Positions 1 through 64,000 of a stretch of DNA of 64,000 bases are shown piece by piece; the first letter of the stretch is position 1; each line of letters starts with the position of its first letter. The DNA is from Massilia sp. WG5. Its GTDB lineage: Bacteria; Pseudomonadota; Gammaproteobacteria; Burkholderiales; Burkholderiaceae_D. The stretch covers positions 2,604,001-2,668,000 of the forward strand of contig NZ_CP012640.2 in assembly GCF_001412595.2 (NCBI RefSeq). The letters are read 5' to 3'. The notes beneath the pieces are model-generated. The model did no database searches. It had not been told where the DNA came from and was given only the letters and a program-made list of their open reading frames with translations. The translations under genes and the position numbers were made by a program.

Positions 1-1748
1 AGCGTGCGCGGTGATTTTTGCAGCAGCGCGCGCCGGAACGCGACCGGGTCGGTCTTGCCCGCATACGCCAGCTCGTCGATGAAGCTCTCGACCACGAAGA
101 CGTTGTGGGTGGGGCCGACCCCGCGCCAGAACGCGGTCGGCACGCCCGGCGGCTCGTGGCGCACGTACTCGACGCGCATGTCGGGAATCGCATACTGGAT
201 GTCGGCCGCGGCTTCCACGGCGTCGGGGTCGACGCCGTTCTTGACCATCGGCGGCGCGAAGCGCGACATGATCGAGGAACCGGTCACGCGGTGGAACCAG
301 GCGACCGGCATGCCCTTGTTGTCGAGCTTCGCCGACAGGCGGTCGTAGTAATAAGGGCGGTACATGTCGTGCTGGATGTCCTCCTCGCGGGTCCAGATCA
401 CCTTCAGCGGGCCCTTGGCCAGCTTGGCCAGCGCCACCGCCTGGATCACGTAGTCGACTTCCAGGCGGCGCCCGAAGCCGCCGCCCAGGTAATGGTTGTG
501 CACCTTGACCTTCTCGACCGGCAGGCCGGCGACCTTCGCCGCCGCGCCCTGCGCCAGCGCCGGCACCTGGGTGCCGACCCACAGGTCGCAGCCGTCGGCG
601 CGCAGGTCGACCGTGCAGTTCATCGGCTCCATGGTCGCGTGCGCGAGGAAGGGCAGCTCGTAGACCGCGTCGATGCGGCGGCCGCCATCCTGTCCCAGCA
701 CCTTCAGGGCATCGCCCTTGTTGGTGGCGACCGCGCCGGCGCCCTCCGACGCCTTGGCCATGTCGGCCACGATGCCGGCGGTGCTGACGCCGGCGTTGGC
801 GCCGTCGTCGAATTGCGGCGCGGCCGCCGCCAGGCCCTGCTTGGCGGTCCAGAAGTTATCGGCCACCACCGCCACCGCGCCTTCGATGCGCAGCACCTGG
901 CGCACGCCCTTGACCGCCATCGCCTTCTGCTCGTCCACCGAGGTCACCTTGCCGCCGGTGACCGGCGAGGCCGCCACCGCCGCGATGCCCATGTTGGGCA
1001 GGCGGGCGTCGATCCCGAACAGGGCCTGGCCGTTGACCTTGACCGGCGAATCCAGGCGCTTCATCGACTTGCCGATCAGGGTGAAGTCGGCCGCGTTCTT
1101 CAGCGTCACGGTCTGCGGGAAGTGCAGCTTGGAGGCGGCGTCGACGAACTGGCCGAAGTGTCCCGAGCGGTTCGAGGCGTCGTGGCGGATGGTGCCGGCG
1201 ACCACCTTCAGCTCTTTCGCGTCGACGTTCCAGGTCTGGGCCGCCGCCTGCACCAGCACCGTGCGCACCTTGGCGCCGGCCTCGCGCAGCGGCTTCCAGG
1301 CGCCGCGTACCGAGGTCGAGCCGCCCGTCACCTGCCCGCCCAGCATCGGGTCGGCGTACAGGCTGTTGTCGGCCGGGGCCTGCTCCAGCTTCACCTTCGA
1401 CAGGTCGGCGCCCAGCTCCTCGGCCAGCAGCATCGGCATCGAGGTGAAGGTGCCCTGCCCCATCTCGACCTTGTGAATGATCAGCGTGACCAGGCCGTCG
1501 CGATCGATGCGGATGAAGGCGTCGTGGGCCAGGCCCGGCGCCTCGTTGGAAGCGGCGGTGGCGGCCTGGCCGACGGCCTTCTCGGAGGGCGGTTCCTTGC
1601 GGTCGTTCTGCCCTTCCTTGCCGCCGCCCGCGCGGCTGCAGCCGAACAGCGAGAAGCCGAACAGCAGGCTGCCGCCGGCCACGGCGCCGGCCTTCATGAA
1701 GCCGCGGCGCCCACTCGATACTGTCGATACTTTATCTTTGGTTTCCAT
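1..1748 (-). CDS. Molybdopterin-dependent oxidoreductase large subunit (isoquinoline 1-oxidoreductase beta-like), 3' end outside the window
   Basis: This is the large, molybdenum-cofactor-binding subunit of a xanthine dehydrogenase-superfamily hydroxylase of the IorB type. Such enzymes oxidise N-heterocycles or aldehydes and pass electrons to the 2Fe-2S subunit encoded just upstream. About 582 residues are visible and the C-terminus lies beyond position 1. The N-terminus has a twin-arginine motif (GRRGFMK, Arg14-Arg15), then a hydrophobic stretch ending in LFGC (Cys37), so it looks Tat-exported and possibly lipid-anchored. Cofactor-domain motifs include VEMGQGTFTS, LAHATMEPMNCTV and LGGGFGRR. 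The ATG lies 12 nt after the stop of the 2Fe-2S gene, so the two are one operon. The substrate cannot be told from sequence. Confidence 0.85.
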   Translation of the reverse strand, partial: METKDKVSTVSSGRRGFMKAGAVAGGSLLFGFSLFGCSRAGGGKEGQNDRKEPPSEKAVGQAATAASNEAPGLAHDAFIRIDRDGLVTLIIHKVEMGQGTFTSMPMLLAEELGADLSKVKLEQAPADNSLYADPMLGGQVTGGSTSVRGAWKPLREAGAKVRTVLVQAAAQTWNVDAKELKVVAGTIRHDASNRSGHFGQFVDAASKLHFPQTVTLKNAADFTLIGKSMKRLDSPVKVNGQALFGIDARLPNMGIAAVAASPVTGGKVTSVDEQKAMAVKGVRQVLRIEGAVAVVADNFWTAKQGLAAAAPQFDDGANAGVSTAGIVADMAKASEGAGAVATNKGDALKVLGQDGGRRIDAVYELPFLAHATMEPMNCTVDLRADGCDLWVGTQVPALAQGAAAKVAGLPVEKVKVHNHYLGGGFGRRLEVDYVIQAVALAKLAKGPLKVIWTREEDIQHDMYRPYYYDRLSAKLDNKGMPVAWFHRVTGSSIMSRFAPPMVKNGVDPDAVEAAADIQYAIPDMRVEYVRHEPPGVPTAFWRGVGPTHNVFVVESFIDELAYAGKTDPVAFRRALLQKSPRT

Positions 1749-1760
1749 GTGCGCTCCTGA

Positions 1761-2264
1761 TCAGGCTTTGCGGGTGGGGGCCGGCTGGGCGGCCGGGGCC
1801 ACGGCGGGCGACGGGGTCCCCGCCGCGATTTTTATCGCCTTGCGGATCCGGCCATAAGTACCGCAGCGGCAGATATTGCCCGACATCGCGCCGTCGATAT
1901 CGGCGTCGCTCGGCTTCGGGTTCGCCTGCAGCAGCGCGGTGGCCGACATGATCTGGCCCGACTGGCAATACCCGCACTGCACCACGTCCACCTGGCGCCA
2001 CGCATCCTGCACCCTGGCGCCGACCGGATCGTTGCCGATCGCCTCGATGGTCGTGATCTTCTTGCCCGCCGCCGCCGAAACGGGAGTGATGCAGGAGCGG
2101 ATCGGCTGGCCGTCCAGGTGCACGGTGCAGGCCCCGCACAGGGCCACGCCGCAACCGAACTTGGTGCCGGTCAGGCCAAGTACGTCGCGGATCGCCCATA
2201 GCAGGGACATGTCGTCGGGGACATCGAGGTTGGTCGTGGTGCCGTTGATATTCAGGGCGGGCAT
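1761..2264 (-). CDS. (2Fe-2S)-binding subunit of a molybdenum hydroxylase (isoquinoline 1-oxidoreductase alpha-like)
   Basis: This is the small iron-sulfur subunit (167 aa) that carries electrons away from the molybdenum subunit encoded downstream. A plant-ferredoxin-type cluster is formed by Cys38, Cys43, Cys46 and Cys58. A second cluster in the C-terminal helical domain uses Cys97, Cys100, Cys132 and Cys134 (motifs CGYCQSGQ and NICRCGTY). Both sets are complete. The start at 2264 was preferred over one ten codons upstream because AAGGAG lies 6–7 nt before it and MPALNINGT is the usual N-terminus of the family. The C-terminus carries a short Ala/Pro-rich tail. No FAD subunit gene is seen, which is normal for the two-subunit IorAB type. 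Confidence 0.9.
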
Positions 2265-2418
2265 GGCAAAACTCCTTCGGTAGCGAATGAGCAACTATAT
2301 GGCAAGCACGGCCTCAGATGGCGCACACATCCTCGAGCTACGCGAGCTGCATAAAAAACAGGCATCTCGGGTTTTGGTGTATCCTAATGCCCATTGCAAC
2401 AACGGCTTCACGCCAACT

Positions 2419-3303
2419 ATGCCCGAGCACCCTGCTGACGTCCGCACGGATGTCAAAACCCACCGGTCCCTCTTCGAACGGTTGACCGCACTGATCTCTC
2501 CCGAGCCCGAAAATCGCGCCGAGCTGCTCGAAGTGCTGCACGACGCCCACGAACGCAACCTCATCGACGCCGACGCCCTCTCCATGATCGAGGGCGTGTT
2601 CCAGGTATCCGACCTGTCGGTGCGCGACATCATGGTCCCGCGTTCGCAGATGGACGTCGTCGACATCACCAAGCCGATCGAGGAATGGCTGCCGGTCGTG
2701 CTGGAAACGGCGCACTCGCGCTTCCCCGCCATCGAGGGCGAACGCGACAAGGTGGTCGGGATCCTGCTCGCCAAGGACCTGCTGCGCTACTACGCCGAGG
2801 AATCCTTCGACGTGCGCGACATGCTGCGTCCGGCCATCTTCATCCCCGAATCGAAGCGCCTGAACGTGCTGCTGCGCGACTTCCGCGCCAACCACAACCA
2901 CATGGCCATCGTGGTCGACGAGTACAGCGGCGTGGCCGGCCTGATCACCATCGAGGACGTGCTCGAACAGATCGTCGGCGACATCGAGGACGAATACGAC
3001 TTCGACGAGGAAGAGGACAACGTCCTGTCGATCAAGGAAGGCCAGTTCGGCCCGCGCTGGCGCGTCAAGGCGCTGACCGAGATCGAGCAGTTCAACGAAG
3101 AGATCGGAGTCGACCTGCCGGAAGACGACGTCGACACCATCGGCGGCCTGGTCGCCAGCCACCTGGGACGCATGCCGCACAAGGGCGAAGTCTTCGACCT
3201 GGACAACCTGCGCTTCGAAGTGCTGCGCGCCGACGCCCGCCAGATCCACGTGCTGTTGGTCGAAAAACTGCCGACGCGCGATAGCGACGACGAGCACGAC
3301 TGA
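2419..3303 (+). CDS. corC: CorC/HlyC-family CBS-domain protein
   Basis: This 294-aa cytoplasmic protein has two CBS domains (around DIMVPRSQMDVVDI and NHMAIVVDEYSGVAG) and a C-terminal CorC_HlyC (transporter-associated) domain. Family members bind adenine nucleotides and are linked to magnesium/cobalt efflux and to ribosome or membrane homeostasis, but the molecular role is unsettled. An ATG 44 codons upstream is in frame, but the intervening residues do not look like the family; homologues start near MPEHPADV, so 2419 is preferred. No clear Shine-Dalgarno precedes either start. The stop overlaps the lnt ATG (TGATG). The corC–lnt pairing is the conserved ybeX–lnt arrangement and implies co-transcription and translational coupling. 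Confidence 0.93.
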   Translation: MPEHPADVRTDVKTHRSLFERLTALISPEPENRAELLEVLHDAHERNLIDADALSMIEGVFQVSDLSVRDIMVPRSQMDVVDITKPIEEWLPVVLETAHSRFPAIEGERDKVVGILLAKDLLRYYAEESFDVRDMLRPAIFIPESKRLNVLLRDFRANHNHMAIVVDEYSGVAGLITIEDVLEQIVGDIEDEYDFDEEEDNVLSIKEGQFGPRWRVKALTEIEQFNEEIGVDLPEDDVDTIGGLVASHLGRMPHKGEVFDLDNLRFEVLRADARQIHVLLVEKLPTRDSDDEHD

Positions 3304-4871
3304 TGATTTTGCGCCGCCGTACCCGCCCGGCCGTCGCGCCGGACCCGGCGCTGCGCGGCACCCGCCCCAGCTTCACCGCCCTCGGCTTCGCCATCCTGGC
3401 CGGCGCCCTGAGCCTGTTCTCCTTCGAACCCTTCGGCTGGTGGCCGCTGCAACTGCTGTCGCTGGCCTGGCTGTTCTACCAGGTCGGCATGGGCAGCTCG
3501 ACGCGCCGCGCCACCCTGCTCGGCTGGGCCTTCGGCTTCGGCTGGTCGGTGGCCGGCATGCACTGGCTGTACATCTTCATGACCCGCTTCGCGCACCTGC
3601 CGGCCTTCCTCGGCGCGCTCGGCGTGATCCTGCTCGGCCTCTACATGGGCCTGTTCGGCGCGCTCACCGCCGGCGTCGGCACCTGGCTGCGGCGGCGCTG
3701 GTCGCTGCCGGTCAGCGCCTTCCTGCTGCTGGTGCTGCCGATCCTGTGGGGCGTGACCGAATGGATGCGCGGCTGGGTCTTCACCGGTTTCCCCTGGGCC
3801 GCCTCCGGCTATGCGCATGACGGCGCGCCGCTGGCCGGCTTCGCGCCGCTGGTCGGCGTGTACGGCATCGGCGTGCTGGTGGCGATGTGCGCCGGCTGCC
3901 TGGTGATGCTGACCCAGCGCCGCAAGCTGCCGGCGGTCGGGCTGTTCGCCGCGCTGATGCTGGCGGGCGCCGGCCTGCGCACCGTCGAATGGACGCAGGT
4001 GACGGGCCAGCCGCTCAGCGTGCGCCTGTTGCAGGGGAATATTCCGCAGGACCGCAAGTTCGACCTGGCCTTCCTGACCAGCATCCTGGACACCTATCAA
4101 GGCATGATCACGGCCGCGCCGGCCGACCTGATCGCCACGCCGGAGACGGCGATCCCGGTCTTCGCGAACCAGCTGCCCCAGGCTTACCTGGAAGGCCTGC
4201 AGCGCTTCGCCGCCGACTCCGGCAGCACGCTGGCGGTCGGCATGCCGCTGCTGGACGGTCCCGGCAAGTACTCGAACAGCCTGGTCACGATCGCACCGCG
4301 GCCCCAGGCCTACCGCTACGACAAGGCGCACCTGGTGCCCTTCGGCGAATTCATTCCGCCCGGCTTCCGCTGGTTCACCGACATGCTGAACATCCCGCTG
4401 AGCGACGCCACCCGCGGCGGCGAGCTGCAGGCCCCGTTCGCCGTCAAGGACCAGCTGGTGCTGCCGAATATCTGCTACGAAGACGTGTTCGGCGAAGAGA
4501 TCGCCTACCAGCTGCGCCATGCGCCGCGCCCGGCGACCATGCTGCTGAACGTGTCGAACCTGGCGTGGTATGGAGAGTCGACCGCGGTTCCGCAGCACCT
4601 GCAGATCTCGCGCATGCGCACGCTGGAGACCGGCCGCCCGATGCTGCGCGCGACCAATGACGGCGCCACCGCCGTCATCGACCACCGCGGCAGGATCGCG
4701 CAGGTGCTGCCCTTCTACAAGGAGGGCGTGCTGACGGCCACCGTGCAGGGCACGACCGGCATGACGCCCTATATCCGCTTCGGCAATTACCTGTTCCTCG
4801 CCCTCGGCGCGCTCGGCCTGGGCGGCGCCTGGCTGAGCGGCAGGATGCGCAATCGTCGCCAGGAATCGTGA
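3303..4871 (+). CDS. lnt: Apolipoprotein N-acyltransferase
   Basis: Lnt transfers a third acyl chain from phosphatidylethanolamine to the N-terminal cysteine of apolipoproteins, the last step of lipoprotein maturation in the inner membrane. The 522-aa protein has an N-terminal block of hydrophobic segments (about residues 25–230), a periplasmic nitrilase-like domain, and one C-terminal membrane segment before a basic tail. The catalytic triad is intact: Glu281 (in ATPETAIPVF), Lys341 (in YDKAHLVPFGEF) and Cys391 (in NICYEDVF). The ATG overlaps the corC stop by one base. The length is typical of proteobacterial Lnt. Confidence 0.96.
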   Translation: MILRRRTRPAVAPDPALRGTRPSFTALGFAILAGALSLFSFEPFGWWPLQLLSLAWLFYQVGMGSSTRRATLLGWAFGFGWSVAGMHWLYIFMTRFAHLPAFLGALGVILLGLYMGLFGALTAGVGTWLRRRWSLPVSAFLLLVLPILWGVTEWMRGWVFTGFPWAASGYAHDGAPLAGFAPLVGVYGIGVLVAMCAGCLVMLTQRRKLPAVGLFAALMLAGAGLRTVEWTQVTGQPLSVRLLQGNIPQDRKFDLAFLTSILDTYQGMITAAPADLIATPETAIPVFANQLPQAYLEGLQRFAADSGSTLAVGMPLLDGPGKYSNSLVTIAPRPQAYRYDKAHLVPFGEFIPPGFRWFTDMLNIPLSDATRGGELQAPFAVKDQLVLPNICYEDVFGEEIAYQLRHAPRPATMLLNVSNLAWYGESTAVPQHLQISRMRTLETGRPMLRATNDGATAVIDHRGRIAQVLPFYKEGVLTATVQGTTGMTPYIRFGNYLFLALGALGLGGAWLSGRMRNRRQES

Positions 4872-4899
4872 TTCGAATTCGAGTCAGCCGTCAAAAACC

Positions 4900-4919
4900 G
4901 CTAAAATTGGTGTTTTAGC
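4900..4919. promoter_or_regulatory. Perfect inverted repeat upstream of glyQ
   Basis: Seven-base arms GCTAAAA and TTTTAGC (4900–4906 and 4913–4919) flank the loop TTGGTG, 59 nt before the glyQ start. TAAAAT inside it also resembles a -10 box. It could be an operator, a promoter part or a small leader hairpin; the sequence does not decide. The run after the right arm is not T-rich, so it is a poor terminator for lnt. Confidence 0.4.
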
Positions 4920-4978
4920 AAACTCACCGTGTTCGTGGCCCGTGTGCCCGAAGCCGAACCATAGCTCCACGCCCAAAA

Positions 4979-5881
4979 ATGCTCACATTCCAACAAATCA
5001 TTTTGACCTTGCAAACCTACTGGGACAAGCAAGGTTGCGCCCTGCTCCAGCCGTACGACATGGAAGTCGGCGCGGGCACTTTCCACACCGGCACCTTCCT
5101 GCGCGCGATCGGCCCCGAACCCTGGCGCGCCGCCTACGTGCAGCCCTCGCGCCGCCCGAAGGACGGCCGCTACGGCGAGAACCCGAACCGCCTGCAGCAC
5201 TATTACCAGTACCAGGTGGCGCTCAAGCCGGCCCCGGAAAACATCCTCGACCTCTACCTCGGCTCGCTGGAAGCGCTGGGCCTGGACCTGAAGAAGAACG
5301 ACGTCCGCTTCGTCGAGGACGACTGGGAAAGCCCGACCCTGGGCGCCTGGGGCCTGGGCTGGGAAGTCTGGCTGAACGGCATGGAAGTGACCCAGTTCAC
5401 CTACTTCCAGCAGGTCGGCGGCCTGGATTGCAAGCCGGTGCTGGGCGAGATCACCTACGGCATCGAGCGTCTCGCGATGTACCTGCAGGGCGTGGAAAAC
5501 GTCTACGACCTGGTATGGACCGATTGGGAAGAGAACGGGGTCACCAAGCGCCTGTTGTACGGCGACGTGTTCCACCAGAACGAGGTCGAACAGTCGACCT
5601 ACAACTTCGAACACTCGAACACCGAACTGCTGTTCCAGGCCTTTAACAACCACGAGTCCGAAGCCAAGCGCCTGATCGAACTGGCGCTGACCCTGCCGGC
5701 CTACGAGCAGATCATGAAGGCCTCGCACAGCTTCAACCTGCTGGACGCGCGCGGCGCGATCTCCGTCACCGAGCGCGCCGCCTACATCGGCCGCGTACGC
5801 ACGCTGTCGCGCCTGGTCGCCCAGGCCTATTACGATTCGCGCGAGAAGCTCGGCTTCCCGATGCTGCCCAAAGCCGTTTAA
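4979..5881 (+). CDS. glyQ: Glycine--tRNA ligase alpha subunit
   Basis: This is the catalytic alpha subunit of the heterotetrameric (alpha2beta2) glycyl-tRNA synthetase. It forms glycyl-adenylate and charges tRNA-Gly in the cytoplasm. The 300-aa length matches the family. Recognisable blocks are [20 protein letters not shown] at the N-terminus, [19 protein letters not shown] (the class II region), and [15 protein letters not shown]. The gene is 12 nt from glyS and the pair is followed without a gap by gmhB, so glyQ–glyS–gmhB form one rightward operon. Confidence 0.97.
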
Positions 5882-5893
5882 GAACAGAACACC

Positions 5894-7990
5894 ATGAACC
5901 AGACCTTACTTGTCGAACTGCAGACCGAAGAGCTGCCGCCGAAGGCCCTCGTCAAACTGGGCGCCGCATTTGCGAACGGCATCGCCAATGGCCTGAAGGC
6001 GCGCGACTTCCTCGAAGCCGACAGCGTCGTCACCGCTTACGCCACCCCGCGCCGCCTGGCGGTATCGATCACCAATGTGCGCGCCACCTCGCCGGACAAG
6101 GCGATCCGCGAGAAGGTGCTGCCGGTCGCGGTGGCCCTGGACAAGGACGGCAACCCGACCGCGCCGCTGGCCAAGAAGCTGGCCGCGCTGGGCTTCCCCG
6201 ACCTGAAGATTTCCGACCTCGAACGCGCCCAGGACGGCAAGGCCGAGAGCTTCTTCTACAGCCATACCGCCCCCGGCGGCGTGCTGGCCGACGGGCTGCA
6301 GCCGGTGCTGGAGGAATCCGTCGCCAAGCTGCCGATCCCGAAGCTCATGAGCTACCAGCGGCCAGGCGGCGAGACCGTGCAGTTCGTGCGCCCGGTCCAC
6401 TCGCTGCTGGCCCTGCACGGCGATGCCGTCGTGCCGCTGTCGCTGCTCGGCCTGTCGAGCGGCCGCGCGACCCTGGGCCACCGCTTCCTGTCGAACGGCC
6501 AGCCGTTCGAGATCGCCCATCCCGACCAGTACGCCACCACGCTGAAGGAGCAGGGCAAGGTCGTCGCCAGCGCCGAAGAGCGCAAGGAATCGATCCGCAC
6601 CCAGCTGCTGGCCAAGGCCGGCGCCGACCAGGTGCTGATGCCGGAAGCGCTGCTGGACGAAGTCGCCGCCCTGGTCGAATGGCCGGTGGTGTACGAGTGC
6701 CGGTTCGAGGAAGTGTTCCTGTCGGTGCCGCAGGAATGCCTGATCCTGACCATGCAGACCAACCAGAAGTACTTCGCGCTGACGGACAGCGCCGGCAAGC
6801 TGCGCTCGCGCTTCCTGATCGTCTCGAACCTGCAGACCGACGACCCCAGCGCCATCGTCGGCGGCAACGAGCGCGTGGTGCGCCCGCGCCTGTCGGACGC
6901 CAAGTTCTTCTTCGAGCAGGACAAGAAGAAGTCGCTGGAGTCGCGCCTGCCGCTGCTGGCCAACGTGGTCTACCACAACAAGCTCGGCACCCAGCTCGAG
7001 CGCACCCAGCGCGTGACCCGCCTGGCCGGCGCCATCGCGCGCCGCCTGGGCTACGACATGCTGCTGGCCGAACGCGGCGCCCAGCTGGCCAAGGCCGACC
7101 TGCTGACCGACATGGTCGGCGAGTTCCCGGAGCTGCAGGGCATCATGGGCACCTACTATGCCCGCAACGACGGCGAGCACGAAGAAGTGGCGCTGGCCGC
7201 TTCCGAACACTACCAGCCGCGCTTCTCGGGCGACGCCCTGCCGTCGACGAATACCGGCCTGGCCGTGGCCCTGGCCGACAAGCTGGAAACCCTGGTCGGC
7301 ATCTGGTCGATCGGCCTGCAGCCGACCGGCGAGAAGGACCCGTTCGCACTGCGCCGCCATGCGCTGGGCGTGATGCGCATGCTGGTCGAGAAGCGCCTGG
7401 CGCTGGGCATTTCCGAATTGCTGCTTGACGCCGCCGGCGTGTTCGACACCATGGCCGCTTTCAAGGATCCGAGCCAGGAAGTGACGGCCTTCATGCTGGA
7501 CCGCCTGCGCGGCATGCTGCGCGACCGCGGCTTCTCGCCGAACGAGGTGGAAGCGGTGCTGGCCCAGAACCCGGACCGCGTCGACGACGTGGTGCAGCGC
7601 CTGGAAGCCGTGCAGTCCTTCGCCGCGCTGCCGGAAAGCGCCTCGCTGGCGGCCGCCAACAAGCGCATCACCAACATCCTCAAGAAGAACGAGGAAGCGC
7701 TGGCCCAGGCCGGCTCGGTCGACCCCGCCCTGCTGCAGGACGAGGCCGAGAAGAAGCTGTACGCCAGCATGCAGCGCGTGCAGCCCGAGGTCGACGCCGC
7801 CTTCGAGCGCGGCGACTTCAGCGGCACGCTCAAGACCCTGGCCCAGCTGCGCGACGACGTCGACGCCTTCTTCAACGACGTGATGGTGATGGCCGAGGAC
7901 GTCAAGCTGCGCAACAACCGCCTGGCCCTGCTCGCCATCCTGCACCGCATGATGAACCGCGTGGCCGACATCTCGAAGCTGGCCGCATGA
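5894..7990 (+). CDS. glyS: Glycine--tRNA ligase beta subunit
   Basis: This is the beta subunit of the tetrameric glycyl-tRNA synthetase (698 aa, normal length). It recognises tRNA-Gly and carries an HD-like region (around the [18 protein letters not shown] segment) plus a C-terminal anticodon-binding domain. Typical blocks are [15 protein letters not shown] at the N-terminus, [13 protein letters not shown], and [19 protein letters not shown]. The stop overlaps the gmhB start by four bases (ATGA). Confidence 0.97.
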
Positions 7991-8547
7991 AGCTGGTCAT
8001 CCTCGACCGGGACGGCGTCATCAACCATGACTCCCCCGAATTCATCAAGTCGCCCGCCGAGTGGATCCCGATCCCGGGATCGCTCGAGGCGATCGCGCGC
8101 CTGAACCAGGCCGGCTACCGTGTGGTGGTGGCGTCGAACCAGTCCGGCATCGCGCGCGAGCTGTTCGACATCACCACGCTGAACGCGATCCACCAGAAGA
8201 TGCACGCGGCGGCCCAGCTGGTCGGGGCCGACATCGACGCCATTTTCTTCTGCCCGCACGCGGCGATCGATAACTGCGATTGCCGCAAGCCGAAGGCCGG
8301 GATGTTCGAGGAAATCAGCAAGCGCTTCAAGCTCAGCCTGAAGGGCGTGCCGACCGTCGGCGACTCGCTGCGCGACCTGCAGGCCGGCTTCATCAGCGGC
8401 TGCGTGCCCTACCTGGTCCTGACCGGCAAGGGCGAAAAAACCCATGCGACCGGCGGCCTGCCGCCGGGCACCCAGGTCTTCCCCGACCTGGCCGCGATGG
8501 TGACGGCCTTCCTCAAGCAATCTGCCGCTAGCCCGCCCTCTGCCTGA
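7987..8547 (+). CDS. gmhB: D-glycero-beta-D-manno-heptose 1,7-bisphosphate 7-phosphatase
   Basis: GmhB is a HAD-superfamily phosphatase that removes the 7-phosphate of heptose bisphosphate in the pathway to ADP-heptose, the precursor of the lipopolysaccharide inner core. The 186-aa protein has the catalytic DRDGV motif (Asp7 nucleophile, Asp9 acid/base), the SNQSG motif, and GDSLRD with Asp126. The zinc loop is complete: Cys89, His91, Cys97 and Cys99. It overlaps glyS by four bases. waaC, which uses ADP-heptose, is also in this window (12219–13193). Confidence 0.94.
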
Positions 8548-8617
8548 TCTGCTAAGCTAAAGCTGAGCTAAGATAAGCCGAACCACTCGCCCGATCCACG
8601 TTCCGGAGACTATTTCT

Positions 8618-9349
8618 TTGCGTACTGCCACCCTGTTCCTGCGCTCCCTGCTGTTCACGATCATCATGATCGTCGCCACGGTGGTCTGGGCCTGCGTCTG
8701 CTTCCTCGCTGCGCCCTTCAAGTACAACACGCGCTTCTGGATCACCTCGCGCTGGAACGTCTTCATCATCTGGTGTGCCAAGGTCATCTGCGGCATCCGC
8801 TACCAGTTCAAGGGCTACGAGAATCTGCCGACCGGCCCGGCGATCCTGCTGTCGAAGCACCAGTCGGCCTGGGAGACCATCTTCCTGCTGCCGAACATGA
8901 CGCATCCGCTGGTCTTCGTCTTCAAGAAGGAAATCCTATACATCCCCTTCTTCGGCTGGGCCATGGCGCTGCTGCGCATGATCCCGATCGACCGCAAGCG
9001 CGGCAAGCGCGCCTTCGCCGACGTGGTCAGGCACGGCAAGCGGCGCCTGGCCGACGGCCAGTGGATCATCATGTTCCCCGAGGGGACCCGCATCCCGGTC
9101 GGCCAGAAAGGCCAGTACAAGAGCGGCGGCACGCGCCTGGCGATTGCCGCCGACGCCGTGGTCGTCCCGATCGCGCATAATTCAGGTGAGTGCTGGCCCA
9201 AGAACTCCTTCATCAAGAGGCCGGGCCTCATCACCGTCTCGATTGGCAAGCCGATATCGCCAGAAAACCACACTCCCGACAGTCTGATGCAAGAGGTCGA
9301 AAATTGGATAGAATCGGAAATGCGCGTCATTTCGCCCCACGCCTACTGA
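8618..9349 (+). CDS. plsC: 1-acyl-sn-glycerol-3-phosphate acyltransferase
   Basis: This acyltransferase makes phosphatidic acid from lysophosphatidic acid at the inner membrane. The 243-aa protein has an N-terminal membrane segment (about 10–32). Its catalytic block is KHQSAWE, where His81 is followed at the usual spacing by Glu86 instead of Asp. The FPEGTR substrate-binding block is at 153–158. The start is TTG at 8618 with GGAG about 11 nt upstream. It follows gmhB and precedes the metallopeptidase gene, a common Burkholderiales arrangement. A second family member lies at 17400–18146, so division of labour is possible. Confidence 0.9.
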   Translation: MRTATLFLRSLLFTIIMIVATVVWACVCFLAAPFKYNTRFWITSRWNVFIIWCAKVICGIRYQFKGYENLPTGPAILLSKHQSAWETIFLLPNMTHPLVFVFKKEILYIPFFGWAMALLRMIPIDRKRGKRAFADVVRHGKRRLADGQWIIMFPEGTRIPVGQKGQYKSGGTRLAIAADAVVVPIAHNSGECWPKNSFIKRPGLITVSIGKPISPENHTPDSLMQEVENWIESEMRVISPHAY

Positions 9350-9414
9350 GGTACCTGAATGAGCTGGGCGCGCAGACCAAGGCACCATCCAAAGCACCAT
9401 CGCTGCAGCCCACC

Positions 9415-10335
9415 ATGACCTCCCATAAGATGGACGCGACACAGCTCGAGCTGTTCGCGCAAGAATTGTTCGCGGCGCTCAAACCCGTCGTCGCGCCGCC
9501 GACGCCGACGCCGGCGCCGGCCAGGCCGCCGGCCCCGCTGTTCAAGGCGCCGCCCACGCCAACCCGTAGCCTGCCCGCGCCGCCGGTCGGCCCGAACGAC
9601 CCGCCGCTGCGGAAGATCCAGCTCGGTTCGCACACCGTCCACTACGCCCTGCGCCGTTCGGCGCGGCGTTCGCACGGCTTCATGATCAGCGACGACGGCC
9701 TGCACGTGACCTCGCCGAAGCGCGCGCCGATGGACGATATCGAGCGCGCCATCCGCGCCAAGCAAAGCTGGATCCTGACCAAGCTGTTCGAACGCGCCGA
9801 GCGGCGCACGTTGCGCGAGCAGCGCACGCCGGTGGAATGGGTCGACGGCGCGCGCCTGCCCTACCTGGGGGGCGAGATCGTGCTGCGCCTGGAGGAGGCC
9901 GCGCGCAGCCACTGCGTGTTCGATGCGGACTCGCGCGAGCTGCGCCTGGGCGTGACGCAGGGGCTGTCGGAGTGGCAGGTCCGCGAACGCGTCAAGCTGT
10001 GGTTCCAGGCCGAGGCGAAGCGCACGTTCGGCGAACGCCTGGACCTGTACGCGCCGCGCGTGGGCGTACGCTATCAGGCTTTCGCGCTGTCGTCGGCGGG
10101 CACGCGCTGGGGCTCGTGCACGGTCGCCGGCAACATCCGCCTGAACTGGAAGCTGATCCACTACCCGCTGGCGCTGCTGGATTACGTGGTGGTGCACGAA
10201 CTGGCCCACCTGCGCGAAATGAACCACAGCCCGGCATTCTGGGCCGTGGTCGGCGAAGTCTTCCCAGACTACGACGGCGCCAAGGCGGCGCTCAGGAAGC
10301 GGTCGATCGAGATGCCGGTGCTGTTTCCCGATTAA
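9415..10335 (+). CDS. YgjP-like (M48/DUF45) metal-dependent hydrolase
   Basis: This is a zinc-peptidase-fold protein of the YgjP/SprT-like family (306 aa from the ATG at 9415). The metal site is VVVHELAHLREMNHSPAFW, with His261, Glu262, His265 and a third ligand His271. The first ~60 residues are low-complexity and Ala/Pro-rich (about 28–60) and look like a disordered extension. Another ATG at 9430 (MDATQL) would also serve. The substrate is unknown for the family. The stop codon overlaps, tail to tail, the stop of the leftward gene at 10332. Confidence 0.85.
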   Translation: MTSHKMDATQLELFAQELFAALKPVVAPPTPTPAPARPPAPLFKAPPTPTRSLPAPPVGPNDPPLRKIQLGSHTVHYALRRSARRSHGFMISDDGLHVTSPKRAPMDDIERAIRAKQSWILTKLFERAERRTLREQRTPVEWVDGARLPYLGGEIVLRLEEAARSHCVFDADSRELRLGVTQGLSEWQVRERVKLWFQAEAKRTFGERLDLYAPRVGVRYQAFALSSAGTRWGSCTVAGNIRLNWKLIHYPLALLDYVVVHELAHLREMNHSPAFWAVVGEVFPDYDGAKAALRKRSIEMPVLFPD

Positions 10336-10892
10336 AGGGCGCCGCGCAGCTGCAGTTCACCCGCCGCGCGCGCCGCGGCGATCCCCTTCATCGCATCGAC
10401 TTCCTTCGCGCTCAGGCAGCGGAAGGGAATCGGCAGCGTGCCGCGCTTGAGCACCATCATGAAGCCATTCGTGTAGGTGCGGATGCGCGCCACATCCTCC
10501 CAGCCGATCAGGGTCACGCCGGTGTCGCTGGTGCGCACGATGCCGTGCTGGTCGATGGTGAATTCGTAAGTGCGCCGTCCGCGGCGCAGCAGCGCGAAGT
10601 GCACTGCTGCCGCCAGGGTGCTCTTGATGCGCAGGTAGAGGCCCATCGGCCAGCGGATGTGGCGGCGGCGGATCAGGTAGCCGCCATGTTCCCACATGAA
10701 GCGGGTGTATTCGGCCAGCGTATAGCGGACCCAGAAATGCAGGCTGTACAGCGCTGCGGGCGGATGCACGATCGGAATCGGGGCCGGCGGCATTGCATCG
10801 ACTCCCAGATCCGTCATCATTTCAGGCGCGTCCATGAGCGCGGCGTCGCCATCCACGTTGCCGCCCGCTCGCGCACGATTAGACCACAACAT
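10332..10892 (-). CDS. YcxB-like C-terminal-domain protein
   Basis: This is a conserved hypothetical protein of about 186 aa. The middle and C-terminal parts (TYEFTIDQHGIVR, GWEDVARIRTYTNGFM, LPIPFRCLSAKE) resemble the YcxB-like domain, which is usually attached to one or two membrane segments. Only weak hydrophobic stretches are visible here (around AAALYSLHFWV and STLAAAVHFALL). The start at 10892 is preferred because GAAAGGGG lies about 6 nt before it; an ATG two codons earlier (10898) is too close to that site. Function is unknown. It lies 46 nt downstream of the waaA stop, so it may be read through from that operon. Confidence 0.65.
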   Translation of the reverse strand: MLWSNRARAGGNVDGDAALMDAPEMMTDLGVDAMPPAPIPIVHPPAALYSLHFWVRYTLAEYTRFMWEHGGYLIRRRHIRWPMGLYLRIKSTLAAAVHFALLRRGRRTYEFTIDQHGIVRTSDTGVTLIGWEDVARIRTYTNGFMMVLKRGTLPIPFRCLSAKEVDAMKGIAAARAAGELQLRGAL

Positions 10893-10938
10893 GTGCATCC
10901 CCTTTCGTTATTCAAGCTAAAGAGAATGGTAACAAAAG

Positions 10939-12213
10939 CTAACGAATAAATTGTCGCAAGAGTTCAACAGTGCGCACGGTCGCGCCGCGATGGCGGCCGG
11001 CGAAGGCCAGCGCCTGTTCGCCCATGCGCGCACGTGCGGCGCCATCGCCCAGCAGCCGGGCCGCCTCGCTCATCAGCGCATCGGCATCGGGCACGCGCAG
11101 CGCAGCGCCGGCCTCGACGGCTTCTTCGGTCGCCTGCAGGAAGTTGAAGGTGTGCTGGCCGACCAGCACCGGCTTGCCGACGGCGCAGGCTTCGATCAGG
11201 TTCTGGCCGCCCAGCGGCAGCAGGCTGCCGCCGATGAAGGCGCAGTCGCAGGCCGCGTAGTAGGCGAACATCTCGCCCATCGAATCGCCCAGCAGGACCT
11301 CGCTGTCCACCTGTTCAGGCAGCGCCGACCTGCGCGCCAGGCCCAGGCCGCGCTCTTCGGCCATGCGCGCAACCTCGTCGAAGCGCTGCGGATGGCGCGG
11401 CACCAGCAGGAGCAGCATGCCGGCCGGTTTGTCCGCCAGCGCGCGCCAGGCATCGAGGATCAGCGCTTCTTCGCCCTCGCGGGTCGAGGCGCACAGCAGC
11501 ACCGGTCGCTGCGCGAAACGCGCGCGCAGCATGGCGCCGGTCTGCAGCGCCGTCTCGGGCGGCACCACGTCGAACTTGATGCTGCCGGTGACGGCCACAC
11601 GCGGGGCGCCGAGCGAGGCGATGCGGGCCGCGTCCGCCTCGGTCTGGGCCGCCGCCAGCGTGATCCCGCGCGCCGCTTCCATCATCAGTCCGCCAAAGCG
11701 CCGGCCACGCCGCAGCGAGCGTTCCGACAGGCGCGCGTTCACCAGCGCCACCGGCACATCGTGGCTGGCGCAGCCGGCAATCAGGTTCGGCCACACCTCG
11801 GTCTCCATCAGGATGCAGATCGAGGGCGTGAAATGGCGCAGGAAGCGCCCGACCATGAAGCCGGTATCGTAGGGCAGGAAGGACTGGACCACGCGCTCCC
11901 CGTGTTTGCCGAACAACGCCTTGCCGGTGGCGCGGCCGGTCGGCGTCATATGGGTCAGCAGGATCCGGCAGTCCGGCCAGGCGCGCAGCAGGGCCTCGAT
12001 GAGCGGCTCGGCGGCGCGGGTTTCGCCGACCGATACCGCGTGCACCATGATCGTACGGCGCAGCTGCCGGTCCGGGCCCGGCCTGGGTCCATAGAAGCCC
12101 AGCCGTTCGCCCAGGTGGCTGCGGTAGCCCGGTTCCCGGCGCCCGCGCCACCACAGGCGGCCCAGCACCAGCGGCAGCGCCAGCCACCACATGAAGGAGT
12201 AGAACAGCCGCAT
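10939..12213 (-). CDS. waaA: 3-deoxy-D-manno-octulosonic acid (Kdo) transferase
   Basis: WaaA adds Kdo to lipid IVA, joining lipid A to the core oligosaccharide at the inner membrane. The 424-aa protein starts with a membrane anchor (FMWWLALPLVLGRLWW). It carries the characteristic HAVSVGETRAAEPL block with the catalytic Glu64, LMETEVWPNL, and the C-terminal nucleotide-sugar region GGSLLPLGGQNLIEA. The ATG at 12213 has GGAG 8 nt upstream and lies 5 nt after the waaC stop. The order phosphomannomutase–waaC–waaA indicates one lipopolysaccharide-core operon. Confidence 0.95.
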   Translation of the reverse strand: MRLFYSFMWWLALPLVLGRLWWRGRREPGYRSHLGERLGFYGPRPGPDRQLRRTIMVHAVSVGETRAAEPLIEALLRAWPDCRILLTHMTPTGRATGKALFGKHGERVVQSFLPYDTGFMVGRFLRHFTPSICILMETEVWPNLIAGCASHDVPVALVNARLSERSLRRGRRFGGLMMEAARGITLAAAQTEADAARIASLGAPRVAVTGSIKFDVVPPETALQTGAMLRARFAQRPVLLCASTREGEEALILDAWRALADKPAGMLLLLVPRHPQRFDEVARMAEERGLGLARRSALPEQVDSEVLLGDSMGEMFAYYAACDCAFIGGSLLPLGGQNLIEACAVGKPVLVGQHTFNFLQATEEAVEAGAALRVPDADALMSEAARLLGDGAARARMGEQALAFAGRHRGATVRTVELLRQFIR

Positions 12214-12218
12214 CGGAT

Positions 12219-13193
12219 TTACTCCAGCAGGCGCCTGGCGGCGCCGATGACCTCGTCGCTGGACGGCGGACTGCCGGTATCGCCGAGATTCACGATGCGC
12301 GGCGACCAGTTGCCCTCGGTCTTCCAGCGCGGCGAATCGCCGTAGATCTCGACCGTCGGCCGGACAAACGCGGCGGCGATGTGGGTCAGGCCGGTGTCGA
12401 CGCCGACCGCCAGCGCCGCGTGCCGCGCCAGCTCGACCGCATCCATCATCGACAGCTTCGGCAGCACGGTGGCGTTCGGCAGCGCGGCGGCCAGGCGCTC
12501 GGCTTCTTCCTTCTCCTTGGGCGAGCCCCAAGGCAGCAGCACAGGCAGCGGCGCCAGCGCGTGGCCGAGCGCGATCCAGTTCGCGGCCGCCCATTTCTTG
12601 GCGTCGCGTGCGGTGCCGTGGAAGAACACGGCATAGTCGCTCGCCGGCATCCAGGCCGGACGCTGCTGCGGATCGGGCGCCGGCAGGCCGAAGTCGGGAG
12701 CAGAATCGAGTTGATAACCGAGCGCCTCGGCGGCGACCACGCGGCCGCGTTCCACCGCATGGGTGCGCGGCGCCACCGGGATGCTGCGGCTGTGGAAGAT
12801 GCGCGAGGCGCCTTCATAGCCCGAATCCTCGGTGCCGTTCGCCATGCCGATTTTCTGGCCGCCCTTGCGCACGCGCGCGGCGGCCATGATCAGGCCGGTC
12901 TTGATCAGGCCCTGGGTATCGAACACATAGTCGTATTCTTCGGCGCGCAGGTCGCGGAAGAAGGCGCGGACTTCGGCGCGCACGGCCGCCTGTTTCAGTC
13001 CTTTTTTCCAGCGCCGCAGCGCGAAGGGGATCACCTTGCGCACATGCGGGTTCAGGCGCACCAGGCTGACGTAGCCCTCCTCCACCACCCAGTCGATCCG
13101 GGCATCGGGATGGTGGCGCAGGATGTCGGCCACCATCGGCAGGTTGTGCAGGACGTCGCCCAGCGACGACACCCGCACCAGCAGGATCTTCAT
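12219..13193 (-). CDS. waaC: Lipopolysaccharide heptosyltransferase I
   Basis: WaaC (GT9 family) transfers the first L-glycero-D-manno-heptose from ADP-heptose to Kdo on the inner core. The 324-aa protein begins with MKILLVRVSSLGDVLHNLP, the family N-terminus. It contains VDWVVEE-like and DTQGLIKTG blocks and ends with the ADP-heptose site GVDTGLTHIAAAF. Its ATG overlaps the stop of the upstream phosphomannomutase gene by one base, so translation is probably coupled. Substrate supply connects it with gmhB at 7987–8547. Confidence 0.95.
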   Translation of the reverse strand: MKILLVRVSSLGDVLHNLPMVADILRHHPDARIDWVVEEGYVSLVRLNPHVRKVIPFALRRWKKGLKQAAVRAEVRAFFRDLRAEEYDYVFDTQGLIKTGLIMAAARVRKGGQKIGMANGTEDSGYEGASRIFHSRSIPVAPRTHAVERGRVVAAEALGYQLDSAPDFGLPAPDPQQRPAWMPASDYAVFFHGTARDAKKWAAANWIALGHALAPLPVLLPWGSPKEKEEAERLAAALPNATVLPKLSMMDAVELARHAALAVGVDTGLTHIAAAFVRPTVEIYGDSPRWKTEGNWSPRIVNLGDTGSPPSSDEVIGAARRLLE

Positions 13194-14575
13194 CAGAACG
13201 GCAGTTCGGCGTCGGGCTTGGCGGCCAGGATCACGCGGGCGAACTCTTTCTGGATGCGCGCCAAGGCCTCCGGGGTCTCGCCTTCGAAGCGCAGCACCAC
13301 CACCGGGGTGGTATTCGAACCGCGCGCCAGGCCGAAGCCGTCCGCATATTCGACGCGCAGGCCGTCGATGTCGACCACCCGCTCGGCGCCGGGGAACTTC
13401 GCATCCGTGCGCAGTTTTTCGATCAGCGCGAAATTCTCGCCTTCCTGCAGGTGCAGGTGCAGTTCCGGGGTGCTGCTGGCCTTCGGCAGCGCGTTCAGCA
13501 CGCTCGACGGGTCGCTGCTGCGGGTCAGGATCTCGAGCAGGCGCGCGCCGGTGTACAGGCCGTCGTCGAAGCCGAACCAGCGGTCCTTCCAGAAGATGTG
13601 GCCGCTCATCTCGCCGCCCAGCGGGGCGCCGGTTTCCTTCAGCTTGGCCTTCACCAGCGAGTGACCGGTCTTCCACATCAGCGGACGGCCGCCGTGCTGT
13701 TCGATCCAGGGGCCGAGGTGGCGCGTGCACTTGACGTCGTACAGGATCTCGGCGCCCGGATTACGCGACAGGACGTCGGCCGCGAACAGCATCATCTGGC
13801 GATCCGGGAAGATGATCTGGCCATCCTTGGTTACCACGCCGAGACGGTCGCCGTCGCCGTCGAAAGCCAGGCCAAGTTCGGCGTCGCCGTTTTTCACGGC
13901 TTCGATCAGGTCCTGCAGGTTTTCCGGATGCGCCGGATCGGGGTGGTGATTCGGGAAGTGGCCGTCGACTTCGCAGAACAGTTCCGTCACCTCGCAACCC
14001 ATGGCGCGGTACAACTCGCCGACGAAGGCGCCGGCCACGCCGTTGCCGGCATCGACCGCGATCTTGATCGGACGCGCGATCTTGACGTCGCCGGCGATGC
14101 GCTGGATGTAGGCGTCGCGGATGTCGTGGGTGCTGTAGCCGCCCGGGGTGGCGGCCGGCGCGAAGTCGCCGCGCTCGATCGATTGATACAGGGCCTGGAT
14201 GGCGTCGCCGTAGATCGCTTCGCCGGCCAGCACCATCTTGAAGCCGTTGTAGTCGGGCGGGTTATGGCTGCCGGTGACCATGATGCCGCTGCGCGCGTCC
14301 AGCACGTTGGTGCCGAAATACACCATCGGGGTGGCGACCATGCCGAGGTCGATCACGTCCACGCCGGCTTCGCGCAGGCCCTCGGCCAGGCTGGCCGCCA
14401 GTTCGGGGCCGGACAGGCGGCCGTCGCGGCCGATCACGACCTTGCGCTCTCCCTTTGCCAATGCCGCCGTGCCGAAGGCCTGGCCGATCTTTTTCGCGAT
14501 GCCGGCGTCGAGCGTACTACCGAGTACACCGCGGATGTCATATGCCTTGAAGATCGTTTTCGAGAGAGGGACCAT
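13193..14575 (-). CDS. Phosphomannomutase/phosphoglucomutase
   Basis: This alpha-D-phosphohexomutase (460 aa) interconverts the 6- and 1-phosphates of mannose or glucose to supply nucleotide sugars for surface polysaccharides. All four family loops are visible: the phosphoserine loop TGSHNPP with Ser103, the metal loop DGDGDR, the sugar-specificity loop GGEMSGH, and a C-terminal phosphate-binding loop (RFEGETPEAL). The length and the AYDIRGV N-terminus match the ManB/AlgC/Pgm type. It is the first gene of the leftward run with waaC and waaA. A possible promoter is listed at 14632–14661. Confidence 0.92.
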   Translation of the reverse strand: MVPLSKTIFKAYDIRGVLGSTLDAGIAKKIGQAFGTAALAKGERKVVIGRDGRLSGPELAASLAEGLREAGVDVIDLGMVATPMVYFGTNVLDARSGIMVTGSHNPPDYNGFKMVLAGEAIYGDAIQALYQSIERGDFAPAATPGGYSTHDIRDAYIQRIAGDVKIARPIKIAVDAGNGVAGAFVGELYRAMGCEVTELFCEVDGHFPNHHPDPAHPENLQDLIEAVKNGDAELGLAFDGDGDRLGVVTKDGQIIFPDRQMMLFAADVLSRNPGAEILYDVKCTRHLGPWIEQHGGRPLMWKTGHSLVKAKLKETGAPLGGEMSGHIFWKDRWFGFDDGLYTGARLLEILTRSSDPSSVLNALPKASSTPELHLHLQEGENFALIEKLRTDAKFPGAERVVDIDGLRVEYADGFGLARGSNTTPVVVLRFEGETPEALARIQKEFARVILAAKPDAELPF

Positions 14576-14631
14576 TATTTATACCTTGAGGAATTGGCGT
14601 GGATCGGCTTGCAATCGCTTGCGAAGCTGAC

Positions 14632-14661
14632 ATTGTAATGGCAAGCGCGGGAGCTTGGGAA
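14632..14661 (-). promoter_or_regulatory. Candidate promoter for the phosphomannomutase–waaC–waaA operon
   Basis: Read leftward, TACAAT (14637–14632) is a good -10 match. TTCCCA (14661–14656) is a weak -35 match with an 18-nt spacer. The start codon is about 55 nt downstream. Apart from this and the hairpin at 14767–14790, nothing else was recognised in the 231-nt gap. Confidence 0.3.
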
Positions 14662-14766
14662 CGAAGCGCTCTTCCGTGCGGAGGGCGGTTCGGCTGGCCT
14701 GATGGCCGGAGAAAGGGAGAAGCGGAAAAACGGAATTGCGCGGAGAATGATCGGCGATGCTGCAAT

Positions 14767-14790
14767 CCGCCGCCGCGGATCAGGCGGCGG
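14767..14790 (-). terminator. GC-rich hairpin downstream of the H-NS-family gene
   Basis: Eight-base perfect arms (CCGCCGCC at 14767–14774 and GGCGGCGG at 14783–14790) flank an 8-nt loop, 16 nt after the leftward stop codon. There is no T-run after it on the minus strand, so it would be a weak or factor-assisted terminator. Confidence 0.35.
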
Positions 14791-14806
14791 CGAGCGCGGG
14801 AGTATT

Positions 14807-15130
14807 TTAGACGCGCAGTTTATCCAGCGATTTACCGCCTTCGACCCATTCCTTCACCCATTTCGGCTGGCGGCCGCGGCCGGTCCACTGCTGGGATTCA
14901 TCGTCGGGATTGCGGAAACGAACGGCGACCGAACCCGATTTGCCGGTGGCCTTGACGCCACGGCCGCCAGCGGCGATCAGGTCTTTCAGGGGAACGCCGA
15001 CGCTTTGTGCGATCGCCATGATCTGTTCACGCGCTTTTTGCACTTCCTGCTGCTCGCGCTGTTTCATTTCCTGCTTGATCTGCTCTTGCAGGTTGCGCAA
15101 ATCGCCCAAGGACATATTAGACAGATCCAT
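14807..15130 (-). CDS. H-NS histone family DNA-binding protein
   Basis: This is a small nucleoid-associated protein (107 aa). The N-terminal half is a charged coiled coil for oligomerisation (DLRNLQEQIKQEMKQREQQE). The C-terminal half has the H-NS DNA-binding motif TGRGRQPKWV followed by a basic end. Members silence AT-rich, often acquired, genes. Two adjacent ATG codons are possible; the second (15130) has the better spacing from AAGGA. An AT-rich upstream palindrome at 15161–15177 could be an autoregulatory site. It appears to be a single-gene unit. Confidence 0.88.
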   Translation of the reverse strand: MDLSNMSLGDLRNLQEQIKQEMKQREQQEVQKAREQIMAIAQSVGVPLKDLIAAGGRGVKATGKSGSVAVRFRNPDDESQQWTGRGRQPKWVKEWVEGGKSLDKLRV

Positions 15131-15160
15131 CATCGTTCCTTTGTAAGTGTTAAGTTGAAA

Positions 15161-15177
15161 CAGATTTCATCGAAATC
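15161..15177. promoter_or_regulatory. AT-rich palindrome upstream of the H-NS-family gene
   Basis: AGATTTC and GAAATCT form perfect 7-base arms around a 3-base centre, 31 nt before the start codon. It could be an operator or a leader hairpin. No regulator is recognised for it. Confidence 0.35.
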
Positions 15178-15216
15178 TCACGAATTGTCGCAATATACAC
15201 CATCCGCAATAATCCG

Positions 15217-16311
15217 TTAGTTCTTTTTGTTCCAAATCAGCCAGCGCGGGGACTTGAATCGAACAATACGCGCGTACAACCAAACGTAACTGATAATGAA
15301 CAACAAACAGAAGAATATCAGGGCTCCGGTATTTCGCCAGAACACGGTGGCCGGGATTACCGCCGTCAGTGAAAACAGCCACAAGTAAGGAGAGGTGCGT
15401 GCATTACGTTTCATCAGTGCGCGCGCTTCCTTGCGGCCCACGGTCCATTGCACGATACGCCGGAAAATCAGGCTATGCAGATGAATACCATCCGGCATAG
15501 CTGGAGATTTCCCTCGTACAAACATTCGCCTATAGGCAGAAAACAAGGTTTCGAAAGCCGGATAAATCAACAGTAATGCGGCATACCAGGTCGATACGGC
15601 GGGATTGCGCATCACCAGCAGCAAGGCCAGTTCGCCCAGCATGAAACCGATGAAGTAGGCGCCGCCGTCGCCGAGGAAAATCAGGCCGACCGGATAATTC
15701 CAGATGAGGAAGCCGGCAGTCGCGCCGGCCACCGTCAGGGCCGACACCAGCACGAACATGTCGCCGACCTGCCAGGCCACATAGGCCAGCGATACCAGCA
15801 TGAAAATGGTGACCACGCTGGCCAGACCATTGAAGCCGTCGATGATATTCACCGCATTCGCGATGCCGGCCACCGCCAGTATCGTCAGCGGCAGCACGAC
15901 CCACGGCGAGATCAGGTTCCAGCTCATGAACGGCATATCCAGCCGCGCGATTTTCGCATCCAGCACCAGATATCCGAACAGGGCCGCAACCATGGTTAAT
16001 ACCAGGCGCCGCGAGGGCCGCACTTTGCCGGTATAGTCTTCGACGATTCCGCCCGCGAAGGCGATCGACGAACAGACCAGCAGCGCCAGCAGCCAATAAC
16101 CGAGGGAAGGCTCGCGCCATACCGAAATGCCCGCGCTGATGGCCACCGCCAGGAAAATCGGCAGCCCGCCGATGCGCGCCACGTCGTGCAAATGGACTTT
16201 CTGAACGCCGCCGAAATTGTTGTCGAGCGCAGGGCCGTGCAATTTCGAATGCTTGATGACCAGCAGGGTCAACAATGCGGAGGCAACAAAGCTCACGAGG
16301 AATGAAAACAT
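15217..16311 (-). CDS. Glycosyltransferase family 4 (WecA/MraY-like undecaprenyl-phosphate sugar-1-phosphate transferase)
   Basis: This is a polytopic inner-membrane protein (364 aa, about ten or eleven hydrophobic segments) of the polyprenyl-phosphate N-acetylhexosamine-1-phosphate transferase family. It would start assembly of a surface polysaccharide on the undecaprenyl carrier. Diagnostic blocks are NAVNIIDGFNGLA (metal/nucleotide site), FLGDGGAYFIGF, and the cytoplasmic basic loop HLHSLIFRR typical of WecA rather than MraY. The C-terminus is basic. No polysaccharide gene cluster surrounds it, so the product polymer is unknown. Its start faces the divergent apaH gene across a 224-nt gap in which only a CTGCATGCAG palindrome was noticed. 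Confidence 0.85.
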   Translation of the reverse strand: MFSFLVSFVASALLTLLVIKHSKLHGPALDNNFGGVQKVHLHDVARIGGLPIFLAVAISAGISVWREPSLGYWLLALLVCSSIAFAGGIVEDYTGKVRPSRRLVLTMVAALFGYLVLDAKIARLDMPFMSWNLISPWVVLPLTILAVAGIANAVNIIDGFNGLASVVTIFMLVSLAYVAWQVGDMFVLVSALTVAGATAGFLIWNYPVGLIFLGDGGAYFIGFMLGELALLLVMRNPAVSTWYAALLLIYPAFETLFSAYRRMFVRGKSPAMPDGIHLHSLIFRRIVQWTVGRKEARALMKRNARTSPYLWLFSLTAVIPATVFWRNTGALIFFCLLFIISYVWLYARIVRFKSPRWLIWNKKN

Positions 16312-16535
16312 TTATTATTCTTCAAATGCAATAGCCGACAAGGCAATCTGCATGCAGGCCGTAGATATATGAAGCGGCCGCCGGTTATTCGATGCACGCT
16401 ACGGCAAAACGCCATTGTACTGGATTAAGGGCCGCGCCCTTGAAGTCAGCAGTTTACGCGCACACCTCCTGTTCCGATTGAGGAAGTTCGGAATGGTTAC
16501 ATTCATAAATCCTCGAAATACATTAGTATCGCCAC

Positions 16536-17390
16536 ATGATGAAAACTTATGTGATTGGCGACCTGCAGGGGTGCGCCCATGAAGCCGGCCTGCTGCTCGA
16601 AAGGATTGCCGCCGACGCGCACGCGATGGGCGAAGCGCGCATCCTCTTCGTCGGCGACCTGATCAACCGCGGACCGGCATCGCTGACCGCGCTGCGGCGC
16701 ATGAAGGCGCTGTCCGAAAGCAGCCAGGGGCGCGTCGAAGCCCTGCTCGGCAACCACGACCTGCATTTACTGGCGGTGGCGGCCGGCGTCCAGAAGCTCA
16801 GCCGCTCGGACACCCTGGATGAGATCCTGGCCGCCCCCGACCGCGACGAGCTGGTCGCCTGGCTGCGCCGCCGGCCACTGGCGATGTTCGTCGATGCGCA
16901 TTTGCTGGTACATGCAGGCGTGCCGCCGCAATGGAGCGCCGAACAGACCATGCTGCTGGCGGCCGAAGTCGAAGCAGTGCTGCGCGGCGACGGCTGGGCC
17001 GACTTCCTCGCGCAGATGTATGGCAACGAGCCGGACCGCTGGGACGATTCCCTGACCGGCATCGACAGGCTGCGCTGCATCGTCAACGCCCTCACCCGCA
17101 TGCGCCTGTGCTGGCCGGACGGCCGCATGGACTTCCTGCACAAGGAAAGCGACAAGGGACCGGAGGGCTCAGGCCTGCTGCCCTGGTTCGACGTGCCGGG
17201 CCGCCGCACGGCCGACGTCACGGTGGTGTTCGGGCACTGGTCGGCCCTGGGCCTGGTGCTGCGTCCGAACCTGGTGGGCCTGGACAGCGGCTGCGTGTGG
17301 GGTGGGAAGCTGACGGCGGTCTGTCTGGACGACCGGTCGCTGTTGCAGGTGGACTGTCCGGAATACCGCCCGCACAGCGGGAAGAAATAA
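16536..17390 (+). CDS. apaH: Symmetrical bis(5'-nucleosyl)-tetraphosphatase
   Basis: ApaH hydrolyses diadenosine tetraphosphate to two ADP and also removes Np4-type caps from RNA. The 284-aa protein is a calcineurin-like phosphoesterase with the metal motifs GDLQGC (8–13), [10 protein letters not shown] and LGNHDLHLL, and a later [10 protein letters not shown] second ATG immediately after the first (16539) is equally possible. It stands alone and ends nine bases from the convergent plsC-type gene. Confidence 0.93.
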
Positions 17391-17399
17391 ACGAGGCTT

Positions 17400-18146
17400 T
17401 TACTCTTCGGGCACCGCCACGCCAAGCGCGCCCGCAATCGCATCATGCGCCGCCCTGGCCAGCTCGCGCCGATGCGCGCCATGGGTATCGATCGGTTCCA
17501 GGCAGGCCAGCCGTGCAATCACCGGCTCGCCGCCGAGGATGCGCAAGATGCTGTCCACGAAGGTGGTCTCGCCGGTGTAGTCGACCGCCGGGTGCCAGCC
17601 GCCGGCGCCGTCGAGATAGGACAGCGCATACGGCTGCACCGGCGCCCCGGCGTCGATCGCCGCTTCGAACAGGTTGGCGTGGAAAGGCAGCAGGCTGCCC
17701 TGGCTGGAGGTGGTCCCTTCCGGGAAGAAGGCCACGCGCTGGCGCTGGGCCAGGGCGTCCACCAGGCCCTTGAAGATGTGGCGCAGGTCGCGCCGGCTGC
17801 CGCGCGCGATGAACACGGTGCCGGCCTGCGCGACCAGCCAGCCGAGCACCGGCCAGGCGCGGATCTCGGCCTTGGCCACGAAGCGGCAGGGATGCAGGGA
17901 ATTGATGACGAAGATGTCGAGCCAGGAGACGTGGTTCGACACGATCAGTGCGTGCTGCAGGGGCGCGGCGCCGGCGCCATGTTCGAGGTCCACCCTGCAG
18001 ATGCGCAGCAGGCGCGCCGACCAGCGCCGCACCAGCCGCTCGCGCAGCCCGACGCCGGCCCAGGGAAAGACCAGCGCGCAGGTCGCCAGGCCTTGCAGCA
18101 GGTGCAGGATGAGGCGCGCTAGGCGCGCCGCGAGCCGGACGCTCAA
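17400..18146 (-). CDS. PlsC-like lysophospholipid acyltransferase (second copy)
   Basis: This is a second acyltransferase of the 1-acylglycerol-3-phosphate type (about 248 aa). The catalytic block is NHVSWLD with His72 and Asp77 (canonical HX4D), and FPEGTTSSQG starts near residue 141. An N-terminal hydrophobic segment anchors it in the membrane. No ATG is present at the N-terminus; the likely start is TTG at 18146, overlapping the pyrC' stop as TTGA. The ribosome-binding site there (GGGAG) is only 2 nt away, so a different start remains possible. It is the last gene of the yqgE–ruvX–pyrR–pyrB–pyrC' cluster. It differs clearly from the copy at 8618–9349. Confidence 0.82.
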   Translation of the reverse strand: MSVRLAARLARLILHLLQGLATCALVFPWAGVGLRERLVRRWSARLLRICRVDLEHGAGAAPLQHALIVSNHVSWLDIFVINSLHPCRFVAKAEIRAWPVLGWLVAQAGTVFIARGSRRDLRHIFKGLVDALAQRQRVAFFPEGTTSSQGSLLPFHANLFEAAIDAGAPVQPYALSYLDGAGGWHPAVDYTGETTFVDSILRILGGEPVIARLACLEPIDTHGAHRRELARAAHDAIAGALGVAVPEE

Positions 18147-19426
18147 CGCTCCCAGGCGAGGTGGCCGGCGACGATGGTCGCCTTCACCTGGCCGGACAGC
18201 TCGTAGCCGAGGAAAGGCGTGTGCTTGCCCTGGCTGGCCAGCGCCGACGGCGCCACCTGCCAGCGTGCTTGCGGATCGAACACGACCACGTCGGCATGCG
18301 CGCCGACCGACAGCGTGCCCGCCGGCAGGCCCGCCGTGCGGGCCGGATCGCGCGTGACCTTGGCGATCGCATGCGCCAGCGCATCCGCGCCATGCTGCTC
18401 TTCCACCCACTTCAGCATCAGCGACAGCAGCAGTTCCAGGCCGGTGGCGCCGGGCGAGGCTTCGCCGAAGGGCAGCAGCTTCTCGTCGTCGTCGACCGGG
18501 GTGTGATCCGAGCAGACGGCGTCGATGGTGCCGTCGAGCAGGGCGGCGCGGATCGCTTCGCGGTCGCGCTGGCTGCGCAGCGGCGGCGTCAGGCGCGCGT
18601 TCGGGTCGAAGAAGCCGATGTCGGCATCGGTCATGTGCAGGTGGTGCACGCCGACGTCGCAGCTGACCGGCAGGCCTTCCTTCTTGGCGGCGCGGATCAG
18701 GTCCAGCGCGGCCGCGGACGAGATGCGGCACAGGTGCACGCGCGCGCCCGATGCGCGCATCAGCTCGAAGATGGTGTGCAGGGCGATGGTCTCGGACATG
18801 ACCGGCACGCCCGACAGGCCCAGGCGCGACGCCAGCGGGCCGGCATGGGCGACGCCGCCGCGGCCGATGTGCGGATCCTGCGGACGCAGCCAGACCGTGT
18901 AGCCGAAGGTCTTCGCATACTGCAGGGCGCGCAGCAGCACGGTGGTGTCCTCGATCGGGTGCTCGGCCTGGGCGAAGCCGATGCAGCCGGACTCGGTCAG
19001 CTCGGCCATCTCGGTCAGGGCCTTGCCCTTCAGGCCGACGGTCAGCGCGCCGAGCGGATGGACATTCGCCTGGTTCAGGATGCGCGCGCGATGCCTGAGC
19101 ATCTCGACCAGGCCCGGCTCGTCGAGCACGGGGTCGGTGTCGGGCGGGCACACCAGCGTGGTCACGCCGCCCTGCACCGCCGCCTGCATCTCCGATTCCA
19201 GCGTGGCCTTGTATTCGTAGCCCGGCTCGCGCAGGCGCGCCGAGAGGTCGACCAGGCCGGGCGCCACCACCAGGCCGGCGGCGTCGATGGTGCGCGCGGC
19301 GTTGAAGCCTTCCGGCGCGCTGCCGAGGGCGGCGATCTTGCCGTCGGCGATAAAGAGGTCCTGGACGGCGTCGATGCCGTTGGCGGGATCGATCACCCGT
19401 CCGTTCTTGATATGTAGATTCATCAT
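18143..19426 (-). CDS. pyrC': Dihydroorotase-like protein, probably non-catalytic (PyrC'/PyrX type)
   Basis: This amidohydrolase-fold protein of 427 aa would usually be named dihydroorotase, but metal ligands are missing. The expected HxH after the first strand is Ser62 and Arg64 (VDLSARLREPG). The next expected His is Arg181 (VWLRPQD), and the second His of the HxxH block is Arg234 (VHLCRISS). The late Asp307 in VCSDHTP remains. In pseudomonads such an inactive homologue is required to assemble aspartate transcarbamoylase. Here it lies 10 nt after pyrB, which fits that role. A genuine pyrC must then be elsewhere in the genome. A second ATG at 19423 is also possible. Confidence 0.88.
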   Translation of the reverse strand: MMNLHIKNGRVIDPANGIDAVQDLFIADGKIAALGSAPEGFNAARTIDAAGLVVAPGLVDLSARLREPGYEYKATLESEMQAAVQGGVTTLVCPPDTDPVLDEPGLVEMLRHRARILNQANVHPLGALTVGLKGKALTEMAELTESGCIGFAQAEHPIEDTTVLLRALQYAKTFGYTVWLRPQDPHIGRGGVAHAGPLASRLGLSGVPVMSETIALHTIFELMRASGARVHLCRISSAAALDLIRAAKKEGLPVSCDVGVHHLHMTDADIGFFDPNARLTPPLRSQRDREAIRAALLDGTIDAVCSDHTPVDDDEKLLPFGEASPGATGLELLLSLMLKWVEEQHGADALAHAIAKVTRDPARTAGLPAGTLSVGAHADVVVFDPQARWQVAPSALASQGKHTPFLGYELSGQVKATIVAGHLAWER

Positions 19427-19436
19427 GCGTACGAGT

Positions 19437-20394
19437 TTAGGTGTGGCTACCGGCCAGAATGCTCATCACCGCCATCCGGGTGGCGATACCGAAGGTGACC
19501 TGCGGCAGGATCACCGCCTGCGCGCCGTCGGCGACGGCCGAGTCGATCTCGACGCCGCGGTTCATCGGTCCCGGATGCATCACGATCGCGTCCGGCTTGG
19601 CCAGCGCCAGCCGTTCCGGCGTCAGGCCGTAGCTCTTGAAGTATTCGCCGGCCGAGGGCAGCAACGCGCCCGACATGCGTTCGTTCTGCAGGCGCAGCAT
19701 GATGATCACGTCGACGTCCTTCAGGCCCTCTTCCATGCTGGTGAACACGCGCACGCCCATCTGTTCCAGGCCGCCCGGCAGCAGGGTGTGCGGGCCGATC
19801 GCGCGCACTTCCGGCACGCCCAGCGTGGTCAGCGCATGGATGTCCGAGCGCGCCACGCGGCTGTGCAAAATATCCCCGACGATCGCCACCCGCAGGTTGG
19901 TGAAGTCCTTTTTATAGTGGCGGATGGTGTACATGTCGAGCAGGCCCTGGGTCGGGTGCGCATGGCGCCCGTCGCCGGCATTCACCACGTGCACGTGGTT
20001 CTGCTTCGTATCGTTCAGGTGCTTGGCGATCAGGTAGGGGGCGCCCGACTGCGCATGGCGCACCACGAACATGTCGGCATGCATGGCCGCCAGGTTGTCG
20101 ATGGTGTCGAGCAGGGACTCGCCCTTCGAGGTCGAGGACGCCGCGATGTTCAGGTTGATGACGTCGGCCGACAGGCGCTTCGAGGCGATCTCGAAGGTGG
20201 TGCGGGTACGCGTCGAGTTCTCGAAGAACAGGTTGAACACGCTCTTGCCGCGCATGAGCGGCACCTTCTTCACCTCGCGGTCCGAGATGCTGACGAAGCT
20301 CGAGGCCGTGTCGAGGATGTGGTTGATGATGGACTTGGGCAGGCCTTCGATGGTCAGAAGGTGCTGCAGCTCGCCGTTCTTGTTGAGTTGCGGG

Positions 20395-20402
<8 letters not shown>
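19437..20402 (-). CDS. pyrB: Aspartate carbamoyltransferase catalytic subunit
   Basis: PyrB condenses carbamoyl phosphate and aspartate in the second step of pyrimidine synthesis. The 321-aa protein has the carbamoyl-phosphate site ([13 protein letters not shown]), the SKGESLLDT loop, and [10 protein letters not shown]. The ATG at 20402 overlaps the end of pyrR by 8 nt. In-frame sequence further upstream is only the pyrR region in another frame. No pyrI regulatory gene is adjacent; the dihydroorotase-like neighbour probably takes a structural role instead. Confidence 0.96.
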
Positions 20403-20902
<500 letters not shown>

Positions 20903-20919
<17 letters not shown>

Positions 20920-21298
20920 GATCGTCAAAGTATTGTTGCAAAATGATGGCGGCGGCCTTGGCGTCGATGACCTCGCCGCGCTTGGCGGGGATCACGGCGG
21001 ACGAGTAGCGCTCGTCGACCAGCTCGACAGGGAGATTGAAGCGGCCGTTCAGCTGGTTGGCGAAGCGGCGCGCGCGCAGGGTCATGTCGTGCTCGGCGCC
21101 GTCCGGATGGAAGGGCTCGCCGACCACCAGGCGCGCAGGACGCCATTGTTCGATGAGTTCGCCGATGAGCTTGAAGCGGGTCGCGTTGTCGACGGCCTTG
21201 ATGACGGAAAGCGGCTGTGCCTGCCCGGTCAGCGTGTTGCCCATCGCGATGCCGATGCGCTTCACGCCGAAGTCGAATGCGAAAACGATCTCTACCAT
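20903..21298 (-). CDS. ruvX: Putative pre-16S rRNA nuclease / Holliday junction resolvase-like protein (YqgF)
   Basis: This RNase H-fold protein (131 aa) contains the family N-terminus FAFDFGVKRIGIAMGN with a catalytic Asp, the VGEPFHPDG block, and the C-terminal DERYSS motif and DAKAAAIILQQYF helix. E. coli YqgF is essential and processes pre-16S rRNA 5' ends; a Holliday-junction role is also proposed for the family. It lies 18 nt downstream of yqgE, the usual yqgE–yqgF pairing. Confidence 0.93.
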
Positions 21299-21316
21299 TA
21301 CAGGGACGCGGCCCCT

Positions 21317-21973
21317 TCACGCATGACCGGCCTCGCTGGCGAGCATGAACGGATCGATGCCCAGCAGTTTGATGGCGGCGTTGTAGCGCTCCTCGATCGG
21401 CAGGTCGAACAGCACGTGGGCGTCGGCGCCCACCGTGAGCCAGCCATTGCGGGCGATTTCCTCTTCGAGCTGGCCCGGGCTCCAGCCGGCATAGCCGATC
21501 GAGACCAGCATGCGCTGCGGACCGGTGCCGTTGGCGACGGCTTCCAGCACGTCGATCGAGGTGGTGAAGGCGACGTCGTCAGTGACGCTGAGCGAGGAAG
21601 AATAGCGGCCGCCCGGCGAATGCAGCACGAAGCCGCGGTCGTCCTGCACCGGGCCGCCGAACATGATGGGCTCGTCGACCACGCTGGGACGCAGGCTGTC
21701 GGTCACCTTGAGGTCGATGCGGTCGAACAGCACGTCCATGGTCATGTCGGTCGGTTTGTTGATGACGACGCCGAGCACACCCTTGTCGTTGTGTTCGCAG
21801 ATATACACCACCGTGCCGCCAAAGATGGGGTCATTCATCGACGGCATGGCGATCAGGAAATGATTTGCCAGGTTCAGCTGGAACTGGACCGAGCTCGAGT
21901 GCACCAGACTCGCGGGCGCCTCATGGGGCATCCCGGGCATGGTTAGAGATTTGCCGACCTTACTTTTCTTCAT
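21317..21973 (-). CDS. yqgE: YqgE/AlgH family protein
   Basis: This 218-aa member of the UPF0301/AlgH family has LANHFLIAMPSMNDPIFGGT, VINKPTDMTM, MFGGPVQDDRGFVLH and IGYAGWSPGQLEEEI. The biochemical function is unknown, although the gene is almost always beside yqgF/ruvX. The start at 21973 is preferred over the ATG two codons earlier because AGAGAG sits at a suitable distance only from the second. It is the first gene of the leftward run through pyrB to plsC. The 178-nt gap to the divergent photolyase contains a 7-bp hairpin (22063–22082), and no clear promoter was recognised. Confidence 0.9.
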   Translation of the reverse strand: MKKSKVGKSLTMPGMPHEAPASLVHSSSVQFQLNLANHFLIAMPSMNDPIFGGTVVYICEHNDKGVLGVVINKPTDMTMDVLFDRIDLKVTDSLRPSVVDEPIMFGGPVQDDRGFVLHSPGGRYSSSLSVTDDVAFTTSIDVLEAVANGTGPQRMLVSIGYAGWSPGQLEEEIARNGWLTVGADAHVLFDLPIEERYNAAIKLLGIDPFMLASEAGHA

Positions 21974-22151
21974 ACTCATACTCTCTGTTGGCTCACTCTC
22001 TCCGACCGCCGGTGGACCAAACGATAAGCTTGGGCTTTTCGCTAGTTTACACCGTTTTCCTTACGCGGCCATGAAGCCGCGTTGCGCGGGGAGCTGGGTC
22101 GAAGAATGGTAGACAGTAAAATTCTGGATTACATTGACTCCGCACACAAAG

Positions 22152-23591
22152 ATGACGTTAAGAAACTCCTTGGTCTGGTTCCGGCGCGATCTTCGCATCG
22201 ACGACCATGCCGCACTGCACCACGCACTGCGCTCATCCAACCGTGTCGCATGCGTGTTCGTATTCGACACCGACATCCTGGCCGGCCTGCCGCGCGACGA
22301 CCGCCGCGTGCAGTTCATCCATGCCAGCCTTGGCGAACTCGATGCCCGCCTGCGTGAATGGGGAGCTTACCTGATCGTGCGTCAGGGGCGCGCCGCAGAC
22401 GAGATCGGGCGCCTGGCAGCCGAACTGGAGGCGGAGTCGGTGTTCGCCAACCACGACTATGAACCGCAGGCCATCGCCCGCGACCGTGAGGTCCAGCAGC
22501 GCCTGCGCGCGGCCGGCCGCAGCCTGCAGACCTTCAAGGACCAGGTGATCTTCGAAACGGACGAGGTGCTGACCCAGGCCGGCGGCCCCTTCTCCGTGTT
22601 CACGCCCTACAAGAATGCCTGGCTGAAGCGCCTGGCCGCCCATCCGGACGCCCTGCAGGCCTTCGAGACCGCGCCCTGGGCCGGCGCGCTGGCGTCCGCC
22701 GCTCCGGGGCCTGCCCTGCCGACGCTGGAACAGCTCGGCTTCGCGCCGAATCCCGCGTCCATCGTCCCGTCCGGCATGTCAGGCGCGCAGGCTTTGCTGG
22801 ATGCCTTTTTGACACGCATCGACAACTATCATACGGAACGCGATTTTCCTGCTCTCGACAGCACCTCGCGGCTGTCGGTCCACCTGCGCTTCGGCACGCT
22901 GTCGATCCGCGCCCTGGTGCGCATGCTGCTCGAACGCAGCGGCGACGGCGCCCGCACCTGGTTGTCCGAGCTGATCTGGCGCGAGTTCTACATGATGATC
23001 CTGCAGCGCCATCCGCGCGTGGTCACGCATTCTTTCAAGGCGGCGTTCGACAGGCTGCGCTGGGAAGAAGGAAAAGAGGCCGACGATGCCTTCGCGGCCT
23101 GGTGCGAGGGCCGCACCGGCTATCCGCTGGTCGACGCGGCGATGGCGCAGCTGAACCGCACCGGCTTCATGCACAACCGCCTGCGCATGGTGACGGCCAG
23201 CTTCCTGACCAAGGACCTCGGCATTTCATGGGTGCGCGGCGAGCGCTATTTCGCAGAGAAGTTGAACGACTACGAGCTGTCGTCGAATAACGGCGGCTGG
23301 CAATGGGCGGCATCGACCGGCTGCGACGCCCAGCCCTGGTTCCGCATCTTCAACCCGGTCACGCAATCGAAGCGCTTCGACCCGGACGGCGCCTTCATCC
23401 GCCGCTGGCTGCCGGCGCTGGCCGCGCTCGACAAGGCGGCGATCCACGCGCCCTGGCTGGCCAAACCGGTCCTGCTCGAGCGCGCCGGCTTCGTGCTGGG
23501 CCGCGATTACCCGGCGCCCATCGTCGACCATGAGCAGGCGCGCGAACGCACCCTGGCCCGCTTCGGCGTACTGAAGGCCGAGGCGGATTAA
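22152..23591 (+). CDS. phrB: Deoxyribodipyrimidine photolyase
   Basis: This light-driven DNA repair enzyme splits UV-induced cyclobutane pyrimidine dimers using FAD and an antenna cofactor. The 479-aa protein has the N-terminal photolyase domain (SLVWFRRDLRIDDHAAL) and the C-terminal FAD/DNA-binding domain with ELIWREFYMMIL, MHNRLRMVTASFL, and WQWAASTGCDAQPWFRIFNP. The CPD class I assignment is by overall similarity. The ATG at 22152 is preferred to an in-frame TTG six codons upstream. Its stop overlaps that of the convergent chpA gene by three bases. Confidence 0.94.
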   Translation: MTLRNSLVWFRRDLRIDDHAALHHALRSSNRVACVFVFDTDILAGLPRDDRRVQFIHASLGELDARLREWGAYLIVRQGRAADEIGRLAAELEAESVFANHDYEPQAIARDREVQQRLRAAGRSLQTFKDQVIFETDEVLTQAGGPFSVFTPYKNAWLKRLAAHPDALQAFETAPWAGALASAAPGPALPTLEQLGFAPNPASIVPSGMSGAQALLDAFLTRIDNYHTERDFPALDSTSRLSVHLRFGTLSIRALVRMLLERSGDGARTWLSELIWREFYMMILQRHPRVVTHSFKAAFDRLRWEEGKEADDAFAAWCEGRTGYPLVDAAMAQLNRTGFMHNRLRMVTASFLTKDLGISWVRGERYFAEKLNDYELSSNNGGWQWAASTGCDAQPWFRIFNPVTQSKRFDPDGAFIRRWLPALAALDKAAIHAPWLAKPVLLERAGFVLGRDYPAPIVDHEQARERTLARFGVLKAEAD

Positions 23592-26500
23592 GAAAGCAGA
23601 CCGTCGATTGCAGCCAGCAGCACGTCTTCCTGGAAGGGCTTGCCGAAATAGGCGTCCACGCCCAGGCCGATCGCATAGTTGCGGTGCTTGTCGGCCGTGC
23701 GCGAGGTGATCATGATGATCGGGATGGCCCGCGTGGCCTCGTTGTCGCGCAGGTTGCGGGTCAGGTCGAAGCCGTCCATGCGCGGCATCTCGATATCGAC
23801 CAGCATCAGGTCCGGGCGGGTCTCCGGCGCCTGCACCAGCTCCAGGGCCTCGACGCCGTCCTTGGCCTGCAGCACCCGGTAGCCTTCGCGCTCCAGCAGG
23901 CGCTGGGTCACGCGGCGCACGGTCAGCGAATCGTCGACCACCATCACGGTGGCGCGGTGCGCCGGCTGGGCCGGCATCGCCGGCTGCGGCGGGCGCTGCG
24001 TCTGTTCATGCACCGGCAACAGCAGCGGATTCAGGATCAGCACGATCTCGCCCGAGCCCAGCACGGTGGCGCCGGCGATGCCCGGCATGCGCGCCAGCTG
24101 CGGGCCGACATTCTTGACCACGACTTCGCGGTTGCCCAGCACTTCGTCGACCTGCAGCGCCAGGCGGTTGACGCCGGCGCCCAGCACCAGCACAGGCGCG
24201 GAACGCTGCGCCGCGACGCCGCCCGGCTCGTCCAGCAGCTCGGGCAGGTAGCGCAGCGGCACCGCCTCGCCCTGCACCTGGATCGCGCCGGCCGCGTGCG
24301 CGCCCGACAGCTCGGCCTCGCGCACCTGCAGCACCTGGCCGACCAGGTTGGCCGGCAGCGCATAGGTTTTCTGGCCGCTCCTGACCAGCACGACCTGGTT
24401 GACGGCCAGGGTCAGCGGCAGGTGAATGGTAAACGCCGCGCCCTTGCCGGCCTCGCTGGCCACCTCGACGCGGCCGCCCAGCGCGCGCGCCTCGGAACGC
24501 ACCACGTCCATGCCGACGCCCCGGCCGGCCAGTTCGGTCAGCGCATCGGCGGTCGAGAAGCCCGGTTCGAAGATCAGGTCGGCGACTTCGGGCTCGGAGG
24601 CCGACTCGCCGGCGCCCAGCAGGCCGGCCGCCGCGCCTTTCGCGCGGATGCGTTCCAGGTCCAGGCCGGCGCCGTCGTCGGCGAAGCGGATCTGCACCTC
24701 GTTGCCCTGCTGGCTGACCTGCACCAGCAGCTCGCCGGTTTCCGGCTTGCCGCTCTCGACGCGGCGCGCGCGCGCTTCGATGCCGTGCACGATGGCGTTG
24801 CGCAGCAGGTGTTCGAAGGGCGCCGCCATGCGTTCCAGCACGCTGCGGTCGATCTCGACCGCGCCGCCGCGGATGTCCAGGTTGACGCGCTTGTCGGTTT
24901 CCTTGGCGGTCTGGCGCGCGACCCGGAACAGGCGCTCGGACAGGCTGGCGAAGGGCACCATGCGCACCCGCATCAGGTCGCGCTGCAGTTCGCGCGTCAG
25001 GCGCGACTGCGCGGCCAGGTCGTCGACGGCGACATCCACCGTGCGGCTCAAGCCCTCGTGGAAGGAAGCGACGTCGTTGACGCTCTCGGCCATCATGCGG
25101 GTCAGTTCCTGCAGGCGCGTGAAGCGGTCGAATTCGAGCGGATCGAACTCGCGCTCGCCGGCGATCGACAGGCGCGAGGCGATCTGCGACTCGGCCTGCA
25201 TCTCGACCTCGCGCAACTGGCGGCGCAGGCGTCCGAGGTTGTCCGAGAAGTCGGCCAGCGCCGACTTCAGCGAGCCGACCTGGGTCTCCAGCTTGGAACG
25301 CGTGATCGACACTTCGCCGGCCTGGTTCACCAGGCGGTCGAGGATGTCGGCGCGCACCCGCACCAGCGGCGCGCGCACGTCCTGCTGGCGCCGGTCCTGC
25401 TGCGGCGCCTCGGCCGCCGGGGCGTGCGGCGCGGCCGGCATCGCGGCCTGGCCGTCCGGCTGCTGCAGCTGTTCGAACAGCAGCAGCGCCTGGTCGTAGT
25501 TGGCCAGCAGCTCGTCGAAGGCGGCCGGGCTGGTGGTGCCGGCGTGCAGCATGTTCTCGATCTGGGTTTCCAGCGCATGCGTGTGCTGGCCCAGGCGCAT
25601 CGCGCCGGCCATGCGGGCGCTGCCCTTCACCGTGTGCAGGGCGCGCAGCAGGCCGTGCGCGACGGTGTTCTCGGCCGGGTCCTGCTGCCACTGGCGCAGG
25701 TCCTTGCCGATCTGCGGCAGCAGGTCGGCCGCCTCTTCCATGAAGACCGGCAGCAGGTCCGGGTCCAGCTCGTCGGTGAAGACGGGCTCGGTGGCCAGCA
25801 CGGGTTCCGGCGCGGGTTCCAGCGAGGGCTCGGGCTCGGGCTCGGGCGCCGCGACGTCAGGCGCTTCCCGGATCGCCTCGGCGGCCGGCTCCGCGGCGGG
25901 TTCCGGCTCGGGCTCCGGTTCCGGCTCCGGTTCCGGCGCCGGCGCCACCGCCTGCTCCAGGCTCGGCGCGTCAAACGGATCGTCGAAATAGCTGTCGAAC
26001 AGGTCGTCGACGGCGGCCACGGCCGGATCCACCGGCTGCGGCTCGGCCGCGCGCAGGCCGGGCGCGGGCGCGTCCGGCTGCGCCTGCTCGAGGCTCAGCG
26101 GCAGCGCGCCGGCCGGCAGCGGCGGGTCGGCCAGGATGCTGTCGTAGGTCGCGGCGAACAAGGCGTCCAGGCGCTGCGCCAGCTCCGCGTCGGCGCCGTC
26201 GAACACGCTGTCGGCCTTCTTGCGGCCCAGCTCGTCGCGCAGGGCCTGCAGGCGCGCCAGCAGTTCCGGCTGCGCCGGCGCCAGCTCGCCCAGCGAGAAC
26301 ACCTGGCGCATGATGCGCACCCGCTCCACGGTCTCGTCGAGCAGCTGATGCTGTTCCTCGCCCAGCGGCGGCGTCGCCACCTGCAGCGCCTCCTCCAGCG
26401 CGAAGGCAATCTCGCGCAGCGCATGGAAGCCGACCGTGGCCGAGGTGCCGCCCAGCGTATGCGAGGCCTTCAACGCCTGCGCCGACACCCCGCGCAGGGG

Positions 26501-28990
26501 TTCCTCGCGCCACTGCGCGAAGTCGTTCGCCAGCGCGGCGATCAAGTCCTCGGTCTCGCCCAGGTAGATGTTATACAGCGGCAGCGGGATCTCGAGCCCG
26601 CCGATGCGCTTGAGGTTCTCTTCGGCCAGCGGGAAGGCGAGCACATTCGGCGGCAGCGTTTCCTCGCGCGCCGGTTCCGGCGCCGGCGCTGCGGGTTCGG
26701 CTTCAACTTCGGCTTCAGCGACAGGCGCGAACGCCCCGCCCTCCTGCACCCTCTCCGCGGCGGCGGCCAGCGCCTCGCCGGTGCGCGCCGGATGCTGTCC
26801 CGCGGCCAGTTCGGCCACCCAGGCGGACAGCTCGGCATGCGCATGGTCCAGCAGCGCCAGCAGGTCCGGCGTGGCGGCGCGCGACTCGGCCAGCCACAGG
26901 TTCATCGTCTTTTCGATGGCGGCGGCGGCGTGCGCGAACTGCTCCAGGCCGACCATGCGGCCGCTGCCCTTCAGCGTGTGGAAGGAACGGCGCAGGCGGG
27001 TCAGGGTTTCCTGGCTGTCCGGGCTGGCGTGCGCGGCCGGCAATGTGGCGGCCACCACCTCCAGCACTTCGTGGGCTTCGGCGATGAAAATCTCCAGCAG
27101 CTCGGCTTCGACCGCCGCATCGGCGGCCGCTTCCGGCGCCGCGGCCGGAAGCTCAGCCGCGGGCGGGGCCACGGCATCGGCAGCCGGCATCCCTTGTTCC
27201 ATCGGCGCTTCGGCAGCCTGCGCCTCGCCAGCCTGCGCATCGAAAGGCAGTTCGCGGAACAGCTGCGCCTCGGCGTCGAAGCGGAAGCGGCTGCGCGCGG
27301 TCTCGGGATTCTGCGCCAGCGCGTCGATGAAGAAGCCGAGCGCGCCGACGTTCCTGGCCAGGTTTTCCAGCACCCGGGCACGCGCAGCGTCATCTGCTTC
27401 GCCGGCGGCCAGCGCACGCACGCGTTCGCGCACATGCGCGCAGGCGCGCACGGCCTGGTCCTGGTCGAGGATGGCAAGCGCGCCCTGCAGCTGGTGCAGC
27501 AGCGGATCGGCCTGTTCCAGCGCCTGCTTGCCTGCCTCATCGTGCGCCGGGTTCGCGTAGTATTCCTCGATCAGCTTCTCGACCTGGCGCAGGCCGGTGC
27601 GGATCTCGCCCGCCAGCACGGCCACGGTCTGGCCCTGCTGCAGCTCGCGCGCCAGTTCGCCCTGCCAGACCGGTGTCTCGGGCGGGGTCTCGCCCTGCGC
27701 CAGCGCCAGCAGACGCTGGCCGACGGCCTGCGCGTGCTGGCCGAAATCCTCGGGCAGGTGGCGCACCTGGTCGAGTCCGTGCTCGACGAACAGCATGGCC
27801 GCCGCCATCTCGACGCTGAAGCGGTCGCTGCCGCCGCCGCTCAAGGCCCGGCGCGCGGCCTCGCCCAGTTCGCGCAGCAGTTGCGCCAGCTGGGGGGCGC
27901 CCAGCTTGTCGCTGGCGCCGGCCAGCCTGGCCAGCGAGGCATCGAAACCGGCTTCCAGCACCGGCACGTCCGCACTGGCGATCCGGTCCCAGCCTTCCTT
28001 GGTCTGGGCCAGCGCTTCCTTCGCATCCTTCAGCGCTTCGCGGTCGATGCGGCCGTAGCGCCGCTCCAGGTAGTCGCGCGGGACCTGGCCTTCCAGGCCG
28101 TAGGCATCGCGCAGCAGGCGCGCATCGTCGGCCGGCACGTCGGCGCCCGGCTCCGCGGCCTGGGCGACGAAGAACAGGGCGTCGCGCAGCATCGCCTCCG
28201 GCAGGCTGGTATGACCCTGCACCAAGCGGCGCAGCTGCAGGTTGATCTGGCCGAGCAACTGCTTGAGATAGATGTCGCCGGCCAGCTGGCCGTGCGCGGC
28301 CAGGTCGGCGACGGTCTGCATCGCCAGCCAGAAGGCATGCGGGCGCGCCTCGCGCTGGGCCTGCGCGATCGGCGCCAGGGCATTGCGCATTTCAGCGGCG
28401 GCGTCCGTGCTGCCGCTCTTCAGGAACGGCAGCAGCGCCTTTTCGAAACGCGCGCGGCAGGCCGCCAGGTCGGGCGCTTCCGCCTCGCCGGCCGGCAGAG
28501 GCAGGGCCGCATTTGCATCCAGCACCAGCATCTCGCCGGGATGCACGCGTTCCGCGCCCAGCAGTTCCTGCAATGCGCGGTAATACGGGAACAGGCGCAC
28601 CGGCTGCTGCCTGGCCTGCCCGGCCAGCAGCTCTTCCAGGTATTCGACCAGCGCCTGGTAGGCCTCGGCCACCACCGCCGCGTTCTCGCTGCTGATCGCC
28701 AGCGCGCCGTCCTTGAAACGGTCGAGCGCCTGCTCGGCCGCGCCGGTGAAGCGGTCGACGCCTTCCACGTCCACCATCTGCAGCGCGCCATGGGCCTGGT
28801 GCAGATGGGTCTTGGCGTGCAGCAGCAGGGTCGGCTGGGCTTCCACGCTGCGTCCCGCCGCGTCCTGCAGCGCCTTGGCCGAACGCTCGAGGGCGTCGCG
28901 GATTTCGCCGATCACCCACGACAGGGGACCGGTATCGAACGGGGCCACGGGCTTGGACGGGATCGGGGGCAAGGACGAAGAGTGGTTCAT
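23588..28990 (-). CDS. chpA: Giant hybrid chemotaxis histidine kinase of the type IV pilus system (ChpA/PilL)
   Basis: This CheA-type kinase of 1800 aa would phosphorylate PilG and PilH in response to the PilJ receptor to control pilus-dependent motility. Histidine phosphotransfer-like modules are centred on His671 (FHTLKGSGRM), His844 (SHTLGGTS, lacking the usual Lys) and His1119 (LHTVKGSARM). A degenerate N-terminal one is near His67. Long Ala/Glu/Pro linkers separate them. A dimerisation region (about 1200–1330) leads to the ATPase domain with Asn1398 (LLRNAIVHGIE), ADDGAGLDL and GRGVGMDVV. A CheW-like domain and a C-terminal receiver with phosphoacceptor Asp1732 (LVDIEMPRMDGF) follow. Pseudomonas ChpA is longer and has more such modules. 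It starts 8 nt after pilJ. Confidence 0.95.
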   Translation of the reverse strand: MNHSSSLPPIPSKPVAPFDTGPLSWVIGEIRDALERSAKALQDAAGRSVEAQPTLLLHAKTHLHQAHGALQMVDVEGVDRFTGAAEQALDRFKDGALAISSENAAVVAEAYQALVEYLEELLAGQARQQPVRLFPYYRALQELLGAERVHPGEMLVLDANAALPLPAGEAEAPDLAACRARFEKALLPFLKSGSTDAAAEMRNALAPIAQAQREARPHAFWLAMQTVADLAAHGQLAGDIYLKQLLGQINLQLRRLVQGHTSLPEAMLRDALFFVAQAAEPGADVPADDARLLRDAYGLEGQVPRDYLERRYGRIDREALKDAKEALAQTKEGWDRIASADVPVLEAGFDASLARLAGASDKLGAPQLAQLLRELGEAARRALSGGGSDRFSVEMAAAMLFVEHGLDQVRHLPEDFGQHAQAVGQRLLALAQGETPPETPVWQGELARELQQGQTVAVLAGEIRTGLRQVEKLIEEYYANPAHDEAGKQALEQADPLLHQLQGALAILDQDQAVRACAHVRERVRALAAGEADDAARARVLENLARNVGALGFFIDALAQNPETARSRFRFDAEAQLFRELPFDAQAGEAQAAEAPMEQGMPAADAVAPPAAELPAAAPEAAADAAVEAELLEIFIAEAHEVLEVVAATLPAAHASPDSQETLTRLRRSFHTLKGSGRMVGLEQFAHAAAAIEKTMNLWLAESRAATPDLLALLDHAHAELSAWVAELAAGQHPARTGEALAAAAERVQEGGAFAPVAEAEVEAEPAAPAPEPAREETLPPNVLAFPLAEENLKRIGGLEIPLPLYNIYLGETEDLIAALANDFAQWREEPLRGVSAQALKASHTLGGTSATVGFHALREIAFALEEALQVATPPLGEEQHQLLDETVERVRIMRQVFSLGELAPAQPELLARLQALRDELGRKKADSVFDGADAELAQRLDALFAATYDSILADPPLPAGALPLSLEQAQPDAPAPGLRAAEPQPVDPAVAAVDDLFDSYFDDPFDAPSLEQAVAPAPEPEPEPEPEPEPAAEPAAEAIREAPDVAAPEPEPEPSLEPAPEPVLATEPVFTDELDPDLLPVFMEEAADLLPQIGKDLRQWQQDPAENTVAHGLLRALHTVKGSARMAGAMRLGQHTHALETQIENMLHAGTTSPAAFDELLANYDQALLLFEQLQQPDGQAAMPAAPHAPAAEAPQQDRRQQDVRAPLVRVRADILDRLVNQAGEVSITRSKLETQVGSLKSALADFSDNLGRLRRQLREVEMQAESQIASRLSIAGEREFDPLEFDRFTRLQELTRMMAESVNDVASFHEGLSRTVDVAVDDLAAQSRLTRELQRDLMRVRMVPFASLSERLFRVARQTAKETDKRVNLDIRGGAVEIDRSVLERMAAPFEHLLRNAIVHGIEARARRVESGKPETGELLVQVSQQGNEVQIRFADDGAGLDLERIRAKGAAAGLLGAGESASEPEVADLIFEPGFSTADALTELAGRGVGMDVVRSEARALGGRVEVASEAGKGAAFTIHLPLTLAVNQVVLVRSGQKTYALPANLVGQVLQVREAELSGAHAAGAIQVQGEAVPLRYLPELLDEPGGVAAQRSAPVLVLGAGVNRLALQVDEVLGNREVVVKNVGPQLARMPGIAGATVLGSGEIVLILNPLLLPVHEQTQRPPQPAMPAQPAHRATVMVVDDSLTVRRVTQRLLEREGYRVLQAKDGVEALELVQAPETRPDLMLVDIEMPRMDGFDLTRNLRDNEATRAIPIIMITSRTADKHRNYAIGLGVDAYFGKPFQEDVLLAAIDGLLS

Positions 28991-28998
28991 GGATGGTC

Positions 28999-31347
28999 TT
29001 ATGCGGCGGAGACGCGGAAGCGCGACACCGAGTTTTTCAGCTCCTGTGCGAGCATGGCCAGTTCACGGATCGATTGCGCGGTCTGCTGCGTGCCGTCCTG
29101 CGCCTGTCCGGTGATCGCCAGGATGTGCTGCATATTGTGCGCCACCCCGTTCGCGGACGTCGCCTGCAAGCCGGTCGCGGTCGAAATCCCCTGGATCAGC
29201 TCGGCCAGGCGGTGCGACACCCGCGAGATGTCGGCCAGTGCGGCGCCGGCGGCGTCGGACAGGCGCGCGCCCTCGACCACGCCCTGGGTCGATTTCTCCA
29301 TCGCCGCCACGGCGTCATGGGTGTCGGTCTGGATGGTGCGCACCAGCGCGCCGATCTGCTTGGCCGCTTCGCCCGAGCGTTCCGCCAGGCGCTGCACTTC
29401 CTCGGCCACGACCGAGAAGCCGCGTCCGGCCTCGCCGGCGGAGGCGGCCTGGATCGCCGCGTTCAGCGCCAGCACGTTGGTCTGTTCGGTAATGTCGGAG
29501 ATCAGCTCGGTGATCTCGCCGATTTCCTGCGAGGATTCGCCCAGGCGCTTGATGCGCTTCGAGGTTTCCTGGATCTGCTCGCGGATCTCGCCCATGCCCT
29601 TGATCGCGTTCTGCACCGCGGCCGAGCCTTGCTGGGCTGCGGCCACCGACTGGCGCGCCACCTCGGCCGATTCGTTCGCCGACTGCGACACCCCGGTGAT
29701 CTCGCCCGCCATCTGCAGCATGGTGGACGAGGTGTCCTGGATCTCGCGGGCCTGCTGGCCGGCCGCGACCAGCAGGTCGCTCGAGATCTTCTGCGCCACG
29801 TTCGAAGCCTGCGTCACCTTGCCGGCGGTGTCGATCACGCGCACCACCAGGCCGCGCAGTTCCTCGACCGTGTAGTTGACCGAGTCGGCGATCGCACCGG
29901 TGATGTCTTCGGACACGGTGGCGTAGACGGTCAGGTCGCCGTCCGCCACTTCCTGCAGTTCGTTCATCAGGCGCAGGATCGCGGCCTGGTTCTGGTCGTT
30001 GGTGGCCTTCGCCTCCTCTTCCTTGGCCTGGGCCAGCAGGCGCATCGCTTCCGCTTCCTGGCGGCGCGCATCGGCGCCGCGGGTGCGGTTGCGCGAATCC
30101 TGCAGCATCACGCGCGAGATGCTGCCGGCCATCGCCAGGGTGAAGATCGAGCCCGCCACCAGCAGCCAGAACCAGAGGCCCTTGCTGCCTTCGCCGACGC
30201 GGAACTCGCCCTGCAGCGCGGACAGCTGGGCGCGCAAGTCTTCGTTGTCGCGGAAGATGGTCTGCTCGGCGGCCTTGGCGGCGGTCAGGTCGGACAGCTT
30301 GTCCAGGAACGAGGCCACGACCTTCTGGCAGATATCGAACTTGGACTGGACTTCCTCCAGCTTCGCGCGCAGGTCCTCCTCGCGCACCGGGGCCAGGCCC
30401 AGCTGCGCGTTCCCGTTCAGCAGACCGTCGACGGTGGCGCGGAAGGTGGCGGTATCGCGCCCCATCTGGAACGCGGTTTCCGGGCTGATGCCGCCCGAGG
30501 TCAGGAATTCGCTGGCGCTGCGCGACAGGCGCTGGGTCAGCATCATCAGGCGGCCGAGCGCGGCCAGTTCGCGCGCGCTGCCGCCATGGGCCGTGCGCTG
30601 GGTCAGGATCTGCTCGGTCAGCGCCAGCATTTCCGGCGACAGGACGTCGAGCTGCTTCAGGCTCTTGTCGAAGCCGACCAGCTCGGGCTTCATCTTGAGG
30701 ATGCTGGCCGCGGCGGCGTCCGAGACCTTCCACTTGGCGCCGGCCTTGCCCAGCTGGCGCGCGGTGTCGCCGGAGGCGGCCGGGATCTCGTTGCCGTTGA
30801 AGCTGCCGCCCTTGGCCAGCAGCTCGAGGTCGCGGCCCAGGGCCAGGCGGCTGTCCTGCAGCTGGGAGAAAGCGTCGGGATTGCCCTGCATCGCATTCGG
30901 CGCCGCCTTGCCGACACGCTGCGAGTGCATCAGGGCGTCGCTGGCGATCTGGGTCTGGCTGGATGCCACCGCACCGCTGCCGGCGTTGCGCCACAGCGAG
31001 AAGATGGTGACGAGGATGCCGACCGCGAAGGCCACCAGCAGGATGCGCAGCTGGCGCGGCAGCGACAGGTGGCCGATCAGCGGCAGGCGCAAGTCTTCGT
31101 CGGCGCCCTGCGCCGCGGCGGCCGCGGCGGCGGCGGCGCGCTTCTTGCGGCCGCCCAGGTTGCCGAGCCGCTGTGCGGCATCGTCGGCGGAGCCGGTCGG
31201 CACGGCGGCGCCCGATGCGCCTGCCGGTGCGCTCGCCTCGGGCATCAGGCCGATGCCGAACTGGGTGTCGGGCGAAGCCAGCACGGTGGCGCCGTCGTCC
31301 TTGTCCTTGGGGAGAAAATTCATCGAGAGTTTAGATGCGAATCCCAT
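28999..31347 (-). CDS. pilJ: Methyl-accepting chemotaxis protein of the type IV pilus system
   Basis: PilJ is the membrane receptor that couples pilus signals to the ChpA kinase. The 782-aa protein has an unusually long cytoplasmic N-terminus (about 100 residues, with an Arg/Lys patch and a poly-Ala run near 68–79). TM1 is at about 100–119, followed by a periplasmic PilJ sensing region. TM2 is near 391–414 ([17 protein letters not shown]). A HAMP-like region and a signalling domain complete it, with the hairpin-tip motif [20 protein letters not shown] followed by [12 protein letters not shown]. It lies 42 nt after pilI and 8 nt before chpA. Confidence 0.95.
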
Positions 31348-31389
31348 TCCAGCTCCAGTCCGAACCTGTTGTCGTTATTGATGTGTGAG

Positions 31390-31905
31390 TTAAAGGCCGA
31401 CCTGCAGGAAGCGTTCGTCCTGCGCCAGCGCCGCCAGCGCCAGCGGGGTCCAGGCATTGCCGTCGGGGTCGACCAGGCGGCCGTCTTGCGGGCGCATGTC
31501 GGCGGCCTGGCGCAGGCCGTGCACGCGCGCGGCCAGGAAGCCGCAGGGCAGGCCCAGGCCTGGAGCGAAGGTCACCAGCCGCGCCGCCGGGCCTGCCGGT
31601 GCGCCGTCCTGTGCACCCTGCGCGCCGAAAAAACGCGCCAGGTCGACCACGCCGACCAGGCTGCCGCGGATATTCGCCAACCCCAGATACCAGGGCTGGG
31701 TCAGCGGCACGGTCGTCAGCGCCGGCACCGGGACGATCTCGCCGGCCTCGAGCAGGTCGAGCAGGTAGCGCTCGCCGCCGATCTCGACGCCCAGCTGGTG
31801 CGTGCGCCGGCCGCTGCCGGTGCGCGCGGCCTGCATGCGCTCGAGCAGCTCTTCCTGGTATTGCCGCAGGCGGGCGCGGCGGGCGGCCGGATCGAGGCTG
31901 GCCAT
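31390..31905 (-). CDS. pilI: CheW-like adaptor of the type IV pilus system
   Basis: PilI is a single CheW-like domain protein (171 aa) that links the PilJ receptor to the ChpA kinase. Visible CheW features are the N-terminal GVEIGGERYLLDLLEAGEI, the PWYLGLANIRGSLVGVVDL segment (typical of the receptor-binding strand), and the C-terminal Trp-containing end (DGNAWTPLALAALAQDERFL). The ATG at 31905 lies two bases after the pilH stop, so the genes are co-transcribed. Confidence 0.93.
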   Translation of the reverse strand: MASLDPAARRARLRQYQEELLERMQAARTGSGRRTHQLGVEIGGERYLLDLLEAGEIVPVPALTTVPLTQPWYLGLANIRGSLVGVVDLARFFGAQGAQDGAPAGPAARLVTFAPGLGLPCGFLAARVHGLRQAADMRPQDGRLVDPDGNAWTPLALAALAQDERFLQVGL

Positions 31906-31907
31906 GG

Positions 31908-32276
31908 TCAGGCGCCGAGCGCGGCGATCCTGGCCAGCAGCGCGGCCGGGTCGACCGGCTTGACGAAATAATCCTTCGCGCCCTGGCGCATGCCCCAGAT
32001 CCGGTCGGTTTCCTGGTTCTTGCTGCTGCAGATGATGATCGGCACCGAGGCCAGTTCGGGGTCGCGCGTGATCGAGCGCGTGATCTGGAAGCCGTTCGCG
32101 CCCGGCATCACCACGTCCATCAGGATCAGCTGCGGTCGGTCGGCGCGGATCTTTGCCAGCGCCTCCTCGCCGTTCTCGGCGGTGGTCACGGTGAAGCCGT
32201 TGCGCACCAGGATGTCGGTCAGGTAGTAGCGCTCGGTCGGGGAATCGTCGACGATCAGAATCTTTTGTATGGCCAC
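31908..32276 (-). CDS. pilH: Type IV pilus response regulator PilH
   Basis: This is a stand-alone receiver domain (122 aa) with phosphoacceptor Asp54 (LILMDVVMPGANGF), the acidic pocket in ILIVDDSPTE and the switch Lys in YFVKPVDP. In pseudomonads PilH acts with PilG in controlling pilus retraction and cAMP. The start is called at GTG 32276: GGAG lies 6 nt before it, and MAIQKILIVDD is the usual N-terminus. An ATG seven codons upstream (32297) overlaps the pilG stop as ATGA but lacks a good ribosome-binding site. Confidence 0.93.
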   Translation of the reverse strand: MAIQKILIVDDSPTERYYLTDILVRNGFTVTTAENGEEALAKIRADRPQLILMDVVMPGANGFQITRSITRDPELASVPIIICSSKNQETDRIWGMRQGAKDYFVKPVDPAALLARIAALGA

Positions 32277-32293
32277 GATGGGCTCCGGATGGT

Positions 32294-32683
32294 TCATGCC
32301 GCCGGCGCCGTGTGGTCACGCACGGCCGCCAGCAGGCTGTCTTTGGAAAACGGTTTGGTGAGGTAGGCGATCGAACCGACCATCGCGCCGCGCGCGCGGT
32401 CGAACAGGCCGTCCTTCGAGGACAGCATCACCACCGGGGTCGCATGGAATTTCGCGCTCTTCTTGATCAGCGCGCAGGTCTGGTAGCCGTCCAGGCGCGG
32501 CATCAGGATGTCGCAGAACACCAGCGCCGGCTGGTGGTCGTTGATCTTGGCCAGCGCATCGAAACCATCCTCCGCCAGCACGACCTGGTACCCGGCCTGG
32601 GTCAGGAAGATTTCGGCGGAGCGGCGGATCGTGCTGCTGTCGTCGATCACCATGATCTTCAGGCCTGTCGCTTGGGTCGTCAT
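32294..32683 (-). CDS. pilG: Type IV pilus response regulator PilG
   Basis: This is a stand-alone receiver domain (129 aa) with Asp58 as the phosphoacceptor (LVFCDILMPRLDGY), the acidic pair in MVIDDSSTIRR, the Ser in MLSSKDG and the conserved Lys in YLTKPFSKD. PilG is the CheY-like output that promotes pilus extension in related bacteria. It opens the pilGHIJ–chpA operon. Upstream is a 176-nt gap with a possible promoter, and then the rubredoxin gene on the same strand. Confidence 0.93.
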   Translation of the reverse strand: MTTQATGLKIMVIDDSSTIRRSAEIFLTQAGYQVVLAEDGFDALAKINDHQPALVFCDILMPRLDGYQTCALIKKSAKFHATPVVMLSSKDGLFDRARGAMVGSIAYLTKPFSKDSLLAAVRDHTAPAA

Positions 32684-32715
32684 ATAAGTTTCACTTCAGC
32701 ATGAACCCGCACGAT

Positions 32716-32743
32716 AGCATAGGGCGCCGGGCTTGTGCGTGAA
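32716..32743 (-). promoter_or_regulatory. Candidate promoter for the pilG operon
   Basis: Read leftward, TTCACG (32743–32738) and TATGCT (32721–32716) are moderate matches to -35 and -10 boxes with a 16-nt spacer. They lie 33 nt before the pilG ATG. Neither hexamer is strong, so this is only a candidate. Confidence 0.3.
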
Positions 32744-32859
32744 GTGTTGCTATACGTCAACTAGGTGAAAACCAAGGTGATGATGACCTGACAAGAAGCT
32801 TGGCAAGAAGGCATCGCCGACGTGGCAAATGCCCGCATTTTGCTGATTAAAACGACAAC

Positions 32860-33045
32860 TCAGATGGCGGTCATTTCGAAATCGTCCTTGCGTGCGCCGC
32901 ATTCCGGGCAAGTCCAGTTCATCGGCACGTCGGCCCAGCGGGTGCCGGGAGGGATGCCGTCTTCCGGGCTGCCTGCGGCTTCGTCGTAGACCCAACCACA
33001 AATCAAGCACATCCAGGTCTGATACACCTGCGTTTCATTACTCAC
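32860..33045 (-). CDS. Rubredoxin
   Basis: This is a 61-aa one-iron electron carrier. The iron is held by Cys13 and Cys16 (MCLICGW) and Cys46 and Cys49 (TCPECGAR). The aromatic residues and the PPGTRWADVP loop are typical. The partner is unknown. Rubredoxin next to the pilG operon and divergent from a thiD-like gene and hemL is a conserved betaproteobacterial arrangement. An overlapping leftward frame (32750–33010) is a shadow. Confidence 0.95.
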   Translation of the reverse strand: MSNETQVYQTWMCLICGWVYDEAAGSPEDGIPPGTRWADVPMNWTCPECGARKDDFEMTAI

Positions 33046-33077
33046 GTCGAATCCTTAAAGATTAATGTTGCAGTAGC

Positions 33078-33196
33078 GGGAGCTTCCAGAACCGTAGCGA
33101 GCGGAAGCCGGCGCGTTCGGGAAGCGCAGCCGTACGTCCGGTACGGCGAGCATCGCAGAACGCGCCGGCGACGCGCAGTAGGTTCTGGAAGATCCC
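33078..33196 (+). ncRNA. Structured intergenic element, copy 1 (long helix with two conserved internal loops)
   Basis: This 119-nt element folds as one long stem. Outer helix 33078–33093 pairs with 33181–33196 (15 of 16 pairs). Middle helix 33108–33118 pairs perfectly with 33158–33168. The apical hairpin is 33131–33135 with 33141–33145. Between helices are fixed motifs shared with the copy at 46503–46624: GTAGCGAGCGGnAG (33094–33107), GAAGCGCAGC (33121–33130), GCGAGCATCGCA (33146–33157) and CrACGCGCAGyA (33169–33180). Helix sequences differ between copies but still pair. It sits 43 nt before the thiD-like start. Whether it acts as RNA, as single-stranded DNA or as a repeat is unknown. Confidence 0.7.
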
Positions 33197-33239
33197 ATCA
33201 TCAAGTAAAATGGGAGGAGAGTATCTTAATCTAACGCCT

Positions 33240-34058
33240 GTGCAAAACCAACCGTCTCCCCTCATCCTCACCTTCGGTCCGGCCGATCCGGTCGGCGCGA
33301 TGGGCATCCAGTCCGATGTGGCTGTCTTCGCCATGCACGGCTGCCATGGCCTGTCGGTGGTGACCGGGCTGCTGGTGGCCGATTCCGCGCGCGTCGACGA
33401 CATCCATCCGGTCGAGTCCAGCAGCGTGGTCGAACAGGCCCGCATGCTGCTCGAGGACATGCCGATTGCCGCGATCAAGGTCGGCACCATGGCCAACCTG
33501 GAACAGGTCGCGGCGATCGCCGAAATCGTCTCCGACTACGCCCAGGTGCCGCTGATCCTCGATCCCTTCACCTCCGCTCTGCCCGATTGCGGCGTGCGCG
33601 ACGACGACATGCTGACCCTGATCCATCAACTGCTGGTGCCGCAGGCACACGTGCTGATGCTGTCGCAGCCCGAGCTGGCGCGCTTCGCCGACTGCTGGCG
33701 CGACCCGGGCAGCATCGCCACCGTGGCCGAGGACGCGGCCGAGCTGACCGCCTTCGGCTGCGCCCAGGTGCTGGTCACCGGCATCGGCGGCGGCGACGGC
33801 GTCCGCGCCGACAACCTGTACGATGCCGACGGCCTGGCGGTCAGTCTGTCCTGGTCCCAGCACCTGCCCGGCCCCTTCGTCGGCGCCGGCAACACGCTGT
33901 CGGCCGCGCTGGCGGCGCGCATGGCGCACGGCATGGACGCGATCGAAGCCCTGACCTACGCCCAGGACTACACCTTCGGCGCCCTGCAGCACGCCTGCCG
34001 CTTCGGCATGGGCAGGCTCGTTCCCAACAAACTGTACAAGAAGAACAACCATGACTGA
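33240..34058 (+). CDS. ThiD-like (hydroxymethylpyrimidine kinase family) protein, divergent
   Basis: This ribokinase-fold protein of 272 aa resembles ThiD, which phosphorylates hydroxymethylpyrimidine for thiamine synthesis. The N-terminal motif is [16 protein letters not shown] in place of the usual GSDPSGGAGIQAD. The QNT block is VADS. The anion-hole GTGC motif near the C-terminus is GAGN (Gly215–Asn218), so the usual catalytic Cys is absent. Activity as a pyrimidine kinase is therefore doubtful. The start is called at GTG 33240 by the family N-terminus ([13 protein letters not shown]); GGGAGGAGA lies about 20 nt upstream, which is long. An ATG at 33210 is an alternative. It overlaps hemL by 8 nt. 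Confidence 0.8.
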
Positions 34059-35343
34059 ACCTATCTCGAAGAATGACACCCTGTTCGCCCGCGCCCAGCA
34101 GACCACGCCGGGCGGCGTGAACTCGCCGGTGCGCGCCTTCCGCTCGGTCGGCGGCACCCCGCGCTTCATCACCCGCGCCGAAGGCCCGTACTTCTGGGAC
34201 GCGGACGGCAAGCGCTACATCGACTACATCGGCTCCTGGGGCCCGGCCATCGTCGGCCACGCCCATCCGAAGGTGGTGAAGGCGGTACAGGATGCGGCCG
34301 CGAACGGCCTGTCGTTCGGTGCGCCGACCGAAGGCGAGATCGAGATCGCCGAAGAGATCTGCCGCCTGGTGCCCTCGATCGAGCAGGTCCGCCTGGTCTC
34401 CTCCGGCACCGAAGCGACCATGAGCGCGCTGCGCCTGGCGCGCGGCGCCACCGGCCGCGACAAGATCGTCAAGTTCGAGGGCTGCTACCACGGCCACGCC
34501 GACTCGCTGCTGGTCAAGGCCGGTTCCGGCCTGCTCACCTTCGGCAACCCGACCTCGGCCGGCGTGCCGGAAGACTTCGTCAAGCACACCCTGGTCCTCG
34601 ACTACAACAACATCCCGCAGCTGGAAGACGCCTTCGAATCGATGGGCGACACCATCGCCTGCGTGATCGTCGAAGCGGTGGCCGGCAACATGAACCTGAT
34701 CCGCGCGACGCCGGAGTTCCTGCGCCGCATGCGCGAGCTGTGCACCGAATACGGCGCCGTGCTGATCTTCGACGAAGTGATGTCGGGCTTCCGGGTCGGC
34801 CTCGGCGGCGCCCAGGAACTGTACGGCATCACCCCGGACCTGACCGCGCTGGGCAAGGTCATCGGCGGCGGGCTGCCGGTGGCGGCCTTCGGCGGCCGCG
34901 CCGACCTGATGGAAAAGATGGCGCCGGTCGGCCCCGTCTACCAGGCCGGCACCCTGTCCGGCAACCCGGTGGCGGTGGCCGCCGGCATGACCACCCTGAA
35001 GCTGGTGCAGGAACCGGGCTTCTACGAGCACCTGTCGGGCCAGGCCAAGCGCCTGGTCGACGGACTCACTGCGGCGGCGAAAGAAGCCGGCGTGGCCTTC
35101 TGCGCCGATGCGGTGGGCGGCATGTTCGGCATGTACTTCTCGCACCACGTCCCGTCCAGCTATGGCCAGATGATGGCCGGCGACAAGGAGCGCTTCAACC
35201 GCTTCTTCCACGGCATGCTGGACGAAGGCGTGTACTTCGCGCCGGCGATGTTCGAGGCCGGCTTCGTCTCCGCCGCCCACGACGATGCGGTGATCGACGA
35301 GACCATCGCGGCGGCGAAACGCGTGTTTGCGCGCATCGCCTGA
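34051..35343 (+). CDS. hemL: Glutamate-1-semialdehyde 2,1-aminomutase
   Basis: HemL is a PLP-dependent enzyme that converts glutamate-1-semialdehyde to 5-aminolevulinate, the committed heme/tetrapyrrole precursor in the C5 pathway. The 430-aa protein has the PLP lysine at Lys269 ([18 protein letters not shown]), the NSPVRAF N-terminal block, [11 protein letters not shown], and [11 protein letters not shown]. The length is typical. Its ATG lies 8 nt inside the thiD-like gene, so the two are translated together. Confidence 0.97.
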
Positions 35344-35350
35344 TTGCAGG

Positions 35351-35374
35351 CCTCATTGCAATCCTCATTGCAAT
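35351..35374 (+). repeat. 12-bp tandem duplication after hemL
   Basis: CCTCATTGCAAT occurs twice head to tail (35351–35362 and 35363–35374), immediately after the hemL stop. It is non-coding and has no recognised role. Confidence 0.6.
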
Positions 35375-35404
35375 CTTAAGACAGGCTTATTTTTACTGTT
35401 TGTT

Positions 35405-35439
35405 GCACGGCGGAGCGTCTGTATGCGTTTCCGCCGTGC
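35405..35439. other. Inverted repeat in the hemL–Nramp gap
   Basis: Ten-base perfect arms (GCACGGCGGA and TCCGCCGTGC) flank a 15-nt loop. No T-run follows on either strand, so it is not a standard terminator. TGCTACACT, an extended -10-like sequence, overlaps its right end (35437–35445) and could serve the downstream transporter gene. Confidence 0.4.
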
Positions 35440-35541
35440 TACACTCCGCGCCGACCATGAACAGTCCCTCTAAAAACTTGAATCCTCCGGCGCGCTGAGC
35501 CATTCCCCGGCCGCGCCCGTTTTCACCCGCGCAGGCCGAAT

Positions 35542-36825
35542 ATGAAGTCCAAGTTCAAGCTCTTCCGGCGTCTCACCGACCACGCCACCCTCAAGTCCCT
35601 CGGCCCCGGCCTGATCACCGGTGCGGCGGACGACGACCCCTCCGGCATCGCCACCTATTCCCAGGCCGGCGCGCAATTCGGCTTCAATACCCTGTGGACC
35701 CTGGTCCTGACCTATCCCTTCATGGTCGGCATCCAGCTCGTCTCGGCGCGCATCGGCCGCGTCACCGGGCGCGGCCTGGCGGCGAACATCCGCCGCGCCT
35801 ATTCGCCCTGGCTGCTGTACGTGATCGTGCTGCTCCTGCTGGTGGCGAACGTGATCAACATCGCGGCCGACATCGCCGCCATGGGCGCGGCCCTGCGCCT
35901 CGTGACCGGGGTCGGCTCGCCGCACCTGTATTCGCTCGGCTTCGGGATGCTTTGCCTGTCGCTGCAGGTCTTCCTGCCCTACAGCACCTATGTGCGCTAC
36001 CTGAAATGGCTGACCCTCGGCCTGCTGGCCTACGTGGCCACCGCCTTCGCCGTGAACATGCCCTGGACCGAGGTGCTGGCGCGCACCGTGTGGCCGCACT
36101 TCAGCTTCACGAAGGAGTCGGTGGCCCTGGTCGTGGCCGTGTTCGGCACCACGATTTCTCCCTATCTGTTCTTCTGGCAGGCCTCGCAGGAAGTCGAAGA
36201 GATCCGCAACGACCAGTCCACGCGCGCCCTGCGCACCCGGCCGAAGGACGCCAGGGCCCAGATGAAGCGCATCAAGATGGACACCCTGATCGGGATGGGC
36301 TTCTCGAACCTGGTCGCCTTCTTCATCATCCTGACCACCGCCGTGACGCTGGGCGCGCACGGCATCACCGACATCCAGTCCTCGGAACAGGCCGCCCAGG
36401 CGCTACGCCCGGTGGCCGGCGAGTTCGCCTTCCTGCTGTTCGCGCTGGGGATCATCGGCACCGGCATGCTGGCGGTGCCGGTGCTGGCCGGCTCGGCCGC
36501 CTATGCCGTCACCGAGAGCTTCCGCTGGCGTAACGGCCTGGACCTGAAAGTGGTGGAAGCGCGCGAGTTCTACGGCATCATCGCCCTGGCGACGCTGGGC
36601 GGCGTGCTGCTGAACTTCGCCCCGATCGCCCCGATCGAAGCCCTGATGCTGGCGGCCCAGATCAACGGCGTGATCGCGGTGCCGATCATGACCGTCATGA
36701 TGATGCTGGCGCATAACCGCAAGATCATGGGCCAGTACACGCTGACCACCCGTCACACCGTCATCGGCTGGTTCGGCGTGGCGATCATGCTGGTGGCGGT
36801 GGTGGCGATGTTCGCGACGATGTAG
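35542..36825 (+). CDS. Nramp-family metal transporter with altered metal-site motifs
   Basis: This polytopic inner-membrane protein (427 aa, about eleven hydrophobic segments) belongs to the Nramp (SLC11) family. Nramps move Mn2+, Fe2+ or related ions with protons using DPGN in TM1 and MPH in TM6. Here TM1 has DPSG (Asp32–Gly35), so the metal-binding Asn is replaced. TM6 has SPY (206–208) where MPH is expected, so the soft Met ligand and the His are lost. This suggests a different ion preference, perhaps a hard ion such as Mg2+ as in Nramp-related magnesium transporters, but that is inference. It is a single gene, tail to tail with a small secreted protein gene. Confidence 0.85.
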   Translation: MKSKFKLFRRLTDHATLKSLGPGLITGAADDDPSGIATYSQAGAQFGFNTLWTLVLTYPFMVGIQLVSARIGRVTGRGLAANIRRAYSPWLLYVIVLLLLVANVINIAADIAAMGAALRLVTGVGSPHLYSLGFGMLCLSLQVFLPYSTYVRYLKWLTLGLLAYVATAFAVNMPWTEVLARTVWPHFSFTKESVALVVAVFGTTISPYLFFWQASQEVEEIRNDQSTRALRTRPKDARAQMKRIKMDTLIGMGFSNLVAFFIILTTAVTLGAHGITDIQSSEQAAQALRPVAGEFAFLLFALGIIGTGMLAVPVLAGSAAYAVTESFRWRNGLDLKVVEAREFYGIIALATLGGVLLNFAPIAPIEALMLAAQINGVIAVPIMTVMMMLAHNRKIMGQYTLTTRHTVIGWFGVAIMLVAVVAMFATM

Positions 36826-36829
36826 CGTC

Positions 36830-37336
36830 TTACAGGCAGCCCTCGGTGTACTGCACCTGGGGCCAGTCGCCGGCGTAGATGCGGTCGATCCGCCCTGCGC
36901 GTGTTTCGAAGCGCAAGGCACGGCCGTGGGCGGGACGGGTGCTGAGGTAGCGCTCGCGCTCGTCGTATTTGTTCGGCTCGGACAGCAAGCCCGGGTAAGC
37001 ACGCTGCGCGCGGCGCACCGGATCGCCCGGCGCGATGCCGCGGCTGGTCCGGATACCCCGCTTGAACACATCGATCCGCCGCAAGGTCCCGTCGACGAAC
37101 ATCAGCGCCACCCCGCGATGGCCGGGCAGCGCCAGCTGATCGCAAGTCTGGCTTGCGAGAAGGCCGGGCGCAGTCGCCTGCAGGCGCGGGCCGGCGATGC
37201 GCCTTGCCTGGTCGAAGGACATGCCGATCCTGAATGGGCCGAAACCGTCGGGGCCGAGCGTCCATGCGGGCGCTGCACCTACGGACTGGGCGGCCAGGAC
37301 CAGGGTCAGTGCCAGCGCTGCGGTTTGCCTGTGCAT
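36830..37336 (-). CDS. Hypothetical secreted protein
   Basis: This is an unrecognised 168-aa protein with a clear signal peptide (ALALTLVLAAQSVGAAPA, cleavage after about residue 22). The mature part has GFGPFRIGMSFDQARRIAG, a motif pattern seen in small periplasmic proteins of unknown function. It has two cysteines (in QTCDQLA and the C-terminal EGCL) that could form a disulfide. It lies 19 nt after the corA stop on the same strand, so it may be co-transcribed with corA. Its stop is 4 nt from that of the convergent transporter gene. Confidence 0.7.
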   Translation of the reverse strand: MHRQTAALALTLVLAAQSVGAAPAWTLGPDGFGPFRIGMSFDQARRIAGPRLQATAPGLLASQTCDQLALPGHRGVALMFVDGTLRRIDVFKRGIRTSRGIAPGDPVRRAQRAYPGLLSEPNKYDERERYLSTRPAHGRALRFETRAGRIDRIYAGDWPQVQYTEGCL

Positions 37337-37355
37337 GCCGCCGCCCCTTCGATGG

Positions 37356-38321
37356 CTATTTCAGCCAGCCGCGGTGGCGGAAGTACAGGAAGGGCGCGAT
37401 CGCGCTGATCAGCATCAGGCCCAGCGACCAGCCGTAGCCGAACTGCCACTCCAGCTCCGGCAGGAACTTGAAGTTCATGCCGTAGATGCTGGCGATCAGG
37501 GTCGGCGGCAGGAAGGCGACCGAGGCCACCGAGAAGATCTTGATGATCTTGTTCTGGTTGATGTTGATGAAGCCGACGGTGGCGTCCATCAGGAAGTTGA
37601 TCTTATCGAAGAGGAAAGACGTGTGGCCGTCCAGCGACTCGATGTCGCGCAGGATCTGGCGCGCTTCCTCGAACTGTTCCGCATTGAGGAGCCGGCCGCG
37701 CATCAGGAAGCTGACCGCACGCCGGGTATCCATCATGTTGCGGCGGATGCGGCCGTTCAAGTCTTCCTCGTGGGCGATCGCATTCAGCGCCGCGGCCGCG
37801 TCCTGGTCGGTGAATTCCTTCTGCAGCACGCGCTGGCTGACGTCTTCCAGGCTCTCGTAGATGCCCTCGAGCGCGTCCGCCGAGTACTCGGCGTCGGTCG
37901 CGTACAGGTCGAGCAGCACGTCCATGTAGTCCTCGATCGAACCGGGACGCGAGCGGGCGCGCAGGCGCACCAGGCGGAACACCGGCAGGTCGTCGTTGTG
38001 GACCGAGAACAGGATCTTTTTCGCCAGGATGAAGGCCACGGTGACGATGCGCGACGGGCCTTCTTCCTCTTCGAGCAGGAAATCGGTGCGCAGGTGCAGG
38101 TCGCCGTTTTCCGCCTCGTAGTAGCGGGCCGAAGCCTCGATATCCGACACCTCGTCCTCACCCGGCAGGATGACGTCGTACATGGCCTTGACGACGGCGC
38201 GCTCTTCGTCGGTCGGATCGGTCAGGTCGACCCACACGGGCGAAACCTTCTCCAGATCGGCGCGCGAAGCGATGGGCACCTGGTTCAATCGGCCATTTTG
38301 TAGGACAAATACATTGATCAT
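37356..38321 (-). CDS. corA: CorA family magnesium/cobalt transporter
   Basis: CorA is a homopentameric Mg2+/Co2+ channel of the inner membrane. The 321-aa protein has a long acidic and helical cytoplasmic domain, then two C-terminal membrane segments. The signature GMN (Gly281-Met282-Asn283, in IASIYGMNFK) lies at the end of TM1, and a basic tail (YFRHRGWLK) follows TM2. The ATG at 38321 gives the family N-terminus MINVFVLQNGRL; in-frame codons further upstream are not conserved. Confidence 0.94.
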   Translation of the reverse strand: MINVFVLQNGRLNQVPIASRADLEKVSPVWVDLTDPTDEERAVVKAMYDVILPGEDEVSDIEASARYYEAENGDLHLRTDFLLEEEEGPSRIVTVAFILAKKILFSVHNDDLPVFRLVRLRARSRPGSIEDYMDVLLDLYATDAEYSADALEGIYESLEDVSQRVLQKEFTDQDAAAALNAIAHEEDLNGRIRRNMMDTRRAVSFLMRGRLLNAEQFEEARQILRDIESLDGHTSFLFDKINFLMDATVGFININQNKIIKIFSVASVAFLPPTLIASIYGMNFKFLPELEWQFGYGWSLGLMLISAIAPFLYFRHRGWLK

Positions 38322-38420
38322 GCGCTGCTTTCTCGGCCGGATTCGGAAACAGCGCAAGTGTATACGTAAGCCCTGAGGCCGGCCACCCCGCAAGAAAGTT
38401 TTTTGCTGACTTAACAAGCA

Positions 38421-38498
38421 TCAAACCGGGGTCAGACTCCGGTTTTTGGAAATGTTCTGACGGCTCTTTCCAAAATCGGGAGTCTGACCCCGGTTTGA
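38421..38498. repeat. Long inverted repeat (REP-like) between mtgA and corA
   Basis: Two 32-nt arms (38421–38452 and 38467–38498) match at 30 of 32 positions as an inverted repeat around a 14-nt loop. Each arm contains AAACCGGGGTCAGACTCC. Elements with a GGGGTCAGACTCC core are known to me as scattered intergenic palindromes in related genomes; no associated transposase is present here. It sits 7 nt after the leftward mtgA stop and could also act as an mRNA-end hairpin. Confidence 0.75.
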
Positions 38499-38504
38499 CG
38501 CAGA

Positions 38505-39263
38505 TTAAGGGAGATCGGCGGCGTTCATGCGGCGCTGGATGACGCCGGTGCGGCGCGACAGGTAGTTGGTCTGGCGGTGGGCGTCGTAGTAGCGCGGGTT
38601 CGGCAGCATCACCGCCAGGCGCGCGGCCTGGGCCGGGTCGAGCCGGGCCGCCGTGCTGCGGTAGTAGTGGCGTGCGGCCGCCTCGGCGCCGAACACGCCG
38701 CGGCCGAATTCGACCACGTTCAGGTAGATTTCGAGGATGCGCTGCTTGCTCATCACCGTCTCGAGCATATAGGCAATGACCAGTTCCTGGCCCTTGCGCA
38801 GGTAGTTGCGCGAACCGGACAGGAACAGGTTCTTGGCCAGTTGCTGCGTGATGGTGGAGCCGCCGCCGATCACCTTGTGGCGCTTGTTGTTGCGCTCGTA
38901 GGCTTTTTCCAGCGCTTCCCAGTCGACGCCGTCATGTTCGGTGAAATTCGCGTCTTCGGAGGCGATCACCGCGCGCTTCAGGTTGTCCGAGATGCGCTCG
39001 TAAGGCACCCAGACCTGTTCCAGCTTCGCGTTCGGATTCTTTTCGCGCAGGCTCGAGAGCTGCGCGCGCATCATGCTCGTCGACGAGGGATTGAACTGGG
39101 TCCACCAGCAGATCATCGCGAAAAAATACAGCTGCACCAGCAGCACGGCCAGCAGCGGCCCCAGGACGATCCACTTCAGCCAGCGCCGGCGCCCCCTGGC
39201 ACCGGCCTTGCCGGCAGTCTTGCCACCGGCGGCCGCCATGCCCGCCTTGAGCGCTTTCATCAT
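38505..39263 (-). CDS. mtgA: Monofunctional biosynthetic peptidoglycan transglycosylase
   Basis: MtgA polymerises lipid II into glycan strands (GT51 family). The 252-aa protein has a basic, Ala/Gly-rich cytoplasmic N-terminus, one membrane segment (about 31–52, IVLGPLLAVLLVQLYFFAMI) and a periplasmic GT51 domain. The domain contains ASEDANFTEHDGVDWEAL (catalytic Glu), GGGSTITQQLAKNLFLS and KRILE-type EIYLNVVEFGRGVFG blocks. Its ATG overlaps the aroE stop (ATGA). A second ATG immediately follows. Confidence 0.94.
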   Translation of the reverse strand: MMKALKAGMAAAGGKTAGKAGARGRRRWLKWIVLGPLLAVLLVQLYFFAMICWWTQFNPSSTSMMRAQLSSLREKNPNAKLEQVWVPYERISDNLKRAVIASEDANFTEHDGVDWEALEKAYERNNKRHKVIGGGSTITQQLAKNLFLSGSRNYLRKGQELVIAYMLETVMSKQRILEIYLNVVEFGRGVFGAEAAARHYYRSTAARLDPAQAARLAVMLPNPRYYDAHRQTNYLSRRTGVIQRRMNAADLP

Positions 39264-40084
39264 AGTGTCGACCGCATCCGTTCCAAAAGAGTGGCGGTCT
39301 GCGGACGCACCCCGCGCCAGATGGCGAAGGCTTCGGCGGCCTGCTCGACCAGCATGCCGAGGCCGTCGCGCACCGCGGCGCCATGGCTGGCGGCGAACTG
39401 CATGAACGGGCTCGGCGTTTTCCCGTACATCATATCCAAAGCCAGCGTGCCCTGGCAAAACGCTATCGCCGGCACCGGCGGCATCGCGCTCGACAGGCTG
39501 GCGGAGGTCGCGTTGATCACCACGTCGAAGGGCGCGTCGATGTCCTCGAACCCGCAAGCGGATACCTGCCCCGGCTGGTCGACCTGGCCGGCGAAGTGCG
39601 CGACCAGGGCGTCGGCGGTGGCGCGCGTGCGGTTGGCGATCACGATCGCCGCGGGGCCGTGCTGCAGGATCGGCAGCACCACGCCGCGCGCCGCGCCGCC
39701 CGCGCCCAGCAGCAGCACGCGCTTGCCTGTCAGCGGCACGCCGGCGTTGCGGACGATGTCGGCCACCAGGCCCGGACCGTCGGTGTTGTCGCCGATGATC
39801 TCGCCGCCTTCGAAGCGCAGGGTGTTGACGGCGCCGGCCAGGCGCGCGCGTTCTTCCAGCCGGGTGGCGAGGGCGGCGGCTTCCAGCTTGAAGGGCACGG
39901 TGACGTTGGCGCCGCGGTAGCCGCCTTCGATCAGCCCCCGCACGGTGTCAGGGAAGCCGTCCAGCGGCGCCAGGCAGCCTTCGTAGACGATGTCCTGGCC
40001 GGTCTGCAGCGCGAAGGCCGCGTGGATGTCGGGGGATTTGCTGTGGGCGATCGGGTTGCCGATCACGCAATATTTGTCGCTCAT
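39260..40084 (-). CDS. aroE: Shikimate dehydrogenase (NADP+)
   Basis: AroE reduces 3-dehydroshikimate to shikimate in aromatic amino acid synthesis. The 274-aa protein has the substrate motif IGNPIAHSKSPDIH, the catalytic Lys in NVTVPFKLEA, the dinucleotide-binding loop LLLGAGGAARGVVLP and NRTRATADAL (NADP specificity). It lies between the tonB-like gene (14-nt gap) and mtgA (overlap). aroQ, the preceding pathway step, is at 47327–47758. Confidence 0.96.
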   Translation of the reverse strand: MSDKYCVIGNPIAHSKSPDIHAAFALQTGQDIVYEGCLAPLDGFPDTVRGLIEGGYRGANVTVPFKLEAAALATRLEERARLAGAVNTLRFEGGEIIGDNTDGPGLVADIVRNAGVPLTGKRVLLLGAGGAARGVVLPILQHGPAAIVIANRTRATADALVAHFAGQVDQPGQVSACGFEDIDAPFDVVINATSASLSSAMPPVPAIAFCQGTLALDMMYGKTPSPFMQFAASHGAAVRDGLGMLVEQAAEAFAIWRGVRPQTATLLERMRSTL

Positions 40085-40098
40085 TCTTCTCCGCCTTC

Positions 40099-40986
40099 TC
40101 AGGCGCCTTTTTCTTCACGCAGTTCTGCCTGCAGCTTGCCTTCCCGGGTAAAGGTGAAGGTCGTGATCACGATCCAGAGATCTTCCTTGTCGGTGGAGCG
40201 CATATTTGCCGGGAATTTGCCGAACGGCGCCGCCCGGCGCACGATGCCCAGCGCGGCCTGGTCCAGCGCGCGGTTGCCGGAGCTGCGCTCGATGCGCGGC
40301 CCGCCTTCCTTTTCATAGATGCTGCCGTCCTGGAAGACCGGGATGTACATCACCAGTTCGCCATACAGCTTGCGGCCGTTCTGCTGCGGGAAGCTGAGGG
40401 TGCCGACCTCCTCCACCCGCTTCTGCATCGCCTTGTAGTACATGGCGTAGCCGACCCCGCGCGTGCTGGGGCTGATGAAGGTCTTCTTCGGGCGCTTGTT
40501 CTGGTCGGAGATGCGCTGGGTGATCTCGGCCGCCTGGCGCGCGATGGCGGCCCGGGTATCGAGCATGTCGGCGCCGTTGTGCGCCGGGTCGGGCTTGACC
40601 TGTTCGGCGGCCGGCGCGGAAGTGAATCCGGACTGGCGGACCTGGGTCAGGACGTTCTTCTGCTGCTGCTCCAGCTCGGCGATGCGGCGCTGCAGGGCCT
40701 TGATGCTGTCGCCGTTCTCGATCTTGCGCAGGTCCGGCAGCGGCGACTGGGCGCGCCCGGCATCGGCATTGCCGCCGCCGTCGAGGTTGGCCTGGGCCAG
40801 CGCCTGCGCCTTGACGGGGGCGCGCTCGTGCCTGGCGTTGACCAGGATGACTTCCAGTCCCGGATCGGCCGGCTGCAGCCGGAACGCATCCGGCGCGACG
40901 AAGCGGATCGCCAGCAGGGATGCATGCGCCAGCACCGAGAAGGCGACGGCAATCATCAGGGGACGGTTGTATTGAAGGCTCTTCAC
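40099..40986 (-). CDS. TonB-like energy transducer
   Basis: This is a 295-aa periplasm-spanning protein with an N-terminal membrane anchor (about 10–29, LMIAVAFSVLAHASLLAI). A central charged and predicted coiled-coil part (ALQRRIAELEQQQKN) follows. The C-terminal TonB domain (residues ~200–285) includes YGELVMYIPVFQDGSIYEKE and LDQAALGIVRRAAPFGKFP. TonB proteins transmit proton-motive force from ExbBD to outer-membrane receptors. No exbB or exbD is adjacent and the Pro-rich linker of classical TonB is missing, so its partner is unclear. It heads the leftward tonB-like–aroE–mtgA run. Confidence 0.85.
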   Translation of the reverse strand: MKSLQYNRPLMIAVAFSVLAHASLLAIRFVAPDAFRLQPADPGLEVILVNARHERAPVKAQALAQANLDGGGNADAGRAQSPLPDLRKIENGDSIKALQRRIAELEQQQKNVLTQVRQSGFTSAPAAEQVKPDPAHNGADMLDTRAAIARQAAEITQRISDQNKRPKKTFISPSTRGVGYAMYYKAMQKRVEEVGTLSFPQQNGRKLYGELVMYIPVFQDGSIYEKEGGPRIERSSGNRALDQAALGIVRRAAPFGKFPANMRSTDKEDLWIVITTFTFTREGKLQAELREEKGA

Positions 40987-41081
40987 GTGCTGCGGGATGG
41001 GACGGTTGGGAGTACGGAACTACCCATTCTACCGTGCAGGGCGATGAGTTTGTTAGCCCTTGGGACAACAAACAGTCTTGC

Positions 41082-41103
41082 GAGCAACAAAGGCTTGTTG
41101 CTC
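41082..41103. terminator. Hairpin between the RNase II-family gene and the tonB-like gene
   Basis: Perfect 9-bp arms (GAGCAACAA and TTGTTGCTC) enclose a 4-nt loop, 59 nt beyond the leftward RNase stop. There is no long T-run after it on the minus strand, so termination is only a possibility. The rest of the 175-nt gap shows no strong promoter. Confidence 0.4.
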
Positions 41104-41161
41104 AGCCAACGGTCGTTGCTGGGCGGGCAAGGGATGCCCACCCAACATGGCGCCCGGCATC

Positions 41162-43222
41162 TCAGGTCGCCGGCACATCCGTCTGCGAAGCCGGATCGGT
41201 CACCGTCACCGAGCCTTCGGCCTCGACCGCTTCCGCAGCCGCCGCCTCGCCGGTATCCGCGGTTTCGGCAGCCGCTTCCTCTTCCTCCTCGAGTTCGAGC
41301 GCGGCCGCCGCTTCCGGCGTCGGCTCGGCCACCTCGAGCAGGCGGGCTTCCAGCGACAGGTCGACTTCGTCCCAGCGCACGATGTCCATGCGCACCTGGG
41401 CGCCGCGCGCCACCTGCTGCATGCCCGGCAGGCGGATCACCAGCGGGATCTCGACCAGGCGCAGAACCTCGTCCTTCAGCACCACCGCATCGACCTGGCG
41501 CGCGTTTTCCTGGCCCAGCCAGCGCAGGCACCAGTAGCGCTCCATGTTCTGCTGGAATTCGTTATACGCCGCGTAGGCCGCGTCGAAGGCTGAGACAATC
41601 GAGAACAGGGTCGCGTCGCGGTGCTTGAACGGGGCCACCAGCGGCGCCGTCACGCCGTTCGAGGCGCAGGCCAGGATCTGCCACTGGTTCACCAGGTCGG
41701 TATAGCGGCGCAGCGGCGAGGTACTCCAGGCGTACTGGTCGACGCCCAGGCCCTGGTGCGGCGCCGCGTGGGTCACCATGCGCACCTGGATCTTGGCGTT
41801 CCAGCCGCCCGCGCCCGGCCCCTGCGAGCGATAGATGCCCGGCACGCCGGAGTCGTGCAGCAGCTTGCCCCAGGTGCTGTTGGCGAAGATCATCAGCTCG
41901 GCCACGATCTTGTCCAGCGGCGCGCCGCGCTTGCGGCGCACGATGGTGACCACGTCGTCCTCGACGTAGAAGTTGAAGTCGACGCGATTCGCCTGTTCCG
42001 GCTTCAGGCCGAAGGCTTCGCGCTTTTTCATGCGGCCGGCTTCGAGCTGCAGCGCCCACTTCCACAGCAGGCCCAGCTCGTCCTTGTGCGGATAGTCGCC
42101 CGCGCCGCTCTCCAGCACTTCCTCGGTCACCAGGGCGTCGAGTTCATTAAGGCGCAGGTTGGTCTTGATCGGCACGCGCTCGGCGCGGGTCTCGGTCGAC
42201 AGCACCGACCAGTTCTCCGGATTCAGCGTGGCGTACAGCGACAGCGCCGGGCAATCCTTGCCTTCGGCGAGAGTGAAGGCTTCCACGATCTCGTCCGGCA
42301 GCATGGTGATCTTATCGCCCGGCATATAGACGGTCGACATGCGCGCGCGCGCGATCTTGTCGATCGCGTCGTCCGGACGGATGCCCAGGCCCGGCGCGGC
42401 GATGTGGATGCCGACCCGCACCATGCCGTCGTCCAGGTGCTCGACCGACAGGGCGTCGTCGATCTCGGTGGTGGTCACGTCGTCGATCGAGAACGCCGCC
42501 ACCCTCGCCAGCGGCAGGTCGGCCGGCGCACCCGGCACCGTCACTTGCGGGAAGCCGGCGCCGCGCGGGAAGTGCTCGAACAGGAAGCGTGCCATGTGCA
42601 GTTCCTTGGCCGAGGCGATGCCCCTGGTGGTCAGCATCAGGCGCTGCGGGGTGGTCTGCAGTTCGCTGGCGGCGGTTTCCAGCGCCTTGTACTCGATGCT
42701 GTTCTTGTCCGGCTTGAAGAGCAGCTGCTGCACCAGCGGCTGCATCGCCGCCGGCAGGCGGCCGGCCTTCAGTTCCTCGACATAGGAGGCCTGCACGATG
42801 GCCTGCTGCTTCTTCTTTTCGATACCGGCCAGGGCCGCGCGCAGCGACTGTTCGGGCGCGGCCTTGTAGCGGCCGCGGCCCTTCTTGTAGAAATAGATGG
42901 GCGCATTGTGCAGCGCCAGCACCAGGCCGGCGGCCTCGAACGGCAGCGGCGCGTGGCCGAAGTATTCGGCGCCCAGTTCGGTAAAACCGAACTCTTCCTG
43001 GCCTGCGACTTCCCACAGGAATTCGAGGTCGACCTCGAGCGCGATCGCCTTGGCCTGCTCCAGCAGTTCGGCCGGGGACGGCTTGTCGAACTGCAGCAGC
43101 ACATCGCGCGACTTGACCTTGGTCCGCTTACCGCTCGGCATTTCGACCTGGTAGGCCTCACCTGCCTGCGACAGCACGGCGCCGACCTTGAAATCGCCGG
43201 ATTCTTCGAAAAATACGTTCAT
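41162..43222 (-). CDS. RNase II-family exoribonuclease (RNB domain)
   Basis: This is a 3'-to-5' exoribonuclease-like protein of 686 aa. The RNB domain contains the metal motif SIDDVTTTEIDDALS (about 244–258), GIHIAAPG, MSTVYMPGDKITMLP and STSPLRRYTDLVNQ. The C-terminal ~60 residues are low-complexity and acidic/Ala-rich (ALELEEEEEAAAE). The architecture is that of an RNase II-like protein rather than the longer RNase R. Its ATG is one base after the ubiC stop, so it is the last gene of mpl–yqiA–ubiC–RNase. Confidence 0.9.
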   Translation of the reverse strand: MNVFFEESGDFKVGAVLSQAGEAYQVEMPSGKRTKVKSRDVLLQFDKPSPAELLEQAKAIALEVDLEFLWEVAGQEEFGFTELGAEYFGHAPLPFEAAGLVLALHNAPIYFYKKGRGRYKAAPEQSLRAALAGIEKKKQQAIVQASYVEELKAGRLPAAMQPLVQQLLFKPDKNSIEYKALETAASELQTTPQRLMLTTRGIASAKELHMARFLFEHFPRGAGFPQVTVPGAPADLPLARVAAFSIDDVTTTEIDDALSVEHLDDGMVRVGIHIAAPGLGIRPDDAIDKIARARMSTVYMPGDKITMLPDEIVEAFTLAEGKDCPALSLYATLNPENWSVLSTETRAERVPIKTNLRLNELDALVTEEVLESGAGDYPHKDELGLLWKWALQLEAGRMKKREAFGLKPEQANRVDFNFYVEDDVVTIVRRKRGAPLDKIVAELMIFANSTWGKLLHDSGVPGIYRSQGPGAGGWNAKIQVRMVTHAAPHQGLGVDQYAWSTSPLRRYTDLVNQWQILACASNGVTAPLVAPFKHRDATLFSIVSAFDAAYAAYNEFQQNMERYWCLRWLGQENARQVDAVVLKDEVLRLVEIPLVIRLPGMQQVARGAQVRMDIVRWDEVDLSLEARLLEVAEPTPEAAAALELEEEEEAAAETADTGEAAAAEAVEAEGSVTVTDPASQTDVPAT

Positions 43223-43223
43223 A

Positions 43224-43817
43224 TCACTTCACATTCATATCAGATTTCGCCGCCAGGTTCAGCACCGCCGGCAAGAATACCTCGGTGACCAGCAGCAGGC
43301 CTTGACGGCGGCGATAGACGCAGCGCCGCGCATGGTAGACGGTATCGGATCCCGGGCTCCGGCCCTCGCGGGCGAGCGCCGCCTGCACGCGCGCCAGCAG
43401 CGGATGGCCCGGGCGGATCCGGGCAAATTCGAGTTGCCCGCGCCTGACGCGCGGATCGTGGAACAGGGTCGTGCCGAGCGAGCGCTCGCCCAGCGCCGAG
43501 AACAGCGGCCAGTCCTGCGCGGTCGCGCTCAGCGGCACCACGGTGTGGCCGTAGACCACCGGTTCGCCGTCGCAGCGCAGCAGCACTTCACGTTCCCACA
43601 CGCGTTCCGGCCGGGCCAGGCCGATCGCCGCGGCCTCGTCGGCCAGGCACAGGTTGCCGGCCTGGCGCAGCTTCTGCACGCGGAACTGGCGGCTGTGCGC
43701 GATCAGGCGCGCGGTCAGGGAACCGGGCGTGCAGAGCCAGTCGCGCATGGCGGCGCCGGCGCCCACCCCGTCGGCATGCGCGAGCCAGCGGGCCCGGCGC
43801 AGCGAGGCCGGCCTCAC
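43224..43817 (-). CDS. ubiC: Chorismate lyase
   Basis: UbiC cleaves chorismate to 4-hydroxybenzoate and pyruvate, the first step of ubiquinone synthesis. The 197-aa protein has the family pattern WLCTPGSLTARL, the Arg in WEREVLLRCDGEPVVYGHTV, LGTTLFHDP and FLPAV near the C-terminus. Overall identity to the family is modest, but all blocks are in order. Its start overlaps the yqiA stop by four bases. Confidence 0.9.
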   Translation of the reverse strand: MRPASLRRARWLAHADGVGAGAAMRDWLCTPGSLTARLIAHSRQFRVQKLRQAGNLCLADEAAAIGLARPERVWEREVLLRCDGEPVVYGHTVVPLSATAQDWPLFSALGERSLGTTLFHDPRVRRGQLEFARIRPGHPLLARVQAALAREGRSPGSDTVYHARRCVYRRRQGLLLVTEVFLPAVLNLAAKSDMNVK

Positions 43818-44443
43818 GACGCCAGGTCCGATCCGGCCACGGCCCTGGTGGATGCGTCGGCGCCGGGGATGCCGCAGAAAGCCAGCACCTCGTCGACATA
43901 CTGTTCGAATTCCGACACCGCGTGGTCGCTGCCGTCGATCACGTGCTGGCGCGCCCCCGCATAGTGGGCGACCATGTCGCGGTAGTCCAGCACCTCGTCG
44001 CCGGTGGCGGCCAGCAGGAAGTAGCGCTCGGGACGCGTGATCCGCGCCACCCGCAGCGCGGCCAGTTCGTCGATGTATTCGCGCTTGAACTCGAACGGCT
44101 CGTCCGAATGCCAGGCGGTGGTGACGCCGACGTGCTGGTCCAGGTCCTTCAGCGGATCGACCGCCGGATTGATCAGCACCGCACGGCAGCCGAAGCGCTC
44201 GGCCAGCCAGGTCGCGTAGAAGCCGCCCAGCGAGGAGCCGACGATCGCCAGGTTATCCTTGTGGCGTTCGGCCAGGGTCAGCACCAGTTCCATCGCCGCC
44301 TTCGGCGAGGCCGGCAGCTGCGGGCAGATCAGCGCGGCCGCGCGGCCGAGCTCGACCATGCGCCGCTGCACCACGCGCGCCTTGAAGGATTTCGGCGAGG
44401 AGCGGAAACCATGCAGATATAAAAGGTGCTGCGCAGCACTCAT
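43814..44443 (-). CDS. YqiA-family alpha/beta-hydrolase esterase
   Basis: This 209-aa alpha/beta-hydrolase begins with LLYLHGFRSSPKSFKA, the YqiA signature. The nucleophile elbow is VGSSLGGFY, the Asp is in ATGDEVLDYRD and the His is in DGSDHAVSEFEQY. The family has esterase activity on short acyl substrates; the physiological substrate is unknown. It overlaps mpl upstream and ubiC downstream by four bases each. Confidence 0.9.
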   Translation of the reverse strand: MSAAQHLLYLHGFRSSPKSFKARVVQRRMVELGRAAALICPQLPASPKAAMELVLTLAERHKDNLAIVGSSLGGFYATWLAERFGCRAVLINPAVDPLKDLDQHVGVTTAWHSDEPFEFKREYIDELAALRVARITRPERYFLLAATGDEVLDYRDMVAHYAGARQHVIDGSDHAVSEFEQYVDEVLAFCGIPGADASTRAVAGSDLAS

Positions 44444-45819
44444 GCCGTCTCGGTCCCCAATGCCTCCAGCAGCTTCTGGTGCACGCCGCCGAAACCGCCG
44501 TTGCTCATCACCAGGATGTGGTCGCCCGGCTGGGCGGCCTGCACGATGGCCTGCACCATATAGTCGAGCTGGTCGAAGCTGTGCGCGATCTTCCCCAGCG
44601 GCTGCAGGGCGTCGGCCAGCGACCAGCCCAGCGCCTGCTGGCTGCCGAAGCCGAACACCAGGTCGGCATCCTTCAGGCTGCCCGGCAGCGCATCCTTCAT
44701 CGCGCCCAGCTTCATGGTGTTCGAACGTGGCTCGAGCACGGCCAGGATGCGGCCATTGGTCCCGATTTTCTGGCGCAGGCCGCCGACGGTGGTGGCGATC
44801 GCGGTCGGGTGGTGCGCGAAGTCATCGTAGACGGTCACGCCCTTCACGACCCCGCGCACTTCCATGCGCCGCTTCACGCTCTGGAAGCGGGCCAGCGAGT
44901 CGATCGCCTGGGCGGGCGGCACGCCGACATGGCGCGCGGCGGCGATCGCGGCCAGTCCGTTGGTGCGGTTGTGGTGGCCGGTCAGGTCCCAGTGCACGGT
45001 GCCCTGCAGCTCGCCATTGAACAGGACGTCGAAGCTGGAACCGCCCGGATGCTCCACCAGGCTCCAGTTCACGCCTTCGGATGCGCCGAAGGCTTCCTTC
45101 TCGCTCCAGCAGCCGCGCTTGAGCACGCGCGCCAGCGAGGCTTCGTCGCCGTTCACGATCAGGCGGCCGACGCCGGGCACGGTGCGCACCAGGTGGTGGA
45201 ACTGGGTCTCGATCGCGCCGATATCGGGGAAGATGTCGGCATGGTCGTATTCCAGGTTGTTCAGCACCGCGGTCTTGGCGTGGTAGTGCACGAACTTGGA
45301 ACGCTTGTCGAAGAAGGCCGTGTCGTATTCGTCGGCTTCGATCACGAAGAAATCGGACTCCGATTCGCCCGACAGGCGCGCCGAGATGCCGAAGTTCATC
45401 GGCACGCCACCGATCAGGAAGCCCGGCGAATAGCCGGCATCTTCGAGGATCCAGGCCAGCATCGAAGTGGTCGTGGTCTTGCCGTGGGTACCGGCAACGG
45501 CCAGCACCCATTTATTACGCAGAATATGCTCACCGATCCATTGCGGACCGGACATGTACGGCAGGCCGCGGTTCAGGATTTCCTCGATCAGCGGATTACC
45601 ACGCGTCATCACATTCCCGATCACATACAGGTCGGGACCGAGGGCCACCTGGTCCGGGCTGTAGCCCTGGATCAGCTCGATGCCCTGGGCTTCGAGCTGG
45701 GTGCTCATCGGGGGATAGACGTTGGCGTCGCACCCGGTGACGCGGTGGCCGGCCTCTTTGGCCAGGACTGCCAGGCCGCCCATGAAGGTGCCGCAAATGC
45801 CGAGGATGTGGATGTGCAT
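44440..45819 (-). CDS. mpl: UDP-N-acetylmuramate:L-alanyl-gamma-D-glutamyl-meso-diaminopimelate ligase
   Basis: Mpl reattaches recycled murein tripeptide to UDP-MurNAc in peptidoglycan recycling. The 459-aa protein has the N-terminal Rossmann start HIHILGICGTFMGGLAVLA, the ATP loop AGTHGKTTTTSML (about 109–121), FVIEADEYDTAFFDKRSKFV (specific to Mpl rather than MurC), and VYDDFAHHPTAI. The ATG is at 45819; longer in-frame sequence upstream is antisense to another gene. It heads the leftward mpl–yqiA–ubiC–RNase operon and is divergent from the gene at 45886. Confidence 0.96.
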   Translation of the reverse strand: MHIHILGICGTFMGGLAVLAKEAGHRVTGCDANVYPPMSTQLEAQGIELIQGYSPDQVALGPDLYVIGNVMTRGNPLIEEILNRGLPYMSGPQWIGEHILRNKWVLAVAGTHGKTTTTSMLAWILEDAGYSPGFLIGGVPMNFGISARLSGESESDFFVIEADEYDTAFFDKRSKFVHYHAKTAVLNNLEYDHADIFPDIGAIETQFHHLVRTVPGVGRLIVNGDEASLARVLKRGCWSEKEAFGASEGVNWSLVEHPGGSSFDVLFNGELQGTVHWDLTGHHNRTNGLAAIAAARHVGVPPAQAIDSLARFQSVKRRMEVRGVVKGVTVYDDFAHHPTAIATTVGGLRQKIGTNGRILAVLEPRSNTMKLGAMKDALPGSLKDADLVFGFGSQQALGWSLADALQPLGKIAHSFDQLDYMVQAIVQAAQPGDHILVMSNGGFGGVHQKLLEALGTETA

Positions 45820-45885
45820 GGTTGTTGGAGCAAAAAAGCGAATACGCGATTCTACCCGACGCGATGCCATTTTCCGTTCAAGAGT

Positions 45886-46524
45886 ATGATCACGGACATG
45901 ATGCCAACGCCAAATGACGACCTCCAACAGTTGCGCGCGCGTATTGCTGCCACTGCCGCGCGCATGATCGCCCAGGATGGCGCCGACTATGCCACCGCCA
46001 AGGCCAAGGCCGCACGCCAGGTGCTGGGTGTCGATCGTCCCTCCCCCAATTATTTGCCGGACAATATCCAGGTCGAGGACGAAGTGCGCCGCTACCAGGC
46101 CCTGTTCCAGGGGCCGGCCCAGGCCGAGCGCCTGCAGCACCTGCGCAGCGCCGCCCTCGAGGTGATGGAGCAGCTGGCCGAGTTCCGGCCCTACCTCACC
46201 GGCGCCGTGCTGAGCGGCAGCGCGGGCGAGCACGACGACATCCACCTGCAGCTGTTCGCCGACAGCGCCAAGGAAGTCGAAATCTATCTGCTGAACCGCA
46301 ACGTCGACATCGACATCTCGGAAACGCCGCACTTCAAGGGCGGCCGCCACGAGCCGGTCGAGACCGTCAGCTTCCAGTGGAAGAAAGAGACGGTGCACGC
46401 CGAACTGTATGAAATGAACGACCTGCGCGGCGCCCTGAAACCGCGCGCCGATGGCCGCCTGCAACGCGTGGACGCGGCCGGCCTGCGCGCCCTGATGACC
46501 AATGAGAGCATTGAACAACCGTAG
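45886..46524 (+). CDS. Conserved hypothetical protein, nucleotidyltransferase-like
   Basis: This protein has about 212 aa and starts at MITDMMPTPNDD; ATGs at 45898 and 45901 are alternatives. The N-terminal half is helical (QLRARIAATAARMIAQDGAD). The C-terminal half contains TGAVLSGSAGEHDDIHLQLF, which resembles the GS-x-D-x-D site of the nucleotidyltransferase fold, followed by strands through ETVSFQWKKETVHAELYE. Homologues are widespread in Burkholderiales beside mpl, but no function is established. Its stop codon TAG is supplied by the structured element at 46503–46624, whose first helix arm is coding. Confidence 0.75.
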   Translation: MITDMMPTPNDDLQQLRARIAATAARMIAQDGADYATAKAKAARQVLGVDRPSPNYLPDNIQVEDEVRRYQALFQGPAQAERLQHLRSAALEVMEQLAEFRPYLTGAVLSGSAGEHDDIHLQLFADSAKEVEIYLLNRNVDIDISETPHFKGGRHEPVETVSFQWKKETVHAELYEMNDLRGALKPRADGRLQRVDAAGLRALMTNESIEQP

Positions 46525-46624
46525 CGAGCGGCAGCAATGCTGGTCGAGAAGCGCAGCTGTACAAATGTACAGCGAGCATCGCAGACCGGCAGTGCAACGC
46601 GCAGCAGGTTGTTCGATGCTCTCA
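46503..46624 (+). ncRNA. Structured intergenic element, copy 2
   Basis: This 122-nt element matches the layout of the one at 33078–33196. Outer helix 46503–46520 pairs with 46607–46624 (18 of 18, one G·U). Middle helix 46535–46545 pairs with 46584–46594 (10 of 11). The apical hairpin is 46558–46562 with 46567–46571. Conserved unpaired blocks are at 46521–46534, 46548–46557, 46572–46583 and 46595–46606. Helix sequences are unrelated to copy 1 while pairing is kept. The 5' arm lies inside the end of the upstream gene and the element ends 17 nt before the tlpA-like ATG. Confidence 0.7.
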
Positions 46625-46641
46625 AGACGAAACTCTGGAAC

Positions 46642-47199
46642 ATGATGAAAAAGAAGAACCTGGCGGGCTACGCCATCCTGGCCGCCGCCTTTGCCGTGTT
46701 CGGCGCCATTGCCGCCGTCAAGCAGGAGGCCAAGGGCCCGCTGACCACGAGCTATGCGCCGACCGACGGCCGCCCGCATACCGCCGTCACCAATCTATAT
46801 GCGCAATCGCTGAACGACCTGTCCGGCAAGCCGCAGGCGCTGGGCCAATGGAAGGGCAAGCCGCTGCTGGTGAATTTCTGGGCATCCTGGTGCGCGCCCT
46901 GCGTGCAGGAGATGCCGGAACTGTCGGAACTGGCGGCCAAGGATGGCGGCAAACACGTCAATGTGATCGGCATCGGCATCGATTCGCCCGCCAATCTCAA
47001 CGAATTCGTGAAGAAGACGAAGGTGTCCTATCCGCTGTATGTGGGTGGCATGAGCGGCACCGACCTGTCGCGCGAGCTGGGCAATGTGAATGGCGGCCTG
47101 CCGTTCACGGTGCTGATCGGCGCCGACGGCCAGGTACGCAAGACTTACCTGGGCCGCCTGAAGTTCGATCAATTGCGCGCAGATCTGGCCAAGCTGTAG
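46642..47199 (+). CDS. TlpA/ResA-like thioredoxin-fold protein
   Basis: This is a membrane-anchored periplasmic thiol-disulfide protein (185 aa). A basic start (MMKKKN) leads to one hydrophobic segment (about 8–24), then a thioredoxin domain with WASWCAPC (Cys84, Cys87) and the cis-Pro region [10 protein letters not shown]. Such proteins reduce cysteines, for example in cytochrome c maturation, or act as periplasmic reductases; the partner is unknown. Two adjacent ATGs are possible (46642, 46645). The preceding 117 nt is almost wholly the structured element. Confidence 0.9.
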
Positions 47200-47326
47200 T
47201 CATTCTGCATTCTGGCGGCGCCTTAGCGAACGGTCGTTCACTTATATTCCAGGCGCTTTATATCGCTTGCCAACACACAACGTTGGCGGCAAAATGCCTG
47301 TCTTTCGGGCAAACAGACGATACAAC

Positions 47327-47758
47327 ATGGCGAAAAAGCTACTGCTGCTCAACGGTCCCAACCTGAATCTGTTGGGGACGCGCGAGCCTGCGGTGTACGG
47401 CGCAACGACGCTGGCCGACATCGAGCAGGCTGCCACTGCCCAGGCAGCAGCTGCTGGCGCAAGCATTGCTTGCTTCCAGAGCAACCATGAAGGAGCGCTG
47501 ATCGACCGCATCCATGCCGCGAGGCTGGAAGGGGTGAACGCGATCGTCATCAACCCGGCCGGACTGACCCACACCAGCGTCGCGCTGCGCGATGCGCTGG
47601 CGGCAGTGGAGATTCCGTTCGTGGAAGTTCATCTCTCCAATATTCATAGGCGTGAGGAGTTCCGGCACCACTCGTTTTTGTCCGCGATTGCACAAGGCGT
47701 GATCTGCGGGCTGGGAGCTGATGGATATCGCTTTGCCATCGACTTTGCGCTCAAATAG
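47327..47758 (+). CDS. aroQ: 3-dehydroquinate dehydratase, type II
   Basis: AroQ dehydrates 3-dehydroquinate to 3-dehydroshikimate. The 143-aa dodecameric type II enzyme has [19 protein letters not shown] (catalytic Tyr), [30 protein letters not shown] and [16 protein letters not shown]. The ATG at 47327 matches the family length; an in-frame ATG 20 codons earlier gives an unconserved extension. aroE, the next step, is at 39260–40084. The 127-nt upstream gap contains a small palindrome GAACGGTCGTTC (arms of 5). Confidence 0.96.
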
Positions 47759-47852
47759 CGTTAATCTACGTCAACTTCACGCATTCTGTGCGGATTTGCG
47801 CAACACCTGACGCGCCGCATACTCAACAACAAATAATTCCAAGGGGTTTCAC

Positions 47853-48320
47853 ATGGATCTACGAAAACTCAAGACATTGATCGACCTCGTCGCCGAATCG
47901 GATATCGCTGAACTCGAAGTGACCGAAGGCGAAAGCAAGGTTCGCATCGTCAAGTCCTCCGCAATCCCGCAGAATCAGGTGGTCATGGTTCCGCCGCAAG
48001 GCGTCCAGCAATACTCCGCACCGGCCGTCGCCGGCGCTCCGGCCCCGGCAGCAGCCCCGGCCCCGGCCGCAGCCGCCGAACCGACCGGTCACGTCGTCAA
48101 GTCGCCGATGGTCGGCACCTTCTACCGCTCGTCGGCTCCGGGCGCTCCGGCCTTCGTCGAAGTCGGCGCCACCGTGAAGGAAGGCGACACCCTGTGCATC
48201 ATCGAAGCGATGAAGCTCCTGAACGAAATCGATGCCGACATCTCCGGCACCGTCACCAAGGTCCTGGTGGAGAACGGCCAGCCCGTCGAATTCGGCCAGC
48301 CGCTGTTCGTGATCGGCTAA
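47853..48320 (+). CDS. accB: Biotin carboxyl carrier protein of acetyl-CoA carboxylase
   Basis: AccB carries biotin between the carboxylase (AccC) and the carboxyltransferase of acetyl-CoA carboxylase, the first step of fatty acid synthesis. The 155-aa protein has an N-terminal helical part, an Ala/Pro linker (about 58–77) and the biotinyl domain. Lys121 in IEAMKLLNE is the biotinylation site. AAGGGG lies 8 nt before the ATG. accC follows after a 118-nt gap with a strong hairpin. Confidence 0.97.
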
Positions 48321-48341
48321 GCGTCAAGTTATATACAGTAC

Positions 48342-48376
48342 GGGGCCAGTCTGCTTTTCGTGAAGCGGCTGGCCCC
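48342..48376 (+). promoter_or_regulatory. Strong hairpin between accB and accC
   Basis: GGGGCCAG (48342–48349) and CTGGCCCC (48369–48376) pair perfectly and an inner helix CTGCTT/AAGCGG continues the stem, leaving a short loop. Only a weak pyrimidine-rich stretch (GTCTTTCTTCCTG) follows. It could be a partial terminator or an RNA-processing site setting the AccB to AccC ratio. Confidence 0.5.
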
Positions 48377-48438
48377 TGAAGTCTTTCTTCCTGTTGTATC
48401 CGGCTTGCCGCCGGCACTCACAGAAAACACCGCATACC

Positions 48439-49851
48439 ATGTTTGAAAAAATTCTTATCGCCAATCGTGGTGAAATCGCGCTGCGTATCCAGCGCGCGTG
48501 CCGCGAGATGGGCATCAAGACGGTCGTCGTGCACTCGGAGGCCGACAAGGACGCCAAGTACGTGAAACTGGCCGACGAATCCGTCTGCATCGGTCCGGCG
48601 CCGTCGGCGCAGAGCTACCTGAGCATGCCGGCGATCATCAGCGCGGCCGAAGTCACGGACGCCGAAGCGATCCACCCGGGCTATGGTTTCCTGTCGGAGA
48701 ACGCCGACTTCGCCGAACGCGTCGAAAAATCGGGCTTTGTCTTCATCGGCCCGCGTCCGGAATCGATCCGCATGATGGGTGACAAGGTGTCGGCCAAGCA
48801 GGCGATGATCCGCGCCGGCGTGCCCTGCGTGCCGGGTTCCGAAGGCGCCCTGCCGGACGAGCCGAAGGACATCATCCAGACCGCGCGCAAGATCGGCTAC
48901 CCGGTCATCATCAAGGCCGCCGGCGGCGGTGGCGGCCGCGGCATGCGCGTCGTGCACACCGAGGCAGCCCTGCTGTCCGCCGTGCAGATGACCAAGACCG
49001 AAGCCGGCACTGCCTTCGGCAACCCCGAAGTCTATATGGAGAAGTACCTCGAAAACCCGCGCCACATCGAGATCCAGGTGCTGGCCGACGAGCACAAGCA
49101 GGCCGTCTGGCTGGGCGAGCGCGACTGCTCGATGCAGCGCCGCCACCAGAAGGTGATCGAGGAAGCGCCGGCGCCGGGCATCCCGCGCAAGCTGATCGAG
49201 AAGATCGGCGAACGCTGCGCCGAAGCCTGCCGCAAGATCGGCTACCGCGGCGCCGGCACCTTCGAATTCCTGTACGAAGACGGCGAGTTCTACTTCATCG
49301 AGATGAACACCCGCGTCCAGGTCGAGCATCCGGTCACCGAGATGATCACCGGGATCGACATCGTCCAGGAACAGATCCGCATCGCCTGCGGCGAAAAGCT
49401 GCGCTTCCGCCAGCGCGACATCATGCTGTCGGGCCACGCGATCGAGTGCCGCATCAACGCCGAAGACCCGTTCAAGTTCACCCCGTCGCCGGGCCGCATC
49501 ACCGGCTGGCACCCGCCGGGCGGCCCCGGCATCCGCGTCGATTCGCACTCGTACGCCGGCTACTACGTGCCGCCGCACTACGACTCGATGATCGGCAAAG
49601 TGATCGCTTACGGCGCGACCCGCGACCAGGCGATCCGCCGCATGCAGATCGCGTTGTCGGAAATGGTGGTCGAGGGTATCCTGACGAATATCCCGCTGCA
49701 CCGCGAACTGATGGTCGACGCCCGCTTCATCGAGGGCGGCACCAACATCCACTACCTGGAGCAGAAGCTGGCCCACAAGCCGGACCTGCCGAAGGGCGGT
49801 GCGATCGGTTCGAAATCCGAGGCCAAGGCTGCAGACCTTAAAGGCGAATAA
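48439..49851 (+). CDS. accC: Biotin carboxylase subunit of acetyl-CoA carboxylase
   Basis: AccC carboxylates the biotin on AccB using ATP and bicarbonate. The 470-aa ATP-grasp protein has [16 protein letters not shown], the glycine-rich loop [32 protein letters not shown] and [16 protein letters not shown]. It is about 20 residues longer than E. coli AccC because of a charged C-terminal tail ([14 protein letters not shown]). The ATG at 48439 is chosen by homology. The stop overlaps the prmA ATG (TAATG). Confidence 0.97.
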
Positions 49852-50777
49852 TGAGCTGGACTGAAGTCATAATCGAGATCGCCCGCGAGCACGCCGAGGG
49901 CCTGTCGGACGCCCTGATGGAAGCGGGCGCACTGTCGGTCTCGGTCGAGGATGCCGACGAAGGCACCGCCCAGGAAAAGCCGCTGTTCGGCGAACCGGGC
50001 ATGGTGCCGACCGAGGCCGCCTGGGACCACAGCCGCGTGGTCGCGCTGACCGAGGTCGACGCCGACCAGGCCGCGATCGTGGCCGAGGCTTCCTCGGCCA
50101 TCGGCCTGAAGCAGGTCCCCGCCTTCAGCACCCGTGCGGTGGCGGATGCCGACTGGGTGCGCCTGACCCAGTCGCAGTTCGAGCCCATCCACATCGGCAA
50201 GAACATCTGGGTCGTGCCGAGCTGGCACGAAGCGCCGGACCCGAACGGCCTGATCCTGGAAGTCGATCCGGGCCTGGCCTTCGGCACCGGCAGCCACCCG
50301 ACCACCCGCCTGTGCATGGAGTGGCTGGAAGCCCACCCGGCGCCGGGCAAGTCGGTGCTGGATTATGGTTGCGGCTCGGGCATCCTGGCGATGGTCGCCA
50401 GGAAGCTCGGCGCGCAGGACGTCGTCGGCGTCGACATCGACCCGCAGGCGATCGAATCGGCCGGCCTGAACGCCGAACGCAACCACTGCGAGATCGCGTT
50501 CTTCGTGCCGGACGACTTCGTCGCCTCGAAACATGGCGAAGCCCGTTTCGACATCGTGGTCGCCAACATCCTGTCGAGCCCCCTGAAGCTGATGGCGCCG
50601 ATGCTGTCCGGCCGCGTCGCGCCCGGCGGTTCGCTGATCCTGTCGGGCGTGCTGGCGCGCCAGGCCGAAGAAGTGGCTGCCGCCTACGCCCCCTTCATCA
50701 AGCTGAGCGTCTGGGCCGAGCTGGACGGCTGGGTCGCCCTGCACGGGGCTTTGGGTAGCAACTCGGGCGGCAACTAA
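49851..50777 (+). CDS. prmA: Ribosomal protein L11 methyltransferase
   Basis: PrmA trimethylates lysines and the N-terminus of ribosomal protein L11. The 308-aa protein has an N-terminal substrate-recognition domain and a SAM-binding domain with [36 protein letters not shown] and the catalytic-loop NILSSPL (N-x-x-x-x-P-L). It overlaps accC by one base, and accB–accC–prmA is a conserved order. Confidence 0.96.
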
Positions 50778-50781
50778 GCGC

Positions 50782-52284
50782 ATGGCGCTCGCGACCCAGT
50801 GCCCCCACTGCCACACCACGTTCCGGGTCGCCTCGGACCAGCTCAAGCTCCGCGGCGGCATCGTCCGCTGCGGCGCCTGCCAGAGCATCTTTGACGGCAG
50901 CGCCCACCTGATCGACCTGGACGCCCTCGCCGCCCGCAAGGGCGAGGCCGCGCCTGCCGAGCCTCCGCCACCTTCCGAACCGCCCGCGGCTCCCGAATCC
51001 GCGGCGCCCGCCGCTGAAGAAGCGGCCGTCTACACCCTCGATTTCGACCGCACCTTCGACCCGCTCGGCATCCTGCCGAAAGCGACGCCCGCGCCCGACG
51101 AGCCATCGCCCGCGCCGCGCGCACAGGTCTGGCGCAGCGGGAGCGTGACGGCAGCCGCGGCCGAGCCGAAGATGCAGGCGGAAGAGGAAGAGAACGAGGA
51201 AGAAGCGCCTGAAGCGCCCGCGGCCAACGACGCGGTCGCCAGCGACGCCGACGCTGACGTTGATACTGACGTTGACGCTGATACTGACGCCATCGTCGAC
51301 ACGGCGCCGCCGGCGGTCGAGGCGGACCTGCCGGAGGACGCAGCGGACCTGCCGCTTGCCGCCGACACGCACGAGGCATCGGACGGCCCGCCGGCTCCGG
51401 CCCCCGTTGTTACCACGCCTGCCGCCGCCTACGCGCCGCCTGGCCGCATCGAGCCCAGTTTCGACCTCCCGGTGGACGAGGAGCTGGTCGCCCAGCCGCT
51501 GCCCGGCGACGAGCACGCCTACCACGAGGACACGCCGGTCGCCGCGGCCGTGAGTGACGCGCCGGACGCTCCGCCCGCCGCCCTGCCCCTGCGCGCCTCG
51601 GTCAGCGGCAATGACACGCTGGTGCCGCCGCCACCCGCAGCGCCGGCGCCGGCGGCGAAATCGGCGCGCGCCAAGGCTGTCGAGGCACGCAACCGCCGCT
51701 CCAGGCTCACCCCGACCAGGATCGAAGCGCCCAAGCTGCGCGTGCCGGCCAGCGCCGAGGTCGACGAGCCGGAATTCGTCAAGCGCAGCCGCAAGCAGGA
51801 ACAGTCGGGCCGGACCCGGCGCCTGCTGATGCTCGGCGGCGCCGTGCTGCTGGCGCTGCTGCTGCTGGCGCAGCTGGTGCTGGGCTTCCGCAACGTGCTG
51901 GCGGCGCGCTATCCGGGCGCCAGACCGGCCCTGAGCGCCGCCTGCGCCGTTCTGGGCTGCCGGGTCGGCCTGCCGGCCCAGATCGAGAACCTGTCCATCG
52001 AAACCGGCGAACTGACGACCCTCGGCGTCGATACCTATGCGCTCAATACGCTGCTGCGCAACCAGGGCAGCCTGGTGCAGGCCTGGCCCAGCATCCAGCT
52101 CGAACTCACCGACGCCAACGACAAGCCGGTGCTGCGGCGCGTGCTCGGCCCCGCCGATTACCTGCCGCCGGGCGTGTCCGCCGCCGCCGGCTTCGCTGCG
52201 CGCTCGGAACAGCCGGTCCGCCTGAACTTCGCGCTCGCCGGACTCAAGCCGTCCGGCTACCATATCGCCGTTTTCTATCCCTAG
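50782..52284 (+). CDS. Zinc-ribbon and DUF3426 domain protein
   Basis: This is a 500-aa membrane protein of unknown function. An N-terminal zinc ribbon of the MJ0042 type has Cys7, Cys10, Cys30 and Cys33 (CPHC and CGAC). A long acidic, Ala/Pro-rich, probably disordered region (about 50–310) includes a run of repeated Asp/Ala dipeptides (DADADVDTDVDADTD). One membrane segment follows (about 348–369), then a C-terminal DUF3426 domain (PGARPALSAACAVLGCRVG). It follows prmA by 4 nt and precedes the kinase gene by 30 nt. The prmA–DUF3426–PfkB order suggests one operon, but gives no function. Confidence 0.85.
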   Translation: MALATQCPHCHTTFRVASDQLKLRGGIVRCGACQSIFDGSAHLIDLDALAARKGEAAPAEPPPPSEPPAAPESAAPAAEEAAVYTLDFDRTFDPLGILPKATPAPDEPSPAPRAQVWRSGSVTAAAAEPKMQAEEEENEEEAPEAPAANDAVASDADADVDTDVDADTDAIVDTAPPAVEADLPEDAADLPLAADTHEASDGPPAPAPVVTTPAAAYAPPGRIEPSFDLPVDEELVAQPLPGDEHAYHEDTPVAAAVSDAPDAPPAALPLRASVSGNDTLVPPPPAAPAPAAKSARAKAVEARNRRSRLTPTRIEAPKLRVPASAEVDEPEFVKRSRKQEQSGRTRRLLMLGGAVLLALLLLAQLVLGFRNVLAARYPGARPALSAACAVLGCRVGLPAQIENLSIETGELTTLGVDTYALNTLLRNQGSLVQAWPSIQLELTDANDKPVLRRVLGPADYLPPGVSAAAGFAARSEQPVRLNFALAGLKPSGYHIAVFYP

Positions 52285-52314
52285 TTTCGTTTCACCCCAT
52301 CCCCAGGATCCATC

Positions 52315-53253
52315 ATGACCAAGACTGCGCTGATCTGCGGCTCGATCGCTTTCGACAAGATCATGCAATACCACGGCCGCTTCGGCGACACCTTGCTGGC
52401 CGACCAGCTGCACCGCGTAAACGTTTCCTTCCTGGTGCCGACCCTGCGCACCGAGTTCGGCGGCTGCTCCGTCAACATCGCCTACAACCTCAAGATGCTG
52501 GGCGGCGATCCCCTGATCATGGGCACCATCGGCCAGGACGGCGGCGACTACCTCGAGCGCATGGAAAAGCAGGGCCTGGCCACCAACGCGATCCGCACCG
52601 TCGGCCACGCCTACACCGCCCAGTGCTTCGTCACGGCCGACCTGGACAACAACCAGATCAACGCCTTCCACCCGGGCGCGATGCAGTTCTCGCACGAGAA
52701 CAGCCTGGCCGACTACCTGCCGCTGCGCGTGGCGATCGTCTCGCCGGACGGCCGCGACGGCATGATCAAGCACGCGCGCGACTGCGCGGAGCGCGGCGTT
52801 CCCCTGATGTTCGACCCGGGCCAGCAGCTGCCGATGTTCAGCGGCGACGAGCTGCTGACCTTCCTCGACCAGGCCAGCTACCTCGCCTGCAACGACTATG
52901 AATTCGAAATGGTGATGGACCGTACCGGCCTGGCGCTGCAGGACATCGCCTCGCGCCTGGACGCGCTGATCGTCACGCGCGGCGAGCAGGGCTCGGACAT
53001 CTATGCCGGTGGCGAGCACCACAAGATCCCGGCGGTGCCGGCCAGCAGCGTGGTCGACCCGACCGGCTGCGGCGACGCCTACCGCGCCGGCCTGCTGTTC
53101 GGTATCGCAAACGACCTGGACTGGCCGACCAGCGGCCGCCTGGCGAGCCTGCTCGGTTCGATCAAGATCGCCCACCAGGGCGGCCAGAACCACAGCTTCA
53201 CTCCGCAAGAGATCGCGGACAGGTTCGAAGCGGCGTTCGGCTACCGCTTCTGA
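52315..53253 (+). CDS. PfkB-family carbohydrate/nucleoside kinase
   Basis: This ribokinase-superfamily kinase of 312 aa starts with LICGSIAFDKIM. It has the substrate-binding GGCSVNIAYNLKMLGG block, GTIGQDGGDYLERM, and the second PfkB signature DPTGCGDAYRAGLL, where the catalytic Asp lies in the GCGDAY turn. In related bacteria it is annotated as a sugar or adenosine kinase; the substrate cannot be fixed from sequence. It ends 8 nt from the convergent yggT stop. Confidence 0.88.
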   Translation: MTKTALICGSIAFDKIMQYHGRFGDTLLADQLHRVNVSFLVPTLRTEFGGCSVNIAYNLKMLGGDPLIMGTIGQDGGDYLERMEKQGLATNAIRTVGHAYTAQCFVTADLDNNQINAFHPGAMQFSHENSLADYLPLRVAIVSPDGRDGMIKHARDCAERGVPLMFDPGQQLPMFSGDELLTFLDQASYLACNDYEFEMVMDRTGLALQDIASRLDALIVTRGEQGSDIYAGGEHHKIPAVPASSVVDPTGCGDAYRAGLLFGIANDLDWPTSGRLASLLGSIKIAHQGGQNHSFTPQEIADRFEAAFGYRF

Positions 53254-53261
53254 AGTTGTAA

Positions 53262-53786
53262 TTAGAAGAGCGCCTGGCGCAGGAGGTACTGGACGATCTG
53301 CAGCAGGATCAGCGCGACCAGTACCGACAGGTCCAGGCCACCCACCGGCGGGATCACGCGGCGCAACGGGCGCAGCAGCGGGTCGTTAAGCGCGTGCACG
53401 AAGGGCGCCAGCGGCGCGTGCGGATTGATCCAGCTGAAGATCACCTCGATGATCAGCAGGCCCATGAAGCCGTAGATGATCCAGTTCAGGAAGCGGAACA
53501 AGGCATACAGCACGACCGCCTGGCCGCTCCACCCCGCCAGCAGCATCACTGCACTCGCCAGCAGCACGATCAGGAAGGCCCCGATCAGGCTGGCCCAATC
53601 ATAGCCCCCCACACCCGGCAGGATGCGACGCAGCGGGCGTACCAGCCAATCGGTCAGCGTGAAGGTGAACTGGCCGATCGATGCCGGCGGCCGCACGCGG
53701 ATTACCTGCATCCAGAAACGCAGCAACAAGACTCCACCGATGACGCCGGCCACGGTATCAACGATCAACTGAAGAATGGGCAGCAC
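53262..53786 (-). CDS. YggT family membrane protein
   Basis: This is a small inner-membrane protein (174 aa) made of two similar halves. Each half has paired hydrophobic helices around the motif DWLVRPLRRILPGVGGYD or NDPLLRPLRRVIPPVGGLD. YggT proteins are linked to osmotic or ion homeostasis and to chromosome/cell-division factors, but the role is unproven. The start is GTG at 53786 with AAGGAG five bases upstream. That site directly follows the T-run of the histone-like gene terminator. Confidence 0.92.
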   Translation of the reverse strand: MLPILQLIVDTVAGVIGGVLLLRFWMQVIRVRPPASIGQFTFTLTDWLVRPLRRILPGVGGYDWASLIGAFLIVLLASAVMLLAGWSGQAVVLYALFRFLNWIIYGFMGLLIIEVIFSWINPHAPLAPFVHALNDPLLRPLRRVIPPVGGLDLSVLVALILLQIVQYLLRQALF

Positions 53787-53797
53787 AAGCTCTCCTT

Positions 53798-53833
53798 AAA
53801 AAAAAACCGCTGTGTGAATCTCTCACACAGCGG
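53798..53833 (-). terminator. Rho-independent terminator of the histone-like gene
   Basis: Perfect 11-bp arms (CCGCTGTGTGA at 53807–53817 and TCACACAGCGG at 53823–53833) enclose a 5-nt loop. On the minus strand the hairpin is followed by nine T residues (53806–53798). It begins 29 nt after the leftward stop at 53863. Confidence 0.93.
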
Positions 53834-53862
53834 TATTTTGCCTGAACCAGGCAAGAATGGGA

Positions 53863-55266
53863 TTACGGACGGCTGCTGGTCGGGAAAGGCCATGCTGCCG
53901 GTGCAACCACGGTCTTCGGGGACGACTGGGCTGCCGAGGCGCCGCTGTCCTGCTTGGCGTCGGTCTTGGTGTCTGCCTTGGCTTCCGGCTTGGCTTCCGC
54001 TTTCGCTTCCGGCTTGGCTTCCGGCTTCGCTTCAGCCTTCGGGGCGGCGGCTTTCTTGGCGGCCGGCTTGGCAGCCGGCTTGGCGGCGGCTTTCACTGCC
54101 GGCTTGGACTCGGCGGTCTTGGCGGCAGCGGTTTTGGTTGCAGCAACTTTGGTGGCCGGAGCCTTGGCAGCGGCGGTCTTGGTTGCAGCAGCCTTGGTAG
54201 CCGGGGCCTTGGCAGCAGCGGTCTTGGTTGCAGCAGCCTTGGTGGCCGGTGCCTTGGCAGCAGCAGTCTTGGTTGCGGCAGCTTTAGCCGGTGCTTTGGC
54301 GGCGGTCTTGCTTGCAGCAGCCTTGGCCGGTGCTTTGGCAGCAGCGGTCTTGGTCGCAGCAGCCTTGGCGCTCGTCTTCGGCATTGCCGAAGTCGAGCCC
54401 TTGGCGGCGGTCTTGCTTGCAGCAGCTTTCTTGGCCGGTGCTTTGGCAGCAGTCTTGCTTGCAGCAGCCTTGGCCGGTGCTTTAGCGGCGGTCTTGCTTG
54501 CAGCAGCTTTCTTGGCCGGTGCTTTGGCAGCGGTCTTGGTTGCAGCAGCTTTCTTGGCCGGCGCTTTAGCAGCGGTCTTGGTTGCAGCAGCTTTCTTGGC
54601 CGGTGCTTTGGCGGCGGTCTTGCTTGCTGCAGCTTTCTTTGCCGGTGCCTTGACGGCGGTTTTGCTTGCAGCGGTCTTGCTTGCTGCAGCTTTCTTTGCC
54701 GGTGCCTTGACGGCGGTTTTGCTTGCAGCGGTCTTGCTTGCTGCAGCTTTCTTTGCCGGTGCTTTGGCGGCGGTCTTGGTTGCAGCTGCTTTCTTTGCCG
54801 GTGCTTTAGCAGCGGTTTTGGTAGCTGCGGCTTTCTTGGCCGGTGCTTTTGCGGCGGCGGTCTTGCTTGCTGCAGCTTTCTTGGCCGGTGCTTTAGCGGC
54901 GGTCTTGGTTGCAGCGGTCTTGCTTGCTGCGGCTTTCTTTGCCGGTGCTTTAGCGGCGGTGGTCTTGGTTGCTGCAGCTTTCTTTGCTGCCGGCTTTGCT
55001 GCCGGTTTGGCGGCGGCTTTTGCTGCCGGCTTTGCAGCGGCTTTTGCTGCCGGTTTCGCAGCGGCTTTCGCTGCCGGCTTTGCGGCGGCTTTAGCAGCCG
55101 GTTTCGCTGCAGCTTTCGCTGCCGGCTTTGCGGCGGCTTTAGCAGCCGGTTTCGCTGCGGCTTTTGCTGCCGGCTTTGCGGCTACCGCTTTCTTGGCGGC
55201 GACGGGTTTTTCTGCTGCGGCCTTTGCGGCCGGCTTTGCTGCGGTTTTCTTAGCGGCTGTTGCCAT
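53863..55266 (-). CDS. Alanine/lysine-rich histone H1-like protein
   Basis: This is a highly basic, repetitive protein (467 aa) built mostly of Ala, Lys, Pro and Thr. Repeats are of KAAAKPAAK type near the N-terminus and KTAAKAPAKKAAAS type in the middle, as in eukaryotic H1 tails and AlgP/BpH1-like bacterial proteins. It probably binds DNA and compacts the nucleoid. A non-repeated block (KGSTSAMPKTSAK) interrupts the repeats. The C-terminus becomes acidic (KAEAKPEAKPEAKAE) and ends in AAWPFPTSSRP. The ATG at 55266 has AAGGAG 8 nt upstream; 19 in-frame codons before it are not repeat-like. A strong terminator follows. Confidence 0.88.
   Translation of the reverse strand: MATAAKKTAAKPAAKAAAEKPVAAKKAVAAKPAAKAAAKPAAKAAAKPAAKAAAKPAAKAAAKPAAKAAAKPAAKAAAKPAAKAAAKPAAKPAAKKAAATKTTAAKAPAKKAAASKTAATKTAAKAPAKKAAASKTAAAKAPAKKAAATKTAAKAPAKKAAATKTAAKAPAKKAAASKTAASKTAVKAPAKKAAASKTAASKTAVKAPAKKAAASKTAAKAPAKKAAATKTAAKAPAKKAAATKTAAKAPAKKAAASKTAAKAPAKAAASKTAAKAPAKKAAASKTAAKGSTSAMPKTSAKAAATKTAAAKAPAKAAASKTAAKAPAKAAATKTAAAKAPATKAAATKTAAAKAPATKAAATKTAAAKAPATKVAATKTAAAKTAESKPAVKAAAKPAAKPAAKKAAAPKAEAKPEAKPEAKAEAKPEAKADTKTDAKQDSGASAAQSSPKTVVAPAAWPFPTSSRP
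54614..54727 (-). repeat. Perfect 57-bp tandem duplication inside the histone-like gene
   Basis: Positions 54614–54670 and 54671–54727 are identical, encoding two identical 19-residue units (containing KTAASKTAVKAPAKKAAAS). The neighbouring repeats have diverged in codons, so this copy is probably recent, by slippage or unequal crossover. Confidence 0.85.
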
Positions 55267-55866
55267 TTTGTGTTCTCCTTCTCTGCGATGAGAAAATACG
55301 CTACAAGGTTTGAACCCGTCCAACCCGGTCTGCTTGGTCGGGCGAATTATTCATCGGCGCACACACGGTGTCTGCGTCAATGAATCCGGCACCAGCTGAA
55401 CTGCTGCAACTCCTCAAGTCTGCAGCACTTCAGCTATCGTCGTCGCCGACGACCGAAACGACAAAAGTTCGATGGTTCAATTGCTGTTCACACCGCTGCC
55501 CGCGCGAAGCGCGAAAAGAAAAAGCCGCCATGCCCGAAATTAATTCAGGCAATGCGGCTTGTTCTTTTCGCGAAGCTTACGTGCATACTGAATGAATCAG
55601 CGTCCCATTATTTGATCGGTTTGCCACCGTTTAGCGTGGTAAAAAAATCCACGTTCACGTTTTGACAAATTCAATCACGTAAAGTACACGAAAACCTTGT
55701 CAGTGCGCAACCCGCACACAGTATTTTTCATGTCTTTCCGTTGGGGCGAACTGCTATCGGCTGCTTTCAATCGATCGTCGCGATAACGTTTGATCCCATT
55801 CGTACTTCAGCTCCCTCAAAAAACAAGCGCGCACCTGCCGCGCATTCGAAAACAATCCTTCATTTA
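55267..55866. other. 600-nt non-coding, AT-richer intergenic region
   Basis: No credible gene is seen. The region is visibly less GC-rich than its surroundings. It holds the leader of the histone-like gene (right-to-left), a large hairpin (55510–55572), and about 290 nt between that hairpin and the glycosyltransferase stop. Short rightward frames (55368–55595, 55790 onward) lack family-like sequence. TTGACA occurs at 55662–55667 on the + strand but with no good -10. An untranslated RNA cannot be excluded. Confidence 0.5.
55510..55572 (-). terminator. Large two-part hairpin, possible bidirectional terminator
   Basis: Outer arms CGCGAAAAGAA (55510–55520) and TTCTTTTCGCG (55562–55572) are perfect. 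Inside, AAGCCGC (55522–55528) pairs with GCGGCTT (55554–55560), and a weaker apical part includes TGCC/GGCA. On the minus strand the inner stem ends in GCGGC followed by TTTTTCTTTT, a typical terminator tail. It lies about 295 nt after the glycosyltransferase stop. Confidence 0.6.
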
Positions 55867-57525
55867 TTACTGCTCACCGGCCGCGCTAATGCGCAGCAGG
55901 TCCATCTTGCATAACCACGCGAGGCCGCGCAGCAAAGTCTGCCTGTCGCAAGGCCCCAGCGTGTCGAGCAATTCATCGACCTGCGTTGGCCGCGATTCGA
56001 TCGAGCCGAAGATCTGGCCGAATTCCTCGAGCGTCGGCAAGGACGACCCGGCGAAGCGGTTGATTCCCAGTTCGCGGTATTGGCGCAGCTGCGCGAGCGA
56101 TGCGTCCGGCGCGAGTTCGACGGTCGATTCCGGCGCCAACTGCGCGCTCGGATAGCTTGCAAACACCGCGAACGGATCGAGCCGGTCCGGCACCGCTTGC
56201 GGCAGCGCCGGCGCCAGCACGGCATCGGCGCGGCGCCGCTCATCGAGCTCGCTCCACAGCGCGCGGTAACGCCCGAACACGACCTGCCAATCGAACTCCG
56301 CGCGCGCGCGCCGTCGTCCATTCTCGCCCAGCTCGCGGCGCAGCCCGGCGTCCTTGATCAAGCGTTCGTAGGCTTGCGTGAGCTGCGCCCCATCCAGCGC
56401 CACCGCCTGGCTGGTATGACCGCAATACTGGTCGTAACTGTCGATGCCATCGTCGTAACGCTGCGCGAGGTCAAGGCCGGCGCCTGCTCCGGGCATCACG
56501 GTCGCGATGCGATAGCCGTCGACGCCTTCGCGCACCGTGTCGCGGTAGCCGTTCCAGTCGCTTACCACGCAGGGCAGCCCTGCCGCCATCGCTTCCAGCG
56601 GCGTCAGGCCAAAGCTCTCCTGCACGTTGTCGGCGAGCGAGGTGAAGACGTCGGCCGCGGCCCGGGCGCTGGCCTGGTTGGCCGGCGCGCGGCCGTCGAG
56701 CAGCGTCAGTCGCACCGATGGGCACAGCTGCGCCGCGGCTTCGCGGAAGGCCTTCTCGATCGCGTCGTTGGCGAACCAGCCGCACAGGATCAGGTGCACC
56801 TGGCGGCCGCCCTTGTCGGCGCGCTCGAGCGCACTGAACATCTGCTGCGGATGCGCTTTCGCGTGGAAGGACAGGCGACCGAGGTAGAGAAAAGCGACGT
56901 CGTCGGCGCCGATATTCAACTGGCTGCGCACCGCCAGCCGCGCTTCCTCGCCACATGCGAGATCGCGGCTATGCACGCCGAGCGGAATCAGCGGCAGCTG
57001 CGGCAGTTCGAAACGCTGCGCACCGAGCCGCGCGCGCAGGTAGTCGGCCTGGCGTTCCAGCACTTCGCGCACGCTGTCGCGCACCACGCGCGAGGTGCAG
57101 ATCACGGCGTCCCAGCTGCGTACCGGCGCCACCGCCAGGTTGGCGATCGCGCTCATCACCGCGTGGCTGGCGGTGGTGTGGGTGATGCCGCACAGGCTGT
57201 AGCGGCGCTCGCCCAGGCCCAGGCGGCGCCAAGCCAGGCGCTCGATCCCGGGCGCCGGATGGTAGAGCGTGCCGAAGCGCGCCAGGTCCTGCGGCCGGCC
57301 CTGGCTCACCCATTCGAGCTCGCCCTTGAAACCCTGCTCGCGCAGCCCGCGTTCGCACTCGCCGGCATGGGCTTCGCTGGCGGCGAAGCAGCCGACCCGG
57401 GACAGCTCGTCGCTGCGCGCGATGGCGCGCAGCAGTGCGGCGCCGGCCGCCTGGCGTCCCATCAACTTCTGTCCGCGGACCGAATAGTCGTCGGGGACGA
57501 AGTGCAGTGCGAAGCTGTCCCTCAT
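55867..57525 (-). CDS. Glycosyltransferase (GT4-like) with a C-terminal extension
   Basis: This is a GT-B fold glycosyltransferase of 552 aa. The C-terminal nucleotide-sugar domain has LYLGRLSFHAKAHPQ, CGWFAND, and the EX7E-like SFGLTPLEAMAAGLPCVVSD. The N-terminal domain has HFVPDDYSVRGQKLMGRQ and ITHTTASH. After the fold ends near residue 440 there is an extra ~110-residue tail (DPFAVFASYPSAQL to LAWLCKMDLLRI), which I do not recognise. Donor and acceptor are unknown. Its ATG overlaps the stop of the upstream glycosyltransferase (ATGA), so the two probably act in one pathway. Confidence 0.82.
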   Translation of the reverse strand: MRDSFALHFVPDDYSVRGQKLMGRQAAGAALLRAIARSDELSRVGCFAASEAHAGECERGLREQGFKGELEWVSQGRPQDLARFGTLYHPAPGIERLAWRRLGLGERRYSLCGITHTTASHAVMSAIANLAVAPVRSWDAVICTSRVVRDSVREVLERQADYLRARLGAQRFELPQLPLIPLGVHSRDLACGEEARLAVRSQLNIGADDVAFLYLGRLSFHAKAHPQQMFSALERADKGGRQVHLILCGWFANDAIEKAFREAAAQLCPSVRLTLLDGRAPANQASARAAADVFTSLADNVQESFGLTPLEAMAAGLPCVVSDWNGYRDTVREGVDGYRIATVMPGAGAGLDLAQRYDDGIDSYDQYCGHTSQAVALDGAQLTQAYERLIKDAGLRRELGENGRRRARAEFDWQVVFGRYRALWSELDERRRADAVLAPALPQAVPDRLDPFAVFASYPSAQLAPESTVELAPDASLAQLRQYRELGINRFAGSSLPTLEEFGQIFGSIESRPTQVDELLDTLGPCDRQTLLRGLAWLCKMDLLRISAAGEQ

Positions 57526-58793
57526 GCCTTGTCCTTGCTCCTCTTCTCGCTTGCGAGCGGCTTCAGCAGCTCGAGGTAGGCCGGCAGGCCGACCGATTCG
57601 AAATCGTAGTCGCGCAGCACCGTCTCGCGCCCGCGCAATCCGACCGCGGCGATCTCGTCGCGGCGCGCGAGCAGCTCGAGGGCGCGGTCGGCCAGCGCGG
57701 CGCTGTCGAAGAAGCCGGTCAGGTAGCCATTTTCGCCATCGCGGATCACTTCCCTCACCGGCCCGGTATCCGAACCGAGCACCGGCACGCCCACCGCCAT
57801 CGCTTCCAGCATCGACCACGACAGCACGAACGGATAAGTAAGGTAAATGTGCAGGCTCGAGACCTGCAGCACCGTGCGGTAGGTCGCATATGGCAGCTTG
57901 CCGAGGAAATGCACGCGCGACCAGTCCACCAGCTTGCCCCCGCTTTCGTCCAATTCGGCCTTGAGCGCCTCGCGGTAGCTGGCGAATCCTGCGGGCGGGC
58001 GGCGCCCGTAGCTGACGTCGTCGCCGCCGACCACGAGCACCTGCAGGTCGGCGTTGCCGGCCAGGAGGCGCGGCAGGCTGCGCATGAAGACGTGGAAGCC
58101 GCGGTAGGGTTCGAGGTTGCGGGCGACGTAGGTGAGGACCGGCTGCGCGCGCGTGAGCACGCGCCCGTCCGGCAGCGTCAGGCGCGCCTGCGGATCGGGC
58201 GCCAGGTAGGCGGTATCGATGCCCTCGTGGATGCGGCGGATCTTGTGGCGCAGCTCGGGCGGATGCACGCCGAGTTGCCAGTCGGTCGGGGTGACGCCGT
58301 CGTCGGCCGCCAGCAGCGACTGCATCAGCACCGAGTTCTTGATGCGGATGCGCAGGCGGTCGTCGAAGCTGGCCGGGTACTCGGGATCGAAACCGACGTC
58401 GAGGCCGTCCGCGGCCCACCAGAACTCGCAGAACACGACCAGGCGCGCGCGCGGGAACACATCCTTGACGAACAGCCCTTCGCCCCAGCCCGGATGGCAG
58501 ACCACCACGTCCGGGGTCCAGCCCTCCTTCTTCAGCTCGACGCAAACGCGGGTCACGGCCTGGCCGCGCCGGACGCAGCCCTCGAAATACTTCAGGTAGT
58601 GGTGGGTCGTCTCGCCCGGCCCTTCCGGCTTCGGGTAGCCGATCGCGCGCAGCTTCGGTCCTGGTTTCTCGCGCGCGACCGCGGCCTCTTCGCCGATGGC
58701 GACGAGTTCGACGTCGGGCCTCGTCTGCAGATAGCGGATCAGGCGCCGGAACTGGCCGGGCAGGTTCTGATGGATGAAGAGGACGCGTAGCAT
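57522..58793 (-). CDS. Glycosyltransferase (GT4 family)
   Basis: This is a GT-B fold glycosyltransferase of about 423 aa. The N-terminus VLFIHQNLPGQFRRL and CHPGWGEGLFVKDVFP are typical of a GT4 subgroup that acts on surface polysaccharides. The C-terminal part has TYVARNLEPYRGFHVFMRSL, VVGGDDVSYG, and the donor-site LSWSMLEAMAVGVPVLGSDT. The start is placed at MLRVLF; an ATG three codons upstream (58802) is also possible and neither has a clear ribosome-binding site. No sugar-synthesis or export genes flank the pair. Confidence 0.85.
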   Translation of the reverse strand: MLRVLFIHQNLPGQFRRLIRYLQTRPDVELVAIGEEAAVAREKPGPKLRAIGYPKPEGPGETTHHYLKYFEGCVRRGQAVTRVCVELKKEGWTPDVVVCHPGWGEGLFVKDVFPRARLVVFCEFWWAADGLDVGFDPEYPASFDDRLRIRIKNSVLMQSLLAADDGVTPTDWQLGVHPPELRHKIRRIHEGIDTAYLAPDPQARLTLPDGRVLTRAQPVLTYVARNLEPYRGFHVFMRSLPRLLAGNADLQVLVVGGDDVSYGRRPPAGFASYREALKAELDESGGKLVDWSRVHFLGKLPYATYRTVLQVSSLHIYLTYPFVLSWSMLEAMAVGVPVLGSDTGPVREVIRDGENGYLTGFFDSAALADRALELLARRDEIAAVGLRGRETVLRDYDFESVGLPAYLELLKPLASEKRSKDKA

Positions 58794-58863
58794 GGCAGGC
58801 ATGATAGCTTTAGTAGCAAGCCTGTGGCGCAATGGATGATCGACTCCCTTGCGCGAATCGCGA

Positions 58864-59547
58864 TCAGGGCGCTGCGATCGCGATCACCGACCACTGCACA
58901 TCGACGATCGGGGTGCGCGTTTCGCGGTCGCGGCGGTAGCTGTGATAGCGCCAGCGGCCATCGCCGCTGCCCTCGCACATGGTGCATTCCGCCTGCGCCG
59001 ACACGCGCGCAAAGCCCGCCTGCGCGAGCTGCCAGCGCACGATCGCCGGCAGGTCGAGCCGGCGCGGCCGCGGCGCGATGGTCTCCCGCGGCAGCCCGGT
59101 GCGCTCGCGGAATGCGTCGATCAGCTCCGCCGACACTTCATAACAGCAGGGATGGGCCGCCGGTCCGATCGCCGCGACCCACTCGCCGGGATCGCCGCCG
59201 CGCTCGCGCAGCAGGCTGGCAAAGCGCTCGACGATGCCGGCATGGGCGCCGCGCCAGCCGGCGTGCAGGGCCGCGACCTCGCGCCCGTCCTGGCGTGCAA
59301 GCAGGATCGGCACGCAGTCGGCGGTGGCGATCGCGAGCAGCAGACCGGGCCTGGCGGTCAGCATGCCGTCGGCTTCGCCGCAGTCCTGGTCCGGCTCGCG
59401 CGCGATGGCGATGCGGGTGCCGTGGCGTTCGTGCTGGATCGGGCGCTGCGGCCAGTAGGCGGGCAGGAGCCGGGCCATGTCGTCGTGGCGGCGGCCGAAG
59501 CCGTGCACAAGGCCGTCGACCTGATCGAGAAGCGGGCTGCGGAGCAT
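58864..59547 (-). CDS. pgeF: Laccase-domain protein (YfiH/PgeF family; polyphenol oxidase or purine nucleoside phosphorylase)
   Basis: This 227-aa protein belongs to the YfiH/PgeF family. It has HGFGRR near the N-terminus, ATADCVPILLA, HAGWRGAHAGIVE and IGPAAHPCCYEV, which carry the conserved Cys and His metal ligands. The family has been called multicopper polyphenol oxidase, peptidoglycan-editing factor and adenosine/inosine phosphorylase; the natural role is not settled. Its ATG (59547) lies just beyond the nrdB terminator, so it probably has its own promoter or depends on read-through. Confidence 0.9.
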   Translation of the reverse strand: MLRSPLLDQVDGLVHGFGRRHDDMARLLPAYWPQRPIQHERHGTRIAIAREPDQDCGEADGMLTARPGLLLAIATADCVPILLARQDGREVAALHAGWRGAHAGIVERFASLLRERGGDPGEWVAAIGPAAHPCCYEVSAELIDAFRERTGLPRETIAPRPRRLDLPAIVRWQLAQAGFARVSAQAECTMCEGSGDGRWRYHSYRRDRETRTPIVDVQWSVIAIAAP

Positions 59548-59564
59548 GATTGGACTCAAAAATG

Positions 59565-59588
59565 AAAAAGGCCCGGCGAGCGGGCCTT
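59565..59588 (-). terminator. Rho-independent terminator of nrdB
   Basis: AAGGCCCG (59568–59575) and CGGGCCTT (59581–59588) form an 8-bp stem with a 5-nt loop. On the minus strand the stem ends in a T-run (59569–59565), then CATTTTT. It begins 24 nt after the nrdB stop. Confidence 0.9.
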
Positions 59589-59612
59589 CCATTCTAATGC
59601 GATGGGTAAAAC

Positions 59613-60716
59613 TCAGTCCCAGCTCAGCGCGCCGCCGGTCTGGTACTCGGTCACGCGGGTCTCGAAGAAGTTGCGCTCCTTCTTCAGGTCGATCATCTCG
59701 CTCATCCACGGGAACGGGTTTTCCTCGTTCGGGAACAGCGCTTCCAGGCCGATCTGGACGGCGCGGCGGTTGGCGATGAAGCGCAGGTAGCCCTTGAACA
59801 TCGGGGCGTTCAGGCCCAGCACGCCGCGCGGCATGGTGTCTTCGGCGTAGCGGTACTCGAGCTCGACGGCCTTCAGGAACAGCTGCTTGATCTCTTCCTT
59901 GAACTCGGCGGTCCACAGCTGCGGGTTTTCCATCTTGATCGTGTTGATCAGGTCGATGCCGAAGTTGCAGTGCATCGACTCGTCGCGCAGGATGTACTGG
60001 TACTGCTCGGCGGCGCCGGTCATCTTGTTCTGGCGGCCCAGCGCCAGGATCTGGGTGAAGCCGACGTAGAAGAACAGGCCTTCCATCAGGCAGGCGAACA
60101 CGATGATCGACTTCAGCAGCTTCTGGTCGTTTTCCAGGGTGCCGGTCTGGAACTGCGGATCGTTGATGACCTCGATGAACGGGATCAGGAACTGGTCCTT
60201 GTCGCGGATCGACGGGATTTCGTTGTAGGCGTTGAAGATTTCCTTCTCGTCCAGGCCCAGCGACTCGACGATGTACTGGTAGGCGTGGGTGTGGATCGCC
60301 TCTTCGAAAGCCTGGCGTAGCAGGTACTGGCGGCATTCCGGCGCCGTGATGTGGCGGTAAGTGCCCAGCACGATGTTGTTGGCGGCCAGCGAGTCGGCGG
60401 TCACGAAGAAGCCCAGGTTGCGCTTGACGATGCGGCGCTCGTCTTCGGTCAGGCCGTTCGGGTTCTTCCACAGCTCGATGTCGCGCTGCATGTTCACTTC
60501 CTGCGGCATCCAGTGGTTGGCGCAGCCGGCCAGGTACTTGTCCCAGGCCCACTTGTACTTGAACGGCACCAGCTGGTTGACGTCGGTTTTCGCGTTGATG
60601 ATGCGCTTGTCGTCGGCGTTCACGCGCTTGGCGACGTCGGCGGCGGTAGCGCCTTCCGGTGCGCTTGCTGCGGCCGGTGCGCTGGAGATCGGTTCATCGT
60701 CCCATGACAGAGCCAT
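59613..60716 (-). CDS. nrdB: Ribonucleoside-diphosphate reductase, beta (radical) subunit
   Basis: NrdB houses the diiron or dimetal-tyrosyl radical of aerobic class I ribonucleotide reductase, which makes deoxynucleotides. The 367-aa protein has ligand blocks [26 protein letters not shown] and [13 protein letters not shown]. Tyr146 (in HAYQYI) aligns with the radical Tyr of E. coli NrdB. ALSWD occurs at both ends: near the start (MALSWDDE) and as the last residues (GGALSWD); the C-terminal tail is the part that docks to NrdA. It lies 127 nt downstream of nrdA across a REP-like element. Confidence 0.95.
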
Positions 60717-60747
60717 GATCTTTTCCTTCTTTATATAGTTAGCTCGA

Positions 60748-60834
60748 CGTCGCCCCCGCGGAGGCGGGAGCCCAAGTTCTGCTGGCGCTATCGCAACGCG
60801 TGCAACTTGGGTCCCCGCCTGCGCGGGGACGACG
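60748..60834. repeat. REP-like inverted repeat between nrdA and nrdB
   Basis: Two 31-nt arms (60748–60778 and 60804–60834) are inverted repeats with 27 of 31 matches around a 25-nt loop. Each contains a CCCCGCG core ending in CCCAAGTT. Such GTCCCCGC/CCCAAG palindromes are common scattered elements in related GC-rich betaproteobacteria. It is the main content of the nrdA–nrdB gap. Confidence 0.8.
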
Positions 60835-60843
60835 AATCAAAAA

Positions 60844-63753
60844 TTACTGGCAGGCTTCGCACTCGTCGAAGCCGGCGTCGCCCGGACGCAGGTAGCAGGC
60901 TGCGCCTTCCACCACATCCGCCGCTGCCGCCGGTGCTGCCGCCGGGGCCGGAGCCGCCGACGCTGCCGACAGGCCGCCATCGACCGCCACCGCGTTCAGG
61001 GCGCCGGTGCGGGTGGTCGACTTCTCCATGTGGGTCGCCGCCACGGTGCGCAGGTAGTAGGTGGTCTTCAGGCCGCGCAGCCAGGCCAGCTTGTAGGTCT
61101 CGTCCAGCTTCTTGCCCGAGGCGCCGGCCATGTAGATGTTCAGCGACTGGGCCTGGTCGATCCACTTCTGGCGGCGGGAAGCCGCTTCGACCAGCCACTT
61201 CGGCTCGACTTCGAAGGCGGTCGCGTAGATGTCGCGCAGGTCCTGCGGCACGCGGTCGATACGCGACAGCGAGCCGTCGAAGTATTTCAGGTCGTTGATC
61301 ATGACCTCGTCCCACAGGCCGCGCGCCTTCAGGTCGCGCACCAGGTAGCCGTTGATCTCGGTAAATTCGCCCGACAGGTTCGACTTCACGTACAGGTTCT
61401 GGAAGGTCGGCTCGATGCAGGCCGACACGCCGATGATGTTCGAGATGGTCGCGGTCGGGGCGATCGCCACGCAGTTCGAGTTACGCATGCCGAACTGCTT
61501 GATGCGGTTGCGAATGAGGGACCAGTCCATGGTCTCGGACGTATCCTGCTCCAGGTAGCCGCCGCGCTCCTCCGCCAGCAGCTTGATCGAATCCTGCGGC
61601 AGGATGCCGCGGTCCCACAGCGAACCTTCGTAGGACTGGTAGCGGCCGCGCTCTTCAGCCAGCTCGGTCGAGGCCAGGTAGGCGTAGTAGCAGACGGCTT
61701 CCATCGAGCGGTCGGCGAACTCCACCGACTTTTCCGAGGCGAACGGCACGCGCATCATGTGCAGGCAGTCCTGGAAGCCCATGATGCCCAGGCCGACCGG
61801 ACGGTGGCGCAGGTTCGAGTTCTTCGCCTTGTCGACGGCGTAGTAGTTGATGTCGATGACGTTGTCCAGCATGCGCATCGCGGTGCGGATGGTCTTCTGC
61901 AGCTTGACCGCGTCCAGGCCGTCGCCCTTCATGTGGGCCGGCAGGTTGACCGAACCCAGGTTGCAGACGGCGATCTCGTCGGCGTTGGTGTTCAGCGTGA
62001 TCTCGGTGCACAGGTTCGACGAGTGCACCACGCCCACGTGCTGCTGCGGCGAACGGATGTTGCACGGATCCTTGAAGGTGATCCACGGGTGGCCGGTCTC
62101 GAACAGCATCGACAGCATCTTGCGCCACAGGTCGAGCGCTTCGACTTTCTTGTACACGGACATTTCGCCGCGCGCGGCGCGCTCTTCATAGCCCAGGTAG
62201 GCTTCCTCGAAGGCACGGCCGACCTTGTCGTGCAGGTCCGGCACTTCGGACGGCGAGAACAGGCTCCAGGAGCCCTTCTCCATCACGCGCTTCATGAACA
62301 GGTCCGGAATCCAGTTCGCGGTGTTCATGTCGTGGGTGCGGCGGCGGTCGTCGCCGGTGTTCTTGCGCAGGTCGAGGAATTCCTCGATGTCCAGGTGCCA
62401 GGTTTCCAGGTAGCCGCAGACCGCGCCCTTGCGCTTGCCGCCCTGGTTGACCGCCACGGCGGTGTCGTTCGCCACTTTCAGGAACGGAACCACGCCCTGC
62501 GACTTGCCGTTGGTGCCCTTGATGCGCGAACCCATCGCGCGGACCGGGGTCCAGTCGTTGCCCAGGCCGCCGGCGAACTTCGACAGCAGCGCGTTTTCCT
62601 TGATCGCGTCGTAGATGGCTTCCAGGTCGTCGCCGACGGTGGTCAGGTAGCACGAGGACAGCTGCGAGCGGCGGGTGCCCGAGTTGAACAGGGTCGGGGT
62701 CGAGCTCATGAAGTCGAAGCTCGACAGCAGGTTATAGAACTCGATCGCGCGCGCTTCACGGTTTTCTTCGCGCAGGGACAGGCCCATCGCGACGCGCATG
62801 TAGAAGGCCTGCGGCATCTCGATGCGGGTTTCGCGGATGTGCAGGAAGTAGCGGTCGTACAGGGTCTGCAGGCCGATGTAGCCGAACTGCAGGTCGCGGT
62901 CGGCGACGATGGCCTTGGCCAGCTTCTGCAGGTCGAACTTGCCCAGCTCTTCATCCAGCAGCTCGGCGTCGATGCCCTTGGCGATGTACTGCGGGAAGTA
63001 GGTGACGTACTCGGCGGCGGCGCCGGCTTGCGCGACTTCCTTGCCGAAGACTTCCTTGCGGATGGTGTGCAGCAGGATGCGTGCGGTGACCTGGCTGTAG
63101 GCCGGATCCTTTTCCATCAGCGCGCGGGCGGCCAGGATGGCCGACTTGTGCAGCTCCTCGACCGGCACGCCGTCGTACAGGTTCTTCACGGTTTCGGCCA
63201 GGATGGCGTCGGCGTCGACGTGCTTTTCCAGGCCCACGCAGGCGGCGCCGATCAGGGCCGACACTTCGTTCATGTCCAGCGGGCGGCGCACGCCGCCGTC
63301 GACCACGGTGAACTGCGGCGCGGCGACTGCCGTGGCGCCCGACGCTTCCTTGGCGGCGCGGCGCTCGTCCATGCGCTTGGCGCGGTACAGCACGTATTCG
63401 CGCGCGACGTCATGCTCGCCCGAGCGCATCAGGGACAACTCCACCTGGTCCTGCACATCCTCGATGTGGAAGGTGCCGCCGTTCGGCTGGCGGCGCACCA
63501 GGGCCGCGACCACGTTGTTCGTCAGCTGCTCGACCAGGTCGCGGATGCGCGCCGACTCGCGGCCCTGCTCGCCGTTCACGGCGAGGAAAGCCTTGGTCAT
63601 CGCAACGGCGATCTTGGAGGGAGCGAACGGCACCACGGCGCCGTTGCGGCGGATGATGCGGTAATCATGGTTGGCGACCAGATCGGCCGCGCTGGTGCCG
63701 GCGGCCGCCGTTCCTGGTTGCGGATTGATGGAGATGTCCGAAGATGTTTGCAT
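60844..63753 (-). CDS. nrdA: Ribonucleoside-diphosphate reductase, alpha (catalytic) subunit
   Basis: NrdA reduces ribonucleoside diphosphates using the radical from NrdB. The 969-aa protein has an N-terminal ATP-cone (about 40–140, RIIRRNGAVVPFAPSKIAVA) for allosteric control. The active-site Cys368 lies in SSCYL, and Asn580, Cys582 and Glu584 in NLCTEI form the radical site. The C-terminal redox pair is in CEACQ. It is longer than E. coli NrdA because of extra sequence around the N-terminal region. The ATG at 63753 has GGGAGG 5 nt upstream; an upstream in-frame ATG (63780) lacks one. nrdB follows on the same strand. Confidence 0.96.
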   Translation of the reverse strand: MQTSSDISINPQPGTAAAGTSAADLVANHDYRIIRRNGAVVPFAPSKIAVAMTKAFLAVNGEQGRESARIRDLVEQLTNNVVAALVRRQPNGGTFHIEDVQDQVELSLMRSGEHDVAREYVLYRAKRMDERRAAKEASGATAVAAPQFTVVDGGVRRPLDMNEVSALIGAACVGLEKHVDADAILAETVKNLYDGVPVEELHKSAILAARALMEKDPAYSQVTARILLHTIRKEVFGKEVAQAGAAAEYVTYFPQYIAKGIDAELLDEELGKFDLQKLAKAIVADRDLQFGYIGLQTLYDRYFLHIRETRIEMPQAFYMRVAMGLSLREENREARAIEFYNLLSSFDFMSSTPTLFNSGTRRSQLSSCYLTTVGDDLEAIYDAIKENALLSKFAGGLGNDWTPVRAMGSRIKGTNGKSQGVVPFLKVANDTAVAVNQGGKRKGAVCGYLETWHLDIEEFLDLRKNTGDDRRRTHDMNTANWIPDLFMKRVMEKGSWSLFSPSEVPDLHDKVGRAFEEAYLGYEERAARGEMSVYKKVEALDLWRKMLSMLFETGHPWITFKDPCNIRSPQQHVGVVHSSNLCTEITLNTNADEIAVCNLGSVNLPAHMKGDGLDAVKLQKTIRTAMRMLDNVIDINYYAVDKAKNSNLRHRPVGLGIMGFQDCLHMMRVPFASEKSVEFADRSMEAVCYYAYLASTELAEERGRYQSYEGSLWDRGILPQDSIKLLAEERGGYLEQDTSETMDWSLIRNRIKQFGMRNSNCVAIAPTATISNIIGVSACIEPTFQNLYVKSNLSGEFTEINGYLVRDLKARGLWDEVMINDLKYFDGSLSRIDRVPQDLRDIYATAFEVEPKWLVEAASRRQKWIDQAQSLNIYMAGASGKKLDETYKLAWLRGLKTTYYLRTVAATHMEKSTTRTGALNAVAVDGGLSAASAAPAPAAAPAAAADVVEGAACYLRPGDAGFDECEACQ

Positions 63754-63914
63754 TGAGCCTCCCAGGATGGCTTGCGCCACCGACTAAAAACGATGAATGC
63801 CAACTGTACAAAGTTGGCAGCCTATTAACTTTTTGAAGAATAATAAAGAGGAGAAGCCTGTCCTGAAAAAGCCTGCAACCGGCCCTCCTCTGTTTGGCTG
63901 ACTCTGTCACTGAC

Positions 63915-63959
63915 CACTAGATCTAGTGTTTGAGCGCCGTATGAACCTAAGTATAGTCG
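63915..63959 (-). promoter_or_regulatory. Candidate NrdR boxes upstream of nrdA
   Basis: CACTAGATCTAGTG (63915–63928) is a perfect 14-bp palindrome close to the NrdR box consensus. A second, weaker palindrome CTAAGTATAG (63947–63956) has the same CTA...TAG pattern. Their centres are 30 bp apart, near the three-turn spacing of NrdR box pairs. The second overlaps the -10 box of the promoter at 63950–63976. NrdR represses nrd genes when dATP is high. Confidence 0.6.
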
Positions 63960-63976
63960 ATATTCGGCAATATCAA
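63950..63976 (-). promoter_or_regulatory. Candidate nrdA promoter
   Basis: Read leftward, TATACT (63955–63950) is a good -10. TTGATA (63976–63971) is a good -35, separated by 15 nt (16 if TTTGAT is used). The predicted start is near 63943, about 190 nt before the nrdA ATG. The rest of the 247 nt to the window end shows no gene. Confidence 0.5.
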
Positions 63977-64000
63977 AGAGTCTGCCCAACGGATTTTTTT

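Follow-up and report, generated by a model that had tools for sequence, protein, structure and literature searches.

A dispersed family of mobile palindromic elements of about 120 nt with fixed internal loops and covarying stems

Two elements of about 120 nt lie on the + strand of a 64,000-nt stretch of the Massilia sp. WG5 genome, which was analysed as a whole and is referred to here as the window. They share conserved blocks, while the helices between the blocks differ in sequence and remain paired. The question that such a pair raises is what preserves the structure and what acts upon it. An earlier note, made from the sequence alone, took the elements for a selected structure and suggested a new structured RNA family, a leader element or a single-stranded DNA substrate. 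We examined the fold and its covariation, the distribution of further copies and their presence or absence at shared loci, and the position of the copies relative to genes, in order to weigh these readings against one another.

The two copies and their fold

Both copies could be confirmed from the sequence, each on the + strand and with its conserved blocks in the same order (Table 1). Their surroundings also agree with the earlier description once the genes are assigned by Pfam: copy 1 is flanked by divergent genes, with rubredoxin on the minus strand on one side and a thiD-like and then a hemL-like gene on the other, and copy 2 is followed by a TlpA/redoxin-like gene. The predicted gene to the left of copy 2, which is without a Pfam match, has its stop codon supplied by the element itself; relatives retain the ordinary end of this gene.

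Table 1. Coordinates of the two copies and their parts in the window
Feature	Position	Strand	Basis or context
Copy 1, whole element	33078..33196	+	between divergent rubredoxin and thiD-like genes
Copy 1, left outer arm	33078..33093	+	sequence and fold
Copy 1, outer internal loop, 5' strand, GTAGCGAGCGG	33094..33104	+	sequence and copy alignment
Copy 1, middle helix, left strand	33107..33118	+	sequence and fold
Copy 1, inner internal loop, 5' strand, GAAGCGCAGC	33121..33130	+	sequence comparison
Copy 1, apical hairpin	33129..33147	+	sequence and fold
Copy 1, inner internal loop, 3' strand, GCGAGCATCGCAG	33146..33158	+	sequence comparison
Copy 1, middle helix, right strand	33159..33169	+	sequence and fold
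Copy 1, outer internal loop, 3' strand, GACGCGCAGTAGG	33170..33182	+	sequence and copy alignment
Copy 1, right outer arm	33181..33196	+	sequence and fold
Copy 2, whole element	46503..46624	+	between the end of a + strand gene and the TlpA-like gene
Copy 2, left outer arm	46503..46520	+	read as altered C-terminus of the left gene
Copy 2, outer internal loop, 5' strand	46521..46531	+	contains the left gene's TAG stop (46522-46524)
Copy 2, inner internal loop, 5' strand	46548..46557	+	sequence comparison
Copy 2, inner internal loop, 3' strand	46572..46584	+	sequence comparison
Copy 2, right outer arm	46607..46624	+	sequence and fold

When the window was scanned with a covariance model derived from 30 copies of the own genome, copies 1 and 2 scored 134 and 136 bits respectively, values that are high by construction because the 30 copies include both. 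The opposite strands of the same two copies gave weak matches (37 and 33 bits), and we take a third match in the window, at 25593 (12.7 bits, E 0.47), to be noise. Folded with short flanks, copy 1 reached -82.6 kcal/mol (z -9.2) and copy 2 reached -73.3 kcal/mol (z -9.6), and none of 200 shuffles of either copy folded as well.

From the outside inward, the element begins with an outer stem of ~15 bp that terminates in AACC/GGTT and opens into an outer internal loop, GTAGCGAGC facing GCGCAGYAGG. A middle helix of ~10-13 bp separates this from the inner internal loop, in which GAAGCGCAGC faces GCGAGCATCGCAG and which encloses a 7-bp apical hairpin. Both internal loops are near-invariant and asymmetric, each with GCGAGC facing GCGCAG across the loop, and they stand in inverted orientation, so that in the alignment the element is roughly two-fold symmetric about its middle helix. 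There is also a variant class ~15 nt longer, with an additional hairpin, and a short variant that consists of a 43-nt core and resembles a deletion between two GCGAGC repeats.

The stems vary freely as long as they pair. Across the 30 own-genome copies, 96.4% of cells were paired and both sides had changed in 22 of 40 pairs. The covariation score of 0.425, against 0.147 (sd 0.009) after shuffling, was reached by none of 500 shuffles, and sliding the partner strand gave at most 0.098, although shuffles overstate the significance because related copies are not independent. A similar picture emerged from pairwise comparison of 8 bp of the middle helix at shared loci, which gave 59 both-side changes that were still paired, 20 one-side changes that were still paired and 11 changes that were unpaired, while of the positions unchanged on both sides 173 were paired and 1 was not; these comparisons overlap within a locus, and some loci may hold independent insertions.

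The two strands do not carry this pairing equally. In the middle 8 bp of 187 distinct copies with intact loops (short and decayed copies being left out), the 1496 cells comprised 1243 Watson-Crick pairs, 155 G.T, 7 A.C and 91 others, and among the 147 distinct middle helices G.T outnumbered A.C by 120 to 7. Thus, the + strand, as given in the earlier note, is the folding strand, on which pairing has been conserved. The given strand also outfolds its complement in 171 of the 187 copies when RNA parameters are used, an advantage that is largely a result of the G.T pairs. Within the 155 G.T cells the orientation was T.G in 140 and G.T in 15. Strand-biased mutation pressure would be expected to produce the two orientations about equally, and therefore it is simpler to suppose that pairing has been kept on the given strand and that the left arm favours T. 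Had the structure arisen as a cruciform or by template switching, no difference between the strands would be predicted. Taken together, the covariation and the excess of G.T over A.C support the earlier claim of a selected structure with compensatory change.

Distribution, mobility and the search for a mobiliser

Covariance-model searches gave many further copies. The own genome holds 46 (48 matches, less two weak opposite-strand matches of copies already counted); a strict pattern returned 12 copies there and the reversed pattern none, and blastn returned 42 pieces. A one-contig genome of another genus (G131) holds 47. Among 61 relatives, 33 had matches at E<=1e-4, made up of 30 of the 37 from the same genus and 3 of the 24 from other families of the order. 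Within the family, model matches occurred in at least 79 of 145 genomes and at least 32 of 44 genera, counts that are lower bounds because the scan scored at most 23 candidates per genome. At least 120 named loci were matched; among the matches listed are Massilia, Telluria, Janthinobacterium, Herbaspirillum and Ralstonia, and also Variovorax, Zoogloea, Thauera, Aromatoleum and the gammaproteobacterium Solimonas marina. Plasmid and phage records gave no match, and an exact-pattern search of viral contigs was likewise negative.

Copies occasionally lie in tandem with no genes between them (three at L191, two each at L133 and L188), and no cassette array was apparent from the copy positions in the own genome. 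As a separate observation, the strand of the elements in the own genome changes about halfway along the chromosome: 33 of the 46 fit a split into halves, and the best split accommodates 35 of 46, a figure equalled by 4 of 500 random sets. A replication-strand bias was considered and set aside; it was seen in the own genome alone, and in G131 there was no strand switch (23 of 47, counted by hand).

The earlier note knew of no named family with these motifs, and the Rfam searches are in accord with it. At E<=1 neither copy in the window was matched; the sole match lay elsewhere, at 54251-54369, and is a weak and probably chance resemblance to isrG (21.4 bits, where the cut-off is 100). At the same threshold, 20 loci (18 from the own genome, including that of copy 2, and 2 from another genus) gave two matches, one of which overlapped an element. 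This one, to mir-2830, scored 29.5 bits where the cut-off is 70 (E 0.078) and is put down to chance, which leaves no convincing Rfam family. Searches of the open-licence PMC literature listed nothing that was recognised as this element family.

The elements are mobile, as can be seen both from locus presence that varies between related species and from near-identical cores at unrelated loci. We compared the loci of copies 1 and 2 between the own genome and the best 29 of 60 further genomes. Copy 2 is absent from 28 of the 29 relatives, with the ordinary end of the gene in place, and the remaining one (G027) has a different element copy at nearly the same point. The locus of copy 1 holds an intact copy in 6 relatives and a decayed copy in 3; the other 20 lack the element, although some of them may retain remnants. 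Sites that are occupied in several species, as here, could reflect a long-kept function rather than movement. A check of 30 further own-genome loci in three close relatives, in which part of the queried loci could be judged, turned up empty sites, occupied sites and sites with other palindromes. A clear pairing of a filled with an empty site is seen at a gene end (L341 in G079 against L263 in G033), where the element stands between TGA and TCAGTC, and at L016 the insertion lies inside the loop of a terminator-like hairpin. Apparent target duplications, judged by eye at filled and empty sites, range from 0 to ~7 nt and look inconsistent.

In 38 pairs of copies at unrelated loci the cores were at least 95% identical. 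The middle helices of these pairs were 94% identical on average and the two outer arms 73% and 71%, so the outer arms diverge faster than the cores. The two arms vary together (r 0.76), with both arms below 60% identity in 8 pairs, one arm in 9 and neither in 21. Copying of the outer arms from the target was considered and rejected: it was hinted at by the left arm of copy 2 (NESIEQ against TDETLEQ), and was not borne out at the other loci with empty sites, which were checked by eye. Apart from this, palindromic repeats of the GTAGGGTGGGCACCCCGTGCCCAC and CGTCATTCCCGCG types are found in relatives (L343, L383, L345, L346 and L354) at the intergenic sites that hold the element in the own genome, at loci L028, L040 and L031.

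We looked for a mobiliser in several ways. A Y1/RAYT transposase was tried as a candidate and set aside: compared at family level, with subfamilies pooled, such genes are present in all 37 same-genus genomes, including 7 without element matches. They are missing from two of the three more distant genomes with element matches, and no element lies within ~1.5 kb of the three Y1 genes of the own genome. No recurrent mobile gene was found beside the element in open-frame clusters from 80 of the at least 120 named loci, for which the largest clusters were named. Among the ten largest, eight had representatives named by Pfam (ABC ATPase, response regulator, LysR, HDOD/EAL, Ala_racemase_N, T2SSE, PLD and metallophosphatase) and the other two had non-coding codon scores. 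Nor was an autonomous long form seen in 40 left-end stretches (2 from the own genome, 28 from G075 and 10 from G022), taken from a search of four genomes with a left-end pattern in which part of the hits was inspected and those of G033 were left out. These stretches proved to hold copies that were full, short or collapsed. The exceptions were two left ends, L399 and L411 in G075, for which no right end was present within 400 nt in the short stretch examined, so that a long form is possible there; the two solitary left ends of the own genome resemble collapsed copies.

Position relative to genes and stop codons

Codon-usage gene calls, from a model trained on the own genome and applied to the others, were available on both sides of 158 of the 187 copies; orthologous copies are included, so the counts that follow are not independent. 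Writing E for the element and arrowheads for the direction of its neighbours, the arrangements were <E< in 83, >E< in 35, >E> in 28 and <E> in 12. The commonest arrangement places the folded strand antisense to its two neighbours, and it is sense to both in only 28 of 158; this, along with locus presence that changes between related species, tells against the leader element suggested in the earlier note. More generally, we consider it quite unlikely that the element is a selected cis-acting RNA (a leader, a 3' UTR stabiliser or an attenuator) at work within a host transcript. Such an RNA would suit the strong fold and covariation, the RNA-like tolerance of G.U pairs and the location of both window copies upstream of a rightward gene. 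However, the gene that the element abuts usually lies antisense to the folded strand, the loci are occupied in some species and vacant in others, and Rfam offers no convincing counterpart.

The right-hand end of the element has a close relationship with stop codons. The right neighbour is directed towards the element in 118 of the 158 cases, and its stop lies -18 to +9 nt from the right end in 111 of these and -7 to +3 nt in 96; the other 40 right neighbours run away from the element, so the stop-abutting rule is not absolute. In 38 of the 118 the stop is 15 nt from the conserved core, and the stops used are TGA in 64, TAA in 33 and TAG in 21. For left neighbours running towards the element, the stop falls within -7 to +3 nt in 6 of 63. 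The commonest neighbour family accounts for 11 of 80 loci.

Convergent gene pairs allow the two ends to be compared at the same sites. In the 35 such pairs the element abuts the right gene in 29 and the left gene in 1, where random placing in the free spacer would be expected to give 12.1 on the right. This bears on the proposal that the element is an ordinary DNA relative of MITEs or REPs, whose arms are kept complementary by template switching and whose contact with stop codons is a matter of survivorship, a proposal that we regard as improbable. It gains from the other palindromic repeats that relatives have in the same intergenic sites, and from the description of REPs, in PMC3733652, as adjoining gene 3' ends and, for GTAG REPs, as often supplying the stop. 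Template switching should, however, also erase the mismatched loops, and it leaves the 120 to 7 ratio of G.T to A.C without a reason, while survivorship does not easily explain the difference between right and left in convergent pairs.

On the left, a flank logo of 59 copies revealed no conserved flank beyond the stem, merely 4-5 weak positions. An RNA acting in trans or as antisense, or an element of the SINE-like kind that moves at the RNA level, as a reverse-transcriptase passenger copied into DNA at gene ends, would account for the tolerance of G.U on one strand and for one end that is precise, at the stop codon, and another that is loose, but sits poorly with so weak a left flank and is likewise improbable. 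A loose (GTGTTAG)CGTAWC-like string was noticed just outside the hairpin at unrelated loci (L139, L246, L170 and L055, for example), and in the logo it is too weak for a conserved end.

We also asked how the genes themselves end. For 21 own-genome loci, 17 had a relative for comparison and 16 an element-free one (the relative of L029 carries a collapsed element). At 15 of the 16 the gene terminates at the same codon in all element-free relatives, the exception being L040. At 6 of the 15 (L021, L022, L028, L031, L033 and L039) the type of stop was unlike that of every element-free relative, and hence part of the stop codon may arrive with the element. Counter-cases to the end-codon rule are copy 2, which changed the end of the left-hand protein, and L043, where the stop lies inside the element. 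In a separate observation, copies with differing arms lie behind the same ABC-ATPase gene, ending in ITGRFG at L151, in two Massilia and one Herbaspirillum (L139, L151 and L160; stops TAG, TGA and TAA), which may represent either an old shared site or repeated targeting.

A folded single-strand substrate and its relation to known systems

The constancy of the loops beside the freedom of the stems, the restriction to one functional strand and the mobility all fit a folded single-strand substrate, and the elements look like parts moved by some machine rather than gene switches. We therefore lean, with rather more confidence than doubt, towards a non-autonomous mobile palindromic family of ~120 nt, REP-like or attC-like, that is recognised as a folded single strand, which may be DNA or RNA. 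A putative recombinase or transposase, acting in trans, would recognise the inverted pair of loop motifs in the single strand once it is folded and would move that strand, which would leave the stems free to take any sequence that pairs. Insertion may be directed to gene 3' ends in a single orientation, or it may be that only such insertions survive. The earlier note had itself raised, as grounds against its reading, a match to a known transposable palindrome family; the elements do behave as a family of transposable palindromes, but no known one was matched.

A more far-reaching form of the folded-strand reading, which we think unlikely, is that the family is a further kind of folded single-strand recombination substrate, beside attC and the ends of IS200/REP elements, in which a recombinase would read the inverted loops and place the element, in one orientation, immediately after the stop, with ordinary chromosomal genes becoming cassette-like units of a gene plus a folded site. 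If the elements are indeed moved as a folded strand to gene ends, they provide a direct way into how attC-like sites come to join ordinary genes, the attachment of such sites to genes being an old question about integron cassettes. If they are instead RNA, they form a strand-specific structured family of Betaproteobacteria that is missing from the Rfam release searched. On either reading, they supply many natural double mutants of a single fold, useful for mapping loops that are read by a protein.

Among known systems, attC sites are long imperfect hairpins with conserved unpaired features and free stem sequence, which lie behind a stop codon with the folded strand antisense to the gene, and the element resembles them in each of these respects. 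The foot of an attC site carries boxes of the consensus RYYYAAC ... GTTRRRY. Unlike attC, the element has the R-box pair of this consensus in 1 of 187 copies, and its copies are scattered, mostly single, behind ordinary genes. ERIC and similar repeats are dispersed, intergenic imperfect palindromes of ~120 bp, and are thus like the element in size, intergenic placement, palindromy and dispersal; we do not know of free stem covariation around fixed loops in ERIC.

REPs are the nearest known kind. In PMC3733652 and PMC2817692 they measure 20-40 bp, with stems of 5-13 bp, and the former places them near gene 3' ends, with GTAG REPs often providing a TAG stop. On this description, GTAG/CGTC-tagged REPs and the element are alike in being many dispersed intergenic palindromes, often near gene 3' ends. 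However, the size and tag position of REPs are not those of the element, which is ~120 nt long with several covarying stems and two conserved internal loops, and in which GTAG or GTCG sits inside an internal loop rather than as a tag at the foot. Also unlike REPs, the folded strand of the element is mostly fixed relative to the abutted gene, and the element showed no simple link here, at family level, to Y1 transposase genes. Finally, Table 1 of PMC2864571 contains a candidate motif from 2010, Burkholderiales-1, with ambiguous RNA nature and cis-regulation and no Rfam number. Compared by its table row alone, it shares with the element an occurrence in Burkholderiales and could be the same element. 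Unless it is already listed under that name, the element family is a new form among dispersed palindromes.
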